From the NCBI RefSeq assembly GCF_963676935.1, contig NZ_OY781470.1, forward strand, positions 806,001-870,000: a stretch of DNA of 64,000 nt, in the 5' to 3' direction. The translations under genes and the position numbers were made by a program. Of the stretch, positions 1-64,000 are shown piece after piece. A model generated the notes under the pieces. That model made no database searches. It worked only from the letters and a program-made list of their open reading frames with translations, and was not told where the DNA came from. This DNA comes from Halarcobacter sp. GTDB taxonomy: Bacteria > Campylobacterota > Campylobacteria > Campylobacterales > Arcobacteraceae. The number at the start of each line of letters is the position of its first letter. Position 1 is the first letter of the stretch.

Positions 1-266
1 ATTGTTAGGTTTTTTACACCTTTAATTGTTCTAGCTTCATCTTCTGCTTTTTTAATTTGCGCAGGATCTCCTGTATTCATTGCATTTCTTAAACTTTGGA
101 ACATTGCTGTATTAAGCATATCCAAATTCTCTTTAGTTGTTATTATTGCATCTTCTTTTACTTTTGCTGTAGTAAAATACGTTACAACTAGACTTGAAAG
201 AGACATAAGTATAAAAAGTGCAAATATAATTCTGTTACTTATTTTTTTTGTTATTAATTCTAACAT
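1..266 (-). CDS. Methyl-accepting chemotaxis protein, N-terminal part (runs off window)
   Basis: Reading leftward from an ATG at 266, the frame stays open to base 1, giving the first 88 residues. A short basic stretch is followed by one hydrophobic segment at about residues 13-31 (IIFALFILMSLSSLVVTYF). The start of a periplasmic sensor follows, with MNTGDPAQIKKAEDEAR near residue 67. This pattern (TM1, then a small Cache-like sensor) is what chemoreceptors of Campylobacterota look like. The HAMP and signalling domains lie outside the window, so the assignment rests on the N-terminus only; a membrane histidine kinase with the same sensor is possible. It is divergent from ruvA, with 95 bp between the starts. 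Confidence 0.6.
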   Translation of the reverse strand, partial: MLELITKKISNRIIFALFILMSLSSLVVTYFTTAKVKEDAIITTKENLDMLNTAMFQSLRNAMNTGDPAQIKKAEDEARTIKGVKNLT

Positions 267-361
267 ACGAGATATCCTAATAATTAAGCTGGCTTATTAT
301 ATAATGTAAAACATTTATTATATATAAAATATTAAATTAAATCAAAAAAACTTGGAAAATA

Positions 362-922
362 ATGATTGTAGGCATTGAAGGTATAATTGAAAGAAAAGAA
401 CCGACATTATTAAATCTAAATGTAAACGGTATTATATATGAAATATTCGTATCAGTGAATTGTAGTTCAAAAATTATTGATAGTAAAGTTAAACTTAATA
501 TAACACATATTATACGAGAAGATTCACAAACTTTATATGGCTTTTTAGACCCAAATGAAAAAAAACTTTTTGATACAGTGATCAAAATTAATGGAGTAGG
601 ACCCAAAGTTGCTTTAGCTATATGTTCAACTTTTACTCCTACATCTTTTGCACAAATTGTAAGTTCAAATGATATCTCTATGTTGAAAAGAGTACCAGGG
701 ATTGGACCTAAGGGTGCTAGTAGAATTTTAGTTGAATTATCTGGCTTTATTATTGATGGAGATGAAGATGAAAATTCAGATGCTTCAATCCATTTAGAAG
801 CTTCATTGGCATTGGAATCTTTAGGCTTTAAAAAAGATGTAGTATCAAAAGTATTAAAAAGTTGTGCAGGTAGTAACACTGGCGATTTAGTAAAACAAGC
901 ATTAAAACAGTTGCAAAAATAG
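362..922 (+). CDS. ruvA: Holliday junction branch migration protein RuvA
   Basis: RuvA binds the four-way Holliday junction and loads the RuvB helicase for branch migration in recombination repair. The 186 residues have the family layout: an OB-fold N-terminal domain (1-62), two helix-hairpin-helix motifs ([11 protein letters not shown] near 77-87 and [12 protein letters not shown] near 111-122) that grip DNA, an acidic linker (GDEDENSD, 133-140), and a C-terminal helical domain III that contacts RuvB. Length is normal. It starts a same-strand run with ddl, the hydrolase and murF, an order I recall from Campylobacter. ruvB is not in the window. Confidence 0.96.
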
Positions 923-931
923 GAGAATATA

Positions 932-1966
932 GTGAAAATAGGAATAGTTTTTGGTGGAATATCTTATGAGCATGAGATATCAATTGTATCTGCAATAGCT
1001 ATGAAAGATGTATTAAAAGAAGAATTGGTTTACATCTTTTGTGATGAAAATAGAGATTTTTATCATATCCCAACAAATATAATTAAATCAAAACTTTTTA
1101 GCAGTGGTGAGTATAAAAAATGTGATTTATTAAATTTAAAAAAAGGTTCATTTGTAAAAAAAGGCTTACTTTCTGAAAAAAGCTTAGATGTAGATGTTTA
1201 TTTAAATCTATCTCATGGAGGAGATGGAGAAGATGCATTATATTCTTCTATGTTTGAATTATATAATCTTCCTTATATTGGACCTAGAAAAGGTGCTTGC
1301 AGCGTAAGTTTCAATAAATTTTTAACAAAAGGTTATGCATATAGTTGTGGTATTAAAACAATTGACTATAAGTATTATACAAAAGGTGAAAAAGTTGAAA
1401 TAGAAGAGTTCCCTGTAATTATTAAACCTGTTACTTTAGGTAGTTCTATTGGAGTATCTATTGTAAAGTCTAACGAAGAGTTAGAATATGCTTTAGATGT
1501 GGCTTTTGAATTTGATGATGCAGTTATTGTTGAATCATTTATTTCTGGAATAAAAGAATACAACCTTGCAGGATGTAAAATAAATGGAGAGTATAATTTT
1601 TCAATAATAGAGGAACCTCAGAAAGCAGAGTTTTTAGATTTTGATAAAAAATATTTAGATTTTGCAAGAACATCAACTGCTTTAAAAGCAGATATTAGTG
1701 ACGAATTAGCTTCAAAAATAGAGGAATCATTTAAAAAAATATATAATACAACTTTTGAAGGTGCTTTGATTAGATGTGACTTTTTTGTAATAGATGATGA
1801 AGTATATTTAAATGAAATAAACCCAGTACCAGGATCAATGGCAAATTACCTATTTGAAGATTTTAATAAAACATTAGTTTCTTTATCTTCATCATTACCA
1901 AAACAAAAATCAATTAAAATTACCTATGAATATGTAAATAAAATTCAAAGCGCAAAGGGAAAATAA
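932..1966 (+). CDS. ddl: D-alanine--D-alanine ligase
   Basis: This ATP-grasp enzyme joins two D-alanines for the peptidoglycan stem peptide. Visible marks are the N-terminal GGISYEHEIS motif with the substrate-binding Glu at residue 13, the ATP-grasp segment VIIKPVTLGSSIGVSIV, and the C-terminal metal-binding NEINPVPGS. The start is a GTG at 932 placed six bases after AGGAGAA; no ATG upstream fits. Length is 344 residues. It lies 9 bp after ruvA and abuts the next gene. Its product is used by MurF two genes downstream, and alr near 44 kb supplies the D-alanine. Confidence 0.96.
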   Translation: MKIGIVFGGISYEHEISIVSAIAMKDVLKEELVYIFCDENRDFYHIPTNIIKSKLFSSGEYKKCDLLNLKKGSFVKKGLLSEKSLDVDVYLNLSHGGDGEDALYSSMFELYNLPYIGPRKGACSVSFNKFLTKGYAYSCGIKTIDYKYYTKGEKVEIEEFPVIIKPVTLGSSIGVSIVKSNEELEYALDVAFEFDDAVIVESFISGIKEYNLAGCKINGEYNFSIIEEPQKAEFLDFDKKYLDFARTSTALKADISDELASKIEESFKKIYNTTFEGALIRCDFFVIDDEVYLNEINPVPGSMANYLFEDFNKTLVSLSSSLPKQKSIKITYEYVNKIQSAKGK

Positions 1967-2686
1967 TTGGCTCTAAAGAGTATAATTGTAGATAATAAAG
2001 AGTTTGATATCGCTTATGATATTGTAAATGTAAATAATGATAAGACAATTGTATTCCTACATGGTTGGGGTTCAAATAAAGAGATTATGAAACAAGCTTT
2101 TTCTTCTTATCTAAAAGATTACAAACACATTTATATAGATATGCCTGGTTTTGGGAAAAGTGCTACTTCTTATAGTTTGACTACCAAAGCTTATGCAAAT
2201 ATAATTGATACTTTTCTAAAAAACTTAAATATAAATATTGTAGCAATTGCGGGTCACTCATTTGGTGGAAAAGTTGCTACACTTTTAAATCCTGATAATT
2301 TAATTCTGTTAAGTACAGCTGGTATATTGGAAGATAAACCTTTAGATGTAAAGCTAAAAATTAAAGCTTCTAAATTTTTTAATAGCTTAGGTCTTGGAAA
2401 AATTACAAAAGCGTTTAGAAGTAAAGATGTTGATAAAATGAGTGAAAATATGTATCAAACATTTAAAAATGTAGTAAATGAAGATTTCACTGATAATTTT
2501 AACTCTTATGAAAAAAATGGTATGATTTTTTGGGGAGAAGATGATAAAGCAACTTCTCTTGAATCAGGTAAAAAAATACATTCTTTGATTAAAAATAGTA
2601 GTTTCGATTCATATAAAGCTGATCACTACTTTTTTTTAAAGTTTGCATCTGATATTTGTCAAAAAATTGAAAATGGGATTCGTTAA
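1967..2686 (+). CDS. Alpha/beta hydrolase
   Basis: The 239-residue protein has the alpha/beta-hydrolase fold marks: oxyanion motif HGWGSN (32-37), nucleophile elbow GHSFGG with Ser98, a probable acid Asp192/193 in WGEDDKAT, and His220 in KADHYFF. The start is a TTG directly after the ddl stop codon, and its stop overlaps the murF start by one base, so translation is coupled. It has no signal peptide and is probably cytoplasmic. The substrate cannot be told from the sequence. Its fixed place between ddl and murF suggests a link to cell-wall metabolism, but that is inference. Confidence 0.85.
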   Translation: MALKSIIVDNKEFDIAYDIVNVNNDKTIVFLHGWGSNKEIMKQAFSSYLKDYKHIYIDMPGFGKSATSYSLTTKAYANIIDTFLKNLNINIVAIAGHSFGGKVATLLNPDNLILLSTAGILEDKPLDVKLKIKASKFFNSLGLGKITKAFRSKDVDKMSENMYQTFKNVVNEDFTDNFNSYEKNGMIFWGEDDKATSLESGKKIHSLIKNSSFDSYKADHYFFLKFASDICQKIENGIR

Positions 2687-4125
2687 TGGAATATCTATAT
2701 ATATTTACACATATATTACTTATAATGTCTTTAGGCTGGTACTTAATAACCAATTTACAATGGTATAATTATAAACTTGAAAGAGTAATACTAAAACATC
2801 ATAAGTGGCAGTGGCATATCACTTATTTTGCTTCGCCAATAGTATTTTTTTATATACTACCTGATTTATATTTTACTATCTATTTTTATCTACTTTTTAT
2901 GACAAGTTTTGTTCTTTGGAATAAAAAACTTGATAGACCTTTAGTTCTAACAGGAAGAGTAAAAAGATTTTTAGCACTACTACTTTTTATAACTTTTGCA
3001 ATAATAGCACTTTGTCTAACAAGTAAAGATTGTAACTCTTCTGCTGTATTGTTTGTACCAATATTTATAGCTTATATAGTTTCATCTCTTTTAGAAAAAA
3101 TATTTTTTATATCTTTTAAACATAAAGCAAAAGAGAGGCTAGATGCAATACCAGCTTTAAAAATAGTTGCTATTACAGCATCTTATGGTAAAACTTCTAT
3201 AAAAAACTATTTATATCACTTATTAAAAAGAAAATACAAAGTATATAAAACACCAAGATCTGTAAATACAATGGGTGGAATTGTATTAGATGTAAACAGA
3301 GATTTACCCCTTGATTCACAAATCTATATTGCAGAAGCAGGAGCTAGAGAAAAAGGTGATATTGAAGAGATTACAACATTTTTGGAACCACACTATTGTG
3401 TTTTAGGAAGTGTTGGAGAACAACATATTGAGTACTTTAAAACTTTAGATAATATTATTCAAACTAAAATGGAAATATTAACATCACCGAGGATGAAAAA
3501 AGGTTTTGTTCATGAATCTGTTCCAATTAAAGATTATGAAACTATTGTTAAGTTCCCTGATAATCTTCATGTTACAATGTCAAATCTTGATGGTATTTGG
3601 TTTGATATTGTTATAAATGGAAAACAAGAACATTTCTCAGCTCCAATATTAGGAAGTTTCAACGCAATAAATCTAACAGCAGTTATTTTAGTTGCACATG
3701 AATTAGGGATGAGTATTGATGAAATTAAATTAGCTTTAAAAGATTTACCACAAGTTGAGCATAGACTTCAAAAAATAGAAGCTGGTGGGAAAATTATTAT
3801 AGATGATAGCTTTAATGGAAATCTAGAAGGTATGTTAGAAGCTATAAATATTTGTTCTCATCATGAGGGAAGAAAAGTGATTATAACTCCAGGTTTAGTT
3901 GAATCAACTTCTGAAGCAAATATTCTTTTAGCAAATGAGATAAATGAGAAATTTGATTTTGCAATTATTACAGGTACATTAAATGCCCATTTGTTAAGTT
4001 CAAATATAGATGAGGATAAACTGTTTATCTTAAAAGAAAAAGCAGATATGGAAAAAGTATTAGCAGAAAAAACAAGAGCAGGGGATTTAATACTTTTTGC
4101 AAATGATGCACCTAATTTTATCTAG
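2686..4125 (+). CDS. murF: UDP-N-acetylmuramoyl-tripeptide--D-Ala-D-Ala ligase with membrane N-terminus
   Basis: MurF adds D-Ala-D-Ala to the UDP-MurNAc tripeptide. The catalytic Mur-ligase part starts near residue 155: a P-loop TASYGKTS (164-171), a TMGG segment, and the later EHRLQK and DDSFNGN motifs. Before it lie about 150 residues with four hydrophobic stretches (about 3-22, 47-77, 93-112, 121-140), so the enzyme should be membrane anchored. This extension replaces the usual soluble UDP-binding domain. Total length is 479. It starts at an ATG overlapping the previous stop (TAATG) and closes the ruvA-ddl operon. Confidence 0.93.
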   Translation: MEYLYIFTHILLIMSLGWYLITNLQWYNYKLERVILKHHKWQWHITYFASPIVFFYILPDLYFTIYFYLLFMTSFVLWNKKLDRPLVLTGRVKRFLALLLFITFAIIALCLTSKDCNSSAVLFVPIFIAYIVSSLLEKIFFISFKHKAKERLDAIPALKIVAITASYGKTSIKNYLYHLLKRKYKVYKTPRSVNTMGGIVLDVNRDLPLDSQIYIAEAGAREKGDIEEITTFLEPHYCVLGSVGEQHIEYFKTLDNIIQTKMEILTSPRMKKGFVHESVPIKDYETIVKFPDNLHVTMSNLDGIWFDIVINGKQEHFSAPILGSFNAINLTAVILVAHELGMSIDEIKLALKDLPQVEHRLQKIEAGGKIIIDDSFNGNLEGMLEAINICSHHEGRKVIITPGLVESTSEANILLANEINEKFDFAIITGTLNAHLLSSNIDEDKLFILKEKADMEKVLAEKTRAGDLILFANDAPNFI

Positions 4126-4140
4126 TTAAAAAGATATAAG

Positions 4141-4180
4141 TCCCTTTAAGATAGGGAGAATTTTAAAGGAAGTTTTATTA
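4141..4180 (+). promoter_or_regulatory. HIT gene leader with two alternative hairpins
   Basis: TCCCT (4141-4145) can pair with AGGGA (4153-4157). The overlapping CCTTTAA (4143-4149) can instead pair with TTAAAGG (4163-4169), which covers the ribosome-binding site AAGGAAG (4166-4172) of the HIT gene. The two pairings exclude each other. A regulatory role is inference only. Confidence 0.3.
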
Positions 4181-4671
4181 TGGAACATTTATATGCACCT
4201 TGGCGTTATGACTATGTAACTGACGAAAAAATAGAAGGGTGCATCTTTTGTCATATCTCAAAGAATGTAGAAGAGGAAAAATATCAAGTATTATTTTATG
4301 ATGAATATTGCTACATAGTTATGAATAAATTCCCATACTCACCAGGTCATCTTATGGTTATACCACATTTTCATACAGATAAAATAGAAGAGTTAGAAGA
4401 TGAAGTTTGGACTAGAATGAGTGTAAGAATTAGACAAGCAGTAAGCTTACTAAAAGATACAATGAATTGTGAAGGTGTAAATATAGGAATGAATCTAGGA
4501 AAAGCAGCTGGAGCAGGAATAGCGCAACATGTTCATTATCATGCACTACCAAGATGGATAGGGGATACAAATTTTATATCTAGTATTGGTGGGGTAAGAG
4601 TTTACCCAGCTGATTTTGATGAGATTTTTTTGAAGCTAAAAGAGCAGGCTTCTAAATATTTTGTAGATTAA
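4180..4671 (+). CDS. HIT family nucleotide hydrolase/phosphorylase
   Basis: Histidine-triad proteins cleave or transfer nucleotides such as Ap4A and AMP-amidates. The signature HVHYH is at residues 117-121 within QHVHYHALPRW; the middle His is the nucleophile. The N-terminal CIFC (21-24) matches the zinc-binding pair seen in Ap4A-phosphorylase-like HIT proteins. At 163 residues it belongs to the longer HIT subgroup found widely in bacteria. It has its own ribosome-binding site AAGGAAG and sits 54 bp after murF, so it may be read from the same transcript. Confidence 0.92.
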   Translation: MEHLYAPWRYDYVTDEKIEGCIFCHISKNVEEEKYQVLFYDEYCYIVMNKFPYSPGHLMVIPHFHTDKIEELEDEVWTRMSVRIRQAVSLLKDTMNCEGVNIGMNLGKAAGAGIAQHVHYHALPRWIGDTNFISSIGGVRVYPADFDEIFLKLKEQASKYFVD

Positions 4672-4683
4672 ATTGGATTTTAA

Positions 4684-5811
4684 ATGGAACCTAAAAGAAT
4701 TATTGAATTTGTTAGACAAAAAGACTTTAAGTTTATAAAAGAAATTGGTAGAGGTTCTTTTGGCGAAACAGTATTGTTAAAAGATGAATACATTGATTAT
4801 GAATTTGTTTGCAAAAAATATTCACCTTTTGAATTTATAGATAAAGAAGCTTTTTATGAAAATTTCATTAATGAAATTAAAACTTTACATCTTCTTTACA
4901 ATAGAAATATTGTAAGAGTATTTAATTATTACTTATATCCAAAATTGCATTTAGGTTATTTAATGATGGAATATATCAATGGTGAAACAATTTCTGATTA
5001 TTTAGAAAAGTATCCAGAAAATTTGAATGATATATTTAAACAAGTAATTGAAGGTTTTTCCTATTTAGAATCGCATAAAATATTACATAGAGACATTAGG
5101 GATAATAATATTCTTGTTGATGAAAAAGGAATAGTAAAAATTATAGATTTTGGATTTTCGAAAAAAATAAATTTTGATTCTGACAATCAAAAGAGTATAT
5201 CAATTAATTGGATAAGCAGTGTATTACCTGATGATTTTAAAATGGAAATTTATAACCATACTACAGAAGTTTTCTTTGTTGGTAAGTTGTTCGAAGACAT
5301 ACTGAGTCAAATAAACAGTTCATTTAAATATAAAACTATATTAAAAAAAATGATTGAAGTAAATCCTGAATATAGAATCTCTTCTTTTAAACTTATTCTG
5401 AAAGAAATTAATGAAAAATCTTTTACTTTAAATTTGTTTAATAGTGATGAAAAAAGTATTTACAAAAATTTAGCAGAATCTTTTTCTACTGCAATAGTAA
5501 AAAGAGAAGAATCTTCTAATATAATTAGTGATATTGATAAAATTATTAAAAATCTTGATACATTACATCAAAAGACAATGCTTGAAGACTTTGTTAATTC
5601 TAAACATTTATTAAGAGTATTTATAAATGGTGAATATCAGTTTTCAAATACGCTAGTTGAAGTTGAAAGTATTCAAAATTTTACTTCTTTCTTTAAAAGT
5701 ATTTCTAGAGAAAAGCAGAATATAATTTTATATCATTTATCAACAAGGTTTGATGATGTTTCTAAATATTCAAATAATGTATATATTGATGATGACGAAA
5801 TACCTTTCTAA
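4684..5811 (+). CDS. Serine/threonine protein kinase with unknown C-terminal domain
   Basis: Residues about 15-245 form a eukaryote-like kinase domain: glycine loop GRGSFG (22-27), ATP lysine at 44/45 (VCKK), helix-C Glu64, catalytic loop HRDIRDNN (135-142), DFG (155-157) and the late Arg231. The usual HRDxK lysine is Arg here, which occurs in some bacterial kinases. The C-terminal 125 residues show no domain I recognise. There is no membrane segment. It stands alone, 12 bp after the HIT gene and before a long non-coding repeat region, with no phosphatase or FHA gene nearby. Its target is unknown; an accessory or defence role is possible but not shown. Confidence 0.85.
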   Translation: MEPKRIIEFVRQKDFKFIKEIGRGSFGETVLLKDEYIDYEFVCKKYSPFEFIDKEAFYENFINEIKTLHLLYNRNIVRVFNYYLYPKLHLGYLMMEYINGETISDYLEKYPENLNDIFKQVIEGFSYLESHKILHRDIRDNNILVDEKGIVKIIDFGFSKKINFDSDNQKSISINWISSVLPDDFKMEIYNHTTEVFFVGKLFEDILSQINSSFKYKTILKKMIEVNPEYRISSFKLILKEINEKSFTLNLFNSDEKSIYKNLAESFSTAIVKREESSNIISDIDKIIKNLDTLHQKTMLEDFVNSKHLLRVFINGEYQFSNTLVEVESIQNFTSFFKSISREKQNIILYHLSTRFDDVSKYSNNVYIDDDEIPF

Positions 5812-6447
5812 CCAAAACAATTATATATTTAGTATTATTATAAATTAAGCTATACCCAAAACTATTTCTGTACTTTATATTCTCTATCAACTTTCTTTTA
5901 TGAAAAAGAAAGTAGCAAAGAAATCACACTGCGAAGTTTTGAAGGCGGAAGCTTCCCTCGCTTTTTATTTATCTCTTTTGAGTGAGTAAAAACTTGCTAA
6001 AACGTGACATCTAATCACGTTTCTTAACGCTTCAAACAGTTTACTCACTTGTTTTCAAAAGAGATAAATAAACACTCAGCTTCAAAAATGTAGGGAATTG
6101 GATAAGGACATTTGATTTGTTAAGTACCATTTTATTTGAGTTGGTGTCGTGTTAAATTTATATCAAAAAGTTTGCGGCTAGAGCATTTATAGTCCAGACT
6201 TTGTTGAAGCCGGAAGGTTTTTAATTATTTTCGAAAAAGCCTGAGAATGTTTGAGATAAAAAGGTGACTAAATGTCACGTTTTTATTGAGTTTCGCAAGG
6301 CAGAAAATAATTACAAATCTGTAGGGAACTTTAGCTTCAATAACCGTCTGGTTGCTTTTTGCCATACTTTTTTCAACAAAAAAGTATGAAAGCGTACTCA
6401 CTTCTGTGAGTACAAGAGACCAATAGGAGTGTCCAACTCCTCAAAAC
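5812..6447. repeat. Non-coding, hairpin-rich repeat-like region
   Basis: These 636 bp have no plausible gene on either strand, a higher GC than the surroundings, and stacked inverted repeats. They are a 9-bp stem (5891-5899/5904-5912), a long near-perfect pair (5964-5990 with 6040-6072, one 6-base insertion) enclosing an AAACGTGA/TCACGTTT stem (6000-6007/6015-6022), a related stem at 6258-6267/6275-6284, an 11-bp perfect stem CATACTTTTTT (6363-6373/6378-6388) and an 8-bp stem GTACTCAC (6394-6401/6406-6413). The outer parts mirror each other loosely (AAGAAAGTAGCAAAGAAA on the left; reverse complement of GGTTGCTTTTTGCCATAC on the right). It could be a miniature mobile element or a dispersed intergenic repeat. 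Confidence 0.6.
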
Positions 6448-6717
6448 TTATTCGTGTGAATGTCCCTCAGCAATTAACTCCTGAATTTTCCCATAAACTT
6501 CAGTAGCTTGCTCATCATCAATCTTATCTTCATTTACAGCATAAATAATATTTTGTAACTCCACAAGAAAAGATTCAATATCTCTTACCTCTTCCATAGT
6601 CTCATCTGTTTGTTCTTTTTTTTCAATAATTGTATGTAAATCTTCTAAATATCCCTCTACCTCTGGTATCATAGTGTTTTCAATAACTTCTAATAAATCT
6701 TTTTTAATTTGTGTCAT
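6448..6717 (-). CDS. Small acidic hypothetical protein
   Basis: An 89-residue, strongly acidic, helical protein with no signal peptide or cysteine. It ends in a His-containing tail (EGHSHE). Long heptad-like stretches (KKDLLEVIENT, VRDIESFLVELQN) suggest a helical bundle. An AAGGA sequence ten bases before the ATG supports the start. I do not recognise the family. It is divergent from the deformylase gene and borders the non-coding repeat region. Confidence 0.6.
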   Translation of the reverse strand: MTQIKKDLLEVIENTMIPEVEGYLEDLHTIIEKKEQTDETMEEVRDIESFLVELQNIIYAVNEDKIDDEQATEVYGKIQELIAEGHSHE

Positions 6718-6854
6718 ATTTGATATATCCTTATATTTTTTATATTATAACTTATAAAACCCCTTATTTTTATTTCTTTTGTGCACTATTTATAATATTT
6801 AATCCAAGTAAAACATTATTCAATTATAATTGTCAAAAAGAAAAAAGAGTATAT

Positions 6855-7379
6855 ATGAGAGATCAATGTATTATTGCAAAATTGGGTGAATCAATTCTTA
6901 GAAAAAAAGCTAAAAAAGTTAAAAATATTAATTCAGAAAAAATACAAAGTGTTATAACTAAAATGATAACTTGTGTAAAAATGAGTAGGGGAGTTGGTCT
7001 TGCTGCACCTCAAGTTTTTGAACCATATCAAATATTAATAATCTCTTCCCATCCAAATGACAGATATCCTAATGCTCCACTTATGAAAAATGAAGTATTA
7101 ATTAATCCTGAGATTATAAAAAAGTCAAAGAAAAAAGTAAAAGATTGGGAAGGGTGTCTAAGCATCCCTGGAATTAGAGCAAAAGTTCCAAGATACAAAA
7201 AAATAGAAGTGAAATATACTACAGTTGAAGGGAAAACAAAAAAAGTAATATTTGAAGATTTTATCGCTAGAATATTTCAACATGAATATGATCACTTAAT
7301 AGGGAAAGTTTATTTAGATAGAGTTAAAGATAACATTGATATTGTTTCAGAAGAACTATATTTTAAGTTAATTTCATAA
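6855..7379 (+). CDS. def: Peptide deformylase
   Basis: The enzyme removes the N-formyl group from new proteins using a bound metal. All three family motifs are present: GVGLAAPQ (46-53), EGCLS (99-103, metal ligand Cys101) and QHEYDHL (142-148, His143, Glu144, His147). I start at the ATG at 6855, after AAAAAAGAG; the open frame runs 48 codons further upstream, but those codons are membrane-like, have no ribosome site and overlap the divergent gene. Length is 174 residues. It lies just upstream of the RidA gene and is probably co-transcribed. The divergent C-terminus suggests a second deformylase paralogue. Confidence 0.93.
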   Translation: MRDQCIIAKLGESILRKKAKKVKNINSEKIQSVITKMITCVKMSRGVGLAAPQVFEPYQILIISSHPNDRYPNAPLMKNEVLINPEIIKKSKKKVKDWEGCLSIPGIRAKVPRYKKIEVKYTTVEGKTKKVIFEDFIARIFQHEYDHLIGKVYLDRVKDNIDIVSEELYFKLIS

Positions 7380-7409
7380 ATATTTATGAAATTAAAAAAT
7401 GGAGAATCT

Positions 7410-7760
7410 ATGATAATAAGAAAACAAATAAATGAAAAAATGAGTAGAATTGTAGAACACAATGGTGTTGTATATTTTGCAGGAATAGTATCTGATGATA
7501 AAAAGTTAGATATAAAGGTGCAAGCAAAAAGAGCTTTAGAGATTGCAGAAGAAAGGTTTAAAGAAGCTGGAGTTAGTAAACATAGTATTTTAAGAACAGA
7601 AATATTTTTAAAGGATATCTATAGAGATTTTGAAGAGTTTAATAAAATTTGGAAAGAATGGATTCCTCAAAATGATAAACCAGCACGTTCATGTGTGCAA
7701 GCAAACATGGCTAGTCATAATACTTTAGTTGAACTAGTTATAACAGCAGCAAAAGAATAA
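7410..7760 (+). CDS. RidA family reactive-imine deaminase
   Basis: RidA-type proteins hydrolyse reactive enamines/imines released by PLP enzymes and amino-acid oxidases. The 116 residues carry the family Arg in PARSCVQA (Arg93) and a C-terminal VELVITA segment. I start at the ATG at 7410 because GGAG sits five bases upstream; an in-frame ATG at 7386 has no such site. It lies between def and a D-amino-acid dehydrogenase gene. That enzyme makes imino acids, so a detoxifying partnership is a sensible inference. The sequence is too divergent from E. coli RidA for me to name the subfamily. Confidence 0.88.
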   Translation: MIIRKQINEKMSRIVEHNGVVYFAGIVSDDKKLDIKVQAKRALEIAEERFKEAGVSKHSILRTEIFLKDIYRDFEEFNKIWKEWIPQNDKPARSCVQANMASHNTLVELVITAAKE

Positions 7761-7863
7761 TTATTTGATTTATATATTAATCTAATTAAAATATATACAA
7801 AAAAATTTTAAAAATATGATAATATTTTAGTATTATTAAAATATAAAAGAAAAAGGATACCTT

Positions 7864-9111
7864 ATGAAAAGAGATATAATCATAATTGGTGGGGGGATTG
7901 TTGGTTTATGCAGTGCTTATTTTTTACAAAAAAGTGGACGTAAAGTAACTATTATAGATGAAAATGATATTACAGACTCTACATCATTTGGAAATGCAGG
8001 TCTTTTATCAGCATTTGATAAATCTCCTTTAAGTTATCCTGGCGTTGTTTTAAATACTTTAAAATTGATGTTAAGAGGTCAATCTCCTGCAATTATACAT
8101 CCATCTTTCGATATAAAAGTATATAAATGGTTAATTAATTTTATGCTAAATGCAAATGAAAAGCGTACAAAAAAGACTATGATGCTTTTTGAAAAATATG
8201 GAGAAATATCTTTAAATTTATATGAAAAAATGGTAAATAAAGATAAGTTAGATTTTGATTTTCATAGAGATGGTATGTTATCAGTTTTTACTGAAGATAA
8301 AAGTTACAATGAAAGATTAAAAAAATATGATTATATAGATGAAGAAAGATTTAAAATCTTAGATAAAAGTGAATTAAAAGAGTATTTGCCAAGTGCTAAT
8401 AGTGATAAAATAAAAGGTGCTATTTTATTTAAAAAGAATGCAAGGTTTGACCCAGGGTTAACTATGATAGAGTTAAAAAGACATCTTATAGAATCTGGAG
8501 TGGAATTTATTTTAAATGAAAAAATTGAAAGTATTAGAGTAGAAGCAAAAGAGGTAAAGCATCTTGTATCTTCAAAAAACAATTTTTATGAAGCAGAACA
8601 TTATATTATGTCTACAGGTTATCAAACTATTTTAGCTAGTAAATGTAATAAAGATTTGATGATGACACCTGCAAAAGGTTATAGTATAACTTTTGAAATG
8701 GATAAAGAGTTTACTCCAAAAGTATCTACAATATTTAATGATTTATTTGTAGTAATGACACCAAGAAGAAATAATGTAAGATTTACTTCAAAATTAGAAA
8801 TTGGTAGTGATGATACAAGTGTAGTACAAAAACAAATAGAGAGTATAAAAAAGAACTTTTTTGAATACAATGAAAAATTTGAAATGAGAAATGAAAAATA
8901 TTGGACAGGTTTTAGACCACTAACACCAAATGATATTCCATTAATTGGTAGAGATGAGGATATAAATAACTTAACGTATGCCATGGGATTAGGTTGGTTA
9001 GGTATGACTTTTGGACCAGCTGTTGGTACTATTATAAATGATCTAGTAGTAAATGATAAGAAAAATGCACAAAGCGATGATATTTTAATGTTCTCTGGTT
9101 TTTATCAATAA
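7864..9111 (+). CDS. dadA: D-amino-acid dehydrogenase (DadA-like FAD oxidoreductase)
   Basis: A 415-residue FAD-dependent oxidoreductase of the DAO fold. The dinucleotide motif GGGIVG is at residues 9-14. Further marks are STSFGNAG-like TDSTSFGNAGLLS (FAD pocket), and the C-terminal TGFRPLTPNDIPLIGR and GLGWLGMTFGPAVG that are typical of DadA. The enzyme oxidises D-amino acids such as D-alanine to 2-oxo acids and passes electrons to the respiratory chain, with an imino acid as intermediate. The start has a good site (AAAAGGATACCTT before ATG). The last codons form half of a perfect terminator hairpin shared with the convergent gene. The exact amino acid is not known. Confidence 0.88.
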   Translation: MKRDIIIIGGGIVGLCSAYFLQKSGRKVTIIDENDITDSTSFGNAGLLSAFDKSPLSYPGVVLNTLKLMLRGQSPAIIHPSFDIKVYKWLINFMLNANEKRTKKTMMLFEKYGEISLNLYEKMVNKDKLDFDFHRDGMLSVFTEDKSYNERLKKYDYIDEERFKILDKSELKEYLPSANSDKIKGAILFKKNARFDPGLTMIELKRHLIESGVEFILNEKIESIRVEAKEVKHLVSSKNNFYEAEHYIMSTGYQTILASKCNKDLMMTPAKGYSITFEMDKEFTPKVSTIFNDLFVVMTPRRNNVRFTSKLEIGSDDTSVVQKQIESIKKNFFEYNEKFEMRNEKYWTGFRPLTPNDIPLIGRDEDINNLTYAMGLGWLGMTFGPAVGTIINDLVVNDKKNAQSDDILMFSGFYQ

Positions 9112-9124
9112 GATAAAAACCAGA
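9094..9124. terminator. Bidirectional terminator between convergent genes
   Basis: A perfect 13-bp stem TCTGGTTTTTATC (9094-9106) / GATAAAAACCAGA (9112-9124) with a 5-base loop. It contains the dadA stop codon and abuts the stop of the convergent gene at 9125. A/T runs inside and after the stem allow function in both directions. Confidence 0.75.
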
Positions 9125-9448
9125 TTACTTTAATCCCATTTCTTCTACATCAAAACCTTCAAAACTATTGATTTGTAAGTTTTCAGCTATATTTTCAAAC
9201 TCTTTACATCTATCATATAAAGTATCTTTAGTATGAATATTTATCTCTTCAACACACAAATAATATGTTTTATTTTCATAACATATTTCAAGTGTTGAAT
9301 AACCATCATAATCTAAAATTTCTTTAGCTTTTCGTAAAACTTTACTATCACTATTACTAAAATAAAATCCCCAGCTTAATCTACTGTTAAGATTTATGTC
9401 GTACTCTTTTGCTGTTTTATTAAAGAATTCTTCTATACTTTTTTTCAT
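9125..9448 (-). CDS. Hypothetical protein, possibly RraB-like
   Basis: A 107-residue soluble protein. The pattern (LSWGFYFSNSDSKVLRKAKEIL, then DGYSTLEI, YYLCVEE, and a C-terminal helix YDRCKEFENIAENL) loosely recalls the RraB family of ribonuclease E inhibitors, but the match is from memory and weak. Campylobacterota do not rely on a classic RNase E, so the function would differ. It is convergent with dadA and probably monocistronic. Confidence 0.55.
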   Translation of the reverse strand: MKKSIEEFFNKTAKEYDINLNSRLSWGFYFSNSDSKVLRKAKEILDYDGYSTLEICYENKTYYLCVEEINIHTKDTLYDRCKEFENIAENLQINSFEGFDVEEMGLK

Positions 9449-9528
9449 ATGAAAATTTTATATCTAAAAATTAAATTTTAGGTAAAAAATATAAGTATAT
9501 TTAATAATTTACAGACTTTATTACGAAA

Positions 9529-9549
9529 ATTGTGACAATAATTGTGACA
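9529..9549. promoter_or_regulatory. Tandem ATTGTGACA repeat
   Basis: ATTGTGACA occurs at 9529-9537 and again at 9541-9549, a 12-bp period. It lies about 80-100 bp upstream of the hypothetical gene that starts at 9448. It may be a regulator site; nothing else supports this. Confidence 0.25.
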
Positions 9550-9559
9550 TTTAAGTAAA

Positions 9560-10843
9560 TTAAGATTTATTTAAGATAAAATTGGCGGCTTTGATACCTG
9601 ATGCCCAAGCTGCAGTTATACCTCTACTTGTTCCAGCTCCATCACCAATAATATAGTATCCCTCTTTGACCATAAAATGTTTATTTAAAAACTGTGGTTT
9701 ATTTGAATATGTTTTTATCTCTGGATAATAAAGTATTGTTGAGGGGTGTAAAATACCTGGAACAATGGAGTCAAGTTTTTTTAGCGCACTCCAAATATCT
9801 CTTAAAATTTTTGCTGGCATACTTAAACTTAAATCACCTGCTACAGCATTTGATAATGTTGGTTTAAAATCATATAAATCATCATTAAAAGTTTCTTTTT
9901 TACTTCTTTGACCTAGTCTAAAATCACCTACTCTTTGCATAATAACAGAACCACCACTTAGTTGCATGACCATTTCACCAAGTATTTTCCCAAATTGTTG
10001 ACCACTTACTACAGGTTCCGTTAATTTAATAGTTTTTAACATAGCAAAATTTACAAGATTATTAGGTTTTTTATCTCTAGACATCGAGTGTCCATTTACA
10101 GAATAATAGCCTTTATATTTTTCTCTTACAATATGAGCGCAACCTGAGTTTGTACAAAATGTTCTTACTTTATTTGGAAAAAGTATTTTAGGGTCATAAT
10201 ACTCTTTGACAATAGGATAGTTTTCTTCTCTAGTTTCAACTCTTATCCCAATATCTACAATATTATCACTATAACCTACACCTAATTTATCCATTTGTTC
10301 TTGCATCCAGTCATAATCTGCACGACCAGGTCCCAAAATGATATTTTCAAATTCTATTTTAAAATCATTACTTAGGGTCAATTCTTTTTTATTTGCAGCA
10401 AGTTCTTTCACTTCAGTTTCAAGTGCTACTGTTACATTTAAATCTCTTAACTGATCAATTAATCCCTTTATCAAAGTAGATGATTTATCTGTACCAACAT
10501 GTGCTTGGTCTATTGCTAAAATATTTACATCCAGTTTTTGTGCTCTTTGAACATATTTCTCAATATTTAATCTTGTTTCCATTTTAGGTTTTAAATGATT
10601 TGCAACTTCAACTAATAGTTTTTGTGCTTCATCTTTTTCCCAATGTTCTAAAGGAAATCCAACTGGGTATGTATAGTTCTGTTTACAGTCATTTCTTAAA
10701 CCTCCAGAACTAATTTTTTTCTTTTCTATAAGTAGAATACTTTTATTTGAATTTTCTGCCAGTTTAAAAGCTGCACCTAGACCTGAAGGCCCAGACCCTA
10801 CAATAATTACATCGTAATAAGAGTTTAATTTAATATTTTTCAT
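9560..10843 (-). CDS. FAD-dependent dehydrogenase, COG2509 type
   Basis: A 427-residue flavoprotein. The FAD-binding motif VGSGPSG is at residues 15-21, followed by a Glu (LLIEK) for ribose binding. The C-terminal IIGDGAGTSRGITAAWASG closes the FAD site. The arrangement, with DVNILAIDQAHVGTDK in the middle and FCTNSGCAH later, matches the uncharacterised FAD dehydrogenases of COG2509. The physiological substrate of this family is not known to me. It is monocistronic on the minus strand, with its promoter in the AT-rich gap before the CPBP gene. Confidence 0.85.
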   Translation of the reverse strand: MKNIKLNSYYDVIIVGSGPSGLGAAFKLAENSNKSILLIEKKKISSGGLRNDCKQNYTYPVGFPLEHWEKDEAQKLLVEVANHLKPKMETRLNIEKYVQRAQKLDVNILAIDQAHVGTDKSSTLIKGLIDQLRDLNVTVALETEVKELAANKKELTLSNDFKIEFENIILGPGRADYDWMQEQMDKLGVGYSDNIVDIGIRVETREENYPIVKEYYDPKILFPNKVRTFCTNSGCAHIVREKYKGYYSVNGHSMSRDKKPNNLVNFAMLKTIKLTEPVVSGQQFGKILGEMVMQLSGGSVIMQRVGDFRLGQRSKKETFNDDLYDFKPTLSNAVAGDLSLSMPAKILRDIWSALKKLDSIVPGILHPSTILYYPEIKTYSNKPQFLNKHFMVKEGYYIIGDGAGTSRGITAAWASGIKAANFILNKS

Positions 10844-10965
10844 AAATTAATTATATCTAAACTAAAAAATTAAATACAGAAAAATATTAAAATATTTAAA
10901 ATATATTACCAATATGTAATCAAACTTAGATATAATAAAAATGATTATTTAAATATATTATTAAA

Positions 10966-11601
10966 GTGAAAATTATGCTTAGTATCTCTTATTATAAATT
11001 TTTTGAATTTTTGTTTATTTTTATTTGTTTGCCATTGCTGTTTTTTTATAAAATATTACCACCTTTTTTTATAATACCAATATTATGGATATTAACTTTT
11101 TACATTATATATATAACTAGTGTAGGCAGTAGTAAAGTTATTTTTGACAAAATTGAAAAATCTGATTTATATTATGTATTAAAAAGATTCTTCTATTTTG
11201 CTTGTTTTTTATTTATCTTTACATATATATTTTATGAAGACAGATTATTTAATTTTATATTAGAAAAACCAAAAGTTTTTATCTTTGTATTGTTTTTATA
11301 TCCAATATTATCTGTTATACCTCAAGAGTTGATTTTTAGAAAGTTTTTTCTTTTTAGATATAAATTGATTTTTAGAAAAGAAGCATTGATTATATTAAAT
11401 GCTTTGGTATTTTCTTTTATACATATAATATTTCAAAATTATATTGCAGTACTATTTAGTTTAGTTGGTGGATATATTTTTATGAAAACATACATAGAGA
11501 GTAAATCTTTTACTCTTGTATGTATTGAACATAGTTTATATGGAAATTTTATTTTTACAGTTGGTTTAGGTGAGTTTTTTTATCATGGAAATATAACTTA
11601 A
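10966..11601 (+). CDS. CPBP family intramembrane metalloprotease-like protein
   Basis: A 211-residue protein with about six hydrophobic segments. Three CPBP/Rce1-type motifs are visible: QELIFR (120-125), where the family usually has EExxxR, FSFIH (149-153), and EHSLYGN (188-194). CPBP proteins are membrane proteases or scaffolds, some linked to bacteriocin immunity. The first Glu of motif 1 is Gln here, a change seen in other bacterial members, and activity is uncertain. The start is the GTG at 10966; ATG at 10975 is an alternative and neither has a strong ribosome site. Its 3' end overlaps the convergent gene by four bases. Confidence 0.75.
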   Translation: MKIMLSISYYKFFEFLFIFICLPLLFFYKILPPFFIIPILWILTFYIIYITSVGSSKVIFDKIEKSDLYYVLKRFFYFACFLFIFTYIFYEDRLFNFILEKPKVFIFVLFLYPILSVIPQELIFRKFFLFRYKLIFRKEALIILNALVFSFIHIIFQNYIAVLFSLVGGYIFMKTYIESKSFTLVCIEHSLYGNFIFTVGLGEFFYHGNIT

Positions 11602-12011
11602 AAGACAAAAGCTATTTCTGTTATATTTATATTAAAAACTTGAACTTTTACACCTTCAGAATCTAAGATTGAATAATTGATAAAATATGAAGAGGGATCA
11701 TCGATCTCCATATTTTGAGCCACAAACTTTATATACTTTTTATAGTTAATGACTGAATATATAAATTTAACTTTTTTCTCAAACTTCTTATCATCTATAT
11801 ATAAGGTATAAATTTGCTTATCTTTTTCTCTATCATATTTATCTAAAAAATTCTTTTTATATAGTTGTTCAGGAATATCAGAATCATAATCACTGCTGTC
11901 ATATAAATAGTAATCATCAGCAAGCAGTTCTTCTAAGTTTTCACTAATCTCAAAATAGTTGTATTTTTTATAGTTGTTTTTATCTTCAATTAGATGTTGT
12001 TTTCTTATCAT
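11598..12011 (-). CDS. Hypothetical acidic protein
   Basis: A 137-residue soluble protein, rich in Asp, Tyr and Lys, with the cluster YYLYDSSDYDSD near residue 55. There is no signal peptide or membrane segment, and I do not recognise a family. A ribosome site AGGAGAAATT precedes the ATG. It is divergent from the S10 operon promoter and ends four bases inside the convergent CPBP gene. Confidence 0.6.
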   Translation of the reverse strand: MIRKQHLIEDKNNYKKYNYFEISENLEELLADDYYLYDSSDYDSDIPEQLYKKNFLDKYDREKDKQIYTLYIDDKKFEKKVKFIYSVINYKKYIKFVAQNMEIDDPSSYFINYSILDSEGVKVQVFNINITEIAFVF

Positions 12012-12098
12012 AATTTCTCCTAAAAATTTACTTTATATAATTTTCTCTTTAAAATATATAAAACTAGAATTCTTGTGTTTACCTTAAAATGTTTCATA

Positions 12099-12129
12099 AA
12101 ACTATATAGTTTTCCTTTAAAAAAGGAAA
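12099..12129. promoter_or_regulatory. Palindrome and hairpin upstream of the S10 promoter
   Basis: AAACTATATAGTTT (12099-12112) is a perfect 14-bp palindrome. It overlaps a second stem, TTTCCTTT (12111-12118) / AAAGGAAA (12122-12129). Both lie between the divergent hypothetical gene and the S10 promoter. It could be an operator or a boundary element; the role is unknown. Confidence 0.3.
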
Positions 12130-12166
12130 GAAAAAAGAGAATTTATACATAGAAGTACCATAACTA

Positions 12167-12195
12167 TTGACATTTAATAAAAATTTTATTATAAT
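12167..12195 (+). promoter_or_regulatory. Sigma-70 promoter of the S10-spc operon
   Basis: TTGACA (12167-12172) and TATAAT (12190-12195) both match the consensus exactly, with a 17-base spacer. Transcription should start near 12202, about 60 bases before rpsJ. A full-consensus -35 box is unusual in this group, where -35 boxes are weak, and fits the need for strong ribosomal expression. Confidence 0.85.
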
Positions 12196-12201
12196 ACGCG
12201 C

Positions 12202-12242
12202 CCACTAAAAGTGGTTAGAGTGCTTTTTATGGTACGTCTAAC
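12202..12242 (+). promoter_or_regulatory. S10 operon leader hairpins
   Basis: Just after the expected start site, CCAC/GTGG (12202-12205/12211-12214) can form a small hairpin. GTTAGA (12214-12219) pairs with TCTAAC (12237-12242), extended by GTGC/GTAC with one bulge. In E. coli the S10 leader is bound by L4; no such data exist here that I know of, so autoregulation is inference. Confidence 0.35.
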
Positions 12243-12262
12243 GAGTTCTTTAAAGGAAAAAC

Positions 12263-12577
12263 ATGGAAAAAATTAGATTAAAGCTTAAAGCTTACGATCA
12301 TAGAGTTTTAGACAGAAGTGTTGCTTCAATTGTTGAAGCTGTTAAAAGAACTGGTGCTGAGTTGAGAGGTCCTATTCCTCTTCCAACAAAGATCAGAAAA
12401 TATACAGTTCTTAAAGGTCCACACGTAAACAAAGATGCAAGAGAGCAATTTGAGATCAGAGTGCACACAAGAATGATTGATATCATTGCTGCAACTCCTG
12501 ATACAGTAGATTCATTAATGAAACTAGACTTAGCTCCTGAAGTTGATGTTGAAGTTAGATCAATGGGTCAAGAGTAA
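12263..12577 (+). CDS. rpsJ: 30S ribosomal protein S10
   Basis: First gene of the ribosomal operon, 104 residues. The sequence [20 protein letters not shown] and the [18 protein letters not shown] and [11 protein letters not shown] segments are those of S10, which sits in the 30S head and, as NusE, also joins antitermination complexes. AAAGGAAAAAC precedes the ATG. A run of 23 genes on the same strand follows, with gaps mostly under 20 bp, so this promoter probably serves them all. Confidence 0.98.
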
Positions 12578-12594
12578 TAAAGAAAGGGTAATAA

Positions 12595-13170
12595 ATGGAA
12601 TTTATCGTAGAAAAAATCGGTATGAGTAGAACTGTTTCAGTTCCTGCAACACCAGTTACACTTTTAAAAGTTCTTGATACAAAAGTATGTGATGTAGCTG
12701 ATGGTGTAGCACTTGTTTCGTATGCTTCAGGGAAGAAATTCAATAAAGCAATCGAAGGTCAACAAAAAAAATATGGTTTAAGCAAAGAGTTTAACAGATT
12801 TGCAACATTAAATGTAGCAAATACTGAAGCTGGTGATTTAGATGTATCTGTATTAGCTGAAGCTGCTGTTTTAAAAACAACTTTTAAAACAAAAGGTAGA
12901 GGTTTTCAAGGTGGAGTTAAAAGATGGAACTTCGCTGGTGGTAGAGCATCACACGGACACAGAATGGGTAGAAGAACAGGTTCTATTGGTAACTGTGAAT
13001 GGCCAGGTAGAGTTATGCCAGGTAAAAAAATGCCAGGACAATACGGAAATACAAATGTAACTGTTAAAAATGATATTGTTTCATTTGACGCAGAAACAGG
13101 TATATTAGTTGTAAAAGGTTCAGTTTCTGGATCAAATGGTAGATTAGGAAAAGTAAGGATTGCTAAATGA
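12595..13170 (+). CDS. rplC: 50S ribosomal protein L3
   Basis: 191 residues. L3 folds near the peptidyl-transferase centre and is one of the first proteins in 50S assembly. The conserved central stretch [13 protein letters not shown] and the loop [12 protein letters not shown] are visible; the Gln in the latter is the residue methylated by PrmB in E. coli. Its stop overlaps the rplD start (TAAATGAG arrangement), which suggests coupled translation. Length is slightly below the E. coli protein. Confidence 0.97.
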
Positions 13171-13757
13171 GTAACGCAGTAGCAGTAAAAACAAACGAGT
13201 TACCAGAGTCTTTCAAAGACATTAACTCACACAATTTATATCTTTATGTTAAATCTTACTTAGCTGCTCAAAGAGCAAACACTGCTAGAGTAAAAAACAG
13301 ATCTGAAGTAAGCGGTGGTGGTAAAAAACCAAAAGCTCAAAAAGGTTCTGGTGGTGCTAGATGGGGTTCTAAAAGATCACCATTATTTGTTGGTGGTGGA
13401 CAAGTTTTCGGACCAACAAAAAGAAACTACAATCAAAAAATCAATAAAAAGCAAAAAGCTTTAGCATTAAGTTATGCTATCAACGCTCAAGCTGAAAATG
13501 GTTCTTTATTTGTAGCTGATTCAATTAAAGTTGAGTCTGGTAAAACTAAAGATGCGGTTTCAATTATTAATGGATTAAACCAAAGAGATACTCTTGTAAT
13601 TGTTGATACAATTGAAGAGAAAACATACTTAGCGTTTAGAAACATTAAAAATTGTTATATGATTGAGAAACAAGAAGTAAATGCTTACATTGTTGCAGCA
13701 TATCACTCAGTACTAGTTGAAAAATCAGTACTTGAATCATTAACAAAAGAGGCGTAA
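13167..13757 (+). CDS. rplD: 50S ribosomal protein L4
   Basis: 196 residues. The long rRNA-binding loop is visible as [20 protein letters not shown] with [14 protein letters not shown] after it. In E. coli, L4 also represses its own operon through the S10 leader; whether that holds here is unknown, although a leader hairpin exists at 12214-12242. The start overlaps the L3 gene by four bases. The C-terminus ([15 protein letters not shown]) is typical. Confidence 0.97.
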
Positions 13758-13758
13758 G

Positions 13759-14040
13759 ATGGCAGATATTACAGATATTAAAGCAATATTATATACAGAA
13801 AAGACAATCGAGCTTCAAGAAAATGGTGTAATCGTTGTTCAAACTAGTCCAAGAATGACTAAAAACGGTTTAAAAGAAGTATTTAAAGAATATTTTGGAG
13901 TTACACCTTCAAAAATCAATTCTTTAAGACAAAGTGGTAAAGTGAAAAGATTTAGAGGAAGACCTGGTAGAAGACCTGACTTCAAAAAATTCTATGTAAC
14001 ATTACCTGAAGGCGCTGAAATAGCGAACCTATCAGCTTAA
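13759..14040 (+). CDS. rplW: 50S ribosomal protein L23
   Basis: 93 residues. L23 lies at the polypeptide exit tunnel and docks trigger factor and SRP. The conserved features are the N-terminal [14 protein letters not shown] and the rRNA-binding segment [20 protein letters not shown]. It starts one base after the L4 stop codon. Confidence 0.97.
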
Positions 14041-14052
14041 GGAGTATAGAAG

Positions 14053-14880
14053 ATGGCAATTAAAAAATTTAGACCAATAACTCCTGCTAGAAGATTTATG
14101 TCTGTTATGGACACTTCTGATATTACTTCTAAACCAACAGTTAGATCTTTACTTGTAAAAGTTAAAGCAAATGCTGGTAGAAATAATAACGGTAGAATTA
14201 CTTCAAGACACAAAGAAGCAGGTGCTAAAAAATTATATAGAATTATTGATTTCAAAAGAGATAAGTTTGGTGTAGAAGGTACAGTATCAACTATTGAATA
14301 CGATCCATACAGAAATTGTAGAATTTGTTTAGTTACTTATTTAGATGGAGATAAAAGATATATTATTCAACCATCTGGATTAAAAGTTGGAGCAAAAGTT
14401 CAAGCTGCTGAATCAGGACTTGATATTTTACCAGGTAATGCAATGAGACTTCAATCTATTCCTGTAGGTACTATGGTTCATAATGTTGAACTTAAACCTG
14501 GAAAAGGTGCACAATTTGCAAGATCTGCTGGTGCATATGCTCAAATCATGGGTAGAGAAGGTAAATATATTATCTTAAGAATGCCTTCAGGTGAAATGAG
14601 AAAAATTTTAGGTGTTTGTATGGCAACAATTGGTGTTGTTGGAAATGAAGATTTCACAAACATGGTAGTAGGTAAAGCTGGTAGAACTAGACACCTTGGT
14701 ATTAGACCACAAACTAGAGGTTCTGCAATGAACCCAATTGATCACCCGCATGGTGGTGGTGAAGGTAAAACTAACTCAGGAAGACATCCAGTTACTCCTT
14801 GGGGTATGCCAACTAAAGGTTATAAAACTAGAAAGAAAAAAGCTAGTGACAAATTAATCATTTCAAGAAGAAAGAAGTAA
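14053..14880 (+). CDS. rplB: 50S ribosomal protein L2
   Basis: 275 residues, normal length. L2 is needed for subunit association and peptidyl transfer. The C-terminal signature [17 protein letters not shown] contains the conserved His of DHPHGG, followed by [18 protein letters not shown] precedes the ATG. The basic C-terminal tail ([18 protein letters not shown]) is as expected. Confidence 0.98.
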
Positions 14881-14889
14881 GGGTTTAAG

Positions 14890-15165
14890 ATGGCAAGATC
14901 AATAAAAAAAGGTCCATTTGTAGACGCACACTTAATGAAAAAAGTTATCAAAGCTGTTGAAGCTAACGATAAAAAACCAATTAAAACATGGTCAAGAAGA
15001 TCAATGGTTTTACCTGATATGATTGGTTTAACATTTAATGTGCATAATGGTAGAAACTTTGTACCAGTTTTAATTACAGAAAACCACGTTGGTTACAAAT
15101 TAGGTGAATTTGCTCCAACTAGAACATTTAAAGGGCACAAAGGTTCTGTGCAAAGAAAGGTGTAA
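14890..15165 (+). CDS. rpsS: 30S ribosomal protein S19
   Basis: 91 residues. The hallmark N-terminus [15 protein letters not shown] and the C-terminal [15 protein letters not shown] identify S19, which pairs with S13 in the 30S head. The 3' end overlaps the rplV start region (TAATGATG). Confidence 0.98.
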
Positions 15166-15167
15166 TG

Positions 15168-15500
15168 ATGGGAAAAGCAGTATTAAAATTTATTAGACTT
15201 TCTCCAACTAAAGCTAGACTTATCGCTAGAGAAGTACAAGGAATGAATGCTGAGTATGCAATTGCATCATTAGAATTTACTCCTAATAAAGCGGCTGGTG
15301 TTATTTCAAAAGTTATCGCTTCAGCTGTAGCAAATGCTGGTTTAGAACCAGAAGACGCAGTTATTACAAGTGCAAGAGTTGATAAAGGTCCTGTACTTAA
15401 AAGATATACACCTAGAGCAAGAGGTAGTGCATCACCAAAACATAAACCAACTGCACACATTATGATTGAAGTAGCGGCTGCTGAAAAAGGAGACAAGTAA
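15168..15500 (+). CDS. rplV: 50S ribosomal protein L22
   Basis: 110 residues. L22 lines the exit tunnel; its beta-hairpin tip corresponds to the [15 protein letters not shown] segment, a site of macrolide-resistance changes in other bacteria. The [15 protein letters not shown] motif is typical. Two ATGs stand in tandem (15165 and 15168); I prefer the second because AAGG is seven bases away from it. Its stop overlaps the rpsC start. Confidence 0.96.
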
Positions 15501-16201
15501 TGGGTCAAAAAGTTAATCCAATAGGTTTAAGATTAGGTATCAATAGAAACTGGGAATCTAGATGGTTTCCTAAATTTTCAAACATGCCTGCTAACGTTGC
15601 TGAAGATGATAAAATCAGAAAATACGTTAAAAAAGAGTTATACTACGCTGGTGTTGCTCAAACAATCGTAGAAAGAACTGCAAAAAAAGTTAGAGTTACA
15701 ATTGTAGCTGCTAGACCTGGTATCATTATTGGTAAAAAAGGTGCAGACGTAGAAAAACTAAAAAACAATCTTTCTGCTTTAGTTGGTAAAGAGATTGCAG
15801 TTAACATTAAAGAAGAGAGAAAACCACAACTTTCTGGTCAACTTTCTGCTGAAAATGTTGCACAACAATTAGAAAGAAGAGTTGCATTTAGAAGAGCTAT
15901 GAAAAGAGTTATGCAAAATGCTCTTAAATCTGGTGCAAAAGGTATCAAAGTTTCTGTTTCTGGTAGACTTGGTGGAGCTGAAATGGCTAGAACTGAGTGG
16001 TACTTAGAGGGTAGAGTTCCTTTACATACTTTAAGAGCTAGAATTGATTATGGTTTTGCAGAAGCTCATACAACTTATGGTTGTATTGGTATTAAAGTTT
16101 GGATCTTCAAAGGTGAGGTACTTGCTAAAGGTATTCCTACTGAAAAAGATACTGCTTCTAAACCGCAAAAAAGAAGACCATCTAAAAGAAGAGGTAAGTA
16201 A
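15500..16201 (+). CDS. rpsC: 30S ribosomal protein S3
   Basis: 233 residues. The N-terminal KH domain shows the RNA-binding GxxG in [14 protein letters not shown]; the C-terminal domain begins near [19 protein letters not shown] and includes [19 protein letters not shown]3 helps unwind mRNA at the entry channel. The end is a basic tail ([11 protein letters not shown]). Translation probably couples with rplV through a one-base stop/start overlap. Confidence 0.98.
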
Positions 16202-16203
16202 TC

Positions 16204-16629
16204 ATGTTAATGCCTAAAAGAATGAAATATAGAAAATACCAAAAAGGTAGAAACAGAGGTAAAGCGCATAGAGGTAACTCTTTAGCTTACGGTGAATTTG
16301 GTATTAAAGCTTTAGAGCACGGAAGAATTGATTCAAGACAAATCGAAGCTGCCAGAATTGCAATGACAAGAGCAATTAAAAGACAAGGTAAAGTTTGGAT
16401 TATGGTATTCCCAGATAAACCACTTACTGCTAAACCACTTGAAACAAGAATGGGTAAAGGTAAAGGTGCTATCGATAAATGGGTTATGAACATTAAGCCA
16501 GGTAGAGTATGCTTCGAGATGGCAGGTGTTGCTGAAGGATTAGCAAAAGACGCTTTAGCTTTAGCACAACATAAGTTACCATTCAAAACTAAAATTGTAA
16601 GTAGAGAAAGTGAAAATGAATTATTCTGA
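16204..16629 (+). CDS. rplP: 50S ribosomal protein L16
   Basis: 141 residues. The sequence [20 protein letters not shown] is the standard L16 start, and [16 protein letters not shown]-type residues follow. L16 helps place tRNA in the A and P sites. Its last codons overlap the rpmC start by 14 bases, a tight arrangement that favours coupled translation. Confidence 0.98.
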
Positions 16630-16807
16630 TTTAAAAGAGAAAAGCTTACAAGAGCTAAATGAGTTATTAAAAGAGAAAAAGGTGCTTCTTTTTGAATTAA
16701 AAGCTAAGCTAAAAACTATGCAGTTAACTAATACTTCTGAATTAAGAGCGTGCAAAAAAGAGATTGCACAAATTCAAACAGCTATAACTGCTGCAAAAGC
16801 TAACTAA
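16616..16807 (+). CDS. rpmC: 50S ribosomal protein L29
   Basis: 63 residues forming the expected pair of long helices: [17 protein letters not shown] and the C-terminal [16 protein letters not shown]29 sits beside L23 at the tunnel exit. I take the ATG at 16616; a GTG two codons earlier is also possible. Both lie inside the end of rplP. Confidence 0.95.
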
Positions 16808-16818
16808 GGATCTAAAGT

Positions 16819-17073
16819 ATGAATACACATAAAAGAGAGATTCAAGGTGTAGTGGTAAAAAAAGCTGGAGATAAAACAGCATCTGTATTAGTTACAAGAT
16901 ATGTTTTACACCCAAAATACCACAAGACTGTAAAGAGATTTAAAAAATACTTAGTTCATGATGAAAGAAACGAATTAAATGAAGGTGACACTGTAATTGC
17001 TGTTGAGTGTAGACCTTTATCAAAAACAAAATCTTTTAGATTGAAAAAAATTGTAGCTACAGGAGTTAAATAA
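16819..17073 (+). CDS. rpsQ: 30S ribosomal protein S17
   Basis: 84 residues with the OB-fold features of S17: [21 protein letters not shown], then the [19 protein letters not shown] segment and the [19 protein letters not shown] motif. It binds 16S rRNA early in 30S assembly. AAGGATCTAAAGT precedes its ATG. Stop and rplN start overlap by one base. Confidence 0.98.
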
Positions 17074-17441
17074 TGATTCAAAGTTTTACTAGATTAAATG
17101 TAGCTGATAACACTGGTGCAAAAGAGATCATGTGTATTAAAGTTTTAGGTGGATCTAAAAGAAGATATGCATCTGTTGGTGATATTATTGTAGCTTCTGT
17201 TAAAAAAGCATTACCAACTGGAAAAGTTAAAAAAGGTGCTGTTGTTAAAGCTGTTGTTGTAAGAACACACAAAGAAGTTCAAAGAGAAAACGGATCTTTA
17301 ATTAGATTTGATGACAATGCTGCAGTTATCCTTGATGGTAAAAAAGATCCAATTGGAACAAGAATCTTTGGACCTGTAGCTAGAGAAGTTAGATACGCAG
17401 GTTTCATGAAAATTGTTTCACTTGCTCCGGAGGTACTATAA
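17073..17441 (+). CDS. rplN: 50S ribosomal protein L14
   Basis: 122 residues, the canonical length. The start [20 protein letters not shown] and the internal [13 protein letters not shown] and [16 protein letters not shown] are nearly invariant in L14, which forms an intersubunit bridge and binds L19 and RsfS. One-base overlaps join it to rpsQ and rplX. Confidence 0.98.
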
Positions 17442-17680
17442 TGGCTGTTAAGTTAAAAATCAAAAAAGGTGATACTGTAAAAATTATCGCTGGTGATGAC
17501 AAAGGTAAAACTGGTGAAGTTTTAGCTGTTATCCCTTCAACAAGACAAGTAATTGTTAAAGATTGTAAAGTAGCTAAAAAAACAGTTAAACCTGATCAAG
17601 AGAAAAACCCAGAAGGTGGTTTTGTAAACAAAGAGATGCCTATTGATATCTCAAATGTAGCAAAAGTAGAAGGTGAGTAA
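17441..17680 (+). CDS. rplX: 50S ribosomal protein L24
   Basis: 79 residues, shorter than the E. coli protein (about 104) because the C-terminal extension is short. The KOW motif is clear: [20 protein letters not shown] at residues 7-26. L24 is an assembly initiator on 23S rRNA. CCGGAGG lies just before its ATG, inside the end of rplN. Confidence 0.97.
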
Positions 17681-17681
17681 G

Positions 17682-18230
17682 ATGGCAGCAAGATTATTAG
17701 AAAGATATAATGCAGAAATCAAACCAACTTTAGAAACTGAGTTTCCTAAAAACAAGATGTTAACTGCTAAGTTAGATAAAGTAGTTATCTCTGTTGGTGC
17801 AGGTGAAGCTATGAAAGATAGTAAATTAATGCAAAACATTCAAGATACTATCTCTTTAATCTCTGGTCAAAGAGCAGTTCAAGTTATTGCTAAAAAATCA
17901 GTTGCTGGTTTTAAAGTAAGAGAAGGTTCTCCTGTAGGTGTTAAAGTTACTCTTAGAGGTGAAAGAATGTATGAATTTTTAGATAAATTATGTTCTATCG
18001 CATTACCAAGAGTAAAAGACTTTAGAGGTTTAAATAGAAACGGTTTTGATGGTAGAGGTAACTTCAACTTTGGTTTAGATGAGCAATTAATGTTCCCAGA
18101 AGTTGTGTATGATAACATTATCAAAACACATGGTATGAATATTTCAATTTCAACATCTGCTGATAACGATCAAGAAGCTTACAGATTATTAGAGCTTGTT
18201 GGAGTTCCATTTACTAAAGGAAGAGCGTAA
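17682..18230 (+). CDS. rplE: 50S ribosomal protein L5
   Basis: 182 residues; L5 binds 5S rRNA and bridges to S13. Recognisable segments are [11 protein letters not shown], the [20 protein letters not shown] loop, and [21 protein letters not shown] take the ATG at 17682 right after the rplX stop; a GTG three codons upstream would overlap rplX and make the protein unusually long. Confidence 0.97.
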
Positions 18231-18415
18231 TGGCAAAGAAATCTATGATTGCTAAACAAAAGAGAACTCCTAAGTTCTCTTCAAGAGCATATACAAGATG
18301 TTCAGTTTGTGGTAGACCACATTCAGTATACAGAGATTTTGGTCTTTGTAGAGTTTGTTTAAGAAAAATGGCTAACGAGGGATTACTTCCTGGCGTTAAA
18401 AAATCTAGTTGGTAG
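18230..18415 (+). CDS. rpsN: 30S ribosomal protein S14, zinc-binding short type
   Basis: 61 residues. Four cysteines form a zinc site: CSVC (24-27) and CRVC (40-43). This is the short C+ (type Z) S14. The sequence between, [12 protein letters not shown], is typical. S14 completes the 30S head next to S3, S10 and S19. One-base overlap with rplE. Confidence 0.98.
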
Positions 18416-18428
18416 GAGAATAAAAGCT

Positions 18429-18827
18429 ATGATGAATGATATAATCGCAGATGCTTTAACTAGAATTAGAAATGCTGCAATGAGAAAATTAGAAGTTGCA
18501 ACATTATTACATTCTAATACAGTAGTTGGAATTTTAAGTGTACTTGAGCAAAAAGGGTATATTGACGGATTCAAAGAAATTGAAGGTGAGAACAATAAAA
18601 AAACTGTTCAAGTTACTTTAAAATATGATGACAACGATAGATCTGTTATCAATGAATTAACAAGAATTTCAACTCCAGGAAGAAGAGTTTATAAAAGCGC
18701 TTCTGAAATTAAAAGTTTCAAAAACGGATATGGTACAATCATTGTTTCTACAAACAAGGGTGTAATTGCAAATGATGAAGCTTTCGCTGCTAATGTTGGT
18801 GGTGAAGTTTTATGTACTGTATGGTAG
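18429..18827 (+). CDS. rpsH: 30S ribosomal protein S8
   Basis: 132 residues. S8 binds helix 21 of 16S rRNA and in E. coli represses the spc operon. Seen here: [17 protein letters not shown] at the start and the C-terminal [15 protein letters not shown] and [12 protein letters not shown] segments that carry the rRNA contacts. Two ATGs are in tandem; the first is closer to the GGAG site. Confidence 0.97.
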
Positions 18828-18836
18828 GAGAGTGTA

Positions 18837-19373
18837 ATGTCTAGAATTGGAAAAAAACCTATCGCAATTCCATCAGGTGTAGAAGTTGCAGTTGATGGTA
18901 CAGTAGTAACAGTTAAAAAAGGGAATAAAGCTATTCCAGTAGAAACTCATGGAAGAGTTGGTGTTAAAGTTGAAGACAATAATGTTGTTTTAGACAGAAT
19001 TGGTGAAGATAAAGAATCTTCAGCTTTCTGGGGAACATATAGAGCTTTAATTAATAATGCTGTAACTGGTTTATCAGAAGGATTTACTAAATCTTTAGAA
19101 ATTAACGGTGTTGGTTATAGAGCAGCTGTTAAAGGGAAAGTATTAGAGTTACAATTAGGTTATTCACACCCTATTAACTATGATATCCCAGAGGGATTAG
19201 AAATTTCTGTAGAGAAAAACATTATTCATGTTAAAGGTGCTGACAAACAACAAGTTGGTCAAGCTGCTGCAATTATTAGAGGCTTTAGAAAACCTGAACC
19301 GTATAAAGGTAAAGGTGTTAAATATACTGACGAGCATATCGTTAGAAAAGCTGGTAAAACTGCTAAGAAATAA
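18837..19373 (+). CDS. rplF: 50S ribosomal protein L6
   Basis: 178 residues made of two similar domains. [16 protein letters not shown] begins domain 1; the C-terminal [15 protein letters not shown] signature closes domain 2. L6 sits near the sarcin-ricin loop and the factor-binding site. TAGGAGAGTGTA before the ATG gives a good ribosome site. Confidence 0.98.
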
Positions 19374-19383
19374 GGTGTGAAAA

Positions 19384-19746
19384 ATGAGTAGAGCAAAAGA
19401 TATAGCAAAAAAGAACTCTTTAAGAGCAATCAGAAAAAAAAGAGTTAGAGGAAATATAGCTAAAGGTACTGCACAAACACCTAGAGTAACTGTATTTAAA
19501 TCAAACAAATATTTAAGTGCACAAGCAATTGATGATGTTGCAGGTGTTACATTAGCAGCAGTTAATTCTAAAGCTTTAGAGTTAAGCGTTAATAGAGAAA
19601 ATGCAGTTAAAGTTGGAGCAGCATTCGCTGAGAGCTTAAAAGCTGCTGGAATCGAAACAGTAGTATTTGATAGAAATGGATACCTTTATCATGGTGTTGT
19701 TGCAGCATTCGCTGATGCACTTAGAGATAATGGTATTAAATTATAA
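19384..19746 (+). CDS. rplR: 50S ribosomal protein L18
   Basis: 120 residues. L18 binds 5S rRNA along with L5. The N-terminus is very basic (KKNSLRAIRKKRVRGNIAKG), and the C-terminal FDRNGYLYHGVVAAFADALR motif is the family signature. It lies 10 bp after rplF and 9 bp before the S5 start. Confidence 0.97.
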   Translation: MSRAKDIAKKNSLRAIRKKRVRGNIAKGTAQTPRVTVFKSNKYLSAQAIDDVAGVTLAAVNSKALELSVNRENAVKVGAAFAESLKAAGIETVVFDRNGYLYHGVVAAFADALRDNGIKL

Positions 19747-19755
19747 GGGTTAATG

Positions 19756-20199
19756 ATGGCAGCAGTAAATAGAGAAGATTTTCAAGAAGCAATCGTTAAA
19801 ATCGGAAGAGTAACAAAAGTTGTAAAGGGTGGTAGAAGATTCAGATTTACAGCTTTAGTTGTTGTTGGAGATAAAAACGGTACAGTTGGATTTGGTACAG
19901 GAAAAGCAAAAGAGGTTCCTGATGCAATTAAAAAAGCATTAGATGATGCATTTAAATCTTTAGTAAAAGTTAACATTCATGGTACAACAATTGCACATGA
20001 TATTGAACATAAATATAATTCAAGTAAAATTTTACTAAAACCAGCATCAGAAGGTACAGGGCTTATCGCAGGTGGTGCGGCAAGACCAGTTCTTGAGCTT
20101 TCTGGAGTTAAAGATATTATTGCAAAATCTTTAGGTTCAAATAATCCAAACAACCTTGTACAAGCTACAGTTGAAGCATTAGCAAGAATTAAAGGATAA
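19756..20199 (+). CDS. rpsE: 30S ribosomal protein S5
   Basis: 147 residues. The double-stranded-RNA-binding N-terminal domain shows [19 protein letters not shown] and [17 protein letters not shown], both diagnostic for S5, a proofreading and mRNA-unwinding protein. Two ATGs stand in tandem (19753, 19756); the second has the better distance from AAGGG. The C-terminal [16 protein letters not shown] is conserved. rpmD (L30), which follows rpsE in many bacteria, is absent here. Confidence 0.97.
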
Positions 20200-20202
20200 T
20201 TG

Positions 20203-20601
20203 ATGGCATTAGATAATTTACAACCAGCAGATGGTAGTACAAAAAATGTTAAAAGAGTAGGTAGAGGTCAAGGTTCAGGTATGGGTAAGACTTCTACTAG
20301 AGGTCAAAAAGGTCAAAAATCTAGATCTGGATATAAAATTAAAAGAGGTTTTGAGGGTGGTCAACAACCATTACAAAAAAGACTTCCAAAAATTGGATTC
20401 TTTTCTAGAGTATCTAAACCTTACTCTATCAATGTAGATAAAGTAAAACAAGTGGCAGCACTTGAAGAAATTACAGTTGAAACAATTAAGTCTGTATATA
20501 AACTTTCTAAAAGAGTTACAAAAGTCAAATTAGTTGGTTCAGCTGCTAAAGATTTAGCATCTAAAATTAAAGACGAAAACGTAACAACTACTGGAAAATA
20601 A
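20203..20601 (+). CDS. rplO: 50S ribosomal protein L15
   Basis: 132 residues. The long glycine/basic N-terminal extension that penetrates 23S rRNA is clear: [20 protein letters not shown], then [26 protein letters not shown] precedes the ATG at 20203. It directly follows rpsE and is three bases before secY. Confidence 0.97.
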
Positions 20602-20603
20602 TT

Positions 20604-21866
20604 ATGAGTAAAGATCTAATAAATAAGATTCTTATTACATTAGGCTTTATTCTTCTTTACAGGTTACTGGCTTATGTGCCAGTACCTGGAGTAAATATTG
20701 ATGTAGTTAAAGAATTCTTCGATTCAAATGCAAATAATGCATTAGGTCTTGTGAACATGTTTAGTGGTAATGCAGTTGAAAGACTGTCTATTATCTCACT
20801 AGGTATTATGCCTTACATTACAGCTTCTATTATTATGGAGCTTCTAGCAGCAACTTTTCCCGCACTTGGTAAAATGAAAAAAGAGAGAGATGGTATGCAA
20901 AAATATATGCAAATCATCAGATATGCAACTATTGTAATTACATTAATTCAATCTGTAGGTGTATCTATGGGTCTAAATTCATTAACAGGTCAAAGTGGAG
21001 AAAGCGCAATATCTATTGATATGAACACATTTGTAGCTGTTTCTTCAATTTCTATGTTAACTGGTACAATGCTTCTTATGTGGATTGGTGAACAAATCAC
21101 ACAAAAAGGTATTGGTAATGGTATTTCACTTATTATCTTTGCAGGTATTGTTTCGGCGATTCCAGGTGCAATTGGTGGTACTGTAGATTTAGTTAATAAT
21201 GGACAAATGAACTTCTTAACTGTAATAGCTATTTTAGTAATTGTATTAGCAACTGTTGGTGCAATTATATATGTTGAGCTAGGTGAAAGAAGAGTTCCAG
21301 TTTCATACTCTAGAAAAGTTATGATGCAAAATCAAAACAAAAGAGTTATGAATTACATTCCAATTAAAGTAAACTTGTCAGGGGTTATTCCTGCAATTTT
21401 TGCATCAGCTATTTTAATGTTCCCAGCTACTGTTTTACAAGGTAGTCAAAATAAAATTTTACTTGCAGTTGCAGACTTTTTAAGTCCAACTTCATATACA
21501 TTTAATTTTTTAATGTTCCTTTTTGTAGTTTTCTTTGCATTCTTTTATGCATCAATTACTTTTAATGCAAAAGATATTTCAGAAAACTTAAAGAAACAAG
21601 GTGGATTTATTCCAGGAGTTAGACCTGGTGAATCAACTGCAAATTTCTTAAATGATGTAGCAAGTAAACTTACACTTTGGGGAGCTGTTTATTTAGGACT
21701 TATTTCAACTGTGCCTTGGCTTTTAGTAAAAGCTATGGGAGTACCATTCTATTTTGGTGGTGTAGCAGTTCTTATCGTTGTTCAAGTTGCAATTGATACA
21801 ATGAGAAAAATTGAAGCACAACAATATATGAATAAGTATCAAACACTTAGTGCGGTTGGGCTATAA
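20604..21866 (+). CDS. secY: Protein translocase subunit SecY
   Basis: The 420-residue channel protein of the Sec translocase, with the expected ten membrane segments. Marks are LYRLLAYVPVPGV in TM1, FSGNAVERLSIISLGIMPYI in the plug region and TM2, VELGERRVPVSYSRK in the cytoplasmic loop that contacts SecA and the ribosome, and QGGFIPGVRPGESTA. It sits at its usual place after rplO. adk, the next gene in E. coli-like spc operons of some bacteria, is instead at 34.6 kb. Confidence 0.98.
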   Translation: MSKDLINKILITLGFILLYRLLAYVPVPGVNIDVVKEFFDSNANNALGLVNMFSGNAVERLSIISLGIMPYITASIIMELLAATFPALGKMKKERDGMQKYMQIIRYATIVITLIQSVGVSMGLNSLTGQSGESAISIDMNTFVAVSSISMLTGTMLLMWIGEQITQKGIGNGISLIIFAGIVSAIPGAIGGTVDLVNNGQMNFLTVIAILVIVLATVGAIIYVELGERRVPVSYSRKVMMQNQNKRVMNYIPIKVNLSGVIPAIFASAILMFPATVLQGSQNKILLAVADFLSPTSYTFNFLMFLFVVFFAFFYASITFNAKDISENLKKQGGFIPGVRPGESTANFLNDVASKLTLWGAVYLGLISTVPWLLVKAMGVPFYFGGVAVLIVVQVAIDTMRKIEAQQYMNKYQTLSAVGL

Positions 21867-21871
21867 AAATT

Positions 21872-22636
21872 ATGGCTATTCCTTTAAGAAAACCAAATGA
21901 AATCGAAAAACTTCGCGCTGCTTCTCAAGCAGTTGCGAAGACTTTAAATCATCTAGAACAAAATGTTAAAGCAGGTATGACTTTAAAAGAAGTTAACCAA
22001 ATGGGTGAAGACTTTATGGCAAACCTTGGTGTTAGACCATCTTTTAAAGGTTTATATGGATTCCCTGCTGGTGTTTGTACTTCTTTAAATGAAGTTATCA
22101 TTCATGGTATACCAAATGATACTGTATTAAAAGAGGGTGATATTTTAGGTCTAGATATTGGAAGTGAAATCGATGGCTGGTATGGTGATGCAGCAATTAC
22201 TATGCCTATAGGAAAGATATCAAAAGAAGATGAAGAATTAATTGCTTGTGCAAAAGACTCTTTATATCATGCTATTAGTATTATAAAAGAGGGTATGAGA
22301 TTTAAAGAACTATCTTTAGAGATTGAAAAATTTATTGTAGACAGAGGTTATGAACCTTTAGTTAAATTTTGTGGTCATGGTATAGGAAAAAAACCTCATG
22401 GTGAACCAGAAATTCCAAATTATTTAGAATCAGGAAATGCAAAGTCAGGACCTAAGATTAAGAATGGTATGGTTTTTTGTATTGAACCTATGATTTGTCA
22501 AAAAGAGAGAGAACCAGTTATTTTAGAAAATGATTGGGATGTTGTTTCTTCAGATGGATTAAGAGGTAGTCATTATGAGCATACTGTTGCTGTAGTCGGT
22601 GGAAAAGCAGTTATTTTAAGTCAAGTAGAAGAGTAG
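21872..22636 (+). CDS. map: Methionine aminopeptidase, type I
   Basis: 254 residues. The enzyme trims the initiator Met after deformylation. The five metal ligands are in place: Asp in [18 protein letters not shown] (two Asp), His in [15 protein letters not shown], Glu in FCIEPM, and Glu in [10 protein letters not shown]. It lacks the N-terminal zinc/SH3 extension, so it is type Ia. It lies five bases after secY, the common bacterial arrangement. Confidence 0.97.
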
Positions 22637-22652
22637 TAAACTAGGAGATAAA

Positions 22653-22871
22653 GTGGCAAAAGATGATGTAATAGTAATTGATGGTAAAGTTATTGAAGCT
22701 TTACCAAATGCTATGTTTAGAGTTGAATTGGATAACGGTCATGTGGTTTTATGTCATATTTCTGGTAAAATGAGAATGCACTATATTAAAATTTTACCTG
22801 GTGATAAAGTGAAAGTTGAAATTACACCTTATTCACTTGATAAAGGTAGAATCACACATAGATATAAATAA
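22653..22871 (+). CDS. infA: Translation initiation factor IF-1
   Basis: 72 residues, canonical OB-fold factor that binds the 30S A site. The sequence [20 protein letters not shown], then [22 protein letters not shown] is diagnostic. The start codon is GTG (22653) after AGGAG. It is the last gene of the operon; the alpha-operon genes (rpmJ, rpsM, rpsK, rpsD, rpoA, rplQ) do not follow, unlike in many relatives. Confidence 0.97.
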
Positions 22872-22903
22872 AAAAGATAATATTAAGCATATTATCTTTT
22901 TTT
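22871..22903 (+). terminator. Intrinsic terminator of the S10-spc operon
   Basis: Perfect 13-bp stem: AAAAAGATAATAT (22871-22883), loop TAAGC, ATATTATCTTTTT (22889-22901), running into further T's. It starts at the last base of the infA stop codon and is a strong Rho-independent terminator. Confidence 0.88.
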
Positions 22904-22945
22904 CTATTGTATAGTTATACAATCTAAATTAGAGAGTATAACTAT

Positions 22946-24193
22946 ATGAAAGAAATTAGTGAAGTTGTAAAACTAACTTTAAAAAACCTTTCCCAACACA
23001 ACATAGAAGCAACACCGGAAAATTACGAAAAAGAATTTTTTTCAATTGTCGAAAAAAATAATATACATTTTAATGAAATTGATGAATTTCATAAATTAAT
23101 AAATAAACTATCAACAACAGATAAAAAATCATTAAATTCAATATCTTATAGAGAGATTTCAAAACTTTTATCTTCAAGAGTTAAAAATGAAGATTTAAAA
23201 TATTTCTTAAAACATCTTTCATATTTTATGTTACCTTCATTGTCTTCACAAGTTAAAGATGAAATAAATAAAGTTTGTACAGAGTTATCCAATGATCCAA
23301 AAAACTTAATTAATGTTAATATAATAAGAAAATTAAGAAAAATTACAAATATTAGAATTAATGAAGATAAGAAAATATTTAATGAAAAAAATAGTGATTT
23401 AAAAAAACTTATGTCTTTTCTATCAACATTTTTAAGAAATAGAATAGAAAAAAACATAATTACTTTAGATGAAGTTGATAATATTAAACATGAAATAAAT
23501 TCTTTGAAATTGGCGAAATCATCTGATGATGATTTAAAAAAATTATATGAAAAATTTTCTTTAGTTATTGAAGAGTTTTCTGATGTAGTCAATAATAATA
23601 ATGATGAAATTATAAAAGCAAAACAGGAGAGTGAAGAACTATATTCTCAGATTGAAAAACTAAAACATAATTTATCTCTAGCAGAAGAAGAGAAATCAAT
23701 TGATTTCTTAACAAAAGCACTTACAAGAAGAGCCTATACAGAAGAGGCAGAAAAAGTTGAGAGAGAATACAATGCTTTTGATTCAACATATGTTCTAATT
23801 TTTATTGATTTAGACCATTTTAAATATATAAATGACACTTATGGGCATGATTGTGGAGATAGTGTGCTTACTACATTTGGTTCAATATTAAAAAAACTAA
23901 CAAGAGATGAAGATATTATTGCAAGGTATGGCGGAGAAGAATTTATTTGTTTGGTACATTATAAAAATGTTTCAGATATTAGAAATTATTTAACACGTAT
24001 GAAAAATATTATAAAAAATAATAAATTTGTATATAAAGATATAAAATTGACAATAAAATTTTCAGCTGGGGCTGCATTAAGAGAAAACTATAAATCTTAT
24101 GAGGAAACACTAAATAAAGCTGACACTTTACTTTATAAAGCTAAAGAATTGGGTCGTAATAAAATAATTCTTGATAACGGTGAAGTGATATAA
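22946..24193 (+). CDS. Diguanylate cyclase (GGDEF) with helical N-terminus
   Basis: A 415-residue cytoplasmic protein. The C-terminal GGDEF domain (about 250-412) has an intact active site GGEEF (329-333), the nucleotide/metal motif FIDLDHFKYINDTYGHDCGD (287-306), and an inhibitory I-site RDED (320-323) exactly five residues before the active site, so product inhibition by c-di-GMP is likely. The N-terminal 245 residues are helical and start with VVKLTLKNL and ATPENYEKEFF, a pattern I associate with many Campylobacterota cyclases. There is no receiver or membrane segment. It is monocistronic between the S10 terminator and a hairpin at 24203-24263. Confidence 0.9.
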   Translation: MKEISEVVKLTLKNLSQHNIEATPENYEKEFFSIVEKNNIHFNEIDEFHKLINKLSTTDKKSLNSISYREISKLLSSRVKNEDLKYFLKHLSYFMLPSLSSQVKDEINKVCTELSNDPKNLINVNIIRKLRKITNIRINEDKKIFNEKNSDLKKLMSFLSTFLRNRIEKNIITLDEVDNIKHEINSLKLAKSSDDDLKKLYEKFSLVIEEFSDVVNNNNDEIIKAKQESEELYSQIEKLKHNLSLAEEEKSIDFLTKALTRRAYTEEAEKVEREYNAFDSTYVLIFIDLDHFKYINDTYGHDCGDSVLTTFGSILKKLTRDEDIIARYGGEEFICLVHYKNVSDIRNYLTRMKNIIKNNKFVYKDIKLTIKFSAGAALRENYKSYEETLNKADTLLYKAKELGRNKIILDNGEVI

Positions 24194-24202
24194 TAAACAC
24201 AC

Positions 24203-24263
24203 TTATGAAGCTTATAGTTAGTTATCGCGCCTTTAAAAAGTAACTAACTAATAAGCCTCATAA
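24203..24263. terminator. Long inverted repeat between convergent genes
   Basis: A left arm at 24203-24224 (TTATGAAGCTTATAGTTAGTTA) mirrors 24241-24263 with one extra base and one mismatch. The 16-base loop contains CGCGCC. It lies between the stop codons of the cyclase gene and the convergent HTH gene and probably ends transcription in both directions. Confidence 0.65.
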
Positions 24264-24275
24264 ATTTATTTGACG

Positions 24276-24488
24276 TTATATTACCCTATTTTTTGTTAAA
24301 TCTATTTCATTTTCATAATATTTTTTTTGTTCTATCATAAAATTTAGGTGATTTTTTAATAATTCTTTATCTCTATAAGACTCAATTATAAACTCGTAAA
24401 GTTTCGGTCTATTTTTCTTCCAATTATGCAAAGTTGTTTTGTTTACTTCTAAATCTTTTTCTAATTTTCTAAAGCTAGGTACACTCAT
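24276..24488 (-). CDS. Small helix-turn-helix protein
   Basis: 70 residues from an ATG that has AAGGAG four bases upstream; the open frame extends 40 codons further but without a ribosome site. The segment SFRKLEKDLEVNKTTLHNWKKNRP looks like a helix-turn-helix in which 'NKTTLHNWKK' is the recognition helix, as in small phage-type regulators. The C-terminal half is a charged helix. It faces the glycosylase gene across a 120-bp gap filled with TTGT/ACAA palindromes, so it may control itself and that gene. This is inference. Confidence 0.65.
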   Translation of the reverse strand: MSVPSFRKLEKDLEVNKTTLHNWKKNRPKLYEFIIESYRDKELLKNHLNFMIEQKKYYENEIDLTKNRVI

Positions 24489-24510
24489 TACACTCCTTTT
24501 CATAATCACA

Positions 24511-24602
24511 TTGTACAAACTATTTATATAAAAGTCAAGTAAAAGTTTATTTTTGTTCAATATATTGGAACAAATTGTTACAAAAGATATATTTTTGTAC
24601 AA
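24511..24602. promoter_or_regulatory. Cluster of TTGT-ACAA palindromes (putative operators)
   Basis: Four related palindromes lie in the divergent gap: TTGTACAA (24511-24518), TTGTTC-9-GAACAA (24553-24573), TTGTTACAA (24575-24583) and TTGTACAA (24595-24602). The last one ends seven bases before the glycosylase start. The density suggests operators for the adjacent HTH protein or another regulator. Confidence 0.5.
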
Positions 24603-24608
24603 TTTCAT

Positions 24609-25274
24609 ATGACAAAATCGGTAAAAAAAAGAGTTTTATACAACCTAAATTTTTTGAAATCTATTGGATATAGTTATCATGAAATTATTGAAATTAACAA
24701 TAAAGAATTAAGTTCTGATTCTTTGCCTAATAATTTTAATGAATTAAAATCATTAGTTGAAAATTGTTATTTATGTGAATTATCAAAAGTAAGAAAACAT
24801 GCTCTTTTTGGTGAGGGAAATCAAAATGCATCTTTGATGTTGATTACAGATGAACCAACTGCAACAGAGGATGAATTAAAAAGTCATTATGCTGGTAAAA
24901 ATGGTGAGCAATTAACTAAAATGATTGAAAATGTTTTGCCTTTAAAAAAAGAAGATATTTATATTACAAGTTTAGTTAAGTGTAAAAGTTTAAGTGGAAT
25001 GAATGCATCACATTTTAGTAGTTGTAGTGCATATCTATTTAAAGAGATAGAATTGGTAAATCCTAAGTTAATAGTTACACTTGGTGAAAAAGCATATAAC
25101 TTTTTATGTTCCGATGTAGTTCCTTTTAATCAAATAAGAGGGCAGTTTATAAATTATAAAACTTATAGTGTTTTACCAACATTTAGTGTTAGTTATCTTC
25201 TAAGAAATCCATCTTCGAAGAAAGAAGCATATTATGATATGCTAAAAATTAAATCAACTTTGGAGTCAAATTGA
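24609..25274 (+). CDS. Divergent family-4-type uracil-DNA glycosylase-like protein
   Basis: 221 residues. The fold signature of Fe-S uracil-DNA glycosylases is visible: CYLC (53-56) with Cys125 (LVKCKS) and Cys139 for the cluster, GEGNQNASLMLITDEP, and LIVTLGEKAYNFL. However, the motif that is normally GE(A/P)PG...ED reads TDEPTATED (80-88), and the usual HPS/HPA before LLRNP reads SVSYLLRNP (193-201), so the catalytic/substrate histidine is missing. It may have another substrate or be a binding protein. The first 40 residues are a helical extension. Overlaps the next gene by four bases. Confidence 0.75.
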   Translation: MTKSVKKRVLYNLNFLKSIGYSYHEIIEINNKELSSDSLPNNFNELKSLVENCYLCELSKVRKHALFGEGNQNASLMLITDEPTATEDELKSHYAGKNGEQLTKMIENVLPLKKEDIYITSLVKCKSLSGMNASHFSSCSAYLFKEIELVNPKLIVTLGEKAYNFLCSDVVPFNQIRGQFINYKTYSVLPTFSVSYLLRNPSSKKEAYYDMLKIKSTLESN

Positions 25275-26374
25275 AAAATTTATTATTAATTGTTTTTGTA
25301 TCATTATTATTTATTGGTTGTTCAAGTAAAAATGAATTTAAATTTCCAACAATAAAAAAAGAAAAAGTAGTTAAAACAGTTCAAGAAGAGAAAAAACAAG
25401 AGATAGAAGAGACAAGTGAACCAGTAGTAGAGGAAACTGAAGTTTTAGAGTCTGATATTAAAAAAATAGCAATTCTTTATCCTTCTTCTAAAGTAGGTAG
25501 ATATGCTAATTCAACTATAAATACAATTAGTGCATTTTTAATATACAATAATGAAAAATTTCACTTAGAAGCCTTTGATACTTATAATGAAAACCCTATA
25601 AATATCGCTGCACAATTAGAGCTTATAAAACAAAAAGATTTTACAAAAGTTATAACTATGTTCACAAAAGATGGTTTTGATGTTTTAAATCAATCATTAG
25701 ATATAGATGATATTAAGTTTTATTTTCCATTAATAAATAAAGCTGAAGTTATAACATACAATCAAAATTTTATTTTTGGTGGAATCTCTTATGAGGAACA
25801 ATTAAACCTTTTACAAAGTTTAACTAGTGAAAAAAATACTATGTTTTATGTTAAGTCTTATTTAGGAAGTAAATTAAAGAATATTTATGAAAAAACGTTT
25901 TTAAATTCGGGTGTAATAAAAGAGATTGAAAGAACAAACAATAGATATAAATATATAATGGATGATCAAAGAATTATTGGAAGTACAATAATATTAAATA
26001 CTCCAATTGTTAAGTCATCTATCATATTATCACAACTTACAGCATTTGAGGTCGAACCTGAAAAAGTTTTATCAACACAATTAAACTATAATCCTTTATT
26101 AATAAAACTAACTCAGCCAAAAGATAGAGAAAATTTTTATGTTGTAAGCTCAATTAGTAAAATTGATAGTTTTATAGAAGATTATACTAAACTTTTAGGT
26201 TCAAATGTAGCCTACGAATGGGTTGATTATTCAGCACTTATTGGTGCAAATTATTTTATTAATGAAAATGAATCAGAATTAATTAAAACAAAAATTATTG
26301 AAAATCAAGCTGATTATGAACAGACTTTATATAAAGGTACTATTTATGGCTTTGAAAAAGTACTAGCAAATTAA
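25271..26374 (+). CDS. Lipoprotein with periplasmic-binding-protein-like domain
   Basis: 367 residues with a lipoprotein signal: lipobox LFIGC with Cys17 as the lipidated residue. A charged linker (about 25-65, rich in Glu/Lys/Val) is followed by a domain beginning KKIAILYPSSKVGRYA, which resembles type-1 periplasmic-binding folds as in LpoA/YraM-like proteins. The family is uncertain. The start is a TTG that overlaps the stop of the glycosylase gene (TTGA), with GGAG upstream, so the two are translationally coupled. It probably faces the periplasm; no ligand can be named. Confidence 0.7.
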   Translation: MKNLLLIVFVSLLFIGCSSKNEFKFPTIKKEKVVKTVQEEKKQEIEETSEPVVEETEVLESDIKKIAILYPSSKVGRYANSTINTISAFLIYNNEKFHLEAFDTYNENPINIAAQLELIKQKDFTKVITMFTKDGFDVLNQSLDIDDIKFYFPLINKAEVITYNQNFIFGGISYEEQLNLLQSLTSEKNTMFYVKSYLGSKLKNIYEKTFLNSGVIKEIERTNNRYKYIMDDQRIIGSTIILNTPIVKSSIILSQLTAFEVEPEKVLSTQLNYNPLLIKLTQPKDRENFYVVSSISKIDSFIEDYTKLLGSNVAYEWVDYSALIGANYFINENESELIKTKIIENQADYEQTLYKGTIYGFEKVLAN

Positions 26375-26441
26375 GTCATATTTAGGTATAATCGCGAAAT
26401 TTTAAGTAAAAAAGTAAAAGAAATAAAAGATGGAGTAGGAA

Positions 26442-28205
26442 TTGAGAACGCATTATTGTACTGAAGTAACTGAGAAAAATATTGGTGAAATTGTTACTGT
26501 TGCTGGATGGGTAAACAGTAGAAGAGACCATGGTGGAATTATTTTTATTGATTTAAGAGATAGAGGGGGACTAGTTCAATTAGTTTGTGACCCTGCTGAT
26601 AATAAAGAAGCCTGGGAAGTGGCTGATAGTGTTAGAGATGAATTTGTTCTTATTGCAAAAGGTAAAGTAAGAGAAAGAGGTGAAGGTTTAGAAAACCCAA
26701 ATCTTATTACAGGAAAGATTGAGATTGTAGTAGAATCATTAACTATAGAAAACAGATCTAAACCTATGCCTTTTGAATTAGGTGATGAAAAAGTAAATGA
26801 AGAGATTAGATTAAAAAATAGATTTTTAGAACTTAGAACAAAAAGATCATATGATATTTTCAAACTAAGAAGTACTGCAAATATTGCAGTAAGAAACTGT
26901 TTAAATGAATTAGGGTTTTTAGATGTTGAAACTCCAATTTTAACTAAATCTACTCCAGAAGGTGCTAGAGATTATCTTGTTCCAAGTAGAGTTCATCCAG
27001 GTGAATTTTATGCATTACCACAATCACCACAATTATTTAAACAATTATTAATGGTATCTGGTTTTGATAAATATTTTCAAATCGCTAAATGTTTTAGAGA
27101 TGAAGATTTAAGAGCAGATAGACAGCCAGAGTTTACTCAAATAGATGTTGAGATGAGTTTTTGTACACAAGAAGATGTTATTCAAGTAGCTGAAAAACTT
27201 ATTCATGATACATTTAAAGCTTGTGGAAAAGATGTTCCTACTACTTTCCCTAGAATTACATATAAAGAAGCTATGGAAAAATATGGTTCTGATAAACCTG
27301 ATTTAAGATTTGATATGGCTATGGTGGATGTAATTGATGTTTTTGCTAACTCAACAAATGAGATTTTTGCTTCAATTGCAAAAGATACAAAAAATAATAG
27401 AATTAAAGCTTTAAAATGTCCAAATGGAGATAATATTTTTTCTAAAAGACAAATGAAAGGTTTTGAAGATTACGTTAGAAAATTTGGAGCTAAAGGTCTT
27501 GGTTACTTCCAAATGAAAGAAGATGGTCTAAAAGGACCACTTACTAAATTCTTCTCTGAGGCTGATTTAGAAGAGATTATAAAATTGACTTCTCTTGAAG
27601 TTGGTGATGTAGTATTCTTTGGAGCAGGGGATAAAAAAACTGTATGTGATTATATGGGAAGATTTAGATTATACCTTGCAGAGCAAATGGATATTATCCC
27701 TAGTGATACTTTTGAGTTTGTTTGGGTTGTTGATTTCCCAATGTTTGAAGTTGAAGATGGAAGAACAAAAGCGTTACACCATCCATTTACAATGCCAAAT
27801 TTAGAAAAATGTGATTTAGATAATATTGAAGATATAGAAGATATTGAATCTATTGCATACGATATTGTATTAAATGGAACTGAGCTTGGTGGTGGTTCAA
27901 TCAGAATTCATAAAGAAGAGATTCAATCAAAAGTATTCAAACTTATGGGAATTTCAGATGAAGATGCACAAGAAAAATTTGGATTCTTATTAGATGCACT
28001 TAAATATGGTGCACCAAGCCATGGTGGATTTGCAATGGGATTTGATAGATTAATTATGCTTTTAGCTGGAACTGATTCTATTAGAGATGTAATTGCTTTC
28101 CCTAAAACGCAAAGAGCTCAATGTCTTCTTACAGATGCCCCATCTGCTGTTGATACTGACCAATTAAAAGAATTAAGCCTTAGAATAAGAAAAATCGAGG
28201 CATAA
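26442..28205 (+). CDS. aspS: Aspartyl-tRNA synthetase (probably non-discriminating)
   Basis: 587 residues, the bacterial type: N-terminal OB anticodon-binding domain ([19 protein letters not shown]), class II catalytic core with motif 2 ([20 protein letters not shown]) and motif 3 ([16 protein letters not shown]), and the inserted GAD domain. Relatives in this phylum charge both tRNA-Asp and tRNA-Asn, with GatCAB correcting the latter; that is from family knowledge. The start codon is TTG after GGAGTAGGAA. Proximity to adk (34.6 kb) recalls the aspS-adk pair of Campylobacter. Confidence 0.96.
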
Positions 28206-28221
28206 AAATATAGGCAATAAT

Positions 28222-29019
28222 ATGTTTAAAATTTTTTTCATATTATTGCTTTTCTTCTCATCAGCTTTCTCTATGACGGCTGTAACTGTAACTTATCCAA
28301 TTGAAGCCTTCTTTTTAAAAAAAATTGCAGATAAAACTGTTTATATAAGAGTAATTGAACAAAGTGCAACAAAGTTTAATCTTGATAATTTAGAAGAGAC
28401 TAAAAAGTTTGCAACAAGTCATTACTATTTTAATTTTGGATTAGATGAAGAGAAAACTATAGAAGATTATTTTAAAAAGAGAAATCCAAATTTAAAAGTT
28501 TTTAATATGAGTGAATCTCTTCTTTTTTTAAAACTAAAAAATGGGAAATTTAATCCTTATATCTGGTTAGACCCTATATCTGCAAGAGATATTGCAAAAA
28601 ATATATATGAGGCTATTATTAAAATTAGACCATATGACAAAGATATTTATAAAGTAAACTATGAGAATTTTTTAAATGAATTAGATGAAACATATTTAGA
28701 TATTAAAAAAAGGCTTGATGAAAGTGAACTTTATGGTATTTTTTCATTTAATAATGAATTAGACTATTTTACAAATAGATTTAGAATAAATAATTACCAT
28801 CGTGAATATAGAATGTTACATATTGATGAAGTTTCTTCTTTACTAAAGTTTGTAAGAAAAGAAAATATTAAACATATTTTGATTTCAAACGAGGCAGATT
28901 TTAGAGTTGCCCAATCCTTTAAAGGTTATATAGATGGCAAGATTATAGAATATAATATTTATACTAGACATTGGAAAGTAAATCTTTATACAATTTTAAG
29001 AGGTATAGAGAATTTTTAA
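28222..29019 (+). CDS. ZnuA-like periplasmic solute-binding protein lacking the metal histidines
   Basis: 265 residues with a signal peptide (about 1-18, ending SSAFS). The fold matches the cluster A-I metal-binding family: YPIEAFFLKKIADKTV, NPYIWLDPISARDIAKNI and a long backbone helix. The three metal-binding His of ZnuA are not conserved: the first-site loop reads SATKFNLDN, DPHIWLDP reads NPYIWLDP, and the HxxFxYF region reads NNELDYF. It therefore may not carry zinc. No permease or ATPase gene is adjacent. It starts 16 bp after aspS. Confidence 0.75.
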   Translation: MFKIFFILLLFFSSAFSMTAVTVTYPIEAFFLKKIADKTVYIRVIEQSATKFNLDNLEETKKFATSHYYFNFGLDEEKTIEDYFKKRNPNLKVFNMSESLLFLKLKNGKFNPYIWLDPISARDIAKNIYEAIIKIRPYDKDIYKVNYENFLNELDETYLDIKKRLDESELYGIFSFNNELDYFTNRFRINNYHREYRMLHIDEVSSLLKFVRKENIKHILISNEADFRVAQSFKGYIDGKIIEYNIYTRHWKVNLYTILRGIENF

Positions 29020-29300
29020 CATTGGCTTAAAATTATTTTTCAAAAGTATATTTTATAATGAAAAAAATATTACCAATAAAATTACATATTAATTCCATAA
29101 TAATTATATAAAACAATTATATTAAAAAAATCCAAATCCCTATCTATCGACATTTGATTAATCTATTCATTTAACTATAACTCACTATGCAATAATAAGA
29201 AAGTATATAAAAATATATAGTTGTGTATATTTTATACAGATAATATAAAATTATTTTTTGATTTTGTAGTAATATTCAAATACTATAAAGGGAGTATTAA

Positions 29301-31889
29301 ATGTCAAGAAATTTAATGGATTATAAAGGGATAAAGGTAAAAAAAGAGCTTTATCCAATAATAAAACATATTGAAGATGTAGATAAGTATAGGGAAGAAT
29401 TGGGAAGACTTAGCTCATCTTGGGATATATTTGCATTATTAGGGCAGTTGGGTGATATCAATATAGATATAGGAAAAACAAAAGAAAATTTTTTAAATCT
29501 TACTACTACATTATTAAATCATTTAAGTGATGAAACTGTTAAAAAAGTTACTGCTGAGATGGGTTTTAAAGCACAAGTTGCAATTGATATAGTAATTAGA
29601 AATCTATTTGAGCGTACGGCAGATATTGGCTTTTTAGCTACAGATGACGATATTAGAGATTTTTTACTGCATTATGTTTCAAAATACAATAAAGAGAGTA
29701 CAGTTTTAAAAAAGGGGATACAAAAAAGATTTTTGGAATATGTGAAAAAATATTCTGTGTATTATGATATTGTTCTTGCAGATACTAAGGGGAAAGTAGT
29801 TGCAAGATTAGATGAAAATATAAATATAGAAAATATTGATTTAAATTTTATCAATAAAGTTTTAAATACAAGTGAAGAGTATATTGAAACATATGGAGCG
29901 CACAACTTCTTACCACAATATAACAAATCTTTAGTTTATTCATATAAAGTTACAAGAACCAATGATTTTAATTCTGAATCGCTTGGTGTATTGTGTCTTT
30001 GTTTCAAATTTACAGATGAGATGAAAGGAATTTTCAATAATCTTGTTGATAAAAAAAACAAAGAAACAATAACTTTACTTGATGAAGATGGATATGTAAT
30101 TGCTTCAAGCGATGAAGATTGTATCCCTTTAAACTCTAAGCAAGAGATTATTATAGATTCCAAATATAAGATTGTATCTTTTGCGGGTAGAGATTTTATA
30201 TCAAAATCTTGTCTAACAAATGGTTATCAAGGTTTTAATGGTCTAAAATGGTATGGACATATTATGATACCTTTAGAATATGCATTTTTAAGTGAAGAAT
30301 CAAATACTAAAAAAGTTGTTGATGATAATATAATTGAAGCTATGATGAATAATGAACAACACTTTTCAAAGGATTTAAAAGAGGTATTTAACAAAAGTAA
30401 AAATATCCAAGATAATCTAAGTAGGGTGATTTGGAATGGAAATGTTGCTCAAAGTAAAATAAATTCATCAAATAGAGAGTTTTCCAAATCTTTATTATCA
30501 GAGATTGGTGTAACTGGATTAAAAGCAAATTCATCTTTAAATAATCTGAATAGAACAATTATTAATTCTATTTTAAAAGATAGTGAGTTTTTATCATCTC
30601 TAGCTATAGATATTATGGATAGAAATCTATATGAAAGAGCAAATGATTGTAGATGGTGGGCATTAACTACATATTTTAGAAAAGCATTAGATGATAGAGA
30701 TACACTAGAGCAAAAAGAGGAGCAAATTTCATCTATATTAAAATATATAAATGACCTTTATACAGTATATACAAATCTACTTGTATTTGATAAAGATGGG
30801 AAAATTATTGCAGTTTCTAATGATAAAGAGAAACATTTGATAGGAAAAGTTCTTTCTACTCCTTGGGTTGAAAATACTTTGAATTTAAAAAATACACAAA
30901 AGTATTGTGTATCCGATTTTGAAAAAACAAATCTTTATAATAATGAATCAACTTATGTATATTGTAGTGCAATTAGATCTTTTGAAGATGATTCAAAGAT
31001 AAATGGTGGAATAGCAATAGTTTTTGATTCTACTCCTCAATTTCATGCGATGCTAGAAGAGTCTTTACCAAGTGATAATTCAACTGTTTTTGCAATATTT
31101 GCCAATAGAGATAAAAATGTTATCTCCTCAACAAATAAAGAGCTTAGTATAAATTCAAAGATAAATATAGATGATAAGTTTTTCAAATTGAAAAACAATG
31201 AAAAATTAAGTGAAATTATTGAAATAGATAATAAATACTATGCTTTAGGAGTTAGATGCTCAAAAGGATATAGAGAATATAAAAGTAGTGAAGATGATTA
31301 TGAAAACGATGTTTTTTGTTTAGTTTTTATCTATATTGGGAAAAAGTGTTTAAATGGATTATCTAAAATAAAAAGAAAAAAATTTATAAATAATAATATT
31401 TTGAAAAAATCATTAGATTCAAATAGTGTAGAGTTAGCAACTTTTAGATTAGGTAAAAAATTTTTAGCAGTTCATGCAAAAAATGTAATAGAATCAATTG
31501 GTATTGAAAAACTAGAAAAATCTATCGATATGGATAAGAAAAATCCTTTTAAAGGTATGGTTTTACATAAAGATAGACTTATTTCTGTATTAGATATTAG
31601 AAGTTTTATAAATGAAGAGATTAAAGACGAAGAGTTAAAAACAATTATACTTTTAGAATATGACAAAGATAATAAAGAGCATTGTATTGGAATACTCGTA
31701 TCCTCTTTAGAGAGTATATCTTTAGTGGAGTCAAAATCAATTCAACAAATTCAAAGCCATTTTCTAGGGGCAGGGGCTTTAATAGAAAGTATAGTTGAGA
31801 TTGATGATTTGGATGAACCTGAAGTTGCAATGATTTTAGATATTAAAAAAATAGATAACAATTTAACACAAAGAGATTCAACTAATTAG
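29301..31889 (+). CDS. Soluble double-Cache sensor fused to CheW
   Basis: 862 residues with no signal peptide and no membrane segment. Two similar Cache-type halves are visible: one starting near residue 94 (IVIRNLFERTADIGFLATDD) and one near 433 (IMDRNLYERANDCRWWALT). A CheW domain fills about 705-855 (ELATFRLGKKFLAVHAKNV ... LISVLDIRSFIN). CheW domains couple receptors to the CheA kinase, so this protein probably feeds a ligand signal into chemotaxis from the cytoplasm. Cache domains are normally extracytoplasmic, which makes this layout unusual. GGGAG precedes the ATG; 281 bp of AT-rich DNA upstream hold no gene. Confidence 0.82.
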   Translation: MSRNLMDYKGIKVKKELYPIIKHIEDVDKYREELGRLSSSWDIFALLGQLGDINIDIGKTKENFLNLTTTLLNHLSDETVKKVTAEMGFKAQVAIDIVIRNLFERTADIGFLATDDDIRDFLLHYVSKYNKESTVLKKGIQKRFLEYVKKYSVYYDIVLADTKGKVVARLDENINIENIDLNFINKVLNTSEEYIETYGAHNFLPQYNKSLVYSYKVTRTNDFNSESLGVLCLCFKFTDEMKGIFNNLVDKKNKETITLLDEDGYVIASSDEDCIPLNSKQEIIIDSKYKIVSFAGRDFISKSCLTNGYQGFNGLKWYGHIMIPLEYAFLSEESNTKKVVDDNIIEAMMNNEQHFSKDLKEVFNKSKNIQDNLSRVIWNGNVAQSKINSSNREFSKSLLSEIGVTGLKANSSLNNLNRTIINSILKDSEFLSSLAIDIMDRNLYERANDCRWWALTTYFRKALDDRDTLEQKEEQISSILKYINDLYTVYTNLLVFDKDGKIIAVSNDKEKHLIGKVLSTPWVENTLNLKNTQKYCVSDFEKTNLYNNESTYVYCSAIRSFEDDSKINGGIAIVFDSTPQFHAMLEESLPSDNSTVFAIFANRDKNVISSTNKELSINSKINIDDKFFKLKNNEKLSEIIEIDNKYYALGVRCSKGYREYKSSEDDYENDVFCLVFIYIGKKCLNGLSKIKRKKFINNNILKKSLDSNSVELATFRLGKKFLAVHAKNVIESIGIEKLEKSIDMDKKNPFKGMVLHKDRLISVLDIRSFINEEIKDEELKTIILLEYDKDNKEHCIGILVSSLESISLVESKSIQQIQSHFLGAGALIESIVEIDDLDEPEVAMILDIKKIDNNLTQRDSTN

Positions 31890-31951
31890 AAATTTATATA
31901 ATAGGTTAAAACATTTTAGATAAAATTGAAAAAAAATTTTAAAGATAAAGA

Positions 31952-33682
31952 ATGTTTTTACCTACAACAAAAGAAGAGATGAATAAAAGAGGCTGGAGCC
32001 AATGTGATGTGATTTTAGTATCAGGAGATGCTTATATAGATTCTCCTTTTATTGGAGTTGCTGTTGTTGGAAGAATCCTAGAAGCATTAGGCTTCAAAGT
32101 TGGGATTATTGGACAGCCAGATGTAAGAAATGATGATATAAAAAGATTAGGAGAACCTAGACTTTACTGGGGAGTTAGTGGTGGAAGTATTGATTCAATG
32201 GTATCAAACTATACCGCTACAAAAAAATTTAGAAATATAGATGATTATACTCCTGGTGGAACAAATGACAAAAGACCTGATAGGGCAACATTAGTATATA
32301 CAAATCTTATTAGAAGACATTATAAAGATACTGCACCAATAGTTTTAGGTGGTATTGAGGCTAGTTTAAGAAGAGTTACCCATTATGACTTTTGGTCAAA
32401 CAAATTACGAAAACCTGTACTTTTTGATGCAAAAGCTGATTATCTTATTTATGGTATGGGTGAGATGGCAATTAGAGAATTCACTACAGCTTTAGATAAA
32501 GGATTAGATCCAAAAAAAGTTCGAGGAGTTTGTTATATTTCTAAAGAGCCAGTTGAAGATTATATCCAACTTCCTAGCCATGATGAGTGTTTAAAAGATA
32601 AAGAAAAATATATAGATCTTTTTGATGATTTCTATAAAAACAATGACCCAATAAATGCAAAAGGTCTTTGCCAAAAAGTAGATACAAGATATGCTATTCA
32701 AAATCCTCCATGTGATTATTTAGATGAAAATGAGATGGATGAAGTTGCTTCATATAAATATGAAAGGGATTTACATCCATATCATAAACCTCAAGGAAAA
32801 GTAAAATGTTTAGAAACTGTTAAGTTTTCTATTCAAACTCACCATGGGTGTTGGGGTGAGTGTAACTTCTGTGCTATTGGTGTTCATCAAGGAAGAACAA
32901 TACGTACAAGAAGTGAAAAGAATATTCTTTGGGAAGCAAAAGAGTTTACAAAAGATAAAAGTTTTAAAGGTATTATTTCTGACGTTGGTGGACCAACAGC
33001 AAATATGTATGGATATGAATGTGGTAAAAAACTTAAAAAAGGTACTTGTGATGATATAAGATGTGTTGATTATGATAGACTTTGTAAAGTTATGAAAGTT
33101 GACCATAGTAGACACCTTAAGCTTTTAAGAGATATTAGACAAGTACCGGGTGTAAAAAAAGCTTTTGTTGCTTCTGGTTTGAGGTATGATTTTATCCCAG
33201 CCGATAAAAAGCATGGATATGAGTATTTAAAAGAGTTAGTAAATCATCATATTAGTGGACAAATGAAAGTTGCCCCTGAACACACCTCTGATAGAGTTCT
33301 AAAACTTATGGGAAAACCAGGGAAACAGCCCTTAATAGAGTTTAAAAAAATGTATGATAGACTAAATAAAGAAGCTGGGAAAAAACAGTTTTTAACATAT
33401 TATTTAATTGCAGCTCATCCTGGATGTGAAGAGAAAGATATGCATGAGTTGAAGCAGTTTACAACCCATGAATTGAAAATGAATCCTGAACAAGCACAGG
33501 TCTTCACTCCAACACCTGGAACTTACTCTTCTGTTATGTATTATACAGAGTTAGATCCAGTTACAAGAAAAAAAATATATGTTGAAAAAGATAGAGTTAG
33601 AAAAGAGAAACAAAAAAATATAGTAATCGACAAGAAGTATTATCAAAGACGTAATAAATCAAGTGCAGGAATGCAAAGTTAA
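31952..33682 (+). CDS. ygiQ: YgiQ family radical SAM protein
   Basis: 576 residues. A cobalamin-binding-like N-terminal region is followed by the radical SAM core with the Fe-S motif C-x3-C-x2-C in HHGCWGECNFCAIGVHQGR, and a C-terminal region with VFTPTPGTYSSVMYYT, all characteristic of the UPF0313/YgiQ family. The reaction is not established in the knowledge I have. Length is somewhat short of the E. coli protein. It heads a small run with two exported-protein genes. Confidence 0.92.
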   Translation: MFLPTTKEEMNKRGWSQCDVILVSGDAYIDSPFIGVAVVGRILEALGFKVGIIGQPDVRNDDIKRLGEPRLYWGVSGGSIDSMVSNYTATKKFRNIDDYTPGGTNDKRPDRATLVYTNLIRRHYKDTAPIVLGGIEASLRRVTHYDFWSNKLRKPVLFDAKADYLIYGMGEMAIREFTTALDKGLDPKKVRGVCYISKEPVEDYIQLPSHDECLKDKEKYIDLFDDFYKNNDPINAKGLCQKVDTRYAIQNPPCDYLDENEMDEVASYKYERDLHPYHKPQGKVKCLETVKFSIQTHHGCWGECNFCAIGVHQGRTIRTRSEKNILWEAKEFTKDKSFKGIISDVGGPTANMYGYECGKKLKKGTCDDIRCVDYDRLCKVMKVDHSRHLKLLRDIRQVPGVKKAFVASGLRYDFIPADKKHGYEYLKELVNHHISGQMKVAPEHTSDRVLKLMGKPGKQPLIEFKKMYDRLNKEAGKKQFLTYYLIAAHPGCEEKDMHELKQFTTHELKMNPEQAQVFTPTPGTYSSVMYYTELDPVTRKKIYVEKDRVRKEKQKNIVIDKKYYQRRNKSSAGMQS

Positions 33683-33691
33683 GGAAAAAAT

Positions 33692-34102
33692 ATGAGAAAA
33701 GTTTTATTATCATTGTTTGTACTTATTTGTACAAATCTATTTGCTATTTCAGAAGATTTAGTTAATGAATTAGCTTATGAAACAACTTATTCTAAAGCTT
33801 TAATAAAAGCTAAAAAAGAGAATAAATCTATAATGATGTTTATTGTTCAAGATTCTTGTCCTTGGTGTAGAAAAATGGAAAAACAAACTTTAAAAAAATC
33901 AAATATTGCTTCTTTGATAAAAAGAGATTTTATCCCATTAATTGTTGATGAAGCATCAAATAATTATCCTAAAAAATTCCAAGCAAAAGTGTTTCCTACA
34001 ACTTATTTTATAAATAAAAATGAAGAGATTGTTTCAAAAGTATTAGGTTATAAAAATAAAAAAGAGTTCTATTATATTTTAAAAGAGGCAAGTAGTAAAT
34101 GA
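33692..34102 (+). CDS. Periplasmic thioredoxin-like protein
   Basis: 136 residues. A signal peptide (about 1-18, ending NLFA) is followed by a thioredoxin fold with the redox motif CPWC (in QDSCPWCRKMEKQT) and the cis-Pro segment VFPTTYFI. It resembles the SoxW / DUF255-like thioredoxins that keep periplasmic cysteines or hemoproteins reduced. The specific partner is unknown. It lies nine bases after ygiQ and overlaps the next gene by four. Confidence 0.88.
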   Translation: MRKVLLSLFVLICTNLFAISEDLVNELAYETTYSKALIKAKKENKSIMMFIVQDSCPWCRKMEKQTLKKSNIASLIKRDFIPLIVDEASNNYPKKFQAKVFPTTYFINKNEEIVSKVLGYKNKKEFYYILKEASSK

Positions 34103-34536
34103 AAAAGTTGATTTTGCTGTTTACAGTTGTTGTTTACTCATTTGGTATAACTCCATTTAATCTTGAAAATGTAAAAGAGCTTAATATAAAAATATTAAAT
34201 AAAAAAGAAAATATTTCAAAAGAGCTTGAAAATAAACTTGAAACAAATATAAAAAATAAACTTGAAAAACTTGGTATAAAAACTACTACAGATAAATATA
34301 TTAATTTTCTTGTAAAAATAAAGATAAACAAGATAAAAGATGTTGAATTTGTCCAAACTTCAATATTTATTTCTGAAGATGTTTTGCCTGCTAGAGATAC
34401 CTCTGTTGAAGCTTTAGCCATAACATATAAAAAAGATGATAGTTTTGAAGCAGAAGATTTAGAAAATGATATTTATGAATCTGTAGTTGACTATTTACTT
34501 GAGGATTTTATCGAACAGTATAAAGCTGAAAATTAA
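34099..34536 (+). CDS. Exported hypothetical protein
   Basis: 145 residues with a likely signal peptide (1-16, FTVVVYSFG). The mature part begins with a charged helix (KELENKLETNIKNKLEKLG) and then a beta-rich region (YINFLVKIKINKIKDVEFVQ). I do not recognise a family. The ATGA overlap with the thioredoxin-like gene implies coupled translation and a shared periplasmic role, but what that is cannot be said. Confidence 0.65.
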   Translation: MKKLILLFTVVVYSFGITPFNLENVKELNIKILNKKENISKELENKLETNIKNKLEKLGIKTTTDKYINFLVKIKINKIKDVEFVQTSIFISEDVLPARDTSVEALAITYKKDDSFEAEDLENDIYESVVDYLLEDFIEQYKAEN

Positions 34537-34622
34537 TTGTCTTATTTAAGTTATAGATATTTTTAGATAAAATGTCAATCTTTTTTTAACACACATGAAG
34601 ACAATTGGCAAGGATATTATAA

Positions 34623-35192
34623 ATGAAAAAGCTTTTTTTAATCATTGGAGCCCCTGGTTCTGGAAAGACTACTGATGCAGAATTGATTGCTGAGAAACAT
34701 AAAAAAATCACACATTATTCAACTGGAGATATGTTTAGAGCTGAGATTGCTAGTGGCTCACAAAGAGGTGCAGTAATTGAGTCTTGTGTATCAAAAGGAA
34801 ATCTTGTACCAATTGACATTGCTATTGAAACAATATTAAGTGCTATAAAAAGTGCTCCAACAGATATTGTTATAATTGATGGTTATCCAAGAAGTGTTGA
34901 ACAAATGACAGAATTAAATAAATATTTAGAAACAGAAACAGAAGTTGAATTAGTTAATACTATAGAAGTGGTAGTTTCTGAAGAGGTTGCAAGAAATAGA
35001 GTTTTAGGTCGTGCAAGAGGTGCAGATGACAATGTTGAGGTCTTTAATAACAGAATGAATGTTTATACTGAACCACTAAAAGATATTCAAGAATTTTATT
35101 CAAATAAAGGTATTTTGAAAAAAATTGATGGTGAGAGAACAATTGCGGAAATTGTTTCTGAAATAGATCAATTTATCCAATCGAAAATATAA
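34623..35192 (+). CDS. adk: Adenylate kinase
   Basis: 189 residues. AMP + ATP to 2 ADP. The P-loop GAPGSGKTT starts at residue 9, and the AMP-binding HYSTGDMFRAE and DGYPRS motifs are present. The LID is the short form (VLGRARGADDN, no zinc cysteines), as in the short adenylate kinases of this phylum. The gene has a site AAGGATATTATAA and ends one base into the cinA-like gene. It is not in the spc operon here. Confidence 0.95.
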   Translation: MKKLFLIIGAPGSGKTTDAELIAEKHKKITHYSTGDMFRAEIASGSQRGAVIESCVSKGNLVPIDIAIETILSAIKSAPTDIVIIDGYPRSVEQMTELNKYLETETEVELVNTIEVVVSEEVARNRVLGRARGADDNVEVFNNRMNVYTEPLKDIQEFYSNKGILKKIDGERTIAEIVSEIDQFIQSKI

Positions 35193-35950
35193 TGAATAAA
35201 GAAGTTAATTTTTATTCTGTAATAATTGGTACAGAATTATTAAACGGACGAAGAAAAGATGCTCATTTTACATTTTTAAATGAACAATTATTAAAAAGAG
35301 GTTGGACACATAAAGCTTCTTTTGTAATTGAAGATGATACAAAATTGATGGAAAATATCTATAAACTTATTAAAGCTGATGAAAACTCTGTTATGTTTTC
35401 TTATGGTGGAATCGGTGCTACACCAGACGATTATACAAGACAAGTAGCTGCAAAAGTTTTTACTGATGGGAAAATGGAATACCATGAGAAATCAAAAGAG
35501 TTAATAATAAATCAATTTGGAGATGAAGCTTATCCTCATAGAGTGAATATGGCACATCTTCCAATAAATGCAAAACTTCTTAAAAATGTAGTAAATAACG
35601 TACCGGGATTTTATTTAGAAGATAGATTTTTCTTTACTCCAGGTTTCCCTTCAATGAGTCAATCAATGGTTGTTGAAGCTTTAGATAAACATTATGAAAA
35701 AAATAGATTACAAAAATATAGAAAATCGTTAACTGCTTACTGTGGAGAAAATGATTTGATAGATATTATGAAAACAGTGCCAGTTGAAGTTGAATTATCC
35801 TCTTTACCTAAAATTATAGATGAAAAAAGGATGGTAGTAATCTCTTTAAATGGAATAGATGAAACTCTTGTTAATAAGTATTTCTCAAAATTTGTAGATT
35901 TTTTAGAAAAAAATTCTGTAAAATATCTTCTTAAAGATATAAGTAAATAA
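35192..35950 (+). CDS. CinA-like molybdopterin-binding domain protein
   Basis: 252 residues. The MoaB/MogA-like fold shows SVIIGTELLNGRRKDAHFTF and the nucleotide-site SYGGIGATPDDYTRQ. This is the N-terminal half of CinA (competence/damage-inducible family, COG1058) without the C-terminal NMN-amidase domain. Stand-alone versions are common; some CinA N-domains hydrolyse ADP-ribose. The role here is open. It overlaps adk by one base and is probably co-transcribed. Confidence 0.85.
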   Translation: MNKEVNFYSVIIGTELLNGRRKDAHFTFLNEQLLKRGWTHKASFVIEDDTKLMENIYKLIKADENSVMFSYGGIGATPDDYTRQVAAKVFTDGKMEYHEKSKELIINQFGDEAYPHRVNMAHLPINAKLLKNVVNNVPGFYLEDRFFFTPGFPSMSQSMVVEALDKHYEKNRLQKYRKSLTAYCGENDLIDIMKTVPVEVELSSLPKIIDEKRMVVISLNGIDETLVNKYFSKFVDFLEKNSVKYLLKDISK

Positions 35951-36079
35951 TAAATTTCTTTTAAATATTTCCTATAAAATAGAGCTTTTTTTAATCTAAA
36001 AAGAATTTAAGATTTTTTTTAGATTATTTTCCAGATTTTGGTTTATAATTCCTTTCTTAATTTTTTTTAGAAGGTAATT

Positions 36080-36799
36080 ATGAATCCAAAACAGCTTGAA
36101 CAAATAAGCAATTATGTTTATTGTGATAGTTTTTTAAACTCACTTGACATTGAAACAAAACTACTTCCTAATCCTTATCATGATTATCCATTTTTGGTAA
36201 TCAAAAACTTTTTTTCAAAAGATATTTGTGATGAGATTGTTAATTCAAAAATAAAAGACAATGATGCAATTGATGCAAAAGTTAAATCTGAAAATTATGA
36301 AAATCATATTGATAAAAATATTAGAAAAACAAAAATTTATAAACTAGATAAAAAATATAGAACTCTTTATAATAAAATGTTTAAACTTTATCAATCAAAA
36401 ATAGAGCAATATTTTAATATCGCACTTACAACAAGTACAAAAATACAAGTCTTAGAGTATAAAAAAGATTCTTTTTATGTTGCTCATAGTGACGATTCGA
36501 ATATGATTATGGATAATGATAAACTTATTGGATTTAAATGTGTTGTACCAAATAGGAAACTGACAAGTGTTCTTTTTGCAACTTCTTATGATAATAATTC
36601 CTCTTTTAATACTTTTAGTGGTGGTGAATTAGTATTTAATTATTTATATGACAAAGATGGAAATCAAATAAATTTTAAGCCTGAAGCAGGAGATATGGTA
36701 CTTTTTTTAAGTAACCCCTATTTTACCCATGAAGTTTTAAAAGTAAAAGAGGGGTATAGATTATCAATTGTACAATGGCATGATGCTTTAGTTGTTTAA
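36080..36799 (+). CDS. 2-oxoglutarate/Fe(II)-dependent oxygenase
   Basis: 239 residues of the prolyl-4-hydroxylase-like group. The iron site HxD is His136/Asp138 (VAHSDD), the distal His is His217 (FTHEVLK) and the 2-oxoglutarate Arg is Arg227 (EGYRLSIVQWH). SGGELVF and PEAGDMVLFLS are typical of the double-stranded beta-helix. The target (protein residue or small molecule) cannot be read from sequence. It is monocistronic, with AGAAGGTAATT before its ATG. Confidence 0.88.
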   Translation: MNPKQLEQISNYVYCDSFLNSLDIETKLLPNPYHDYPFLVIKNFFSKDICDEIVNSKIKDNDAIDAKVKSENYENHIDKNIRKTKIYKLDKKYRTLYNKMFKLYQSKIEQYFNIALTTSTKIQVLEYKKDSFYVAHSDDSNMIMDNDKLIGFKCVVPNRKLTSVLFATSYDNNSSFNTFSGGELVFNYLYDKDGNQINFKPEAGDMVLFLSNPYFTHEVLKVKEGYRLSIVQWHDALVV

Positions 36800-36858
36800 C
36801 TCTTATCCTTTTTTTTGATATAATAGATTAATATTATATACTTAACAAAGGTGTAATC

Positions 36859-38465
36859 TTGACACATAAAATTCTAGTTTCAGATAATGATATTAAGTTA
36901 GTAGCTTTTTTACAAGAAAGAATAAAAGACAGAAGATTTCAGTTTATTTTAGCCTTATCCTTAGAACAAGTATTAGAACAATTAACAAATGAAAGCTTTT
37001 TTGCAGCAATTGTAGATTTTGAAAAAACAGATGATGATGGCAAAAAAATTGTTGAATATGTTTTAGAAAAAAAAATTCCTACTATAGCTACTGTTGAAGA
37101 GCTTACATCTAGTAAATATGGAGAGTTAGAAAAGTATTCAATTATAGATTATGTAATAAATAATAACTATGCAGGTAAGTTTTATTTAGCAGATTTATTA
37201 CAAGGTTTAGAGTATTTTAATGGCAGAAAAGTCTTAATCTGTTATGACAATAGAAAAGCTGACAAATTGGAATCTCTCGTACAAATATTCAATTCGTTAT
37301 TATTTGAGCCTTTATTAGCAACTTCAATGAAAGAAGCAAAAAGTATATTAAGTAAAGAAGATAATTTAAGAGTAATATATATTGATGAGAGTATAAAAGG
37401 TGGAAGTGGTATAGAACTTTGTAGAGAGATAAAACAAGATATTAAGTTTAAAGATACAGTTGTATTCTCAGGTGCACAAAATAAAAATGATTTAATGGAA
37501 TTAAAAGAGATAAGAGGAAAATTTTATAAAAGTGGTGTAAAAGATTTTATCACTGTTCCTGTCGATAAAGAGGAGTTTAATACAAATATCCTTAGCATGA
37601 TGAAGATTATAAAACAGAAAAAGAGACTTGATACTTATGTTGAAACTGTAGATAAATATGTGTTAATCTCGATAACTAACTTAAAGGGATAATTGTTTAT
37701 GCTAGTGATGCTTTTTGTAAAATTAGTGGATATAGTAAAAAAGAGTTAATAGGAAAATCTCATAACATTGTTAGACATCCTGATATGTCCTCTTCTATAT
37801 ATGAAGAGTTGTGGAAAACTATAAAAAGAGGTGAAGTCTGGTCAGGTGAAATAAAGAATAAGAAAAAAAACGGGGATTTTTATTGGGTAAATGTAAAGAT
37901 AGAGCCAATATATGATGCTTTTGGTGAAGTTATGGGGTATCAATCTGTTAGGTTTGATATAACAGATAAAAAGCTTGTTGAGGAGTTGTCTTTAACCGAT
38001 TCTTTATTAGGTATTTATAATAGACGAAAATTTAATGAAATAATTGATTATCAATTTACTGTATGGAGAAGATTTAAAGAACCATTTAGTTTAATTTTTA
38101 TTGATTTAGATGATTTTAAATCAGTGAATGATTTATATGGACACAATCAAGGTGATAGAGTGTTAATTGAGTTTACAAATGTTATAAATAAAACTATCAG
38201 AGATGTAGATAGCTTTTGTAGATGGGGTGGAGAAGAATTTCTTATAATCTGTCCTTACACTGATGTAGAAGGAGTTCAAGTTTTAGCTCAAAAAGCAAGA
38301 ACAGAACTAGAAAATTATACTTTTACTGATATTGGACAAAAAACTGCAAGTTTTGGTGTCGCAACAGTAAATGAAAAAGATACTATAGATACTTTGATAA
38401 AAAGAGCAGATGAAGCCCTATATAAAGCAAAAAAGCTTGGTAAAAATAGAGTTGAATTTTTATAA
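36859..38465 (+). pseudogene. Two-receiver/PAS/GGDEF response regulator, frameshifted
   Basis: Reads as one gene of about 535 codons broken by a frameshift. Part 1 (36859-37692, TTG start) has two receiver-like domains (about 1-115 and 123-245) and stops just inside a PAS domain. In the shifted frame from 37689 the PAS continues without a gap (YASDAFCKISGYSKKELIGK ... NIVRHPDM). A GGDEF domain follows with active site RWGGEEF and I-site RDVD five residues earlier (second open part, first ATG 37785, to 38465). One base is missing near AAAGGGATAA at 37684-37692. It could be a true pseudogene or a sequence error. The receiver domains look degenerate. Confidence 0.82.
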
Positions 38466-38474
38466 GGAAAATAG

Positions 38475-39449
38475 ATGAGTCAAAAGGGTTTAGTTCATGC
38501 ATTAGTATTTGATAAAAAAGGTTCAGCAAAAGAGATCTCTTATGAACACTTAAAAAATTATGAATATGATGATGGTTTATTATTATGGGTACATTTTGTT
38601 TATTCAAGTTCTGAAGCAAATGAATGGATAGCAGAATACAGTGGAATTGACCCTATTGCTGTTGAAGCTTTATTAACAGATGAAACAAGACCAAGAACAA
38701 CAATTCTTGATGAAAATATTTTAATTGCATTAAGGGGAGTAAATCTTAATCCTAATTCTGACCCTGAGGATATGATTTCTATTAGGTTATATATAAGTGA
38801 AAATCTAATTATCAGTACAAAAAAAAGAGATTTATTATCTGTAAAAGATATTGTTAATAGTCTAAATCATAACAAAGGACCTATAAATAGTTCAGAGTTT
38901 TTAGTTGCTATTGCAGATAGGTTAACTTGTAGAATGGAAGGGACAATTGACAATATTCAAGATAATGCTTCAGAGATTGAGGAATTAGTTATAGAATCAA
39001 ATAGTTTAGAACTTAGAACAAAAATTTCAACTATTAGAAGAGAAGCTATTGCTTTAAGAAGATATCTATCTCCTCAAAGAGAAGCTATATATACTTTGTA
39101 TCATGCGAAGATTTCATGGATAAATGATTATGATAAGATTCAATTAAGAGAGATAAATGACCAACTAATAAGATATGTAGAAGAGTTAGATTCAATTAAT
39201 GATAAAGTTGCTTTAGTTCAAGATGAATTGACAAATAAGGTTACTGAACAGATGAATAAAAGAATGTATCTTTTATCTATTATTTCTGCAATATTTTTAC
39301 CACTTGGATTTTTAACAGGTCTTTTGGGTATAAATGTAGGAGGAATTCCAGGAGCTGAAAATACAAACTCTTTTATGATTTTTACTGTGTTTTTATTAGT
39401 GATGGGTGTACTACAATACTATTTATTAAAAAAATTTAAATGGATTTAA
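38475..39449 (+). CDS. CorA/ZntB family metal-ion transporter
   Basis: 324 residues. A long cytoplasmic N-terminal part with helices (EGTIDNIQDNASEIEELVIE) ends in two C-terminal membrane helices. The pore signature is GINVGGIPG rather than CorA's GMN, a pattern typical of ZntB zinc transporters, whose transport is proton-coupled. It is nine bases after the broken GGDEF gene and one base before mgtE, so a metal-transport pair is likely co-transcribed. Confidence 0.88.
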   Translation: MSQKGLVHALVFDKKGSAKEISYEHLKNYEYDDGLLLWVHFVYSSSEANEWIAEYSGIDPIAVEALLTDETRPRTTILDENILIALRGVNLNPNSDPEDMISIRLYISENLIISTKKRDLLSVKDIVNSLNHNKGPINSSEFLVAIADRLTCRMEGTIDNIQDNASEIEELVIESNSLELRTKISTIRREAIALRRYLSPQREAIYTLYHAKISWINDYDKIQLREINDQLIRYVEELDSINDKVALVQDELTNKVTEQMNKRMYLLSIISAIFLPLGFLTGLLGINVGGIPGAENTNSFMIFTVFLLVMGVLQYYLLKKFKWI

Positions 39450-39450
39450 T

Positions 39451-40812
39451 ATGGATGAGTTAAAAGTTAAAGATGTGAAAGATTTATTATTAGAAGCTAT
39501 TGAGGATTATAAAGCAGGTAACTCTGAAGTACACCCTTATGATTTAGCAAAAGAGTTAGAAAAGTTAAGAGATTTAGATGAAAAAGAGTATGAGTATATT
39601 TGTAAGAAGATTCCAAGTGAACTTTTTGCAGAGATGCTTTGTGAAATGCCTAGTTATATCCAAGAAGAGATTACAGAGGTTATAAGTGATAAGAAAATTG
39701 CAAATATTACATCAAAAATGGATAGTGATGATGCTTCTGAACTTATTTATAATATTTCACAAAAAGATGAAGAATTAGCACAAACAATTTTATCAAAACT
39801 TGATGATAAAGATAAAAAGATAATTGAAAGATTAAACTCTTATGAAGATGATGAAGCTGGTTCATATATGCAAAGTGAGTTGTTTAGTGCAACTTTGGAT
39901 GAAGATATAGGAACAGCAATAAAAAGATTAAAAAAATTAAAAGAAGATGATTTATTAGATAATATTTTCCATGTTTTCTTAGTTGATAAAAATGGAAAGC
40001 TAATAGGTGGACTGGGATTAGAAGAGTTAATTCTTTATGAAAAAGAACAAAAATTCAATGAAATACCTGAAGATAAAATAACAAACTATTCTTCAAGTCA
40101 TAAAAGTGATATAAGTGAAGTTGTTGAGATGTTCACCCACTATAATTTAAGTGCTTTAGCTATTGTTGATGATAATGGAAAATTATTGGGAAGAATTACT
40201 CATGATGATATTCATGATGTTATTCAAGAACAAGATACCAAACAATTATACTCTTTAGCAGGGGTTAATGATGATGCAGAACACGAAGAGAGTATATATT
40301 TAATTGGTAGAAAAAGAGCAATATGGTTAGGAATAAACTTAATTACAGCTATTTTAGCTTCAATTGTTATAGGCTTATTTGATGCAACTATACAATCTTT
40401 AGTGGCACTTGCAGTTTTAATGCCAATTGTTGCATCAATGGGTGGAAATGCAGGAACACAAACATTAACAGTAACAGTAAGACAGATGGCTTTGGGTGAG
40501 ATTAGTTATGAAGATGCTAAAAAAACTATAAGTAAAGAGGTTTTAATCTCTTTAGCAAATGGATTTATTTTTGCTTTTATCATAGGTTTTATCGCATTTT
40601 TTTGGTTTAAAATTCCTCTTTTAGGATTAGTAATTGCTTTATCGATGGTAATAAATCTCTTGGGTGCAGGTTTTTTTGGTGCAGTTATACCTATACTTTT
40701 AGAAAAATTTGATATTGACCCAGCTATTGGTTCAACAGTGATTTTAACAACAGTAACAGATGTAGTTGGTTTTTTTAGTTTCTTAGGACTAGCAACAGTA
40801 ATTTTATTGTAG
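39451..40812 (+). CDS. mgtE: Magnesium transporter MgtE
   Basis: 453 residues with the MgtE layout: helical N-domain (about 1-130), CBS pair (about 135-260; e.g. LSALAIVDDNGKLLGRITHDD), a plug helix and five membrane helices (from about 290). The pore region MPIVASMGGNAGTQTLTVTVRQMAL is diagnostic. Mg2+ binding to the N and CBS domains gates the channel. It overlaps nothing and ends at a terminator shared with the convergent AstE-like gene. Confidence 0.96.
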   Translation: MDELKVKDVKDLLLEAIEDYKAGNSEVHPYDLAKELEKLRDLDEKEYEYICKKIPSELFAEMLCEMPSYIQEEITEVISDKKIANITSKMDSDDASELIYNISQKDEELAQTILSKLDDKDKKIIERLNSYEDDEAGSYMQSELFSATLDEDIGTAIKRLKKLKEDDLLDNIFHVFLVDKNGKLIGGLGLEELILYEKEQKFNEIPEDKITNYSSSHKSDISEVVEMFTHYNLSALAIVDDNGKLLGRITHDDIHDVIQEQDTKQLYSLAGVNDDAEHEESIYLIGRKRAIWLGINLITAILASIVIGLFDATIQSLVALAVLMPIVASMGGNAGTQTLTVTVRQMALGEISYEDAKKTISKEVLISLANGFIFAFIIGFIAFFWFKIPLLGLVIALSMVINLLGAGFFGAVIPILLEKFDIDPAIGSTVILTTVTDVVGFFSFLGLATVILL

Positions 40813-40840
40813 AAGAAAAGATTATTCGATAATCTCTTCT
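40811..40840. terminator. Bidirectional terminator between mgtE and the AstE-like gene
   Basis: AGATTAT (40819-40825), loop TCG, ATAATCT (40829-40835), with an outer AGAAG/CTTCT stem (40811-40815/40836-40840) after a three-base bulge. It contains the stop region of both convergent genes. Confidence 0.6.
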
Positions 40841-41874
40841 TTATTTAATTCTATAAATTCACTATTTTCAATAGCATTTTCATTAAAGTATTCAATTTTA
40901 TTTTCGGCAGTTTCTAGGTTCTTAAATTTTGCAATATGGAAAATAGCATCCCCTTCTTGTACAAGAGGTATCTCAGATTTACCGATAATAACTCCATCAA
41001 ATTGTGCTTTAATTTCAAAACTCTCATCATCTAAAGTGTCGTCAATATAAGCAATTATCTCATTTTCATGTACCGTTTCACCAAGTCTTTTAATAGTTCT
41101 TAAAATTCCACTCTCTGTTGCTCTAATCCATTGACTGCTTTTTGTAATTATTGGAAGTCTTTTTCTTTTTACAGTTGTTTTAGGTATCATTTCCAATTCT
41201 CTTAAAACATTTACAATACCTTTTACTCCTATTCTAATAGAAGTTTCATCAAATCTTAGTGCTTCCCCTGCTTCATAAAGAAGAATAGGGATATCATCCT
41301 CTTGAGCTGCTTCTCTTAATGAACCATCTCTTAATTCAGAGTGAAGAATTACAGGAGCTTCAAAAGCTTTTGCCAATTTAAAAGTAAATTCATCATTTAT
41401 ATTTGCTCTTATTTGAGGAAGATTAGATTTGTGAATAGATGCAGTATGTAGATCAATTCCAAAATCACATTTTTTAACAATTTCATCAAAAAAAGTTTTT
41501 GCAACGCGACTTGCTAGAGAACCTTTTTTTGTACCAGGAAAAGACCTATTTAAATCTCTCCTATCTGGCATATATCTTGACAAGGTCATAACCCCATATA
41601 TATTTACTATTGGGATTAATATTATTGTTCCTTTGACTCTTTTTAGGATATTTAATTTTTTAAATCTTCTAATAATCTCTATACCATTTAATTCATCTCC
41701 ATGAATAGCTGCACTTATAAATATAGTTGGACCAGTTCTCTTCCCTCTAATAATTTTTATAGGAAGAGTTGCTGGAGTTTGATAAAGTTTTGGAAGTTCA
41801 ATATGTAAAGTAGTTATAGTACCTTTTTCAATCTCTTTACCAGACAATATAAATTTATCATTACTTTTATCCAA
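40822..41874 (-). CDS. Succinylglutamate desuccinylase/aspartoacylase (AstE-like) family protein
   Basis: 350 residues. The M14-type zinc site shows HGDE (58-61) and a second His in GIDLHTAS; substrate residues are in DRRDLNRSFPG. The C-terminal 90 residues (TESGILRTIKRLGETVHENE, DGVIIGKSEIP) form a beta-rich domain typical of this subgroup. Family members remove acyl or amino-acyl groups from Glu/Asp-type substrates. It is last in an operon with a retropepsin-like protease and RimK, so it may act on alpha-glutamyl products made by RimK. Confidence 0.88.
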   Translation of the reverse strand: MDKSNDKFILSGKEIEKGTITTLHIELPKLYQTPATLPIKIIRGKRTGPTIFISAAIHGDELNGIEIIRRFKKLNILKRVKGTIILIPIVNIYGVMTLSRYMPDRRDLNRSFPGTKKGSLASRVAKTFFDEIVKKCDFGIDLHTASIHKSNLPQIRANINDEFTFKLAKAFEAPVILHSELRDGSLREAAQEDDIPILLYEAGEALRFDETSIRIGVKGIVNVLRELEMIPKTTVKRKRLPIITKSSQWIRATESGILRTIKRLGETVHENEIIAYIDDTLDDESFEIKAQFDGVIIGKSEIPLVQEGDAIFHIAKFKNLETAENKIEYFNENAIENSEFIELNKEEIIE

Positions 41875-41877
41875 GTT

Positions 41878-42819
41878 TTATGCTCCAATATTATCTTTTT
41901 TTATTCTTCTTTTTCTTTTTGGTTTCTCTTCATCATCAACTTCAGGTGAAGCATTCTTTTCGATAAAGTCCATGATTTTACCTGCAATGTCAATATTTGT
42001 TGATTTCTCTATACCCTCTAGTCCAGGAGAAGAGTTAACTTCCATAACAAGTGGACCTCTTGATGAAGGTATCATGTCAACTCCACAAACTCCAAGCCCC
42101 ATAGCCTTTGCTGCTGCTAAAGCTGTACTTTTTTCTTTTCTAGTTAGTTTGTGTGCACTTGCACTTCCACCTTGGTGTAGATTTGATCTAAAGTCTCCTT
42201 CTGCACCTTGTCTTTTCATTGCTCCAACAACTTCGCCATCAACAATAAATACTCTAATATCTGCTCCACCTGCTTCTTCAATAAACTCTTGAACAAGTAG
42301 ATTTACATCCATACCATAAAAAGCATCAAGTACTGATTTTGCTGCTTTAAGTGTTTCAACTAGTACAACTCCAACTCCTTGAGTACCTTCAAGAATTTTT
42401 AAAACTAATGGTGTTCCCCCACTTAAAGCAATAACATCTTTTGCACTAGATTTATTTGATGCAAATACAGTTTTTGGCATATCAACACCATTTTTTGATA
42501 ATATTTGTAAACTTCTTAATTTGTCTCTACTTCTTTTTATTGCTAAACTTCCTGTTACACTAAATACATCCATCATCTCAAAGTGTCTAACCATAGCCGT
42601 ACCATAAAAAGTTCTACTTGCACCAATTCTAGGAATAATTGCATCAGGTTTTGGTAACTCTTTACCTAAATAATTTATTTTTAGTTCACCTTTCATTATC
42701 TCAATACTACATTTTAAATAATCTATTACTCTTACTTCCCATTCTCTTTGCTCAGCTGCTTCAACAAGTCTTTTTGTTGAATACAATTCCGAATTTCTTG
42801 ATAAAATATATACTAACAT
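41878..42819 (-). CDS. rimK: RimK-type alpha-L-glutamate ligase
   Basis: 313 residues with the ATP-grasp fold: [53 protein letters not shown], and the metal site [15 protein letters not shown]. coli RimK adds glutamates to ribosomal protein S6 and can make poly-glutamate. The C-terminus carries a basic tail ([13 protein letters not shown]) that is not part of the core. It lies directly between the two protease-like genes; one base separates it from the upstream one. Confidence 0.92.
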
Positions 42820-43248
42820 TTATAGTTCCTTCTTCTTTTTACTTATATATTCTTGTGAAACATCAACTAAAAATCTATCATTTAAAAAACGCCTTCCTAT
42901 AAGCATTGGAAACTTCATATCTGCTCTATTTGTTAGTGAAATAACACTTTTATAATGTTTCCCCATAAACTCAACACTAACTTTTATAGAAGGCCTTAAT
43001 TGTACTTGTCCATTTGAACTTTTAACTTTTTTTATCTTATATATTGGTAATTTCATCCTTTTCCCGTGATAAGATGGATGAACTTCATCTAAAAGGGTAA
43101 ACTCTACACTATCATTATGAATTGTAATATCATCACAATGTAAAGCATTTGAATCTGCTCCTGTGTCAACTTTTGCATCTAAGTCAATTAGATTTAAATC
43201 TAAAATAGAGATTATCTCTTTTCTTCCAACAATTTTTTTTTCTTTCAT
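42820..43248 (-). CDS. Retropepsin-like protease, RimB/PF05618 type
   Basis: 142 residues. The active-site motif VDTGADSNALHC (27-38) contains the Asp-Thr-Gly of aspartic proteases, though the family is annotated as 'ATP-dependent zinc protease'. Pseudomonas RimB belongs here and works with RimK. I start at the ATG at 43248, six bases after GGGA; a TTG four codons earlier is less likely. It is the first gene of the rimB-like/rimK/AstE-like run, with an AT-rich promoter region upstream. Confidence 0.85.
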   Translation of the reverse strand: MKEKKIVGRKEIISILDLNLIDLDAKVDTGADSNALHCDDITIHNDSVEFTLLDEVHPSYHGKRMKLPIYKIKKVKSSNGQVQLRPSIKVSVEFMGKHYKSVISLTNRADMKFPMLIGRRFLNDRFLVDVSQEYISKKKKEL

Positions 43249-43350
43249 TTTTATTCCCAAAAGATTTCAATTAATATAATAACTGTAACGTATATTATAG
43301 TAAAAAATATAAGAATTAATACAAAGAAAATGTAGTTTTTTTAAATATGA

Positions 43351-44016
43351 CTAGTTTTCGGGATTAGTATAGAAATTAAATTTCCAGCCTTTGTCTTCTG
43401 GATACTTTGCAAGATTAAAATCGTTCCAAACTTTTATACATTTTTTATTGCCAAGTTCTTTCCCTTTTTTGGCAAATTGATGAGCTCTACCAAAGTTTGG
43501 GAATACACCTTTTCCACTTGCATACATAAAAGCTAGATTACATTGTGCATCAATGTAGTTTTGTTTAGAAGCTTTTTCAAACAGTTTTACTGCTAATTTA
43601 TAATCTTTTTCAACGGCAATCCCATTTACTAGAAATTGTCCAACCATATTTTGTGCTGGGGCATATTCATTATTGGCTGCTTTTACAAAACTATTGTAAG
43701 CTTTTGCTAAATTATGAAAATGTGTTTTTTTAGATAAATAAAGTTTTCCTAAAAGATAAGATGATTTATTGTGGTTTAGTTCACTTGCCTTTTCTAAAAG
43801 TTTTTTTGCTTCATTTATATTTTTTTGTATCTCTTTACCTTGAATATATATTTTTGCTAAATGAAACATTGCATTGGTGTTATTTTTTTCAATTAGTTTT
43901 TTGTATAAAGAGATTGATTTTAATGTGCTATTATTTTTCTCAAACTCTTTTACTTGCTCAAAGGTATATGAATACATGTGACTAAGTATAAAAAGTAGAA
44001 AAAATAAAGTTTTCAT
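43351..44016 (-). CDS. Exported Sel1-repeat protein
   Basis: 221 residues. A signal peptide (1-17, FILSHMYS) is followed by about four Sel1-like repeats of roughly 36 residues (AMFHLAKIYIQGKEIQKNIN, SSYLLGKLYLSKKTHFHNLA, APAQNMVGQFLVNGIAVEKD, AQCNLAFMYASGKGVFPNF). Such proteins are periplasmic or secreted scaffolds in Campylobacterota (Hcp family), but this one lacks the dense cysteine pairs of Helicobacter Hcp proteins. It is the last gene after uvrC and alr, overlapping alr by one base. Confidence 0.85.
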   Translation of the reverse strand: MKTLFFLLFILSHMYSYTFEQVKEFEKNNSTLKSISLYKKLIEKNNTNAMFHLAKIYIQGKEIQKNINEAKKLLEKASELNHNKSSYLLGKLYLSKKTHFHNLAKAYNSFVKAANNEYAPAQNMVGQFLVNGIAVEKDYKLAVKLFEKASKQNYIDAQCNLAFMYASGKGVFPNFGRAHQFAKKGKELGNKKCIKVWNDFNLAKYPEDKGWKFNFYTNPEN

Positions 44017-45038
44017 TATCGAATCTCTTTTGGAATATTTGGATTTAAAGTAGTGGTTATTTCATATGTTATCGTGTCATGTATTTTAGCTAAGCTTCTA
44101 ACATCATCAAAAATACATACTTCATCATCTTCACAATTAATAGATAAGTTATCCATAGAAACTTTTCCCAAGATTTGATAACCTTTTGGTGTAAAATATG
44201 TGTCTTTAGCATTTAATCTTAAAAATCCATCTCCATAACCAACTTTATAAGTTGATACTTTCATATTTTCTTTTGCTAAATATTTTCCACCATAACCAAC
44301 TTTTTGATTTTTCTTTAGTTCTCTTGTTACAATTTTTTCTGCCCAAAGAGACATGACAGGTTTTAATTTTGGATTATCAAACACTGAATTAGTTTCTAAG
44401 TATCCATATTGAGCTATTCCTAATCGAGCAAAATCCTCTTCGTAATTCTTAAATCTAAATAAAGCTGAAGAATTAGCAGAATGAAACTTAGGGATAGTTA
44501 TAAAAAGTTTTTCACATAAGGACTTTATAAGATTTTTTGCTTGTATAAAAACTGACCTTTGCCAAAAGAATTCACATGATAATTCATCTGCACTTCTAAA
44601 GTGAGTGAAAACACCAGTTAAGTTCAGTTTTCTTCTTAAAAGCCCATGAATAGCCTCTTCTAGGTTTTCTATTGAAATCCCATTTCTATGCATTCCTGTA
44701 TCAACTTTTATATGAACATTCGTGTTTTCGGGTAACCTTTCAATATCTTCAAGGCTATTTACAGCTATGTGAAAAGTATGTGAATAAGTGTGAATATCAG
44801 TGTCAGCTAAAATTAAGATTTGCTCAAAAAATGTCTCAATTCTTTCTGCTTCTTCGATAGTTCTTACTACAGCTTTAGTTATTCCATATTCTTTTGCCAT
44901 TGTAGAAACTTCTATAAGTCCATGTCCATATGCATTATCTTTTAATACAACTGCAATTTTATCTTTAGAACCTAATTTTTCTTCAGCAAGTTTTAGATTA
45001 TGAAAATAGTTTGATTTATTTAAAATGATTTTTGCCAA
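44016..45038 (-). CDS. alr: Alanine racemase
   Basis: 340 residues. The enzyme makes D-alanine for peptidoglycan. The PLP lysine is Lys33 in [10 protein letters not shown], the catalytic Tyr is in [10 protein letters not shown], and [22 protein letters not shown] is typical of the C-terminal barrel-to-beta junction. I take a TTG at 45038, eight bases after AAGG; a TTG five codons upstream would overlap uvrC by more and has a poorer site. Its product feeds Ddl near the left end of the window. It is slightly shorter than E. coli Alr. Confidence 0.92.
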
Positions 45039-45042
45039 GGTT

Positions 45043-46875
45043 TTAACCTTCAAGAGTTTTAAAATAATTTATTATAAGCATAGCATCTTTTTCGTTTAGA
45101 ACATCTTTTAATTCTTCTAAAGAAGAGTTTTTTATATTTTCAAATGTTCCAAAATATAAAAGAAGTTTTTTCATTTTTGCTTCACCTATACCTTTGATTT
45201 GTAATAAAGAGATTTGTGTATCTTCTTTTCTTTTTTGTTTTTTATGAAATGATATAGCAAATCTATGCGCCTCATCTCTTAATCTTTGTATAAATTGTAG
45301 ACGTTTATCACTAGGAAGTAAATCTAACTTTTCAACTATACCATTGTTTTCAAAAAATATAATATCTTTTGCACTACCTTTTGCTCTATGAGCTTTAAAG
45401 TCTAATTTCTCTTTTGCAATTGCTACAATATCTAAATTTACTCCACATGAGTTTCTAATATCAATTGCAAGTTTAAGAAGAGTTTCACCTCCATCTATGA
45501 CCCACATATCTGGTGCGGGGTTTTTTTCAAAACTTTCTACTCTTCTTAATAGAGTTTCTCTCATTTGAGAGTATTCATCTTTTGATTCTAGATTATAATG
45601 TCTAAAATCACCTTTTTCAAATTTCTCTTCCCATGTTACCATAGCTCCTACAGTAGCTTGTCCCATCATATGTGAATTATCAAAGCATTCAAATCTATTA
45701 GGAACTTTATCAAGATTGAATAATTGTTTTAATTGTGAATATACTGAGCTTGTATCTTTTACGGAAGAGAGTCTTAATAGCTCATTACAATTATCTAATG
45801 CGACATTTAAAATCTCTTTTTTCTTTCCTCTTTTTGGTGTTATAATTGGTATTTTTTTAGAGAATTTTTCTTTTATAAAGTTTTCAATTTCATCTTTTTC
45901 TTCTAATTCTGTTGTAATGATAATCTCATCAGGTAAAACAGGGATTTCATTATCATAGTAGTTAATTATAGCTCTTTCGTAAGCTTCTTGTATATCGATA
46001 GTAATATCTTCTTTATTTGGCTTTATATAGTTGTGATTACTAGAAGCTAATTTCCCATCCCTAAAAAACATTCTTACTAGTACCGCTTTTGTATCTTTTA
46101 TTTTTATTGCGAAAAGATCAATATTTTCATTTGTAGCTAAATCCATACCAGTTTGTATTTGAGATTTTTCAATAGTTTTTATCCTATCTCTTAATTTCAT
46201 AGCTTCTTCAAATCTAAACTCATTGCTATATTCTTCCATTTTTTTTGTTAGTTTGGAGATAAGTTTATTTTTATTGTAAATGTAATTTAAAGCATTATCA
46301 ACTAATTTTGAATACTCTTCTTTTGAAATTTTCCCTTCACATGGTGCAAAACATTTTTTTATTTGATAAAAAAGACAAGCTTCTTTACCTTTGATACAAG
46401 ATTTTTTTTGTACTAAAGGAACTATTTCATATATAGAATCTAGCATATCTCTAGCACCAGTAGAGTAGGGACCAAAATATTTAATATTTTTTTCTTTTAA
46501 TACTCTTCTTGTAATTTCAAGTCTTGGAAAGTTTTCATTGAAATTTATATAAATATAAGGATATGTTTTATCATCACGAAGTAATATATTGTATTTTGGT
46601 TTTAGTTGTTTTATAAGAGAATTTTCTAAAATTAAAGCATCATGTTCATTTGGTACAACTATCCATTCTAATGATTTAACCTCTGTTATCATTTTATATA
46701 TACGTGGACTTAGTTTATCTGCTGGTAGTAGTTTTGGAGTAAATTTAAAATAAGATTTAACTCTATTTTTTAAAATTTTTGCTTTTCCTATATATAAAAG
46801 TTTACCTTTTTCATCAAAATATTGATAAACTCCAGCTTCATTTGGTAGTTGTTTTAATTTCTCTTCTAAATTCAT
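45043..46875 (-). CDS. uvrC: Excinuclease ABC subunit C
   Basis: 610 residues. UvrC makes the 3' and 5' incisions in nucleotide excision repair. The N-terminal GIY-YIG nuclease reads [19 protein letters not shown], the UVR domain is at about 200 ([20 protein letters not shown]), the RNase-H-like C-terminal nuclease shows [18 protein letters not shown] and WVIDGG, and the terminal HhH pair includes [13 protein letters not shown]. All parts are present. It starts the minus-strand uvrC-alr-Sel1 operon. Confidence 0.96.
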
Positions 46876-46971
46876 TTTGGAATTTTATCTAAATTATCTT
46901 TTAAAATCATTTCTTTAAAAAATATTTAAATTTTTGCTTTTATTATTAAATTATAAATTATAAAAAATAAT

Positions 46972-46985
46972 TAAGAATATTCTTA
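46972..46985. promoter_or_regulatory. Palindrome TAAGAATATTCTTA
   Basis: A perfect 14-bp palindrome in the 299-bp AT-rich gap between uvrC and the histidine kinase gene. The gap holds no gene; a second weak hairpin is at 47102-47124 (ATCTTTT/AAAAGAT). The palindrome could bind a dimeric regulator, but this is a guess in such AT-rich DNA. Confidence 0.3.
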
Positions 46986-47174
46986 TTTTATAATCATATT
47001 TTTTCTTAAAAGTATTAAAATATAATCATTTTATGGATTTTGTAGACTTATATTTAATTAACTATTTATTCTAAATATTAATTAAAATAAGTTATTTTTT
47101 TATCTTTTTTAAGTTTTAAAAGATAATAAAAGTAAATTTTATATATAATAAATTTTTTAAAGGAAATGTTAAGT

Positions 47175-48902
47175 ATGATTGCTATTGAAAAAAAGATAAA
47201 AAATAGAATACTAATTTTAATTTTGATGATTTTATTAACTACTGGAATTGTAATTATTTCATATGAAAATTATCTAATTAAAAATCATATTGAACATGAT
47301 ATTAGTACTAAAAATAAAAATATAAATAAAACTTTTAATCTTTTTATTGATGAATTAGATAAAGATATTGCAGAAAGAACAAATTTTATGCTTAGTTATA
47401 ATACTAGATTAGCATTAAAAAATAGGGATAGAAAAGCATTATATAAAAATGCAAAAGAACATTTTAAAAGAATGCGTAATAATAATAAGTATTTAAAAAT
47501 AATGACTTTTAGACTTCCTGATGGAAGTGCTTTTTTAAGAGTACATAAGCCAAAGATGTTTGGAGATAGTCTAGATAAAAAAAGAAAAATTATACTTGAC
47601 ACTATATTAAGTCAAAAAAGACAATTTGGTTTTGAAGTTGGAAAGTTAAAAATGACCCATAGAATTGTAACTCCTATATTTTATGATAATAAGTTGATAG
47701 GTGTTGTAGAGATTGGCGTTGAACCTGAATATATAATTGAAAAGATTAATAATATTTTTAATATAGAGTCTTCACTCTTTGTAAAAAATGAACAATTGGA
47801 ATTTACTTTACACAAAATAGAGGATAATTATAAGTATAAAGTTAATGATTTTATTTTTGTAAGGGGAAGTAAACTTATAAAAGACAATTTACAAAAAATT
47901 GATTTTGATAAAAAAATATCAAAAATAGAATATAAAGGAAAAAATTACTATATTGATACTATAAAACTTTTTGATCACAAAGGTAAAACTGCTGCAAAAA
48001 TGCTTATTTCTTACGATTTAACTGCTTTCAAAAAAGAGTTTGATGAAATGCTTGAAAAGAATCTTATGATAACTTTTTTAGTAATCATAATACTTTTTGT
48101 AGTTTTAAATATGGGCTTAAATTACTTTTTAAAAAAGATAGATAGTTTATATTTGAATATTCTAAAAAAAGATAAAATGATGTTACATCAATCTAAACTT
48201 GCCTCAATGGGTGAAATGATAGGTAATATTGCCCACCAATGGAGACAACCTTTAAGTGTAATTTCAACAAGTGCAAGTGGAATTAGAGTTCAAAATGAAT
48301 TGGGTGTACTCAATGATGAAACTTTACATAATTCAGTAAATGGAATTGTAAATAGTACTAAATATCTTTCTCAAACAATTGATGATTTTATGGATTTTGT
48401 AAAAAATGATAAAAGTGCAGTAGAGTTTGATATAAAAGAAAATATTGAAAAAAATATTGAGATATTAAAAGGCAGTTTAAAAATTCATCAAATAAATTTA
48501 GTATTAAATTGTCATAAAGAGTATATAAAAGGTTTTCCTAATGAATTAACTCAAGTATTTATAAATATTGTTCATAATGCAAAAGATGCATTAAAAGAAC
48601 AAAATGTAAAAGAAAAATATATATTTATTGAAACAAATAAAACAGATAAAGATGTAGAAATTATTATTAAAGATAATGCTAATGGAATTCCTAATCATAT
48701 CATAAATAAAGTTTTTGATCCTTATTTTACTACTAAAAATGAGTCAAATGGGACGGGATTAGGTTTATATATGTCATATAGAATTATTACTGAAAGTATG
48801 AAAGGTAATATAAAAGTTGAAAATGTAGAATATAATTTTAATGAAAAAACATATATAGGAGCAATGTTTACTATATCTTTACCTTTTAGTTGTCAAAACT
48901 AA
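47175..48902 (+). CDS. Membrane sensor histidine kinase with dCache_3-like sensor
   Basis: 575 residues. Two membrane segments (about 9-28 and 290-315) flank a periplasmic sensor containing TFRLPDGSAFLRVHKPKMFG, the pattern of the dCache_3 family. The kinase core shows the H box IAHQWRQPLS (phospho-His near residue 352), N box NIVHNAKDALKE, and G boxes DNANGIPNHI and GTGLGLYMS. I take the ATG at 47175 because AAAGGA lies ten bases upstream; the ATG at 47166 is too close to it. No response regulator is adjacent on this strand. The lone receiver at 53847 is one possible partner. Its stop codon overlaps that of the convergent kinase gene. Confidence 0.9.
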   Translation: MIAIEKKIKNRILILILMILLTTGIVIISYENYLIKNHIEHDISTKNKNINKTFNLFIDELDKDIAERTNFMLSYNTRLALKNRDRKALYKNAKEHFKRMRNNNKYLKIMTFRLPDGSAFLRVHKPKMFGDSLDKKRKIILDTILSQKRQFGFEVGKLKMTHRIVTPIFYDNKLIGVVEIGVEPEYIIEKINNIFNIESSLFVKNEQLEFTLHKIEDNYKYKVNDFIFVRGSKLIKDNLQKIDFDKKISKIEYKGKNYYIDTIKLFDHKGKTAAKMLISYDLTAFKKEFDEMLEKNLMITFLVIIILFVVLNMGLNYFLKKIDSLYLNILKKDKMMLHQSKLASMGEMIGNIAHQWRQPLSVISTSASGIRVQNELGVLNDETLHNSVNGIVNSTKYLSQTIDDFMDFVKNDKSAVEFDIKENIEKNIEILKGSLKIHQINLVLNCHKEYIKGFPNELTQVFINIVHNAKDALKEQNVKEKYIFIETNKTDKDVEIIIKDNANGIPNHIINKVFDPYFTTKNESNGTGLGLYMSYRIITESMKGNIKVENVEYNFNEKTYIGAMFTISLPFSCQN

Positions 48903-49843
48903 TTTGATAAAGCTTGTTTAAGGGTAAATTTTGCTCCATTTTCTATATTTGCAGCACTAAGAAGAGTATTATTTTTCCTAGCAATTTGACAGCTCATATA
49001 AAGTCCAATTCCTGTACCGTTTTCTTTTTTTGTAGTGAAATTAGATTTGAATATTTCATCAATAATATCTTCTTTTATTCCACCGGCATTATCGCTTATT
49101 TCTAAAATATTAAAATTGTCTTTTTGATATATTTTTATAAGAATTTTTCTATCTTTTCTATCTTTAAAAATAAAAGCATCTTTAGAATTGTTTAATATAT
49201 TTAATAAAATATGTTTAAATTCATTTTCAATACCTTTAATTTTAAAATCATTTATCTTTTCAATCTTAATATCTATTTTATATTTGATATATTCATCTTT
49301 TATAAACATTAAAACTTTATCAATCATCTGTTTTGCACTAAAATATGATTGTTCTTTATTTGGTCTGAAAAATGTTCTAAATTCATTTAATGTTGTATTC
49401 ATATGTTCTATAACATCAGTCATCTTTCCCTGAAAATCATTAATGTATTTTTCATCTATTTGCCCAGATTGGAAGTCTAAATCTAACATACTTAATTTAA
49501 GATTTAATATTCCTAGTGGTTGAGCCCATTGGTGTGCTATTGCATCAATCATCTCACCCATGGCAGCAAATTTTGATTGTTCTAATAGGATTTTTTCATT
49601 TTTTTCTCTTTTTTCAATCTCTTCCTCAACTTTTTTTTCAAGATTGTTTTTATATTCATCTAATTCTTCATTTGCTTCTAACAATCTTAGTTGCATTTTG
49701 TCACTTTGTTTGATGATTTTGTCAAGTCTTTCGCTCTTTCTTTTATAATCCTCTAATAATTCAAGTAAACCATCTTTAAAATGGTCATAATCTTTTTTTA
49801 GAAATTTTCCTACATATTGTTTATTTAGATTGTCTTTTCTCAT
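48899..49843 (-). CDS. Cytoplasmic sensor histidine kinase with coiled-coil N-terminus
   Basis: 314 residues with no membrane segment. A coiled coil (about 30-85, e.g. LEANEELDEYKNNLEKKVEEE) leads into the H box MIDAIAHQWAQPLGIL, N box HILLNILNNSKDAF and G boxes ISDNAGGIKEDII and GTGIGLYMS. Its start overlaps the stop of the SBP-PAS-SpoIIE gene by four bases, so it is the third gene of that operon and may read signals from the neighbouring sensor proteins. Its partner receiver may be the 118-residue receiver at 53847 in the divergent operon; this is inference. Confidence 0.9.
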   Translation of the reverse strand: MRKDNLNKQYVGKFLKKDYDHFKDGLLELLEDYKRKSERLDKIIKQSDKMQLRLLEANEELDEYKNNLEKKVEEEIEKREKNEKILLEQSKFAAMGEMIDAIAHQWAQPLGILNLKLSMLDLDFQSGQIDEKYINDFQGKMTDVIEHMNTTLNEFRTFFRPNKEQSYFSAKQMIDKVLMFIKDEYIKYKIDIKIEKINDFKIKGIENEFKHILLNILNNSKDAFIFKDRKDRKILIKIYQKDNFNILEISDNAGGIKEDIIDEIFKSNFTTKKENGTGIGLYMSCQIARKNNTLLSAANIENGAKFTLKQALSN

Positions 49844-52800
49844 ATTTTAAATCCTATTAGAGCCATATCATCATTTCTTTCAAAGTTACCTTGATACTCC
49901 ATTATTTCATAAAGAAGAATCTCTTGTTGATCAGAAAATGGTAAATCATAATTATCTTCAAGAAGTTTTTTAAATCTTCTTTTACCAAAAGGAAATCCTT
50001 TTTGTCCTCCATTTTGGTCTAAATAACCATCTGTTGAGATATAAAATTGCATCCCTTTAGTTAATTCTATAGTGTGTTCTGTAAACTCATAATTTTTATC
50101 AGATTTTTTATATCCAATAGATTGTCTATCACCTTTTAAAACAGTAAACACTCCATTTTCTTCATAAAAAAGAGGTATTTCTGCACCTGCATATTTGATT
50201 ATATTATTTTTTTTATTATAATATAGAATTCCTCCATCAAAGCCGGCATTAGAAATAGATGTTTCATCTTCTTGTTTTAATAGATGTTTCATGCTTTTGT
50301 TAAAAATCGATAATATTTTTGCAGGACTTACAATCTCATCTTTGTTTTTTAGATTTGATACTATCTGTCTTTCTATTGCTTTTACTAACATTGTTACAAA
50401 AGCACCTGGTACTCCATGTCCTGTACAATCGATAAGCATTAGAATACATTCATTTTCATCTCTTAATCCTTCAAATAAATATATATCTCCTCCTACAATA
50501 TCTTTTGGATGCCAGATTGCAAAATAGTCACTAAAATATTTTTTAAAAGATGAATTTTCAGGAATTAAGGCATGTTGTATTAAAGAAGCGTATTCAATAC
50601 TATCTTTAGTTTGTTGATGTATAAGTTCAATCTCTTTTTTTGCTTTTTCTAAATCTATAGTTCTTTCTTTAACTTTAATTTCAAGGTTTTTACTTAAATC
50701 TTCAACAATTTTTTTATCTGAAATATCTTGACTTATTGCTTTATATCCTATGTGATTTGAGTATTTATCATAATCTAATTCTATTTTTGAATAAAGCCAA
50801 TATGCAGTACCATCTTTTTTTCTATTTTTTATTTCACCTTCCCATGTTTTACCTTTCTTTAAACTCTTCCAAAGTTGTTTGAATAGTTTTTGTGGCATAT
50901 CAGGATGTCTAACAATACTATGGGGTTGACCTATTAATTCTTTATTAGAATAACCAGAAATATTACAAAATGCTGTACTTACTTTTTTAATATTTCCTTT
51001 TTTGTCTGTATTTGAGAAGATTACATTTTTATCTAAAGATATTAAAGTATTTTCAAGTTGTTCTTTTTGGTTTTTTATATCTGCTGTTTTTCTATCAACA
51101 AGTTGCCTTAATTTTTTATTCCAATATACAATTATTGATATAACAATTAGAATAATAATAATTACTGGGAATATATATGATAAAACTTTTTTAAGTGAGA
51201 AACCTTTGTTTTCTTCAACTTTTACTTTGATCCAACCATTATAAATTCTTTCTCTATCTATTTCTGATATTGTTCTAAAAACTTTGTTTACTATTGAAAG
51301 TAACTCAGGCATTTTAGGATTTATTAGGTAGTGGTGGTTAAAGTCTTTTCCTGTTTGCCCAGCAAGTTTAAGATTGTCTTTTCCTATTTTTGAAATATTA
51401 TAAAGTGCAGGAGCAATATGACCTATAAATACATCTGCTTCATGGTTAGATACTTTTAATAAAGCTTCAAAAATACTTCTGGTTTCTATTATTTTAATAT
51501 CAGGATATAAACCTTTTATATAATTGTAGCTTGTATAATGTTTTGGTATTGCAAATACTTTATTTTTAATTTTATCTAAAGATTCAACATAATCAATATT
51601 GTCATTTGTAACTATAACCATTGGATAAGAGGCATATCTATTTGAAATTAATCCTAAAAGTATCTCTTCTTTTGAATCACCAATTCCTGGGACCAAATCA
51701 ATTTCACCATTTTTAAACTTTTTAAGTACATCAGACCAAGAGTTTGAAGGTACGAATTTAAACTCAATACCTGTAGTTTCTGATACAAAATTTAAATAAT
51801 CTCCCATAATACCTGACATTGAACCATTTTCAATAATTGATAAAGGTTTCCAATTTATTTCACTATATTTAACAACTGTTTTTTTATCTAACCATTGATA
51901 CTCTTTTTTACTAAAATTAATTTGTCTTTTTTTATCAAACCATTTTAGTTTGAGTTTATCAATATCTTGAATAGATACTTTTTTCATTGCTTTTTTTAGT
52001 ATGGAGTGTAATTCAGGTGCATCATTTCTTACTGCAATATACAAGTTTTCCATTTCAGGGTCATCAGCTTTTACATCAGCAGTATATTTTAATCCCTTAA
52101 TCACATTTTCTTGCATAATATTGTTTAATATAGCTGTTTTACCTAAAGTCGCATCGACTTCTCCATATACTACTGCTTTTATACTTTCCAAAGTGTCATT
52201 ATATATAACAATTTCAATTTTAGGGTATTTGTTTTTTAAATATTTTTCATATATAAAACCTTTTATAACAGATACTTTTTTGCCAAAAAGTGATTCGATA
52301 TCTGCTATATCACTTCTATCATCTTTTGTTAATATTGAAGTTACATTTCTTGCATAAACACCTACATAAGAGAGTTTTTCTTCTCTGTCTTTAGTTTTTG
52401 CAATATTCATCATAACATCAATCTCTTTGTTATATGCTCTATTTAAAGATTCATTCCAAGTTCCAGTAACAAATTTTATTTCAAAACCAGCAATTTTTGA
52501 TAATAAATTAATATAGTCTATTGAGTAACCAAGTGGTAAACCATTTTTATTGAAGTTAAAAGGAGCCCAATCGTATTCATTATGAACTTTTATTATAGGG
52601 TGTTCAGTAAGCCACTTTTTTTCCTCTTTTGTTAATTCTATTCTAATGTTTTGTTTTTTTGAACAAACATCCATTCTACCTATTAATTCATCCTTATAGG
52701 TGATTTCATATGTTTCTTTTTTACATTCTATTTGTAGATGTTCTTCATCAAAATTTTCTTGTGCAATCTCATGTTCTCTATTTTTATATAAAAACAAAAA

Positions 52801-53004
52801 TCTTTTGCTTGTCAAAGAATCATATAGAGTAATATATTTGATTTGATCATTTTTGTCCATATGATTTTTCAAAATATTAATCACTTCATTTTCATCTAAT
52901 ACATAAAATGGATTAGCAATTTGATTAGCTATATCTTTGTTTGTACTTATGGCAAATGAGCTAGAAAATATAAGAATAATTGTTAAAAAAATTTTAAGTA
53001 TCAT
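49840..53004 (-). CDS. Sensor phosphatase: SBP-SBP-TM-PAS-SpoIIE (SiaA-like)
   Basis: 1054 residues. Signal peptide 1-19; two family-3 solute-binding domains at about 134-357 (VHNEYDWAPFNFNKNGLPLG) and 375-592 (WKPLSIIENGSMSGIMGDYL); one membrane helix 608-628; PAS 650-765 (STAFCNISGYSNKELIGQ, SIVRHPDMP); coiled coil to about 805; PP2C/SpoIIE phosphatase 830-1054. The phosphatase keeps metal-binding Asp residues (VGGD 837-840, IDCTGHG 858-864, STDG 990-993, NDDMALIGF). It is the likely counterpart of SiaA, which dephosphorylates SiaC in Pseudomonas; siaB- and siaC-like genes are divergent next door. Ligands may be small amino-acid-like solutes. It overlaps both neighbours by four bases. Confidence 0.9.
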   Translation of the reverse strand: MILKIFLTIILIFSSSFAISTNKDIANQIANPFYVLDENEVINILKNHMDKNDQIKYITLYDSLTSKRFLFLYKNREHEIAQENFDEEHLQIECKKETYEITYKDELIGRMDVCSKKQNIRIELTKEEKKWLTEHPIIKVHNEYDWAPFNFNKNGLPLGYSIDYINLLSKIAGFEIKFVTGTWNESLNRAYNKEIDVMMNIAKTKDREEKLSYVGVYARNVTSILTKDDRSDIADIESLFGKKVSVIKGFIYEKYLKNKYPKIEIVIYNDTLESIKAVVYGEVDATLGKTAILNNIMQENVIKGLKYTADVKADDPEMENLYIAVRNDAPELHSILKKAMKKVSIQDIDKLKLKWFDKKRQINFSKKEYQWLDKKTVVKYSEINWKPLSIIENGSMSGIMGDYLNFVSETTGIEFKFVPSNSWSDVLKKFKNGEIDLVPGIGDSKEEILLGLISNRYASYPMVIVTNDNIDYVESLDKIKNKVFAIPKHYTSYNYIKGLYPDIKIIETRSIFEALLKVSNHEADVFIGHIAPALYNISKIGKDNLKLAGQTGKDFNHHYLINPKMPELLSIVNKVFRTISEIDRERIYNGWIKVKVEENKGFSLKKVLSYIFPVIIIILIVISIIVYWNKKLRQLVDRKTADIKNQKEQLENTLISLDKNVIFSNTDKKGNIKKVSTAFCNISGYSNKELIGQPHSIVRHPDMPQKLFKQLWKSLKKGKTWEGEIKNRKKDGTAYWLYSKIELDYDKYSNHIGYKAISQDISDKKIVEDLSKNLEIKVKERTIDLEKAKKEIELIHQQTKDSIEYASLIQHALIPENSSFKKYFSDYFAIWHPKDIVGGDIYLFEGLRDENECILMLIDCTGHGVPGAFVTMLVKAIERQIVSNLKNKDEIVSPAKILSIFNKSMKHLLKQEDETSISNAGFDGGILYYNKKNNIIKYAGAEIPLFYEENGVFTVLKGDRQSIGYKKSDKNYEFTEHTIELTKGMQFYISTDGYLDQNGGQKGFPFGKRRFKKLLEDNYDLPFSDQQEILLYEIMEYQGNFERNDDMALIGFKI

Positions 53005-53714
53005 TTAAGAGGCTTTATATATTTGTTAATAAGTTTTATAGTTTCATTTGAAACATTTTTTGAACAAATTAGATATCGTTTATTTCCTTTTGGTATATTT
53101 TTTACACTAAAAAATTTAAGATTATTCATTGCTTTATCATTTAATAAAATTTTTGCTTCTTCTTCTGAAATAAATAAATAATCAGCCCTTTTTGCAACAA
53201 TCATTGAAAGCATTTTTTTGTTATTAGTATAAACTTCTTTTTTTATTGTTTTAAAGTTTTTTATTTTTTCATCTAAAAAAGAACCATATGAGTAAGAAGC
53301 TTTAGAAAGTAAGCTTAAGTTTCTATTTTTTAATAAATTATCGACGGAGATATTTTTTAATATATTCTCATTCTCTTTTCTAGAGATTATTCCTAAGGGT
53401 TTGTCTTGATATAAAGGATGAGTAAATTTTGCAAACTCTTCTCTTTGTATATTTTTAAACCATCCAATTGCACACATTTTATTTATATTAGCTTTAATTT
53501 CATATAAATGTCTTTTTGATGGTTTCTCTTTCAATTTATATTTTACACCAGAATATTGTAATGCTTTTAATACAGGAGTAGCAACTAATCCTTTTATTGA
53601 ATTTGAATATTTTTCTACATAAGGTATTCTCTCTTCATACACTATAAATAAAGGGTTATCTGCTTTGAGTAATATTGTAAAAAGTGTTGTCAAAAAGAAA
53701 AATATTTTAAACAT
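53001..53714 (-). CDS. Periplasmic family-3 solute-binding protein
   Basis: 237 residues, with a signal peptide (1-18) and the SBP_bac_3 pattern: FIVYEERIPYVEKYSNSIKG, then VATPVLKALQYSGVKYKL and a late SEEEAKILL. It is smaller and divergent from ABC-transporter binding proteins and no transporter genes are near. It is first in the operon and overlaps the SBP-PAS-SpoIIE gene by four bases, so it probably helps sensing by that protein rather than uptake. Confidence 0.82.
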   Translation of the reverse strand: MFKIFFFLTTLFTILLKADNPLFIVYEERIPYVEKYSNSIKGLVATPVLKALQYSGVKYKLKEKPSKRHLYEIKANINKMCAIGWFKNIQREEFAKFTHPLYQDKPLGIISRKENENILKNISVDNLLKNRNLSLLSKASYSYGSFLDEKIKNFKTIKKEVYTNNKKMLSMIVAKRADYLFISEEEAKILLNDKAMNNLKFFSVKNIPKGNKRYLICSKNVSNETIKLINKYIKPLK

Positions 53715-53782
53715 TTTTATCCTTTATTGAAAATTATATTATAATGTATATAAAAAGTAATTATAAAGTGATATTATTTATT

Positions 53783-53797
53783 ATACAAAAGTTGTAT
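53783..53797. promoter_or_regulatory. Inverted repeat in the divergent Sia-like promoter region
   Basis: ATACAA-AAG-TTGTAT lies midway between the starts of the SBP operon (minus) and the receiver-SiaB-SiaC operon (plus), 132 bp apart. It is well placed for a regulator that controls both units. Confidence 0.35.
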
Positions 53798-53846
53798 TAA
53801 AGTATATTTTTGTAATTATTATTTAATCATAAAATTAAGGTAAATT

Positions 53847-54203
53847 GTGAAATTTTTAATTGTAGATGATTCAAAAATTGCTAGAAAAAGATTAAATTCA
53901 TATTTAAATGAATTAAATTATGTAGTTTTAGGTGAAGCAATTGATGGATTAGATGCAATAGATAAGTTTAAATCACTAAAACCTTCTTATATTACACTAG
54001 ATTTAGAGATGCCTAAATTAAATGGAATAGATACTGCAAAAAAATTATTTGAAATAGATCCAAATGTAAAAATCATATTAATCACATCTATTTTAGATAA
54101 AAAAGAGATAATTAATGCGTATAGAATAGGAATTAAAAAAGTTATTACAAAACCCTTTTCAATAGAAAAATTAAAAGAATCTATTGAAGAGATAAAAGGT
54201 TAA
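53847..54203 (+). CDS. Single-domain response regulator (CheY-like)
   Basis: 118 residues, receiver domain only. The acidic pocket is DDSK near residue 7-10, the phospho-acceptor Asp is in YITLDLEMPKLNG (about residue 53), Thr/Ser in LITSILDKK, and Lys in ITKPFSIEKL. The start is GTG after TAAGGTAAATT. It leads the siaB/siaC/HD-GYP-like operon, so a kinase signal may enter the partner switch here. Candidate donors are the two histidine kinases at 47-50 kb. Confidence 0.92.
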   Translation: MKFLIVDDSKIARKRLNSYLNELNYVVLGEAIDGLDAIDKFKSLKPSYITLDLEMPKLNGIDTAKKLFEIDPNVKIILITSILDKKEIINAYRIGIKKVITKPFSIEKLKESIEEIKG

Positions 54204-54206
54204 AAT

Positions 54207-54764
54207 ATGAATATAAAAATGATTCAAGATATAGTAGAAGAAGATGGCATTATATTTTTAACGTATGGAGGTTTTCTTTCTCAATCATTAATTTCATCTA
54301 TGATGGAAGCTTTGGAAAAAGAAGCAAAAGAAAGAGATTTAAATTTAGGTGTTGCAAGTAATATTTTTACTATTTTTATTGAATTAACACAAAATATGAT
54401 GAATTATTCAAAAACAAAAAATATTGATTGTAATGAGTTAAATCCACAAGGTTTAATTATTGTTACAAAAGATTTAGAAGAAAACTATTTTATTCATAGT
54501 CAAAATATAATTACGCAAAAAGACAAAGATAAAATTCAACCAAAATTAGAGGAGCTAATTGATTTAAATAGAGAAGAAGTAAAAAAAAGATATAGAGAAT
54601 TAAGAAGAAGTGGAAAAGATAAGCATGGTAAAGGTGGGGGAATTGGCTTTTATGAAATTGCAAAAAGAAGTGATGAAATAAAGTTTAGTTTTAGGGAAAT
54701 AAACAAAGATAAATTTTATTTTCATTTTATTGCAAAAATTGTTACAAAAAAGGAGAAGAAATAA
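54207..54764 (+). CDS. SiaB-like protein kinase
   Basis: 185 residues. The fold is GHKL-type: an N-box ELTQNMMNYSK (59-69, with Glu59 and Asn63) and a glycine-rich lid GKGGGIGFYEIA (141-152). This matches the SiaB family (DUF6272), in which the kinase phosphorylates SiaC in Pseudomonas. It is three bases after the receiver gene and one base before the siaC-like gene, so the three should be made together. The target phosphosite is predicted in the next protein. Confidence 0.85.
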   Translation: MNIKMIQDIVEEDGIIFLTYGGFLSQSLISSMMEALEKEAKERDLNLGVASNIFTIFIELTQNMMNYSKTKNIDCNELNPQGLIIVTKDLEENYFIHSQNIITQKDKDKIQPKLEELIDLNREEVKKRYRELRRSGKDKHGKGGGIGFYEIAKRSDEIKFSFREINKDKFYFHFIAKIVTKKEKK

Positions 54765-55142
54765 ATGGAAAAGTTAATAATTAAGGAAACAAAATATACT
54801 CCTTTTATAAAACTTGATAATGAAAAAGGATTAATGGAATTAGTTGGAAAATCCTATCCTGAAAATACATTCGAGTTTTATAAACCAATGTTAGATTGGG
54901 TTGAAGAGTATTTTGAAAAAAATGATAAAAAAACTATAGTGAATATGGAAATTATTTATTTTAATTCTAGTAGTTCAAAACTATTTTTTGATTTTTTTGA
55001 CCTTTTAGAAGAAGCACATAATAATGGTAAATCTATTGAGATAAATTGGATTTATGATGAAGAAAATGAAAGTGCATTAGAAGCGGGAGAAGATTTTAAA
55101 GAGGATTTTGAAGATTTAAATTTTAATTTAATAGAAAAATAA
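54765..55142 (+). CDS. SiaC-like protein (DUF1987)
   Basis: 125 residues with the DUF1987 pattern: TPFIKLDNEKGLMELVGKSY, PMLDWVEEYFE, and IIYFNSSSSKLFFDFF. Residue 68 is the first Ser of NSSSSK; from memory Pseudomonas SiaC is phosphorylated on Thr68 of NTSS, so Ser68 is the likely phosphosite here. Unphosphorylated SiaC binds and activates the diguanylate cyclase SiaD. Here the next gene encodes an HD-GYP protein, the probable target. It abuts the siaB-like gene. Confidence 0.88.
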   Translation: MEKLIIKETKYTPFIKLDNEKGLMELVGKSYPENTFEFYKPMLDWVEEYFEKNDKKTIVNMEIIYFNSSSSKLFFDFFDLLEEAHNNGKSIEINWIYDEENESALEAGEDFKEDFEDLNFNLIEK

Positions 55143-55156
55143 TTATTGGAAATAAT

Positions 55157-55955
55157 ATGCTTGGAAATGAAAATAAACTAGTTTCAGAACTACATGAACT
55201 ACAAAATAATTTTAAAAAAACAACTGATAAGTTGATTAAAGATATTAATCGTCATGATAAAATTATGGCTCAAAGTGATAAAAGACAGCAAAAAGAGTAT
55301 GATGAACTTCAAGTAAGACTTAAAGAGGTTGAAGCTTTAAGTAAAGAGATTGAAGAGACTCAACGAGAAGTTGTTTTTACTATGGGTGCTATTGGGGAAA
55401 GTAGAAGTAAAGAAACAGGAAATCATGTAAAAAGAGTAGCTGAGTATTCAAAAGTTTTTGCTTTATATTATGGTTTACCTGAAAAAGAAGCAGAGATGTT
55501 AAAACAAGCTAGTCCCATGCATGATATAGGGAAGGTTGCTATTCCTGATGCAGTTTTGAATAAACCAGGTAGGTTTAGAAGAGGAAAGAAAAATAATGAA
55601 TACCCATTCCCAGTTAGGGTATGACATGTTAAAACACTCAAATAGATCTTTACTAAAATGTGCAGCGACAGTAGCATATGAACATCATGAAAAATGGGAT
55701 GGCACAGGATATCCAAGAAAACTAAAAGGTGAAGAGATTCATATATATGGAAGAATAACAGCAATGGCTGATGTTTTTGATGCTTTAGGAAGTGATAGAT
55801 GCTATAAAGAAGCTTGGGATGATGAAAAGATATTTAATCTTTTTAAAGAGGAAAGAGGAAAACATTTTGAACCAAAACTAGTAGATATCTTTTTTGAACA
55901 TTTAGATGAGTTCTTAGAAATAAGAGAAACATTAAAAGATGAATATGAAAAATAA
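55157..55955 (+). pseudogene. HD-GYP c-di-GMP phosphodiesterase with coiled-coil N-terminus, frameshifted
   Basis: Reads as one gene of about 266 codons. Part 1 (55157-55624) has a coiled coil (about 8-75) and the first half of the HD-GYP domain with His90, the HD pair (MHDIGK, 121-126) and NKPGRF. The domain continues in the +1 frame from about 55578 (EEERKIMNTHSQLGYDML; second open part, first ATG 55596, to 55955) with the GYP motif HHEKWDGTGYP. Family spacing suggests two bases were lost next to 55577 rather than one gained. All metal ligands survive across the break. It may be a recent pseudogene or a sequence error. Its place after siaC-like makes it the likely output. Confidence 0.85.
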
Positions 55956-55956
55956 T

Positions 55957-56712
55957 CTATTTTAATGTTTTAAACCAAAGTTCACATATATTTGAATAGA
56001 TTTTTATATAACTTGATAATAAAAGTCTATGTTCTTTTTTTACTTTCTTGAAATATTTCTTTAATATAAATCTATATTGTTCTTTTTTTATTTTAAACTC
56101 TACACAAATAGTTGCCAAATCAAAAAAAGCACTATTTACTCCAGCATATTCCCAGTCTATAAATTTTATTTTTGAATTATAAAATATGATATTTTTTGGA
56201 TTTAAATCATGGTGAGTTGTTACAAAGTATTTGTCATATTTTTTTATTTTGTATAGTTCTTTTTTTGTATTTATGATTAGTTTTTTTGACACTTTATCTT
56301 GTAAGGTTTTCTTGTATTTATTTAAATCTTTTTCTATTTTGTAGGATTTGTTTTTTACTTTTAAATTATGAAGTTTTTTAATAGTTTCTATAAGTTTTGT
56401 TAATTCTCTTTTGTTTAGCTTTTCTTTATGTATACCATTTAAATATTGTGTAATCATATATTTTCTATGTTTATCCATAAATAAAGGTTTTGAAGCAATA
56501 TTTATCATTGATGCTTTTTTTTGAATAAAGTATTCAAAATCTCTACTTATATTTACACTGCTTTCATCTTTAAATACTCTTACAAGATATTTATTTTTGT
56601 TACTTGAGAGTTGATAGTTGATATTACAGTAACCTTGATAAGGAAGCTTTTCAAGGTTTTCTAATAATTCATATTTAAAAAGAGATAAATTTTTAAACTC
56701 TTGAATATTCAT
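55957..56712 (-). CDS. Phosphotransferase of the choline/thiamine kinase (APH) family
   Basis: 251 residues. The kinase-like fold shows HHDLNPKNIIF (catalytic Asp and Asn) and the DFG-like IDWEYAG. These are the marks of choline, ethanolamine, thiamine and aminoglycoside kinases. It overlaps the upstream pnuC-like gene by 20 bases, so the two form a tight pair. A PnuC-family thiamine transporter with a ThiK-type kinase is my preferred reading, since thiamine kinase belongs to this fold, but choline cannot be excluded. A signal sequence is absent. Confidence 0.8.
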   Translation of the reverse strand: MNIQEFKNLSLFKYELLENLEKLPYQGYCNINYQLSSNKNKYLVRVFKDESSVNISRDFEYFIQKKASMINIASKPLFMDKHRKYMITQYLNGIHKEKLNKRELTKLIETIKKLHNLKVKNKSYKIEKDLNKYKKTLQDKVSKKLIINTKKELYKIKKYDKYFVTTHHDLNPKNIIFYNSKIKFIDWEYAGVNSAFFDLATICVEFKIKKEQYRFILKKYFKKVKKEHRLLLSSYIKIYSNICELWFKTLK

Positions 56713-57262
56713 ATTCTTTTTTCCAGTTTTTATAAGCTACAAAAGCAAGAATTGTATAGATTAAAAATAATACTGCTGTTAAATTTAAGCCTTTTTGTAT
56801 ATAAATATAAATAGACACCGCATCAATTGCAATCCAATAAATCCAATTTTCGATAATCTTTTTTGCAAGCATATAAGTTGAAAATATAGCATAAACAGTT
56901 GTGAAAGAATCAATATATGCAAAATCTGCACTTGTATAGTTATCCATAATATAACCTAAAGATATTGAAATAACCCCTAACACAATAATGATTTTTATAT
57001 TTTTTGAAATGCCATATGATGAGATTTTTAGTTCTACTTCTTGTAGTTTTCCACCATATTTCCAAGAATACCAACCATAAATAGCCATTATCAAATAATA
57101 AACATTTAAAGCACTATCCATAAGTAAAGAAACATCAAAAAATATAATTGAATATATCAAAGTTGAAACAAAAGCAGCTACCCAGCACCATAAACTTTGT
57201 TTAATCGCTAAAAGTAGATAAGCTACAGCTAAAAACATAGCTATAGCTTCCCAAGTTGTCAT
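56693..57262 (-). CDS. pnuC: PnuC family vitamin transporter
   Basis: 189 residues with about seven membrane helices. The PnuC pattern is visible: SLWCWVAAFVSTLIYSIIFF and YYLIMAIYGWYSWKYGG (WxxW-type), then AYIDSFTTVYAIFSTYMLAK and NWIYWIAIDAVSIYIYIQKG. Family members move nicotinamide riboside, riboflavin or thiamine by facilitated diffusion, trapped by a kinase. No TPP or NAD riboswitch was seen in the 54 bp upstream. The kinase partner overlaps its 3' end. Confidence 0.9.
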   Translation of the reverse strand: MTTWEAIAMFLAVAYLLLAIKQSLWCWVAAFVSTLIYSIIFFDVSLLMDSALNVYYLIMAIYGWYSWKYGGKLQEVELKISSYGISKNIKIIIVLGVISISLGYIMDNYTSADFAYIDSFTTVYAIFSTYMLAKKIIENWIYWIAIDAVSIYIYIQKGLNLTAVLFLIYTILAFVAYKNWKKEYEYSRV

Positions 57263-57316
57263 TAGATTTAATGACTCTAAAAGAACAGTTATAAAGTTTT
57301 CTATTTTTTTATCCTT

Positions 57317-57868
57317 CTATTGAGCCAAAAGTTCAACAATTTTTGCTTCAATATCTTTTGGTTTTGTAGCTGAACCATATCTTTCTATAATTTTACCATT
57401 TTTATCTATTAAAAACTTTGTAAAATTCCATTTTATAGCTTCTGTTCCTAATATCCCCGGGGAATTACTTTTTAAATATTTGTATAAAGGTATTGCCTCA
57501 TCTCCATTAACATCAACTTTTGCAAACATATCAAAGTTTACCCCAAAAGTCAAACTACAAAACTCTTTTATCTCTTTATTTGTTCCTGGTTCTTGATTTG
57601 CAAATTGGTTTGAAGGAAAACCTAAAATCATAAAGTCTTTATTTTTATATTTTTCAAAAAGTTTTTCTAAACCTTCATATTGACTAGTAAATCCACACTT
57701 ACTAGCAACGTTTACTATTAATAAAACTTTGTCTTTGTATTTTGACATTGATATCTCTTTTCCATCAATATCTTTCACTGTAAAATCGTATATATTCATC
57801 GAACTCTCCTTTGCTAAAATTGATGTAGTAATAAATAAGAATGTAAGTAATAGTTTTTTTAGTGTCAT
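57317..57868 (-). CDS. Exported glutathione peroxidase
   Basis: 183 residues. An N-terminal signal peptide (about 1-19) makes it periplasmic. Catalytic residues are Cys58 (NVASKCGFT), Gln88 (GFPSNQF) and Trp in KWNFTKFL. Cys, not selenocysteine, is used; such enzymes usually take thioredoxin as reductant. It removes hydroperoxides. Its ribosome-binding site AAGGAT is inside a perfect 13-bp stem (57874-57905), which suggests control at translation. Confidence 0.93.
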   Translation of the reverse strand: MTLKKLLLTFLFITTSILAKESSMNIYDFTVKDIDGKEISMSKYKDKVLLIVNVASKCGFTSQYEGLEKLFEKYKNKDFMILGFPSNQFANQEPGTNKEIKEFCSLTFGVNFDMFAKVDVNGDEAIPLYKYLKSNSPGILGTEAIKWNFTKFLIDKNGKIIERYGSATKPKDIEAKIVELLAQ

Positions 57869-57873
57869 TTTAA

Positions 57874-57905
57874 ATCCTTTTTTATAGTTTATTATAAAAA
57901 AGGAT
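57874..57905 (-). promoter_or_regulatory. Hairpin over the gpx ribosome-binding site
   Basis: On the minus strand ATCCTTTTTTATA (57905-57893) pairs perfectly with TATAAAAAAGGAT (57886-57874), with a six-base loop. The right arm contains AAGGAT, the ribosome-binding site of the gpx gene (ATG at 57868). The stem is U/A-rich, like fourU-type RNA thermometers. It also lies after the upstream gene's stop (57947), but no U-run follows it on the minus strand, so a terminator is less likely. Confidence 0.5.
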
Positions 57906-57946
57906 AAGTTTGTATATGTTTAAAGTTATTTTATAGAAGTTAATTT

Positions 57947-58858
57947 TTATTGATAGTTTATATATGTTGGCTGTATCTGTATTTGTCTGCCATTTGCAGG
58001 TTTCCAACCTAATATCTCTTTTGGAGTCATAATTCTTGTATCTGCGTGATAAAATATTTTAAATCCACTCTCTGCAATTTTTTCTTGCTCTTTACTATAT
58101 AAACTATTATAAATTTTTATTTTAACTGCAGGGTTTCCATGTCCATCAATATTATAGATTAAATCTACATTATCATATTTTTTAACTTCTTCTTTTTTTC
58201 TTAACATTCTACTATGAAACATATGCACAATTAATTGTTTTTTTTCTAAATTATTATCTATAATATAATTGTTGATTAACTCTTGGGCTGCATTTAAATC
58301 TTCAGCATAGATATGTCCTATATATTTACCAGGAGGATATCTTTTGTGTTTTGGTATTTTGAATTCAGGATCTAAAGCTAAATGAACATGTGGGTATTTT
58401 AGATATTTTAATACTGGTTTTAGTGCTTCAACTGGAGTATTAGTACCCATTTGTAAGTCAATAATTACTTCAAAATTTTCTTCTTGTGCTCTTAATATAT
58501 AAGGCATTAGACTTTTTTCAGATAGTCTTAACATATAGGTATCTCTTCTACCTGGATCTGATGTTGCTAAGCCATATATAATATGAAATGCCATTTTTAT
58601 ATCTATTTTATTTTCTAACTCATCTTCAAAATATTTTTCTTTTTGTTTCATTTTTTTTACTAATTCATCAATATTACTTTGACCTAAAATTCCTAATGAT
58701 TTTGTATTTGGTCTACCATAATATCCTATTAGCAAAGTCTCTTTTTTAATTGTCTCTTCATTTTTATTTTTTATCTCAGTTGGATTGGCCTGAATATTAG
58801 CCAATAGGTTTTGTGTTATTATTAAAAATACTAGTAAAGACTTAATTTTTTTTGTCAC
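57947..58858 (-). CDS. Exported protein of unknown function, TIM-barrel-like
   Basis: 303 residues with a signal peptide (about 1-20). The mature part has alternating strands and helices: LLIGYYGRPNTKSLGILG, FEVIIDLQMGTNTPVEALKP, PHVHLALDPEFKIP and LIVHMFHSRML. This looks like a TIM barrel with acidic residues at strand ends (DLQ, DPEF), as in some glycoside hydrolases, but I cannot place the family; similar proteins occur in actinobacteria from memory. It is 78 bp upstream of gpx on the same strand. Confidence 0.65.
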   Translation of the reverse strand: MTKKIKSLLVFLIITQNLLANIQANPTEIKNKNEETIKKETLLIGYYGRPNTKSLGILGQSNIDELVKKMKQKEKYFEDELENKIDIKMAFHIIYGLATSDPGRRDTYMLRLSEKSLMPYILRAQEENFEVIIDLQMGTNTPVEALKPVLKYLKYPHVHLALDPEFKIPKHKRYPPGKYIGHIYAEDLNAAQELINNYIIDNNLEKKQLIVHMFHSRMLRKKEEVKKYDNVDLIYNIDGHGNPAVKIKIYNSLYSKEQEKIAESGFKIFYHADTRIMTPKEILGWKPANGRQIQIQPTYINYQ

Positions 58859-58876
58859 TTTCTATAATCCCTTTTT

Positions 58877-59365
58877 TTAGTTTCCATATGTTTTCATTAA
58901 AACATCTTTATAATGATTCAGTTGTTGCATCATAGTATCATCTTGATCATTTATATCAGGATGATACTTTCTTGCTAATTCTTTATATTTTTTCTTTATC
59001 TCTTCTTTTGTTGGTGTTGATGTAAAACCAAAAAACTCTTTAGCTTTTTCTACTTCACCAAATTGTGGTTGTGCATTAAAATTACCTCTTCTAAATTGTT
59101 CTTGAAATTGTTCAAAATCAAAATCACTTGAGTTAAAACCAGTATTAGCTCTTGAAAAATCTTGCCCATTAAAAGTAAACTTAAAACTATTACTATTTTG
59201 TCTAAGTTTCTTTTTAAATTGATAAACTAAATAATAAGCTATTGATACCAATACAAAAAGAATAATTAAAAATGTACCAAAGTTTGTGAATATTAAATAT
59301 AATATTCCAAAAAATATTGCCCATTTAATTAAACTAGAAATAAAGTACGATAATTCTCTTCCCAT
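58877..59365 (-). CDS. Membrane-anchored J-domain protein
   Basis: 162 residues. Two hydrophobic stretches (about 12-28 and 30-50) anchor the N-terminus. The C-terminal J domain (108-162) has the DnaK-stimulating HPD at 135-137 in ARKYHPDINDQ. The region between is Phe/Gln/Asn-rich (DFDFEQFQEQFRRGN), like the G/F linkers of DnaJ proteins. It should recruit DnaK to a membrane site. It lies 18 bp upstream of the TIM-barrel-like gene. Confidence 0.88.
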   Translation of the reverse strand: MGRELSYFISSLIKWAIFFGILYLIFTNFGTFLIILFVLVSIAYYLVYQFKKKLRQNSNSFKFTFNGQDFSRANTGFNSSDFDFEQFQEQFRRGNFNAQPQFGEVEKAKEFFGFTSTPTKEEIKKKYKELARKYHPDINDQDDTMMQQLNHYKDVLMKTYGN

Positions 59366-59489
59366 AACATAAAAATCCTATATATTTTAAAAGTGATATT
59401 ATAGTATTTTATCTTAATTATTAGCTTTCATATAAAAACAAATTTTTAAGTGTTACTTTAATTAAAAATTTTAATTTTTTTTAAATAAT

Positions 59490-59541
59490 TGCTACTTTCT
59501 TGCTACTTTATCATATCTTTATCATTTTCTTCTCCTATCAT
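59490..59541 (+). promoter_or_regulatory. Direct repeats upstream of the lactate permease gene
   Basis: TGCTACTTT occurs twice (59490-59498, 59501-59509) and TATCAT three times (59509-59514, 59520-59525, 59536-59541), in the 80 bp before the permease start. They could be operator sites of a lactate or carbon regulator. Confidence 0.35.
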
Positions 59542-59568
59542 TTTCTTTGATTAAATGAAGGAGTCGAT

Positions 59569-61260
59569 ATGGAATTAAGTACGCAAGCTTTTTTTGCTGC
59601 ATTACCTATCTTGGTAGCAGCTATACTTCTAGTAGGTTTTAGATTGCCTGCTAAAAAAGCAATGCCAATTGTTTATATTGTTACAACTGTTGTAGCAATT
59701 TATGTATGGGATGTAACATTTAACAGAGTGTTAGCATCAACACTGCAAGGTTTACTTATAACAGTTGCTGTTTTATGGATTATATTTGGTGCAATTTTGT
59801 TATTGAATACACTTAAGCATTCTGGAGCAATAAAAGTTATTAGAGAAGGTTTTAATAATATCAGTCCAGATAGAAGAGTTCAAGTTATTATTATTGCATG
59901 GTTATTTGGTTCATTTATTGAAGGTGCATCGGGATTTGGAACACCAGCAGCAATTGCTGCACCACTTATGGTTGCAATTGGTTTCCCTGCCATGGCTGCT
60001 GTTATGGTTGGTATGATGATTCAATCAACACCAGTATCTTTTGGTGCAGTTGGTACACCTATTTTAATAGGTGTAAATAAAGGATTAGATTCAGTAAGTA
60101 TTTCTAAAACTTTAGAAAGTGTTGGTTCAAACTGGGATGCATATTTACAAATTATTACTAGTGAAGTGGCAATTGTACATGCAATTACAGGTACACTTAT
60201 CCCTTTATTTATGACTATTATGATGACTAGATTTTTTGGTAAAAATAAATCTTGGACTGAAGGTTTATCAATTATCCCTTTTGCAATTTTCGGTGGTCTT
60301 TGTTTTACAATCCCTTATGCTTTAACAGGAGTTTTCTTAGGTGCAGAGTTCCCATCTCTTATTGGGGCATTAATTGGTTTACCAATAGTTACAATGGCAG
60401 CAAAAAAAGGTTTCTTAATTCCAAAAGATACTTGGGATTTTGCTCCAAAAGAGGAGTGGCCAGGTCATTGGGTTTCTAAATTAGAAGTAAAATTAGATTC
60501 TTTAACTGTTAAAACAGATATGTCTTTAACTAGAGCATGGGCTCCTTATGTATTAGTTGCTTTAATCCTAGTTTTAACAAGAGTCTCAGATGAGGCAAAA
60601 GCATTTGTAAAAGCTTGGGTTATACCTTTTAAAGATTTATTAGGTGAAGGTTTAGGTTATTCAATTACTCCTTTATATTTACCAGGTGGTATTTTAGTAT
60701 TTGTTGTTTTAATAACTTATTTTTTACATAAAATGGAATTTAAAGAGATGAAAGAGGCTTTTAGTGAGTCTTCAAAAGTTATGTTAGGTGCAGGTTTTGT
60801 TCTTGTATTTACTATTCCATTAGTTAGGGTGTTAATTAACTCAGGTGTAAATGAATCTGGTTTTGATTCAATGCCAGTTGCAATGGCTAATTTTGTAGCA
60901 AATGCAGTTGGTGATATTTATCCGTTATTCGCACCGATGATTGGTGCATTGGGTGCATTTATTGCAGGAAGTAATACTGTATCAAATATGATGTTATCAC
61001 AGTTTCAATTTGGCGTTGCAGATGCACTTTCTGTATCGACTGCATTAATGATTGCTCTTCAAGCAGTTGGAGCGGCAGCAGGAAATATGATTGCTATTCA
61101 TAATGTTGTTGCAGCAAGTGCTACAGTTGGTTTATTAGACCAAGAGGGTGAAACACTAAGAAGAACAGTAATACCTACACTTTATTATTGTTTAATAGCT
61201 GGTATTTTAGGACTTATAGGAATGTATATTTTAGGAATAACAGATCCATTAGTTGGATAA
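59569..61260 (+). CDS. lctP: L-lactate permease, LctP family
   Basis: 563 residues, about 13 membrane helices. The family signatures are [20 protein letters not shown] and [20 protein letters not shown], with the late [16 protein letters not shown] and [20 protein letters not shown]. LctP imports lactate and glycolate with protons. No lactate dehydrogenase (lutABC, lldD) gene is next to it. GAAGGAGTCGAT precedes the ATG. Transcription ends at the perfect hairpin after the stop codon. Confidence 0.95.
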
Positions 61261-61286
61261 AAAAAAGGAGCACTTGCTCCTTTTTT
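61261..61286 (+). terminator. Intrinsic terminator of lctP
   Basis: Perfect 11-bp stem AAAAAAGGAGC (61261-61271), loop ACTT, GCTCCTTTTTT (61276-61286), directly after the permease stop. A strong Rho-independent terminator. Confidence 0.9.
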
Positions 61287-61383
61287 AAAATTTAAAAACT
61301 CATAAAATAATTTTAAAAAAATAATTAAGCTTATTTTCAATTTGATTTGTTAAATTATATCTACCTTCAAAAAAAGGTTAATT

Positions 61384-62403
61384 ATGAATTATGAACAAAA
61401 AAATATAATTGAAGAAAAATACTTATCAAAACTTTTTTATACAAAAGATAATAAAAATCGTCATGTTGGAGTTGAAATTGAATACTCAAATCTTGATTTG
61501 AAAAAAAGTGCACAATTAGCTCAAGAGATTTTTAAAGGTGAGATTGTTGAAAAAACAAAATATGAGATATCTTTAAAAGATACAGATTATGGTGATTTTA
61601 AATTTGAACTTGATGCACAACTTCTTCAAAAGATGCAAGATGACAATCTTTTTGAAAAACTAGGAAATATTATTGGAAAAATCTCGAATGATTTAGATAA
61701 TTTTGTTGATAAAACTTCAAAAAACTTTGTTCCCTTTGAGATTGCAATGCCTCCAATTCCTATATCTGATTTTGGAAAAGTTGATAAGTTAGTTCAAAAA
61801 CTTAGATTAAATGGTGCATTAGGTACAACATACTCTTTTCAATATGCTTTTGGTGTTCATTTAAACATTGAACCACCAAGTCAAGATATTGATGATGTAT
61901 TGAGACTTTTCAAATCTTTTTTAATTCTTCAAAAATGGATTGAAGTTCAAAGTGAAGTTGATATTGCTAGAAAAATTTCTCCTTTTATAAATAATTTTTC
62001 AAAAGAATATATCTCATTAGTTATAGATATTGAGTATTGGCCAACAAAAGAGCAATTTATAAAAGATTATATTGATTATAATCCAACAAGAAATAGAGTT
62101 TTAGATATGTTACCCATTATTGCTTTTTGGGATGAAGATATTATAAATAAATATTTACCAAAAGAGAAAATAAATAAAAGACCAACATTTCACTATAGAT
62201 TACCAAATAGTAAAGTAGATCAATTTAGATGGTTTATCTCTCAAGAACTTCAATTGTGGGTTATTGTTGAACTATTAGCATCAAATGATGAGGTATTTAA
62301 TCAAATGAGTAAATCTTTTCTAAAACAGCTTGATAATGCAATATTTAATAAAAATGAATGGATAGAAAAATGTCATCAATGTATAATAAACCACTTGTTG
62401 TAA
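61384..62403 (+). CDS. Amidoligase family protein
   Basis: 339 residues of the COOH-NH2 ligase-related amidoligase family (PF12224). The start of the core reads HVGVEIEYSNLDL, followed by KYEISLKDTDYGDFKFELDA, PFEIAMPPIP and FAFGVHLNIEPP-like YAFGVHLNIEPPSQD; these give the metal- and ATP-binding Glu/His set. These enzymes are thought to form amide bonds between glutamate-type carboxylates and amines. A class-I amidotransferase gene overlaps its 3' end, a pairing described in comparative genomics of the family. Substrates are unknown. Confidence 0.85.
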   Translation: MNYEQKNIIEEKYLSKLFYTKDNKNRHVGVEIEYSNLDLKKSAQLAQEIFKGEIVEKTKYEISLKDTDYGDFKFELDAQLLQKMQDDNLFEKLGNIIGKISNDLDNFVDKTSKNFVPFEIAMPPIPISDFGKVDKLVQKLRLNGALGTTYSFQYAFGVHLNIEPPSQDIDDVLRLFKSFLILQKWIEVQSEVDIARKISPFINNFSKEYISLVIDIEYWPTKEQFIKDYIDYNPTRNRVLDMLPIIAFWDEDIINKYLPKEKINKRPTFHYRLPNSKVDQFRWFISQELQLWVIVELLASNDEVFNQMSKSFLKQLDNAIFNKNEWIEKCHQCIINHLL

Positions 62404-63044
62404 TAACTGGACCTAAAAAAGGTTTTATATCTAGATTTTTTATAAAATTTGCACTTTTTTTAAGTGGAGCAAGAAGTAAAGTTGTTACTCCAAATAACCC
62501 AGAATATGATATACAAATGGATGCCTTGTTAATAAGTGGTGGGGATGATTTATATAATGCATTTATTGAAAATGAAACTTGCCAATTAGATGATATTATA
62601 AATTACGAAAGAGATGTTTTAGAGTATCGTTTGCTTCATAGGGCAATAGAGGAAAACAAACCTGTGTTTGGGATATGTAGAGGGTATCAGCTTATAAATG
62701 TTTTTTTTGGTGGAGATTTATATAAAGATATAAGAAAAGATGGATATAAATATAAATATACTCCTTTTGCATGGAAAGATATTTTCTTAAAAAAAGGAAG
62801 GCTTTTAAATCTTTTAACTAAACAAAAAGAGATAAGAATAAATACTCTCCATCATCAAGCTGTTAAAACTGTTCCTAAAAAATTTAAAGTTGAAGCAATA
62901 GATAAAGATAATATAATCCAATCTATCTCATATAAAACTAAAGATAATCTAATCTTTGGAGTACAATGGCATCCTGAGTATCTTTTTTTTATGAAAAATC
63001 ATTTAAAACTTTTTAAGATGTTAGTAGCAAATACAAAAGAATGA
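62370..63044 (+). CDS. Gamma-glutamyl hydrolase-like class-I glutamine amidotransferase (peptidase C26)
   Basis: 224 residues. The catalytic triad is Cys103 (FGICRGYQ), His201 and Glu203 (VQWHPEY). SGGDD near 57-61 and HHQAVK are typical of PuuD-type gamma-glutamyl-GABA hydrolases. I start at ATG 62370; other ATGs at 62358 and 62379 are possible. The start lies inside the amidoligase gene (about 34 bases overlap). Together they may make and cleave gamma-glutamyl amides. Its 3' end overlaps the convergent cti gene by 46 bases. Confidence 0.87.
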   Translation: MSSMYNKPLVVITGPKKGFISRFFIKFALFLSGARSKVVTPNNPEYDIQMDALLISGGDDLYNAFIENETCQLDDIINYERDVLEYRLLHRAIEENKPVFGICRGYQLINVFFGGDLYKDIRKDGYKYKYTPFAWKDIFLKKGRLLNLLTKQKEIRINTLHHQAVKTVPKKFKVEAIDKDNIIQSISYKTKDNLIFGVQWHPEYLFFMKNHLKLFKMLVANTKE

Positions 63045-64000
63045 CTCTCCTCTAAACCTTTTTGATAATATCTATTTAAATCAAATAAACCACTTTCAAT
63101 TGGGTTTGATTCATTAAATCTATTTTGAAACCAATCATATACTTCCCAAAAGTTTTTGTTGTTTCTATTAACAAAAAATTTAGATAATCTTTTTTCATCT
63201 ATGTTCTTTTCTAATAAATCAAAAAACTCCTTTATATCTTTTTGATCTACTACTATAAAATAGTTTGGATAAGAACCAATAAAACCTTCAATAAAATTTA
63301 CTCTATCTTTAGTGACATCTAATCTTTCCTCTTCATTAAACATAAATGCAACACTATCGTGCCATCTATTTATCACCATTGTATACACTAAATCTTCATT
63401 ATTTAGTTGAAATTTCATATAAATAAGATTGTAATTATTGCTAGAAAACTCTTTAAACTTATTCATCTTATTGTTAAAAGCAATACTTCTTAATTCATTT
63501 TCTATATCCTCTTTTGTTTTATATTTTTTTGACCTTTTTAAATTTGGATTTTGGATATAATTTATATTATCTTTTGGAGTTTTAGTATAGTCTAAAATAT
63601 TTTCTACTAATTGTTTATAGTTTAAATCGATTTTTGAATTGTTATTTGAGGGAGTATAGGTAACTAAATATTTTGTTAAAGTTCCTTTATACCAGCTATT
63701 AAATATTGTTTGTCTTTTATCTTTAGGTAGATATTCTAAAAAATTACTTTCACCTTCAATTCTAAGTCTATCCATATATTTTCTAACTAATAGTTTATGC
63801 TGAGTATTCCCATATACATCAAATCCTGCTACTAAAGAATAATATAATCTTTCAAGTAAAGGGTAATCAATAACCCACATAGTCCTAGGAAGATTTCCCA
63901 AAGCACCTTTATGAACAGAAGCTGAATCAAAATGTCGGTAAATAGTTAAAATAGCATCATTATCTTTTTTACCGTAATTATTCCCTTTCCATAAAGAATT
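62999..64000 (-). CDS. cti: Fatty-acid cis/trans isomerase (CTI), C-terminal part, runs off window
   Basis: Open to base 64000 with no start codon needed: the frame continues upstream of an apparent TTG at 63901. The last 333 residues match CTI: IYRHFDSASVHKGALGNLPR, then TMWVIDYPLLERLYYSLVAG and FDVYGNTQHKLLVRKYMDRL. CTI is a periplasmic c-type cytochrome that turns cis into trans unsaturated membrane lipids under solvent or heat stress. The heme motif lies outside the window. The C-terminus overlaps the convergent amidotransferase gene by 46 bases. Confidence 0.88.
   Translation of the reverse strand, partial: NSLWKGNNYGKKDNDAILTIYRHFDSASVHKGALGNLPRTMWVIDYPLLERLYYSLVAGFDVYGNTQHKLLVRKYMDRLRIEGESNFLEYLPKDKRQTIFNSWYKGTLTKYLVTYTPSNNNSKIDLNYKQLVENILDYTKTPKDNINYIQNPNLKRSKKYKTKEDIENELRSIAFNNKMNKFKEFSSNNYNLIYMKFQLNNEDLVYTMVINRWHDSVAFMFNEEERLDVTKDRVNFIEGFIGSYPNYFIVVDQKDIKEFFDLLEKNIDEKRLSKFFVNRNNKNFWEVYDWFQNRFNESNPIESGLFDLNRYYQKGLEESHSFVFATNILKSFK

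Follow-up and report, generated by a model that had tools for sequence, protein, structure and literature searches.

The window (the whole 64,000-nucleotide stretch of Halarcobacter sp. DNA that was analysed) appears to encode a SiaA/SiaB/SiaC-type switch whose outputs are an HD-GYP phosphodiesterase and a cytoplasmic histidine kinase, not a cyclase, a reading to which we assign a probability of roughly 0.7. In this scheme, SiaB would phosphorylate SiaC at Ser68, while a membrane SiaA-like phosphatase would use its solute-binding domains to sense what is presumably a small periplasmic ligand and would dephosphorylate SiaC. Unphosphorylated SiaC would then dock on a motif in the N-terminal coiled-coil stalks of the HD-GYP protein and the kinase, as their residues suggest, and, by analogy with the SiaD stalk, docking may alter the dimer state and activity of both. 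If the analogy holds, docking should activate, so that a phosphatase signal would lower c-di-GMP; it should also set phosphoryl groups flowing from the kinase, perhaps to the lone receiver encoded nearby, a pairing that we infer, given the weak co-occurrence of receiver and dock kinase (p = 0.06).

The Sia core and its locus

The locus and its immediate surroundings comprise the following features.

47166-48902, plus strand: membrane dCache histidine kinase, without the dock (Pfam)
48899-49843, minus strand: soluble histidine kinase, HisKA-like/HATPase_c (Pfam HATPase_c)
49840-53004, minus strand: SiaA-like phosphatase (Pfam), with a signal peptide, two SBP_bac_3 domains in the periplasm, a single transmembrane segment (601-633), PAS and PP2C/SpoIIE
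49849-50457, minus strand: PP2C/SpoIIE domain of the SiaA-like phosphatase
53001-53714, minus strand: separate gene for a periplasmic solute-binding-like protein, heading the minus-strand operon
53715-53846: 132-bp intergenic region between divergent operons (from the flanking ORF coordinates)
53847-54203, plus strand: lone CheY-like receiver (Pfam Response_reg, E = 3e-25)
54207-54764, plus strand: SiaB family kinase (DUF6272; NCBIfam)
54765-55142, plus strand: SiaC (Pfam PF09345, 150 bits)
55157-55624, plus strand: HD-GYP 5' fragment, with the dock stalk and the first half of the HD domain (HDIGK)
55596-55955, plus strand: HD-GYP 3' fragment in another frame, with HHEKWDGTGYP and the C-terminal helices

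Pfam and NCBIfam agree with an earlier note on this DNA in its assignment of the SBP-SBP-PAS-SpoIIE phosphatase, the receiver, the SiaB-like kinase, SiaC and the two histidine kinases. The 132-bp region that the note described as shared between the divergent genes is exactly as long as stated, but its minus-strand neighbor is the binding-protein gene, and the phosphatase stands second in its operon. The assignment of that binding protein comes from matches below cut-off, both to SBP_bac_3 (Pfam, E = 5e-4) and to TIGR02285 (NCBIfam). A promoter and terminator scan of the intergenic region gave no more matches, promoter-like ones included, than shuffled sequence did. The flanking genes vary among relatives: the receiver gene is missing in several of them (e.g., at loci L093, L095, and L096), and the dCache kinase adjoins the locus solely in the closest relative, G068 (locus L098).

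The phosphatase part matches the PP2C domain of SiaA (6K4E) at E = 7e-36, and the NCBIfam SiaA model matches across the phosphatase region at E = 3e-78; its 264 bits fall under the equivalog cut-off of 700 because the sensor half differs. The kinase scores 130 bits against the NCBIfam SiaB family model (NF038262; cut-off, 85) and aligns with SiaB in 6KKO chain A (E = 3e-13), including the catalytic Glu region, IELTQN. The siaC gene is the only one in the genome. Its predicted phospho-acceptor is Ser68 (codon 54966-54968), a position that holds Ser or Thr in 104/104 aligned SiaC proteins. The interface residues retained in the alignment (Y65, N67, S/T68, S69, D79, D/E110, and D114) include Ser68, Y65, N67, S69, D79, D110, and D114 in the SiaC of the window, while two secondary contacts are altered (R103 to S, L107 to A). 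With a SiaA-related PP2C/SpoIIE phosphatase, a SiaB family kinase and SiaC all recognizable by sequence, the locus is a Sia-type partner switch by gene content. It is not an orthologue of P. aeruginosa SiaABCD sensu stricto, as SiaA, SiaB, and SiaC score 264, 80, and 127 bits against NCBIfam equivalog cut-offs of 700, 225, and 150. A 79-row SiaC group with HD-GYP- and kinase-linked proteins separates from P. aeruginosa SiaC in an alignment that is short and weakly resolved.

A predicted SiaC-docking motif in the HD-GYP and kinase stalks

The crystal structure of SiaC bound to SiaD (7E6G) shows contacts of SiaC with R74, K77, V78, R80, I81, S82, D83, R84, Y85, Q86, M88, R90, and D91 of SiaD (PMC8457831). 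The HD-GYP 5' fragment carries a corresponding motif, R..K[IV]...SD[KR].Q....D, in its N-terminal coiled-coil stalk (RHDKIMAQSDKRQ at 55250-55288), and the stalk of the soluble histidine kinase has a shorter form of it (RLDKIIKQSDKMQ at 49691-49729). AlphaFold2 predicts the HD-GYP stalk to be a single continuous helix (residues 24-100) that contains the dock. Among 52 short HD-GYPs adjacent to siaC, which were chosen by a relaxed dock motif that 64/67 nearby HD-GYPs satisfy, the contact-equivalent positions hold R in 51, K in 48, I in 51, S in 48, D in 52, K or R in 47, Q in 52, and the last D in 50; R80, Y85, and R90 of SiaD are replaced at the equivalent positions. The strict motif is present in 51 of the 524 ORFs that lie no more than four genes from siaC and in 2/397 more distant ones (p = 5e-11), both of the latter from the same kinase family, and in none of 19,920 shuffled proteins. 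The earlier note's proposal that the HD-GYP protein is a SiaC partner thus gains a candidate binding site, although docking on both stalks is predicted from residues.

The stalks also resemble one another and SiaD at the profile level. When compared with 18,950 NCBIfam models, the kinase stalk matched SiaD best (E = 0.0019, SiaD residues 56-93), and so did related kinase and CheA-like stalks, with E values down to 6e-6 (SiaD residues 38-96). The HD-GYP stalk alone matched neither the SiaD model in NCBIfam nor SiaD in the PDB, where the profile search returned weak coiled-coil matches only, so its link to SiaD runs through the residue-level motif, with the kinase stalk as intermediate. Because a profile comparison of motif-chosen windows is partly circular, we used stalk profiles that were not motif selected: that of the HD-GYP retrieves siaC-linked kinases, GGDEF, and CheA-like proteins, and that of the kinase retrieves an HD-GYP (L084) and a SiaD-like GGDEF protein (L181).

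The Halarcobacter genome contains two dock matches at E <= 0.001, the HD-GYP and the histidine kinase, both beside siaC. The motif was found in none of the genome's other HD-GYPs, and a search for a true SiaD elsewhere, which the earlier note had named as a possible refutation, found no dock-bearing GGDEF protein in the genome. Across 104 Arcobacteraceae genomes, 21 have both siaC and dock proteins, one has siaC only, one has dock proteins only, and 81 have neither (p = 9e-20). The linkage of siaC to HD-GYP that the note anticipated is indeed conserved: a dock-bearing HD-GYP adjoins siaC in 18/19 Arcobacteraceae loci, and of 24 siaC genes sampled across the Campylobacterota as a phylum, 14 are linked to an HD-GYP. 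A dock kinase adjoins siaC in 7/19 of the Arcobacteraceae loci. These counts leave out L101, the second siaC of G035. Sulfurovum/Sulfurimonas-like loci have the order SiaC-kinase-SiaB-phosphatase, without HD-GYP, and elsewhere GGDEF cyclases, kinases of the CheA type, and a class III cyclase bear the dock.

Both histidine kinases that the note proposed as an input layer are present, but the small one more probably serves SiaC as a second output than as an input, because it carries the dock and has no other sensor region: no hydrophobic segment and no transmembrane or sensor domain were detected in it.

The split HD-GYP gene and alternative readings

The HD-GYP protein, which had been taken as one gene, is here two overlapping ORFs in different frames, as comparison with the intact 266-residue homologue in G068 makes clear: residues 1-140 of the homologue align in frame 2 and residues 142-265 in frame 3. 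The frame is lost near 55577, 3' homology starts at about 55578, and the 3' fragment covers positions 79-170 of the Pfam HD_5 profile. (A first reading of the frameshift's nature, made from the window only, was dropped after the alignment with G068.) The HD...HHExxDGxGYP signature and its eight metal ligands, which lie on one chain in G068 and in 28 homologues, are divided between two frames here; the eight positions, which were assigned by motif order, do not vary across the 28 homologues. The strain of the window therefore probably cannot make the enzyme, and with the frame broken the remaining branch would be that from SiaC to the histidine kinase.

It is possible, at somewhat below even odds, that the living strain has an intact gene and that the frameshift arose as an error in sequencing or assembly. 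The gene is intact in G068, the nearest relative, and in all other complete siaC-linked copies, the ORF being otherwise broken at contig ends alone, and both halves show dN/dS values of 0.04-0.08 against G068, similar to siaC, so the break is either recent or an artifact. Of the 216 genes compared in the surrounding 264 kb or so, only two are split in this way; this fits rare residual errors, yet it also means that the assembly, a single contig, is not generally indel-ridden. The site lies outside any long homopolymer, and both split genes, the second with its break in the region 37600-37750, encode c-di-GMP enzymes, as would be expected from selection in culture and not from random error. A decaying or merely accessory HD-GYP, with the kinase as the true SiaC output in this lineage, would be in keeping with the intact kinase here, with its dock having the clearest SiaD homology and with the HD-GYP-free Sulfurovum/Sulfurimonas-like loci. 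We consider this quite unlikely, given the low dN/dS of the broken halves and the far more frequent linkage of siaC to dock HD-GYPs than to dock kinases in Arcobacteraceae.

The sign of regulation is a separate matter. HD-GYP proteins form dimers, which are gated through helices at the N terminus. The earlier note's suggestion that c-di-GMP is lowered rather than raised presupposes that the HD-GYP, like SiaD, is activated by SiaC. HsbA, from a related switch, binds its cyclase when phosphorylated (PMC5085249), which we count against the proposed mechanism on this point. Were docking of unphosphorylated SiaC to inhibit the HD-GYP, the wiring would raise c-di-GMP as in Pseudomonas, and only such an inverted effect would let a clade that swapped a cyclase for a phosphodiesterase retain its physiological output. 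This seems rather unlikely to us, since SiaC activates SiaD by stabilizing an extended dimeric stalk (PMC8457831) and stabilizing a similar stalk in the HD-GYP would more plausibly activate it. Least probable is that the stalk is a generic coiled coil whose adjacency to siaC reflects operon hitch-hiking. Coiled coils do yield spurious profile matches and the motif is short, but neither shuffled proteins nor the genome's other HD-GYPs contain it, and it co-occurs with siaC genome-wide, is common to different catalytic domains around siaC, and coincides in position with crystal contacts.

A possible wider role of SiaC and comparison with known systems

In the literature that we searched, SiaC is described solely as activating the cyclase SiaD, and the one paper that mentions DUF1987 by name leaves open what it does in other bacteria. 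Docking of SiaC on a phosphodiesterase and a kinase would put c-di-GMP breakdown and histidine kinases downstream of a partner switch. It is fairly probable that SiaC acts generally as a phospho-controlled adaptor, its dock being a portable coiled-coil element that has been fused in evolution to many signaling enzymes, namely, GGDEF proteins, two HD-GYP types, soluble, CheA-like, and hybrid kinases, and a nucleotidyl cyclase of class III. A single Ser/Thr switch could then drive c-di-GMP synthesis or breakdown, two-component signaling, or other cyclic-nucleotide signaling, and a single locus may have more than one output under SiaC. The presence of a crystal-defined dock motif on enzymes whose activities are opposed or unrelated leads to the prediction that dock proteins bind unphosphorylated SiaC; if so, Ser/Thr partner switching, c-di-GMP, and two-component signaling would be joined in marine Campylobacterota and some gammaproteobacteria.

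With P. aeruginosa SiaABCD, the locus shares a SpoIIE/PP2C phosphatase, a SiaB kinase, a SiaC with its phospho-acceptor at position 68 (PMC7647112, PMC8457831), and, encoded beside siaC, an output enzyme whose N-terminal stalk carries the SiaC dock. It differs in its outputs (an HD-GYP protein and a histidine kinase instead of the GGDEF enzyme SiaD), in having one dock per chain where SiaD has two, in having Ser68 instead of Thr68, and in a phosphatase that senses through periplasmic binding domains and PAS. The P. aeruginosa HptB-HsbR-HsbA-HsbD system is alike in that an anti-anti-sigma-like phosphoprotein controls a c-di-GMP enzyme by contact, but there the domain is STAS and not PF09345, the partner is a cyclase, and the phosphorylated form binds (PMC5085249). 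PmGH (4MCW, PMC4159591), an active phosphodiesterase, has the same fold as the HD-GYP part and 49% identity to it, and the two share the E-T-G signature of the trinuclear subgroup; an N-terminal SiaC-dock stalk here replaces PmGH's own regulatory domain, and the gene is split.

Locus architecture

The 3.1-Mb genome that carries the window (G000) is a single contig, and two divergent operons, with 132 bp between them, occupy ~49-56 kb of the window:

Minus-strand operon: periplasmic binding-like protein
Minus-strand operon: two-SBP/PAS/SpoIIE membrane phosphatase with one TM
Minus-strand operon: soluble histidine kinase
Plus-strand operon: receiver, SiaB family kinase, SiaC, HD-GYP

The earlier note lists most of these genes, without the separate periplasmic binding-like protein; the HD-GYP is not one gene but two ORFs in different frames. 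Among PDB entries, the phosphatase matches SiaA of P. aeruginosa, the SiaB family kinase matches SiaB, and the SiaC matches 6KKO/7E6G. All three score under the cut-offs of the P. aeruginosa equivalog models: they are relatives of its SiaA, SiaB, and SiaC rather than orthologues.

A proposed SiaC dock shared among signalling enzymes

The stalk residues of the cyclase SiaD that SiaC touches were taken from the SiaC-SiaD structure paper (PMC8457831). The HD-GYPs adjacent to siaC carry near-invariant R, K, I, S, D, K/R, Q, and D with the same spacing as SiaD R74, K77, V78, S82, D83, R84, Q86, and D91, and AlphaFold2 places this dock inside one 77-residue helix that continues into the HD-GYP domain. 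The same dock is present in the small soluble histidine kinase (RLDKIIKQSDKMQ), whose stalk has SiaD as its best match among 18,950 NCBIfam models. Stalk profiles built without motif selection find each other between proteins of different catalytic class, and every such hit lies in a siaC locus.

The strict motif occurs in 51/524 ORFs near siaC versus 2/397 far from it and 0/19,920 shuffled. When a dock profile made from siaC loci was run against genomes in full, only two G000 proteins matched at E<=0.001, both at the Sia locus; no dock was found in the remaining HD-GYPs of that genome. Across 104 Arcobacteraceae genomes, 21 have both siaC and dock, 1 and 1 have a single one, and 81 have neither (p=9e-20, a value inflated by shared descent of one locus).

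The conserved HD-GYP partner that the earlier note suggested looking for was found in siaC loci sampled with the Pfam SiaC model, not by likeness to the window: a dock-bearing HD-GYP lies <=6 kb from siaC in 18/19 from Arcobacteraceae, mostly as the next gene, and in 14/24 of the Campylobacterota sample. The Gammaproteobacteria sample gave 0/12, with a dock-bearing GGDEF (the SiaD arrangement) in 6/12. HD-GYP-linked SiaCs also appear in some Vibrio, Thiomicrospira, and Methylococcaceae records, and in a weakly resolved tree they cluster separately from the SiaC of P. aeruginosa and its GGDEF-linked relatives. The SiaC residue that touches SiaD R90, at position 29, is usually acidic when the partner is a GGDEF and is Lys when it is an HD-GYP, where the stalk has Glu-Tyr opposite; this pattern is compatible with interface covariation but is confounded with phylogeny. 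Locus L090 encodes a natural SiaB-SiaC fusion of 313 aa (7464-8405), with a dock-bearing HD-GYP after it.

Other dock carriers around siaC (L-numbers are siaC loci from other genomes)
L084: HD-GYP with a stalk of the kinase type
L086: hybrid kinase with a stalk of the HD-GYP type
L134: PAS-GGDEF with dock
L047, L049, L186: CheA-like kinases with dock
L137, 682-1683 (-): class III nucleotidyl cyclase whose N-terminal stalk resembles the SiaC dock, 3.7 kb away from siaC; also L139

Beside siaC at L174 2827-4986 (-) and L186 5401-7560 lie CheA-like kinases that combine the dock with Hpt/HATPase and CheX-like parts; the stalk of the latter (the same gene read as L153) hits the SiaD model at E=6e-6. 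A second HD-GYP-like output type of ~450 aa, which has the same dock and whose HD domain holds a long insertion, is found at L047 8385-9740, with similar proteins in L062, L065, L068, L088, L133, L135, and L136; in those read, HHExLIGxGYP replaces HHExxDGxGYP. Between siaC and the HD-GYP, four loci (L028 7802-8704, L029 5202-6116, L030 8387-9289, L070 8391-9293) encode a ~300-aa protein with a degenerate SiaD-like GGDEF region (SiaD model E=1e-4 in L030) and a partial dock, possibly a relic of a cyclase output.

The interrupted HD-GYP gene

The intact 266-aa homologue from the nearest relative, G068, maps onto G000 with residues 1-140 in one frame and 142-265 in the next. Metal ligands based on PmGH (PMC4159591) and assigned by motif order fall four in the first half and the other four in the second, so we infer that neither fragment alone could be active. 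Both halves keep a dN/dS of 0.04-0.08, which argues that the break is either recent or an artefact. The gene is intact in G068 and the other complete relatives, and of the 82 HD-GYP ORFs counted in siaC loci none is short except where a contig end cuts it. The assembly is not generally poor, since over about 69,000 aa only two G000 genes are split relative to G068, and none in the reverse direction. The other one, a REC-PAS-GGDEF gene (window 36817-38465), is frameshifted against an intact 550-aa G068 homologue; no more than these two of the 216 genes compared are split, and both encode c-di-GMP enzymes, one a cyclase and one a phosphodiesterase, as though c-di-GMP functions had been lost in the strain.

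Proposed switch and its relation to known systems

By analogy with SiaD, a periplasmic signal would activate the phosphatase, SiaC would lose the phosphate on Ser68, and dephosphorylated SiaC would dock on the stalk helices and change the state of the enzyme, with SiaB reversing the switch. Docking is expected from the same analogy to activate the HD-GYP and so lower c-di-GMP, with inhibition as the alternative. The histidine kinases and receiver had been proposed as a further input layer; the small kinase, however, has no sensor other than the dock, so SiaC is likely its input, and the receiver may, tentatively, be its target. Unless the frameshift is an error, G000 would be left with the kinase branch alone. 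Were a truncated HD-GYP of 155 aa produced, it would retain the dock and might, speculatively, titrate SiaC.

In the papers searched, all from outside subscription journals, SiaD is the only SiaC partner described, HD-GYP or kinase partners of SiaC were not found, and the name DUF1987 appears in a single paper. We file the locus as a variant of the Sia-type partner switch; a portable SiaC dock, as a general idea, would be more than such a variant if binding were shown.
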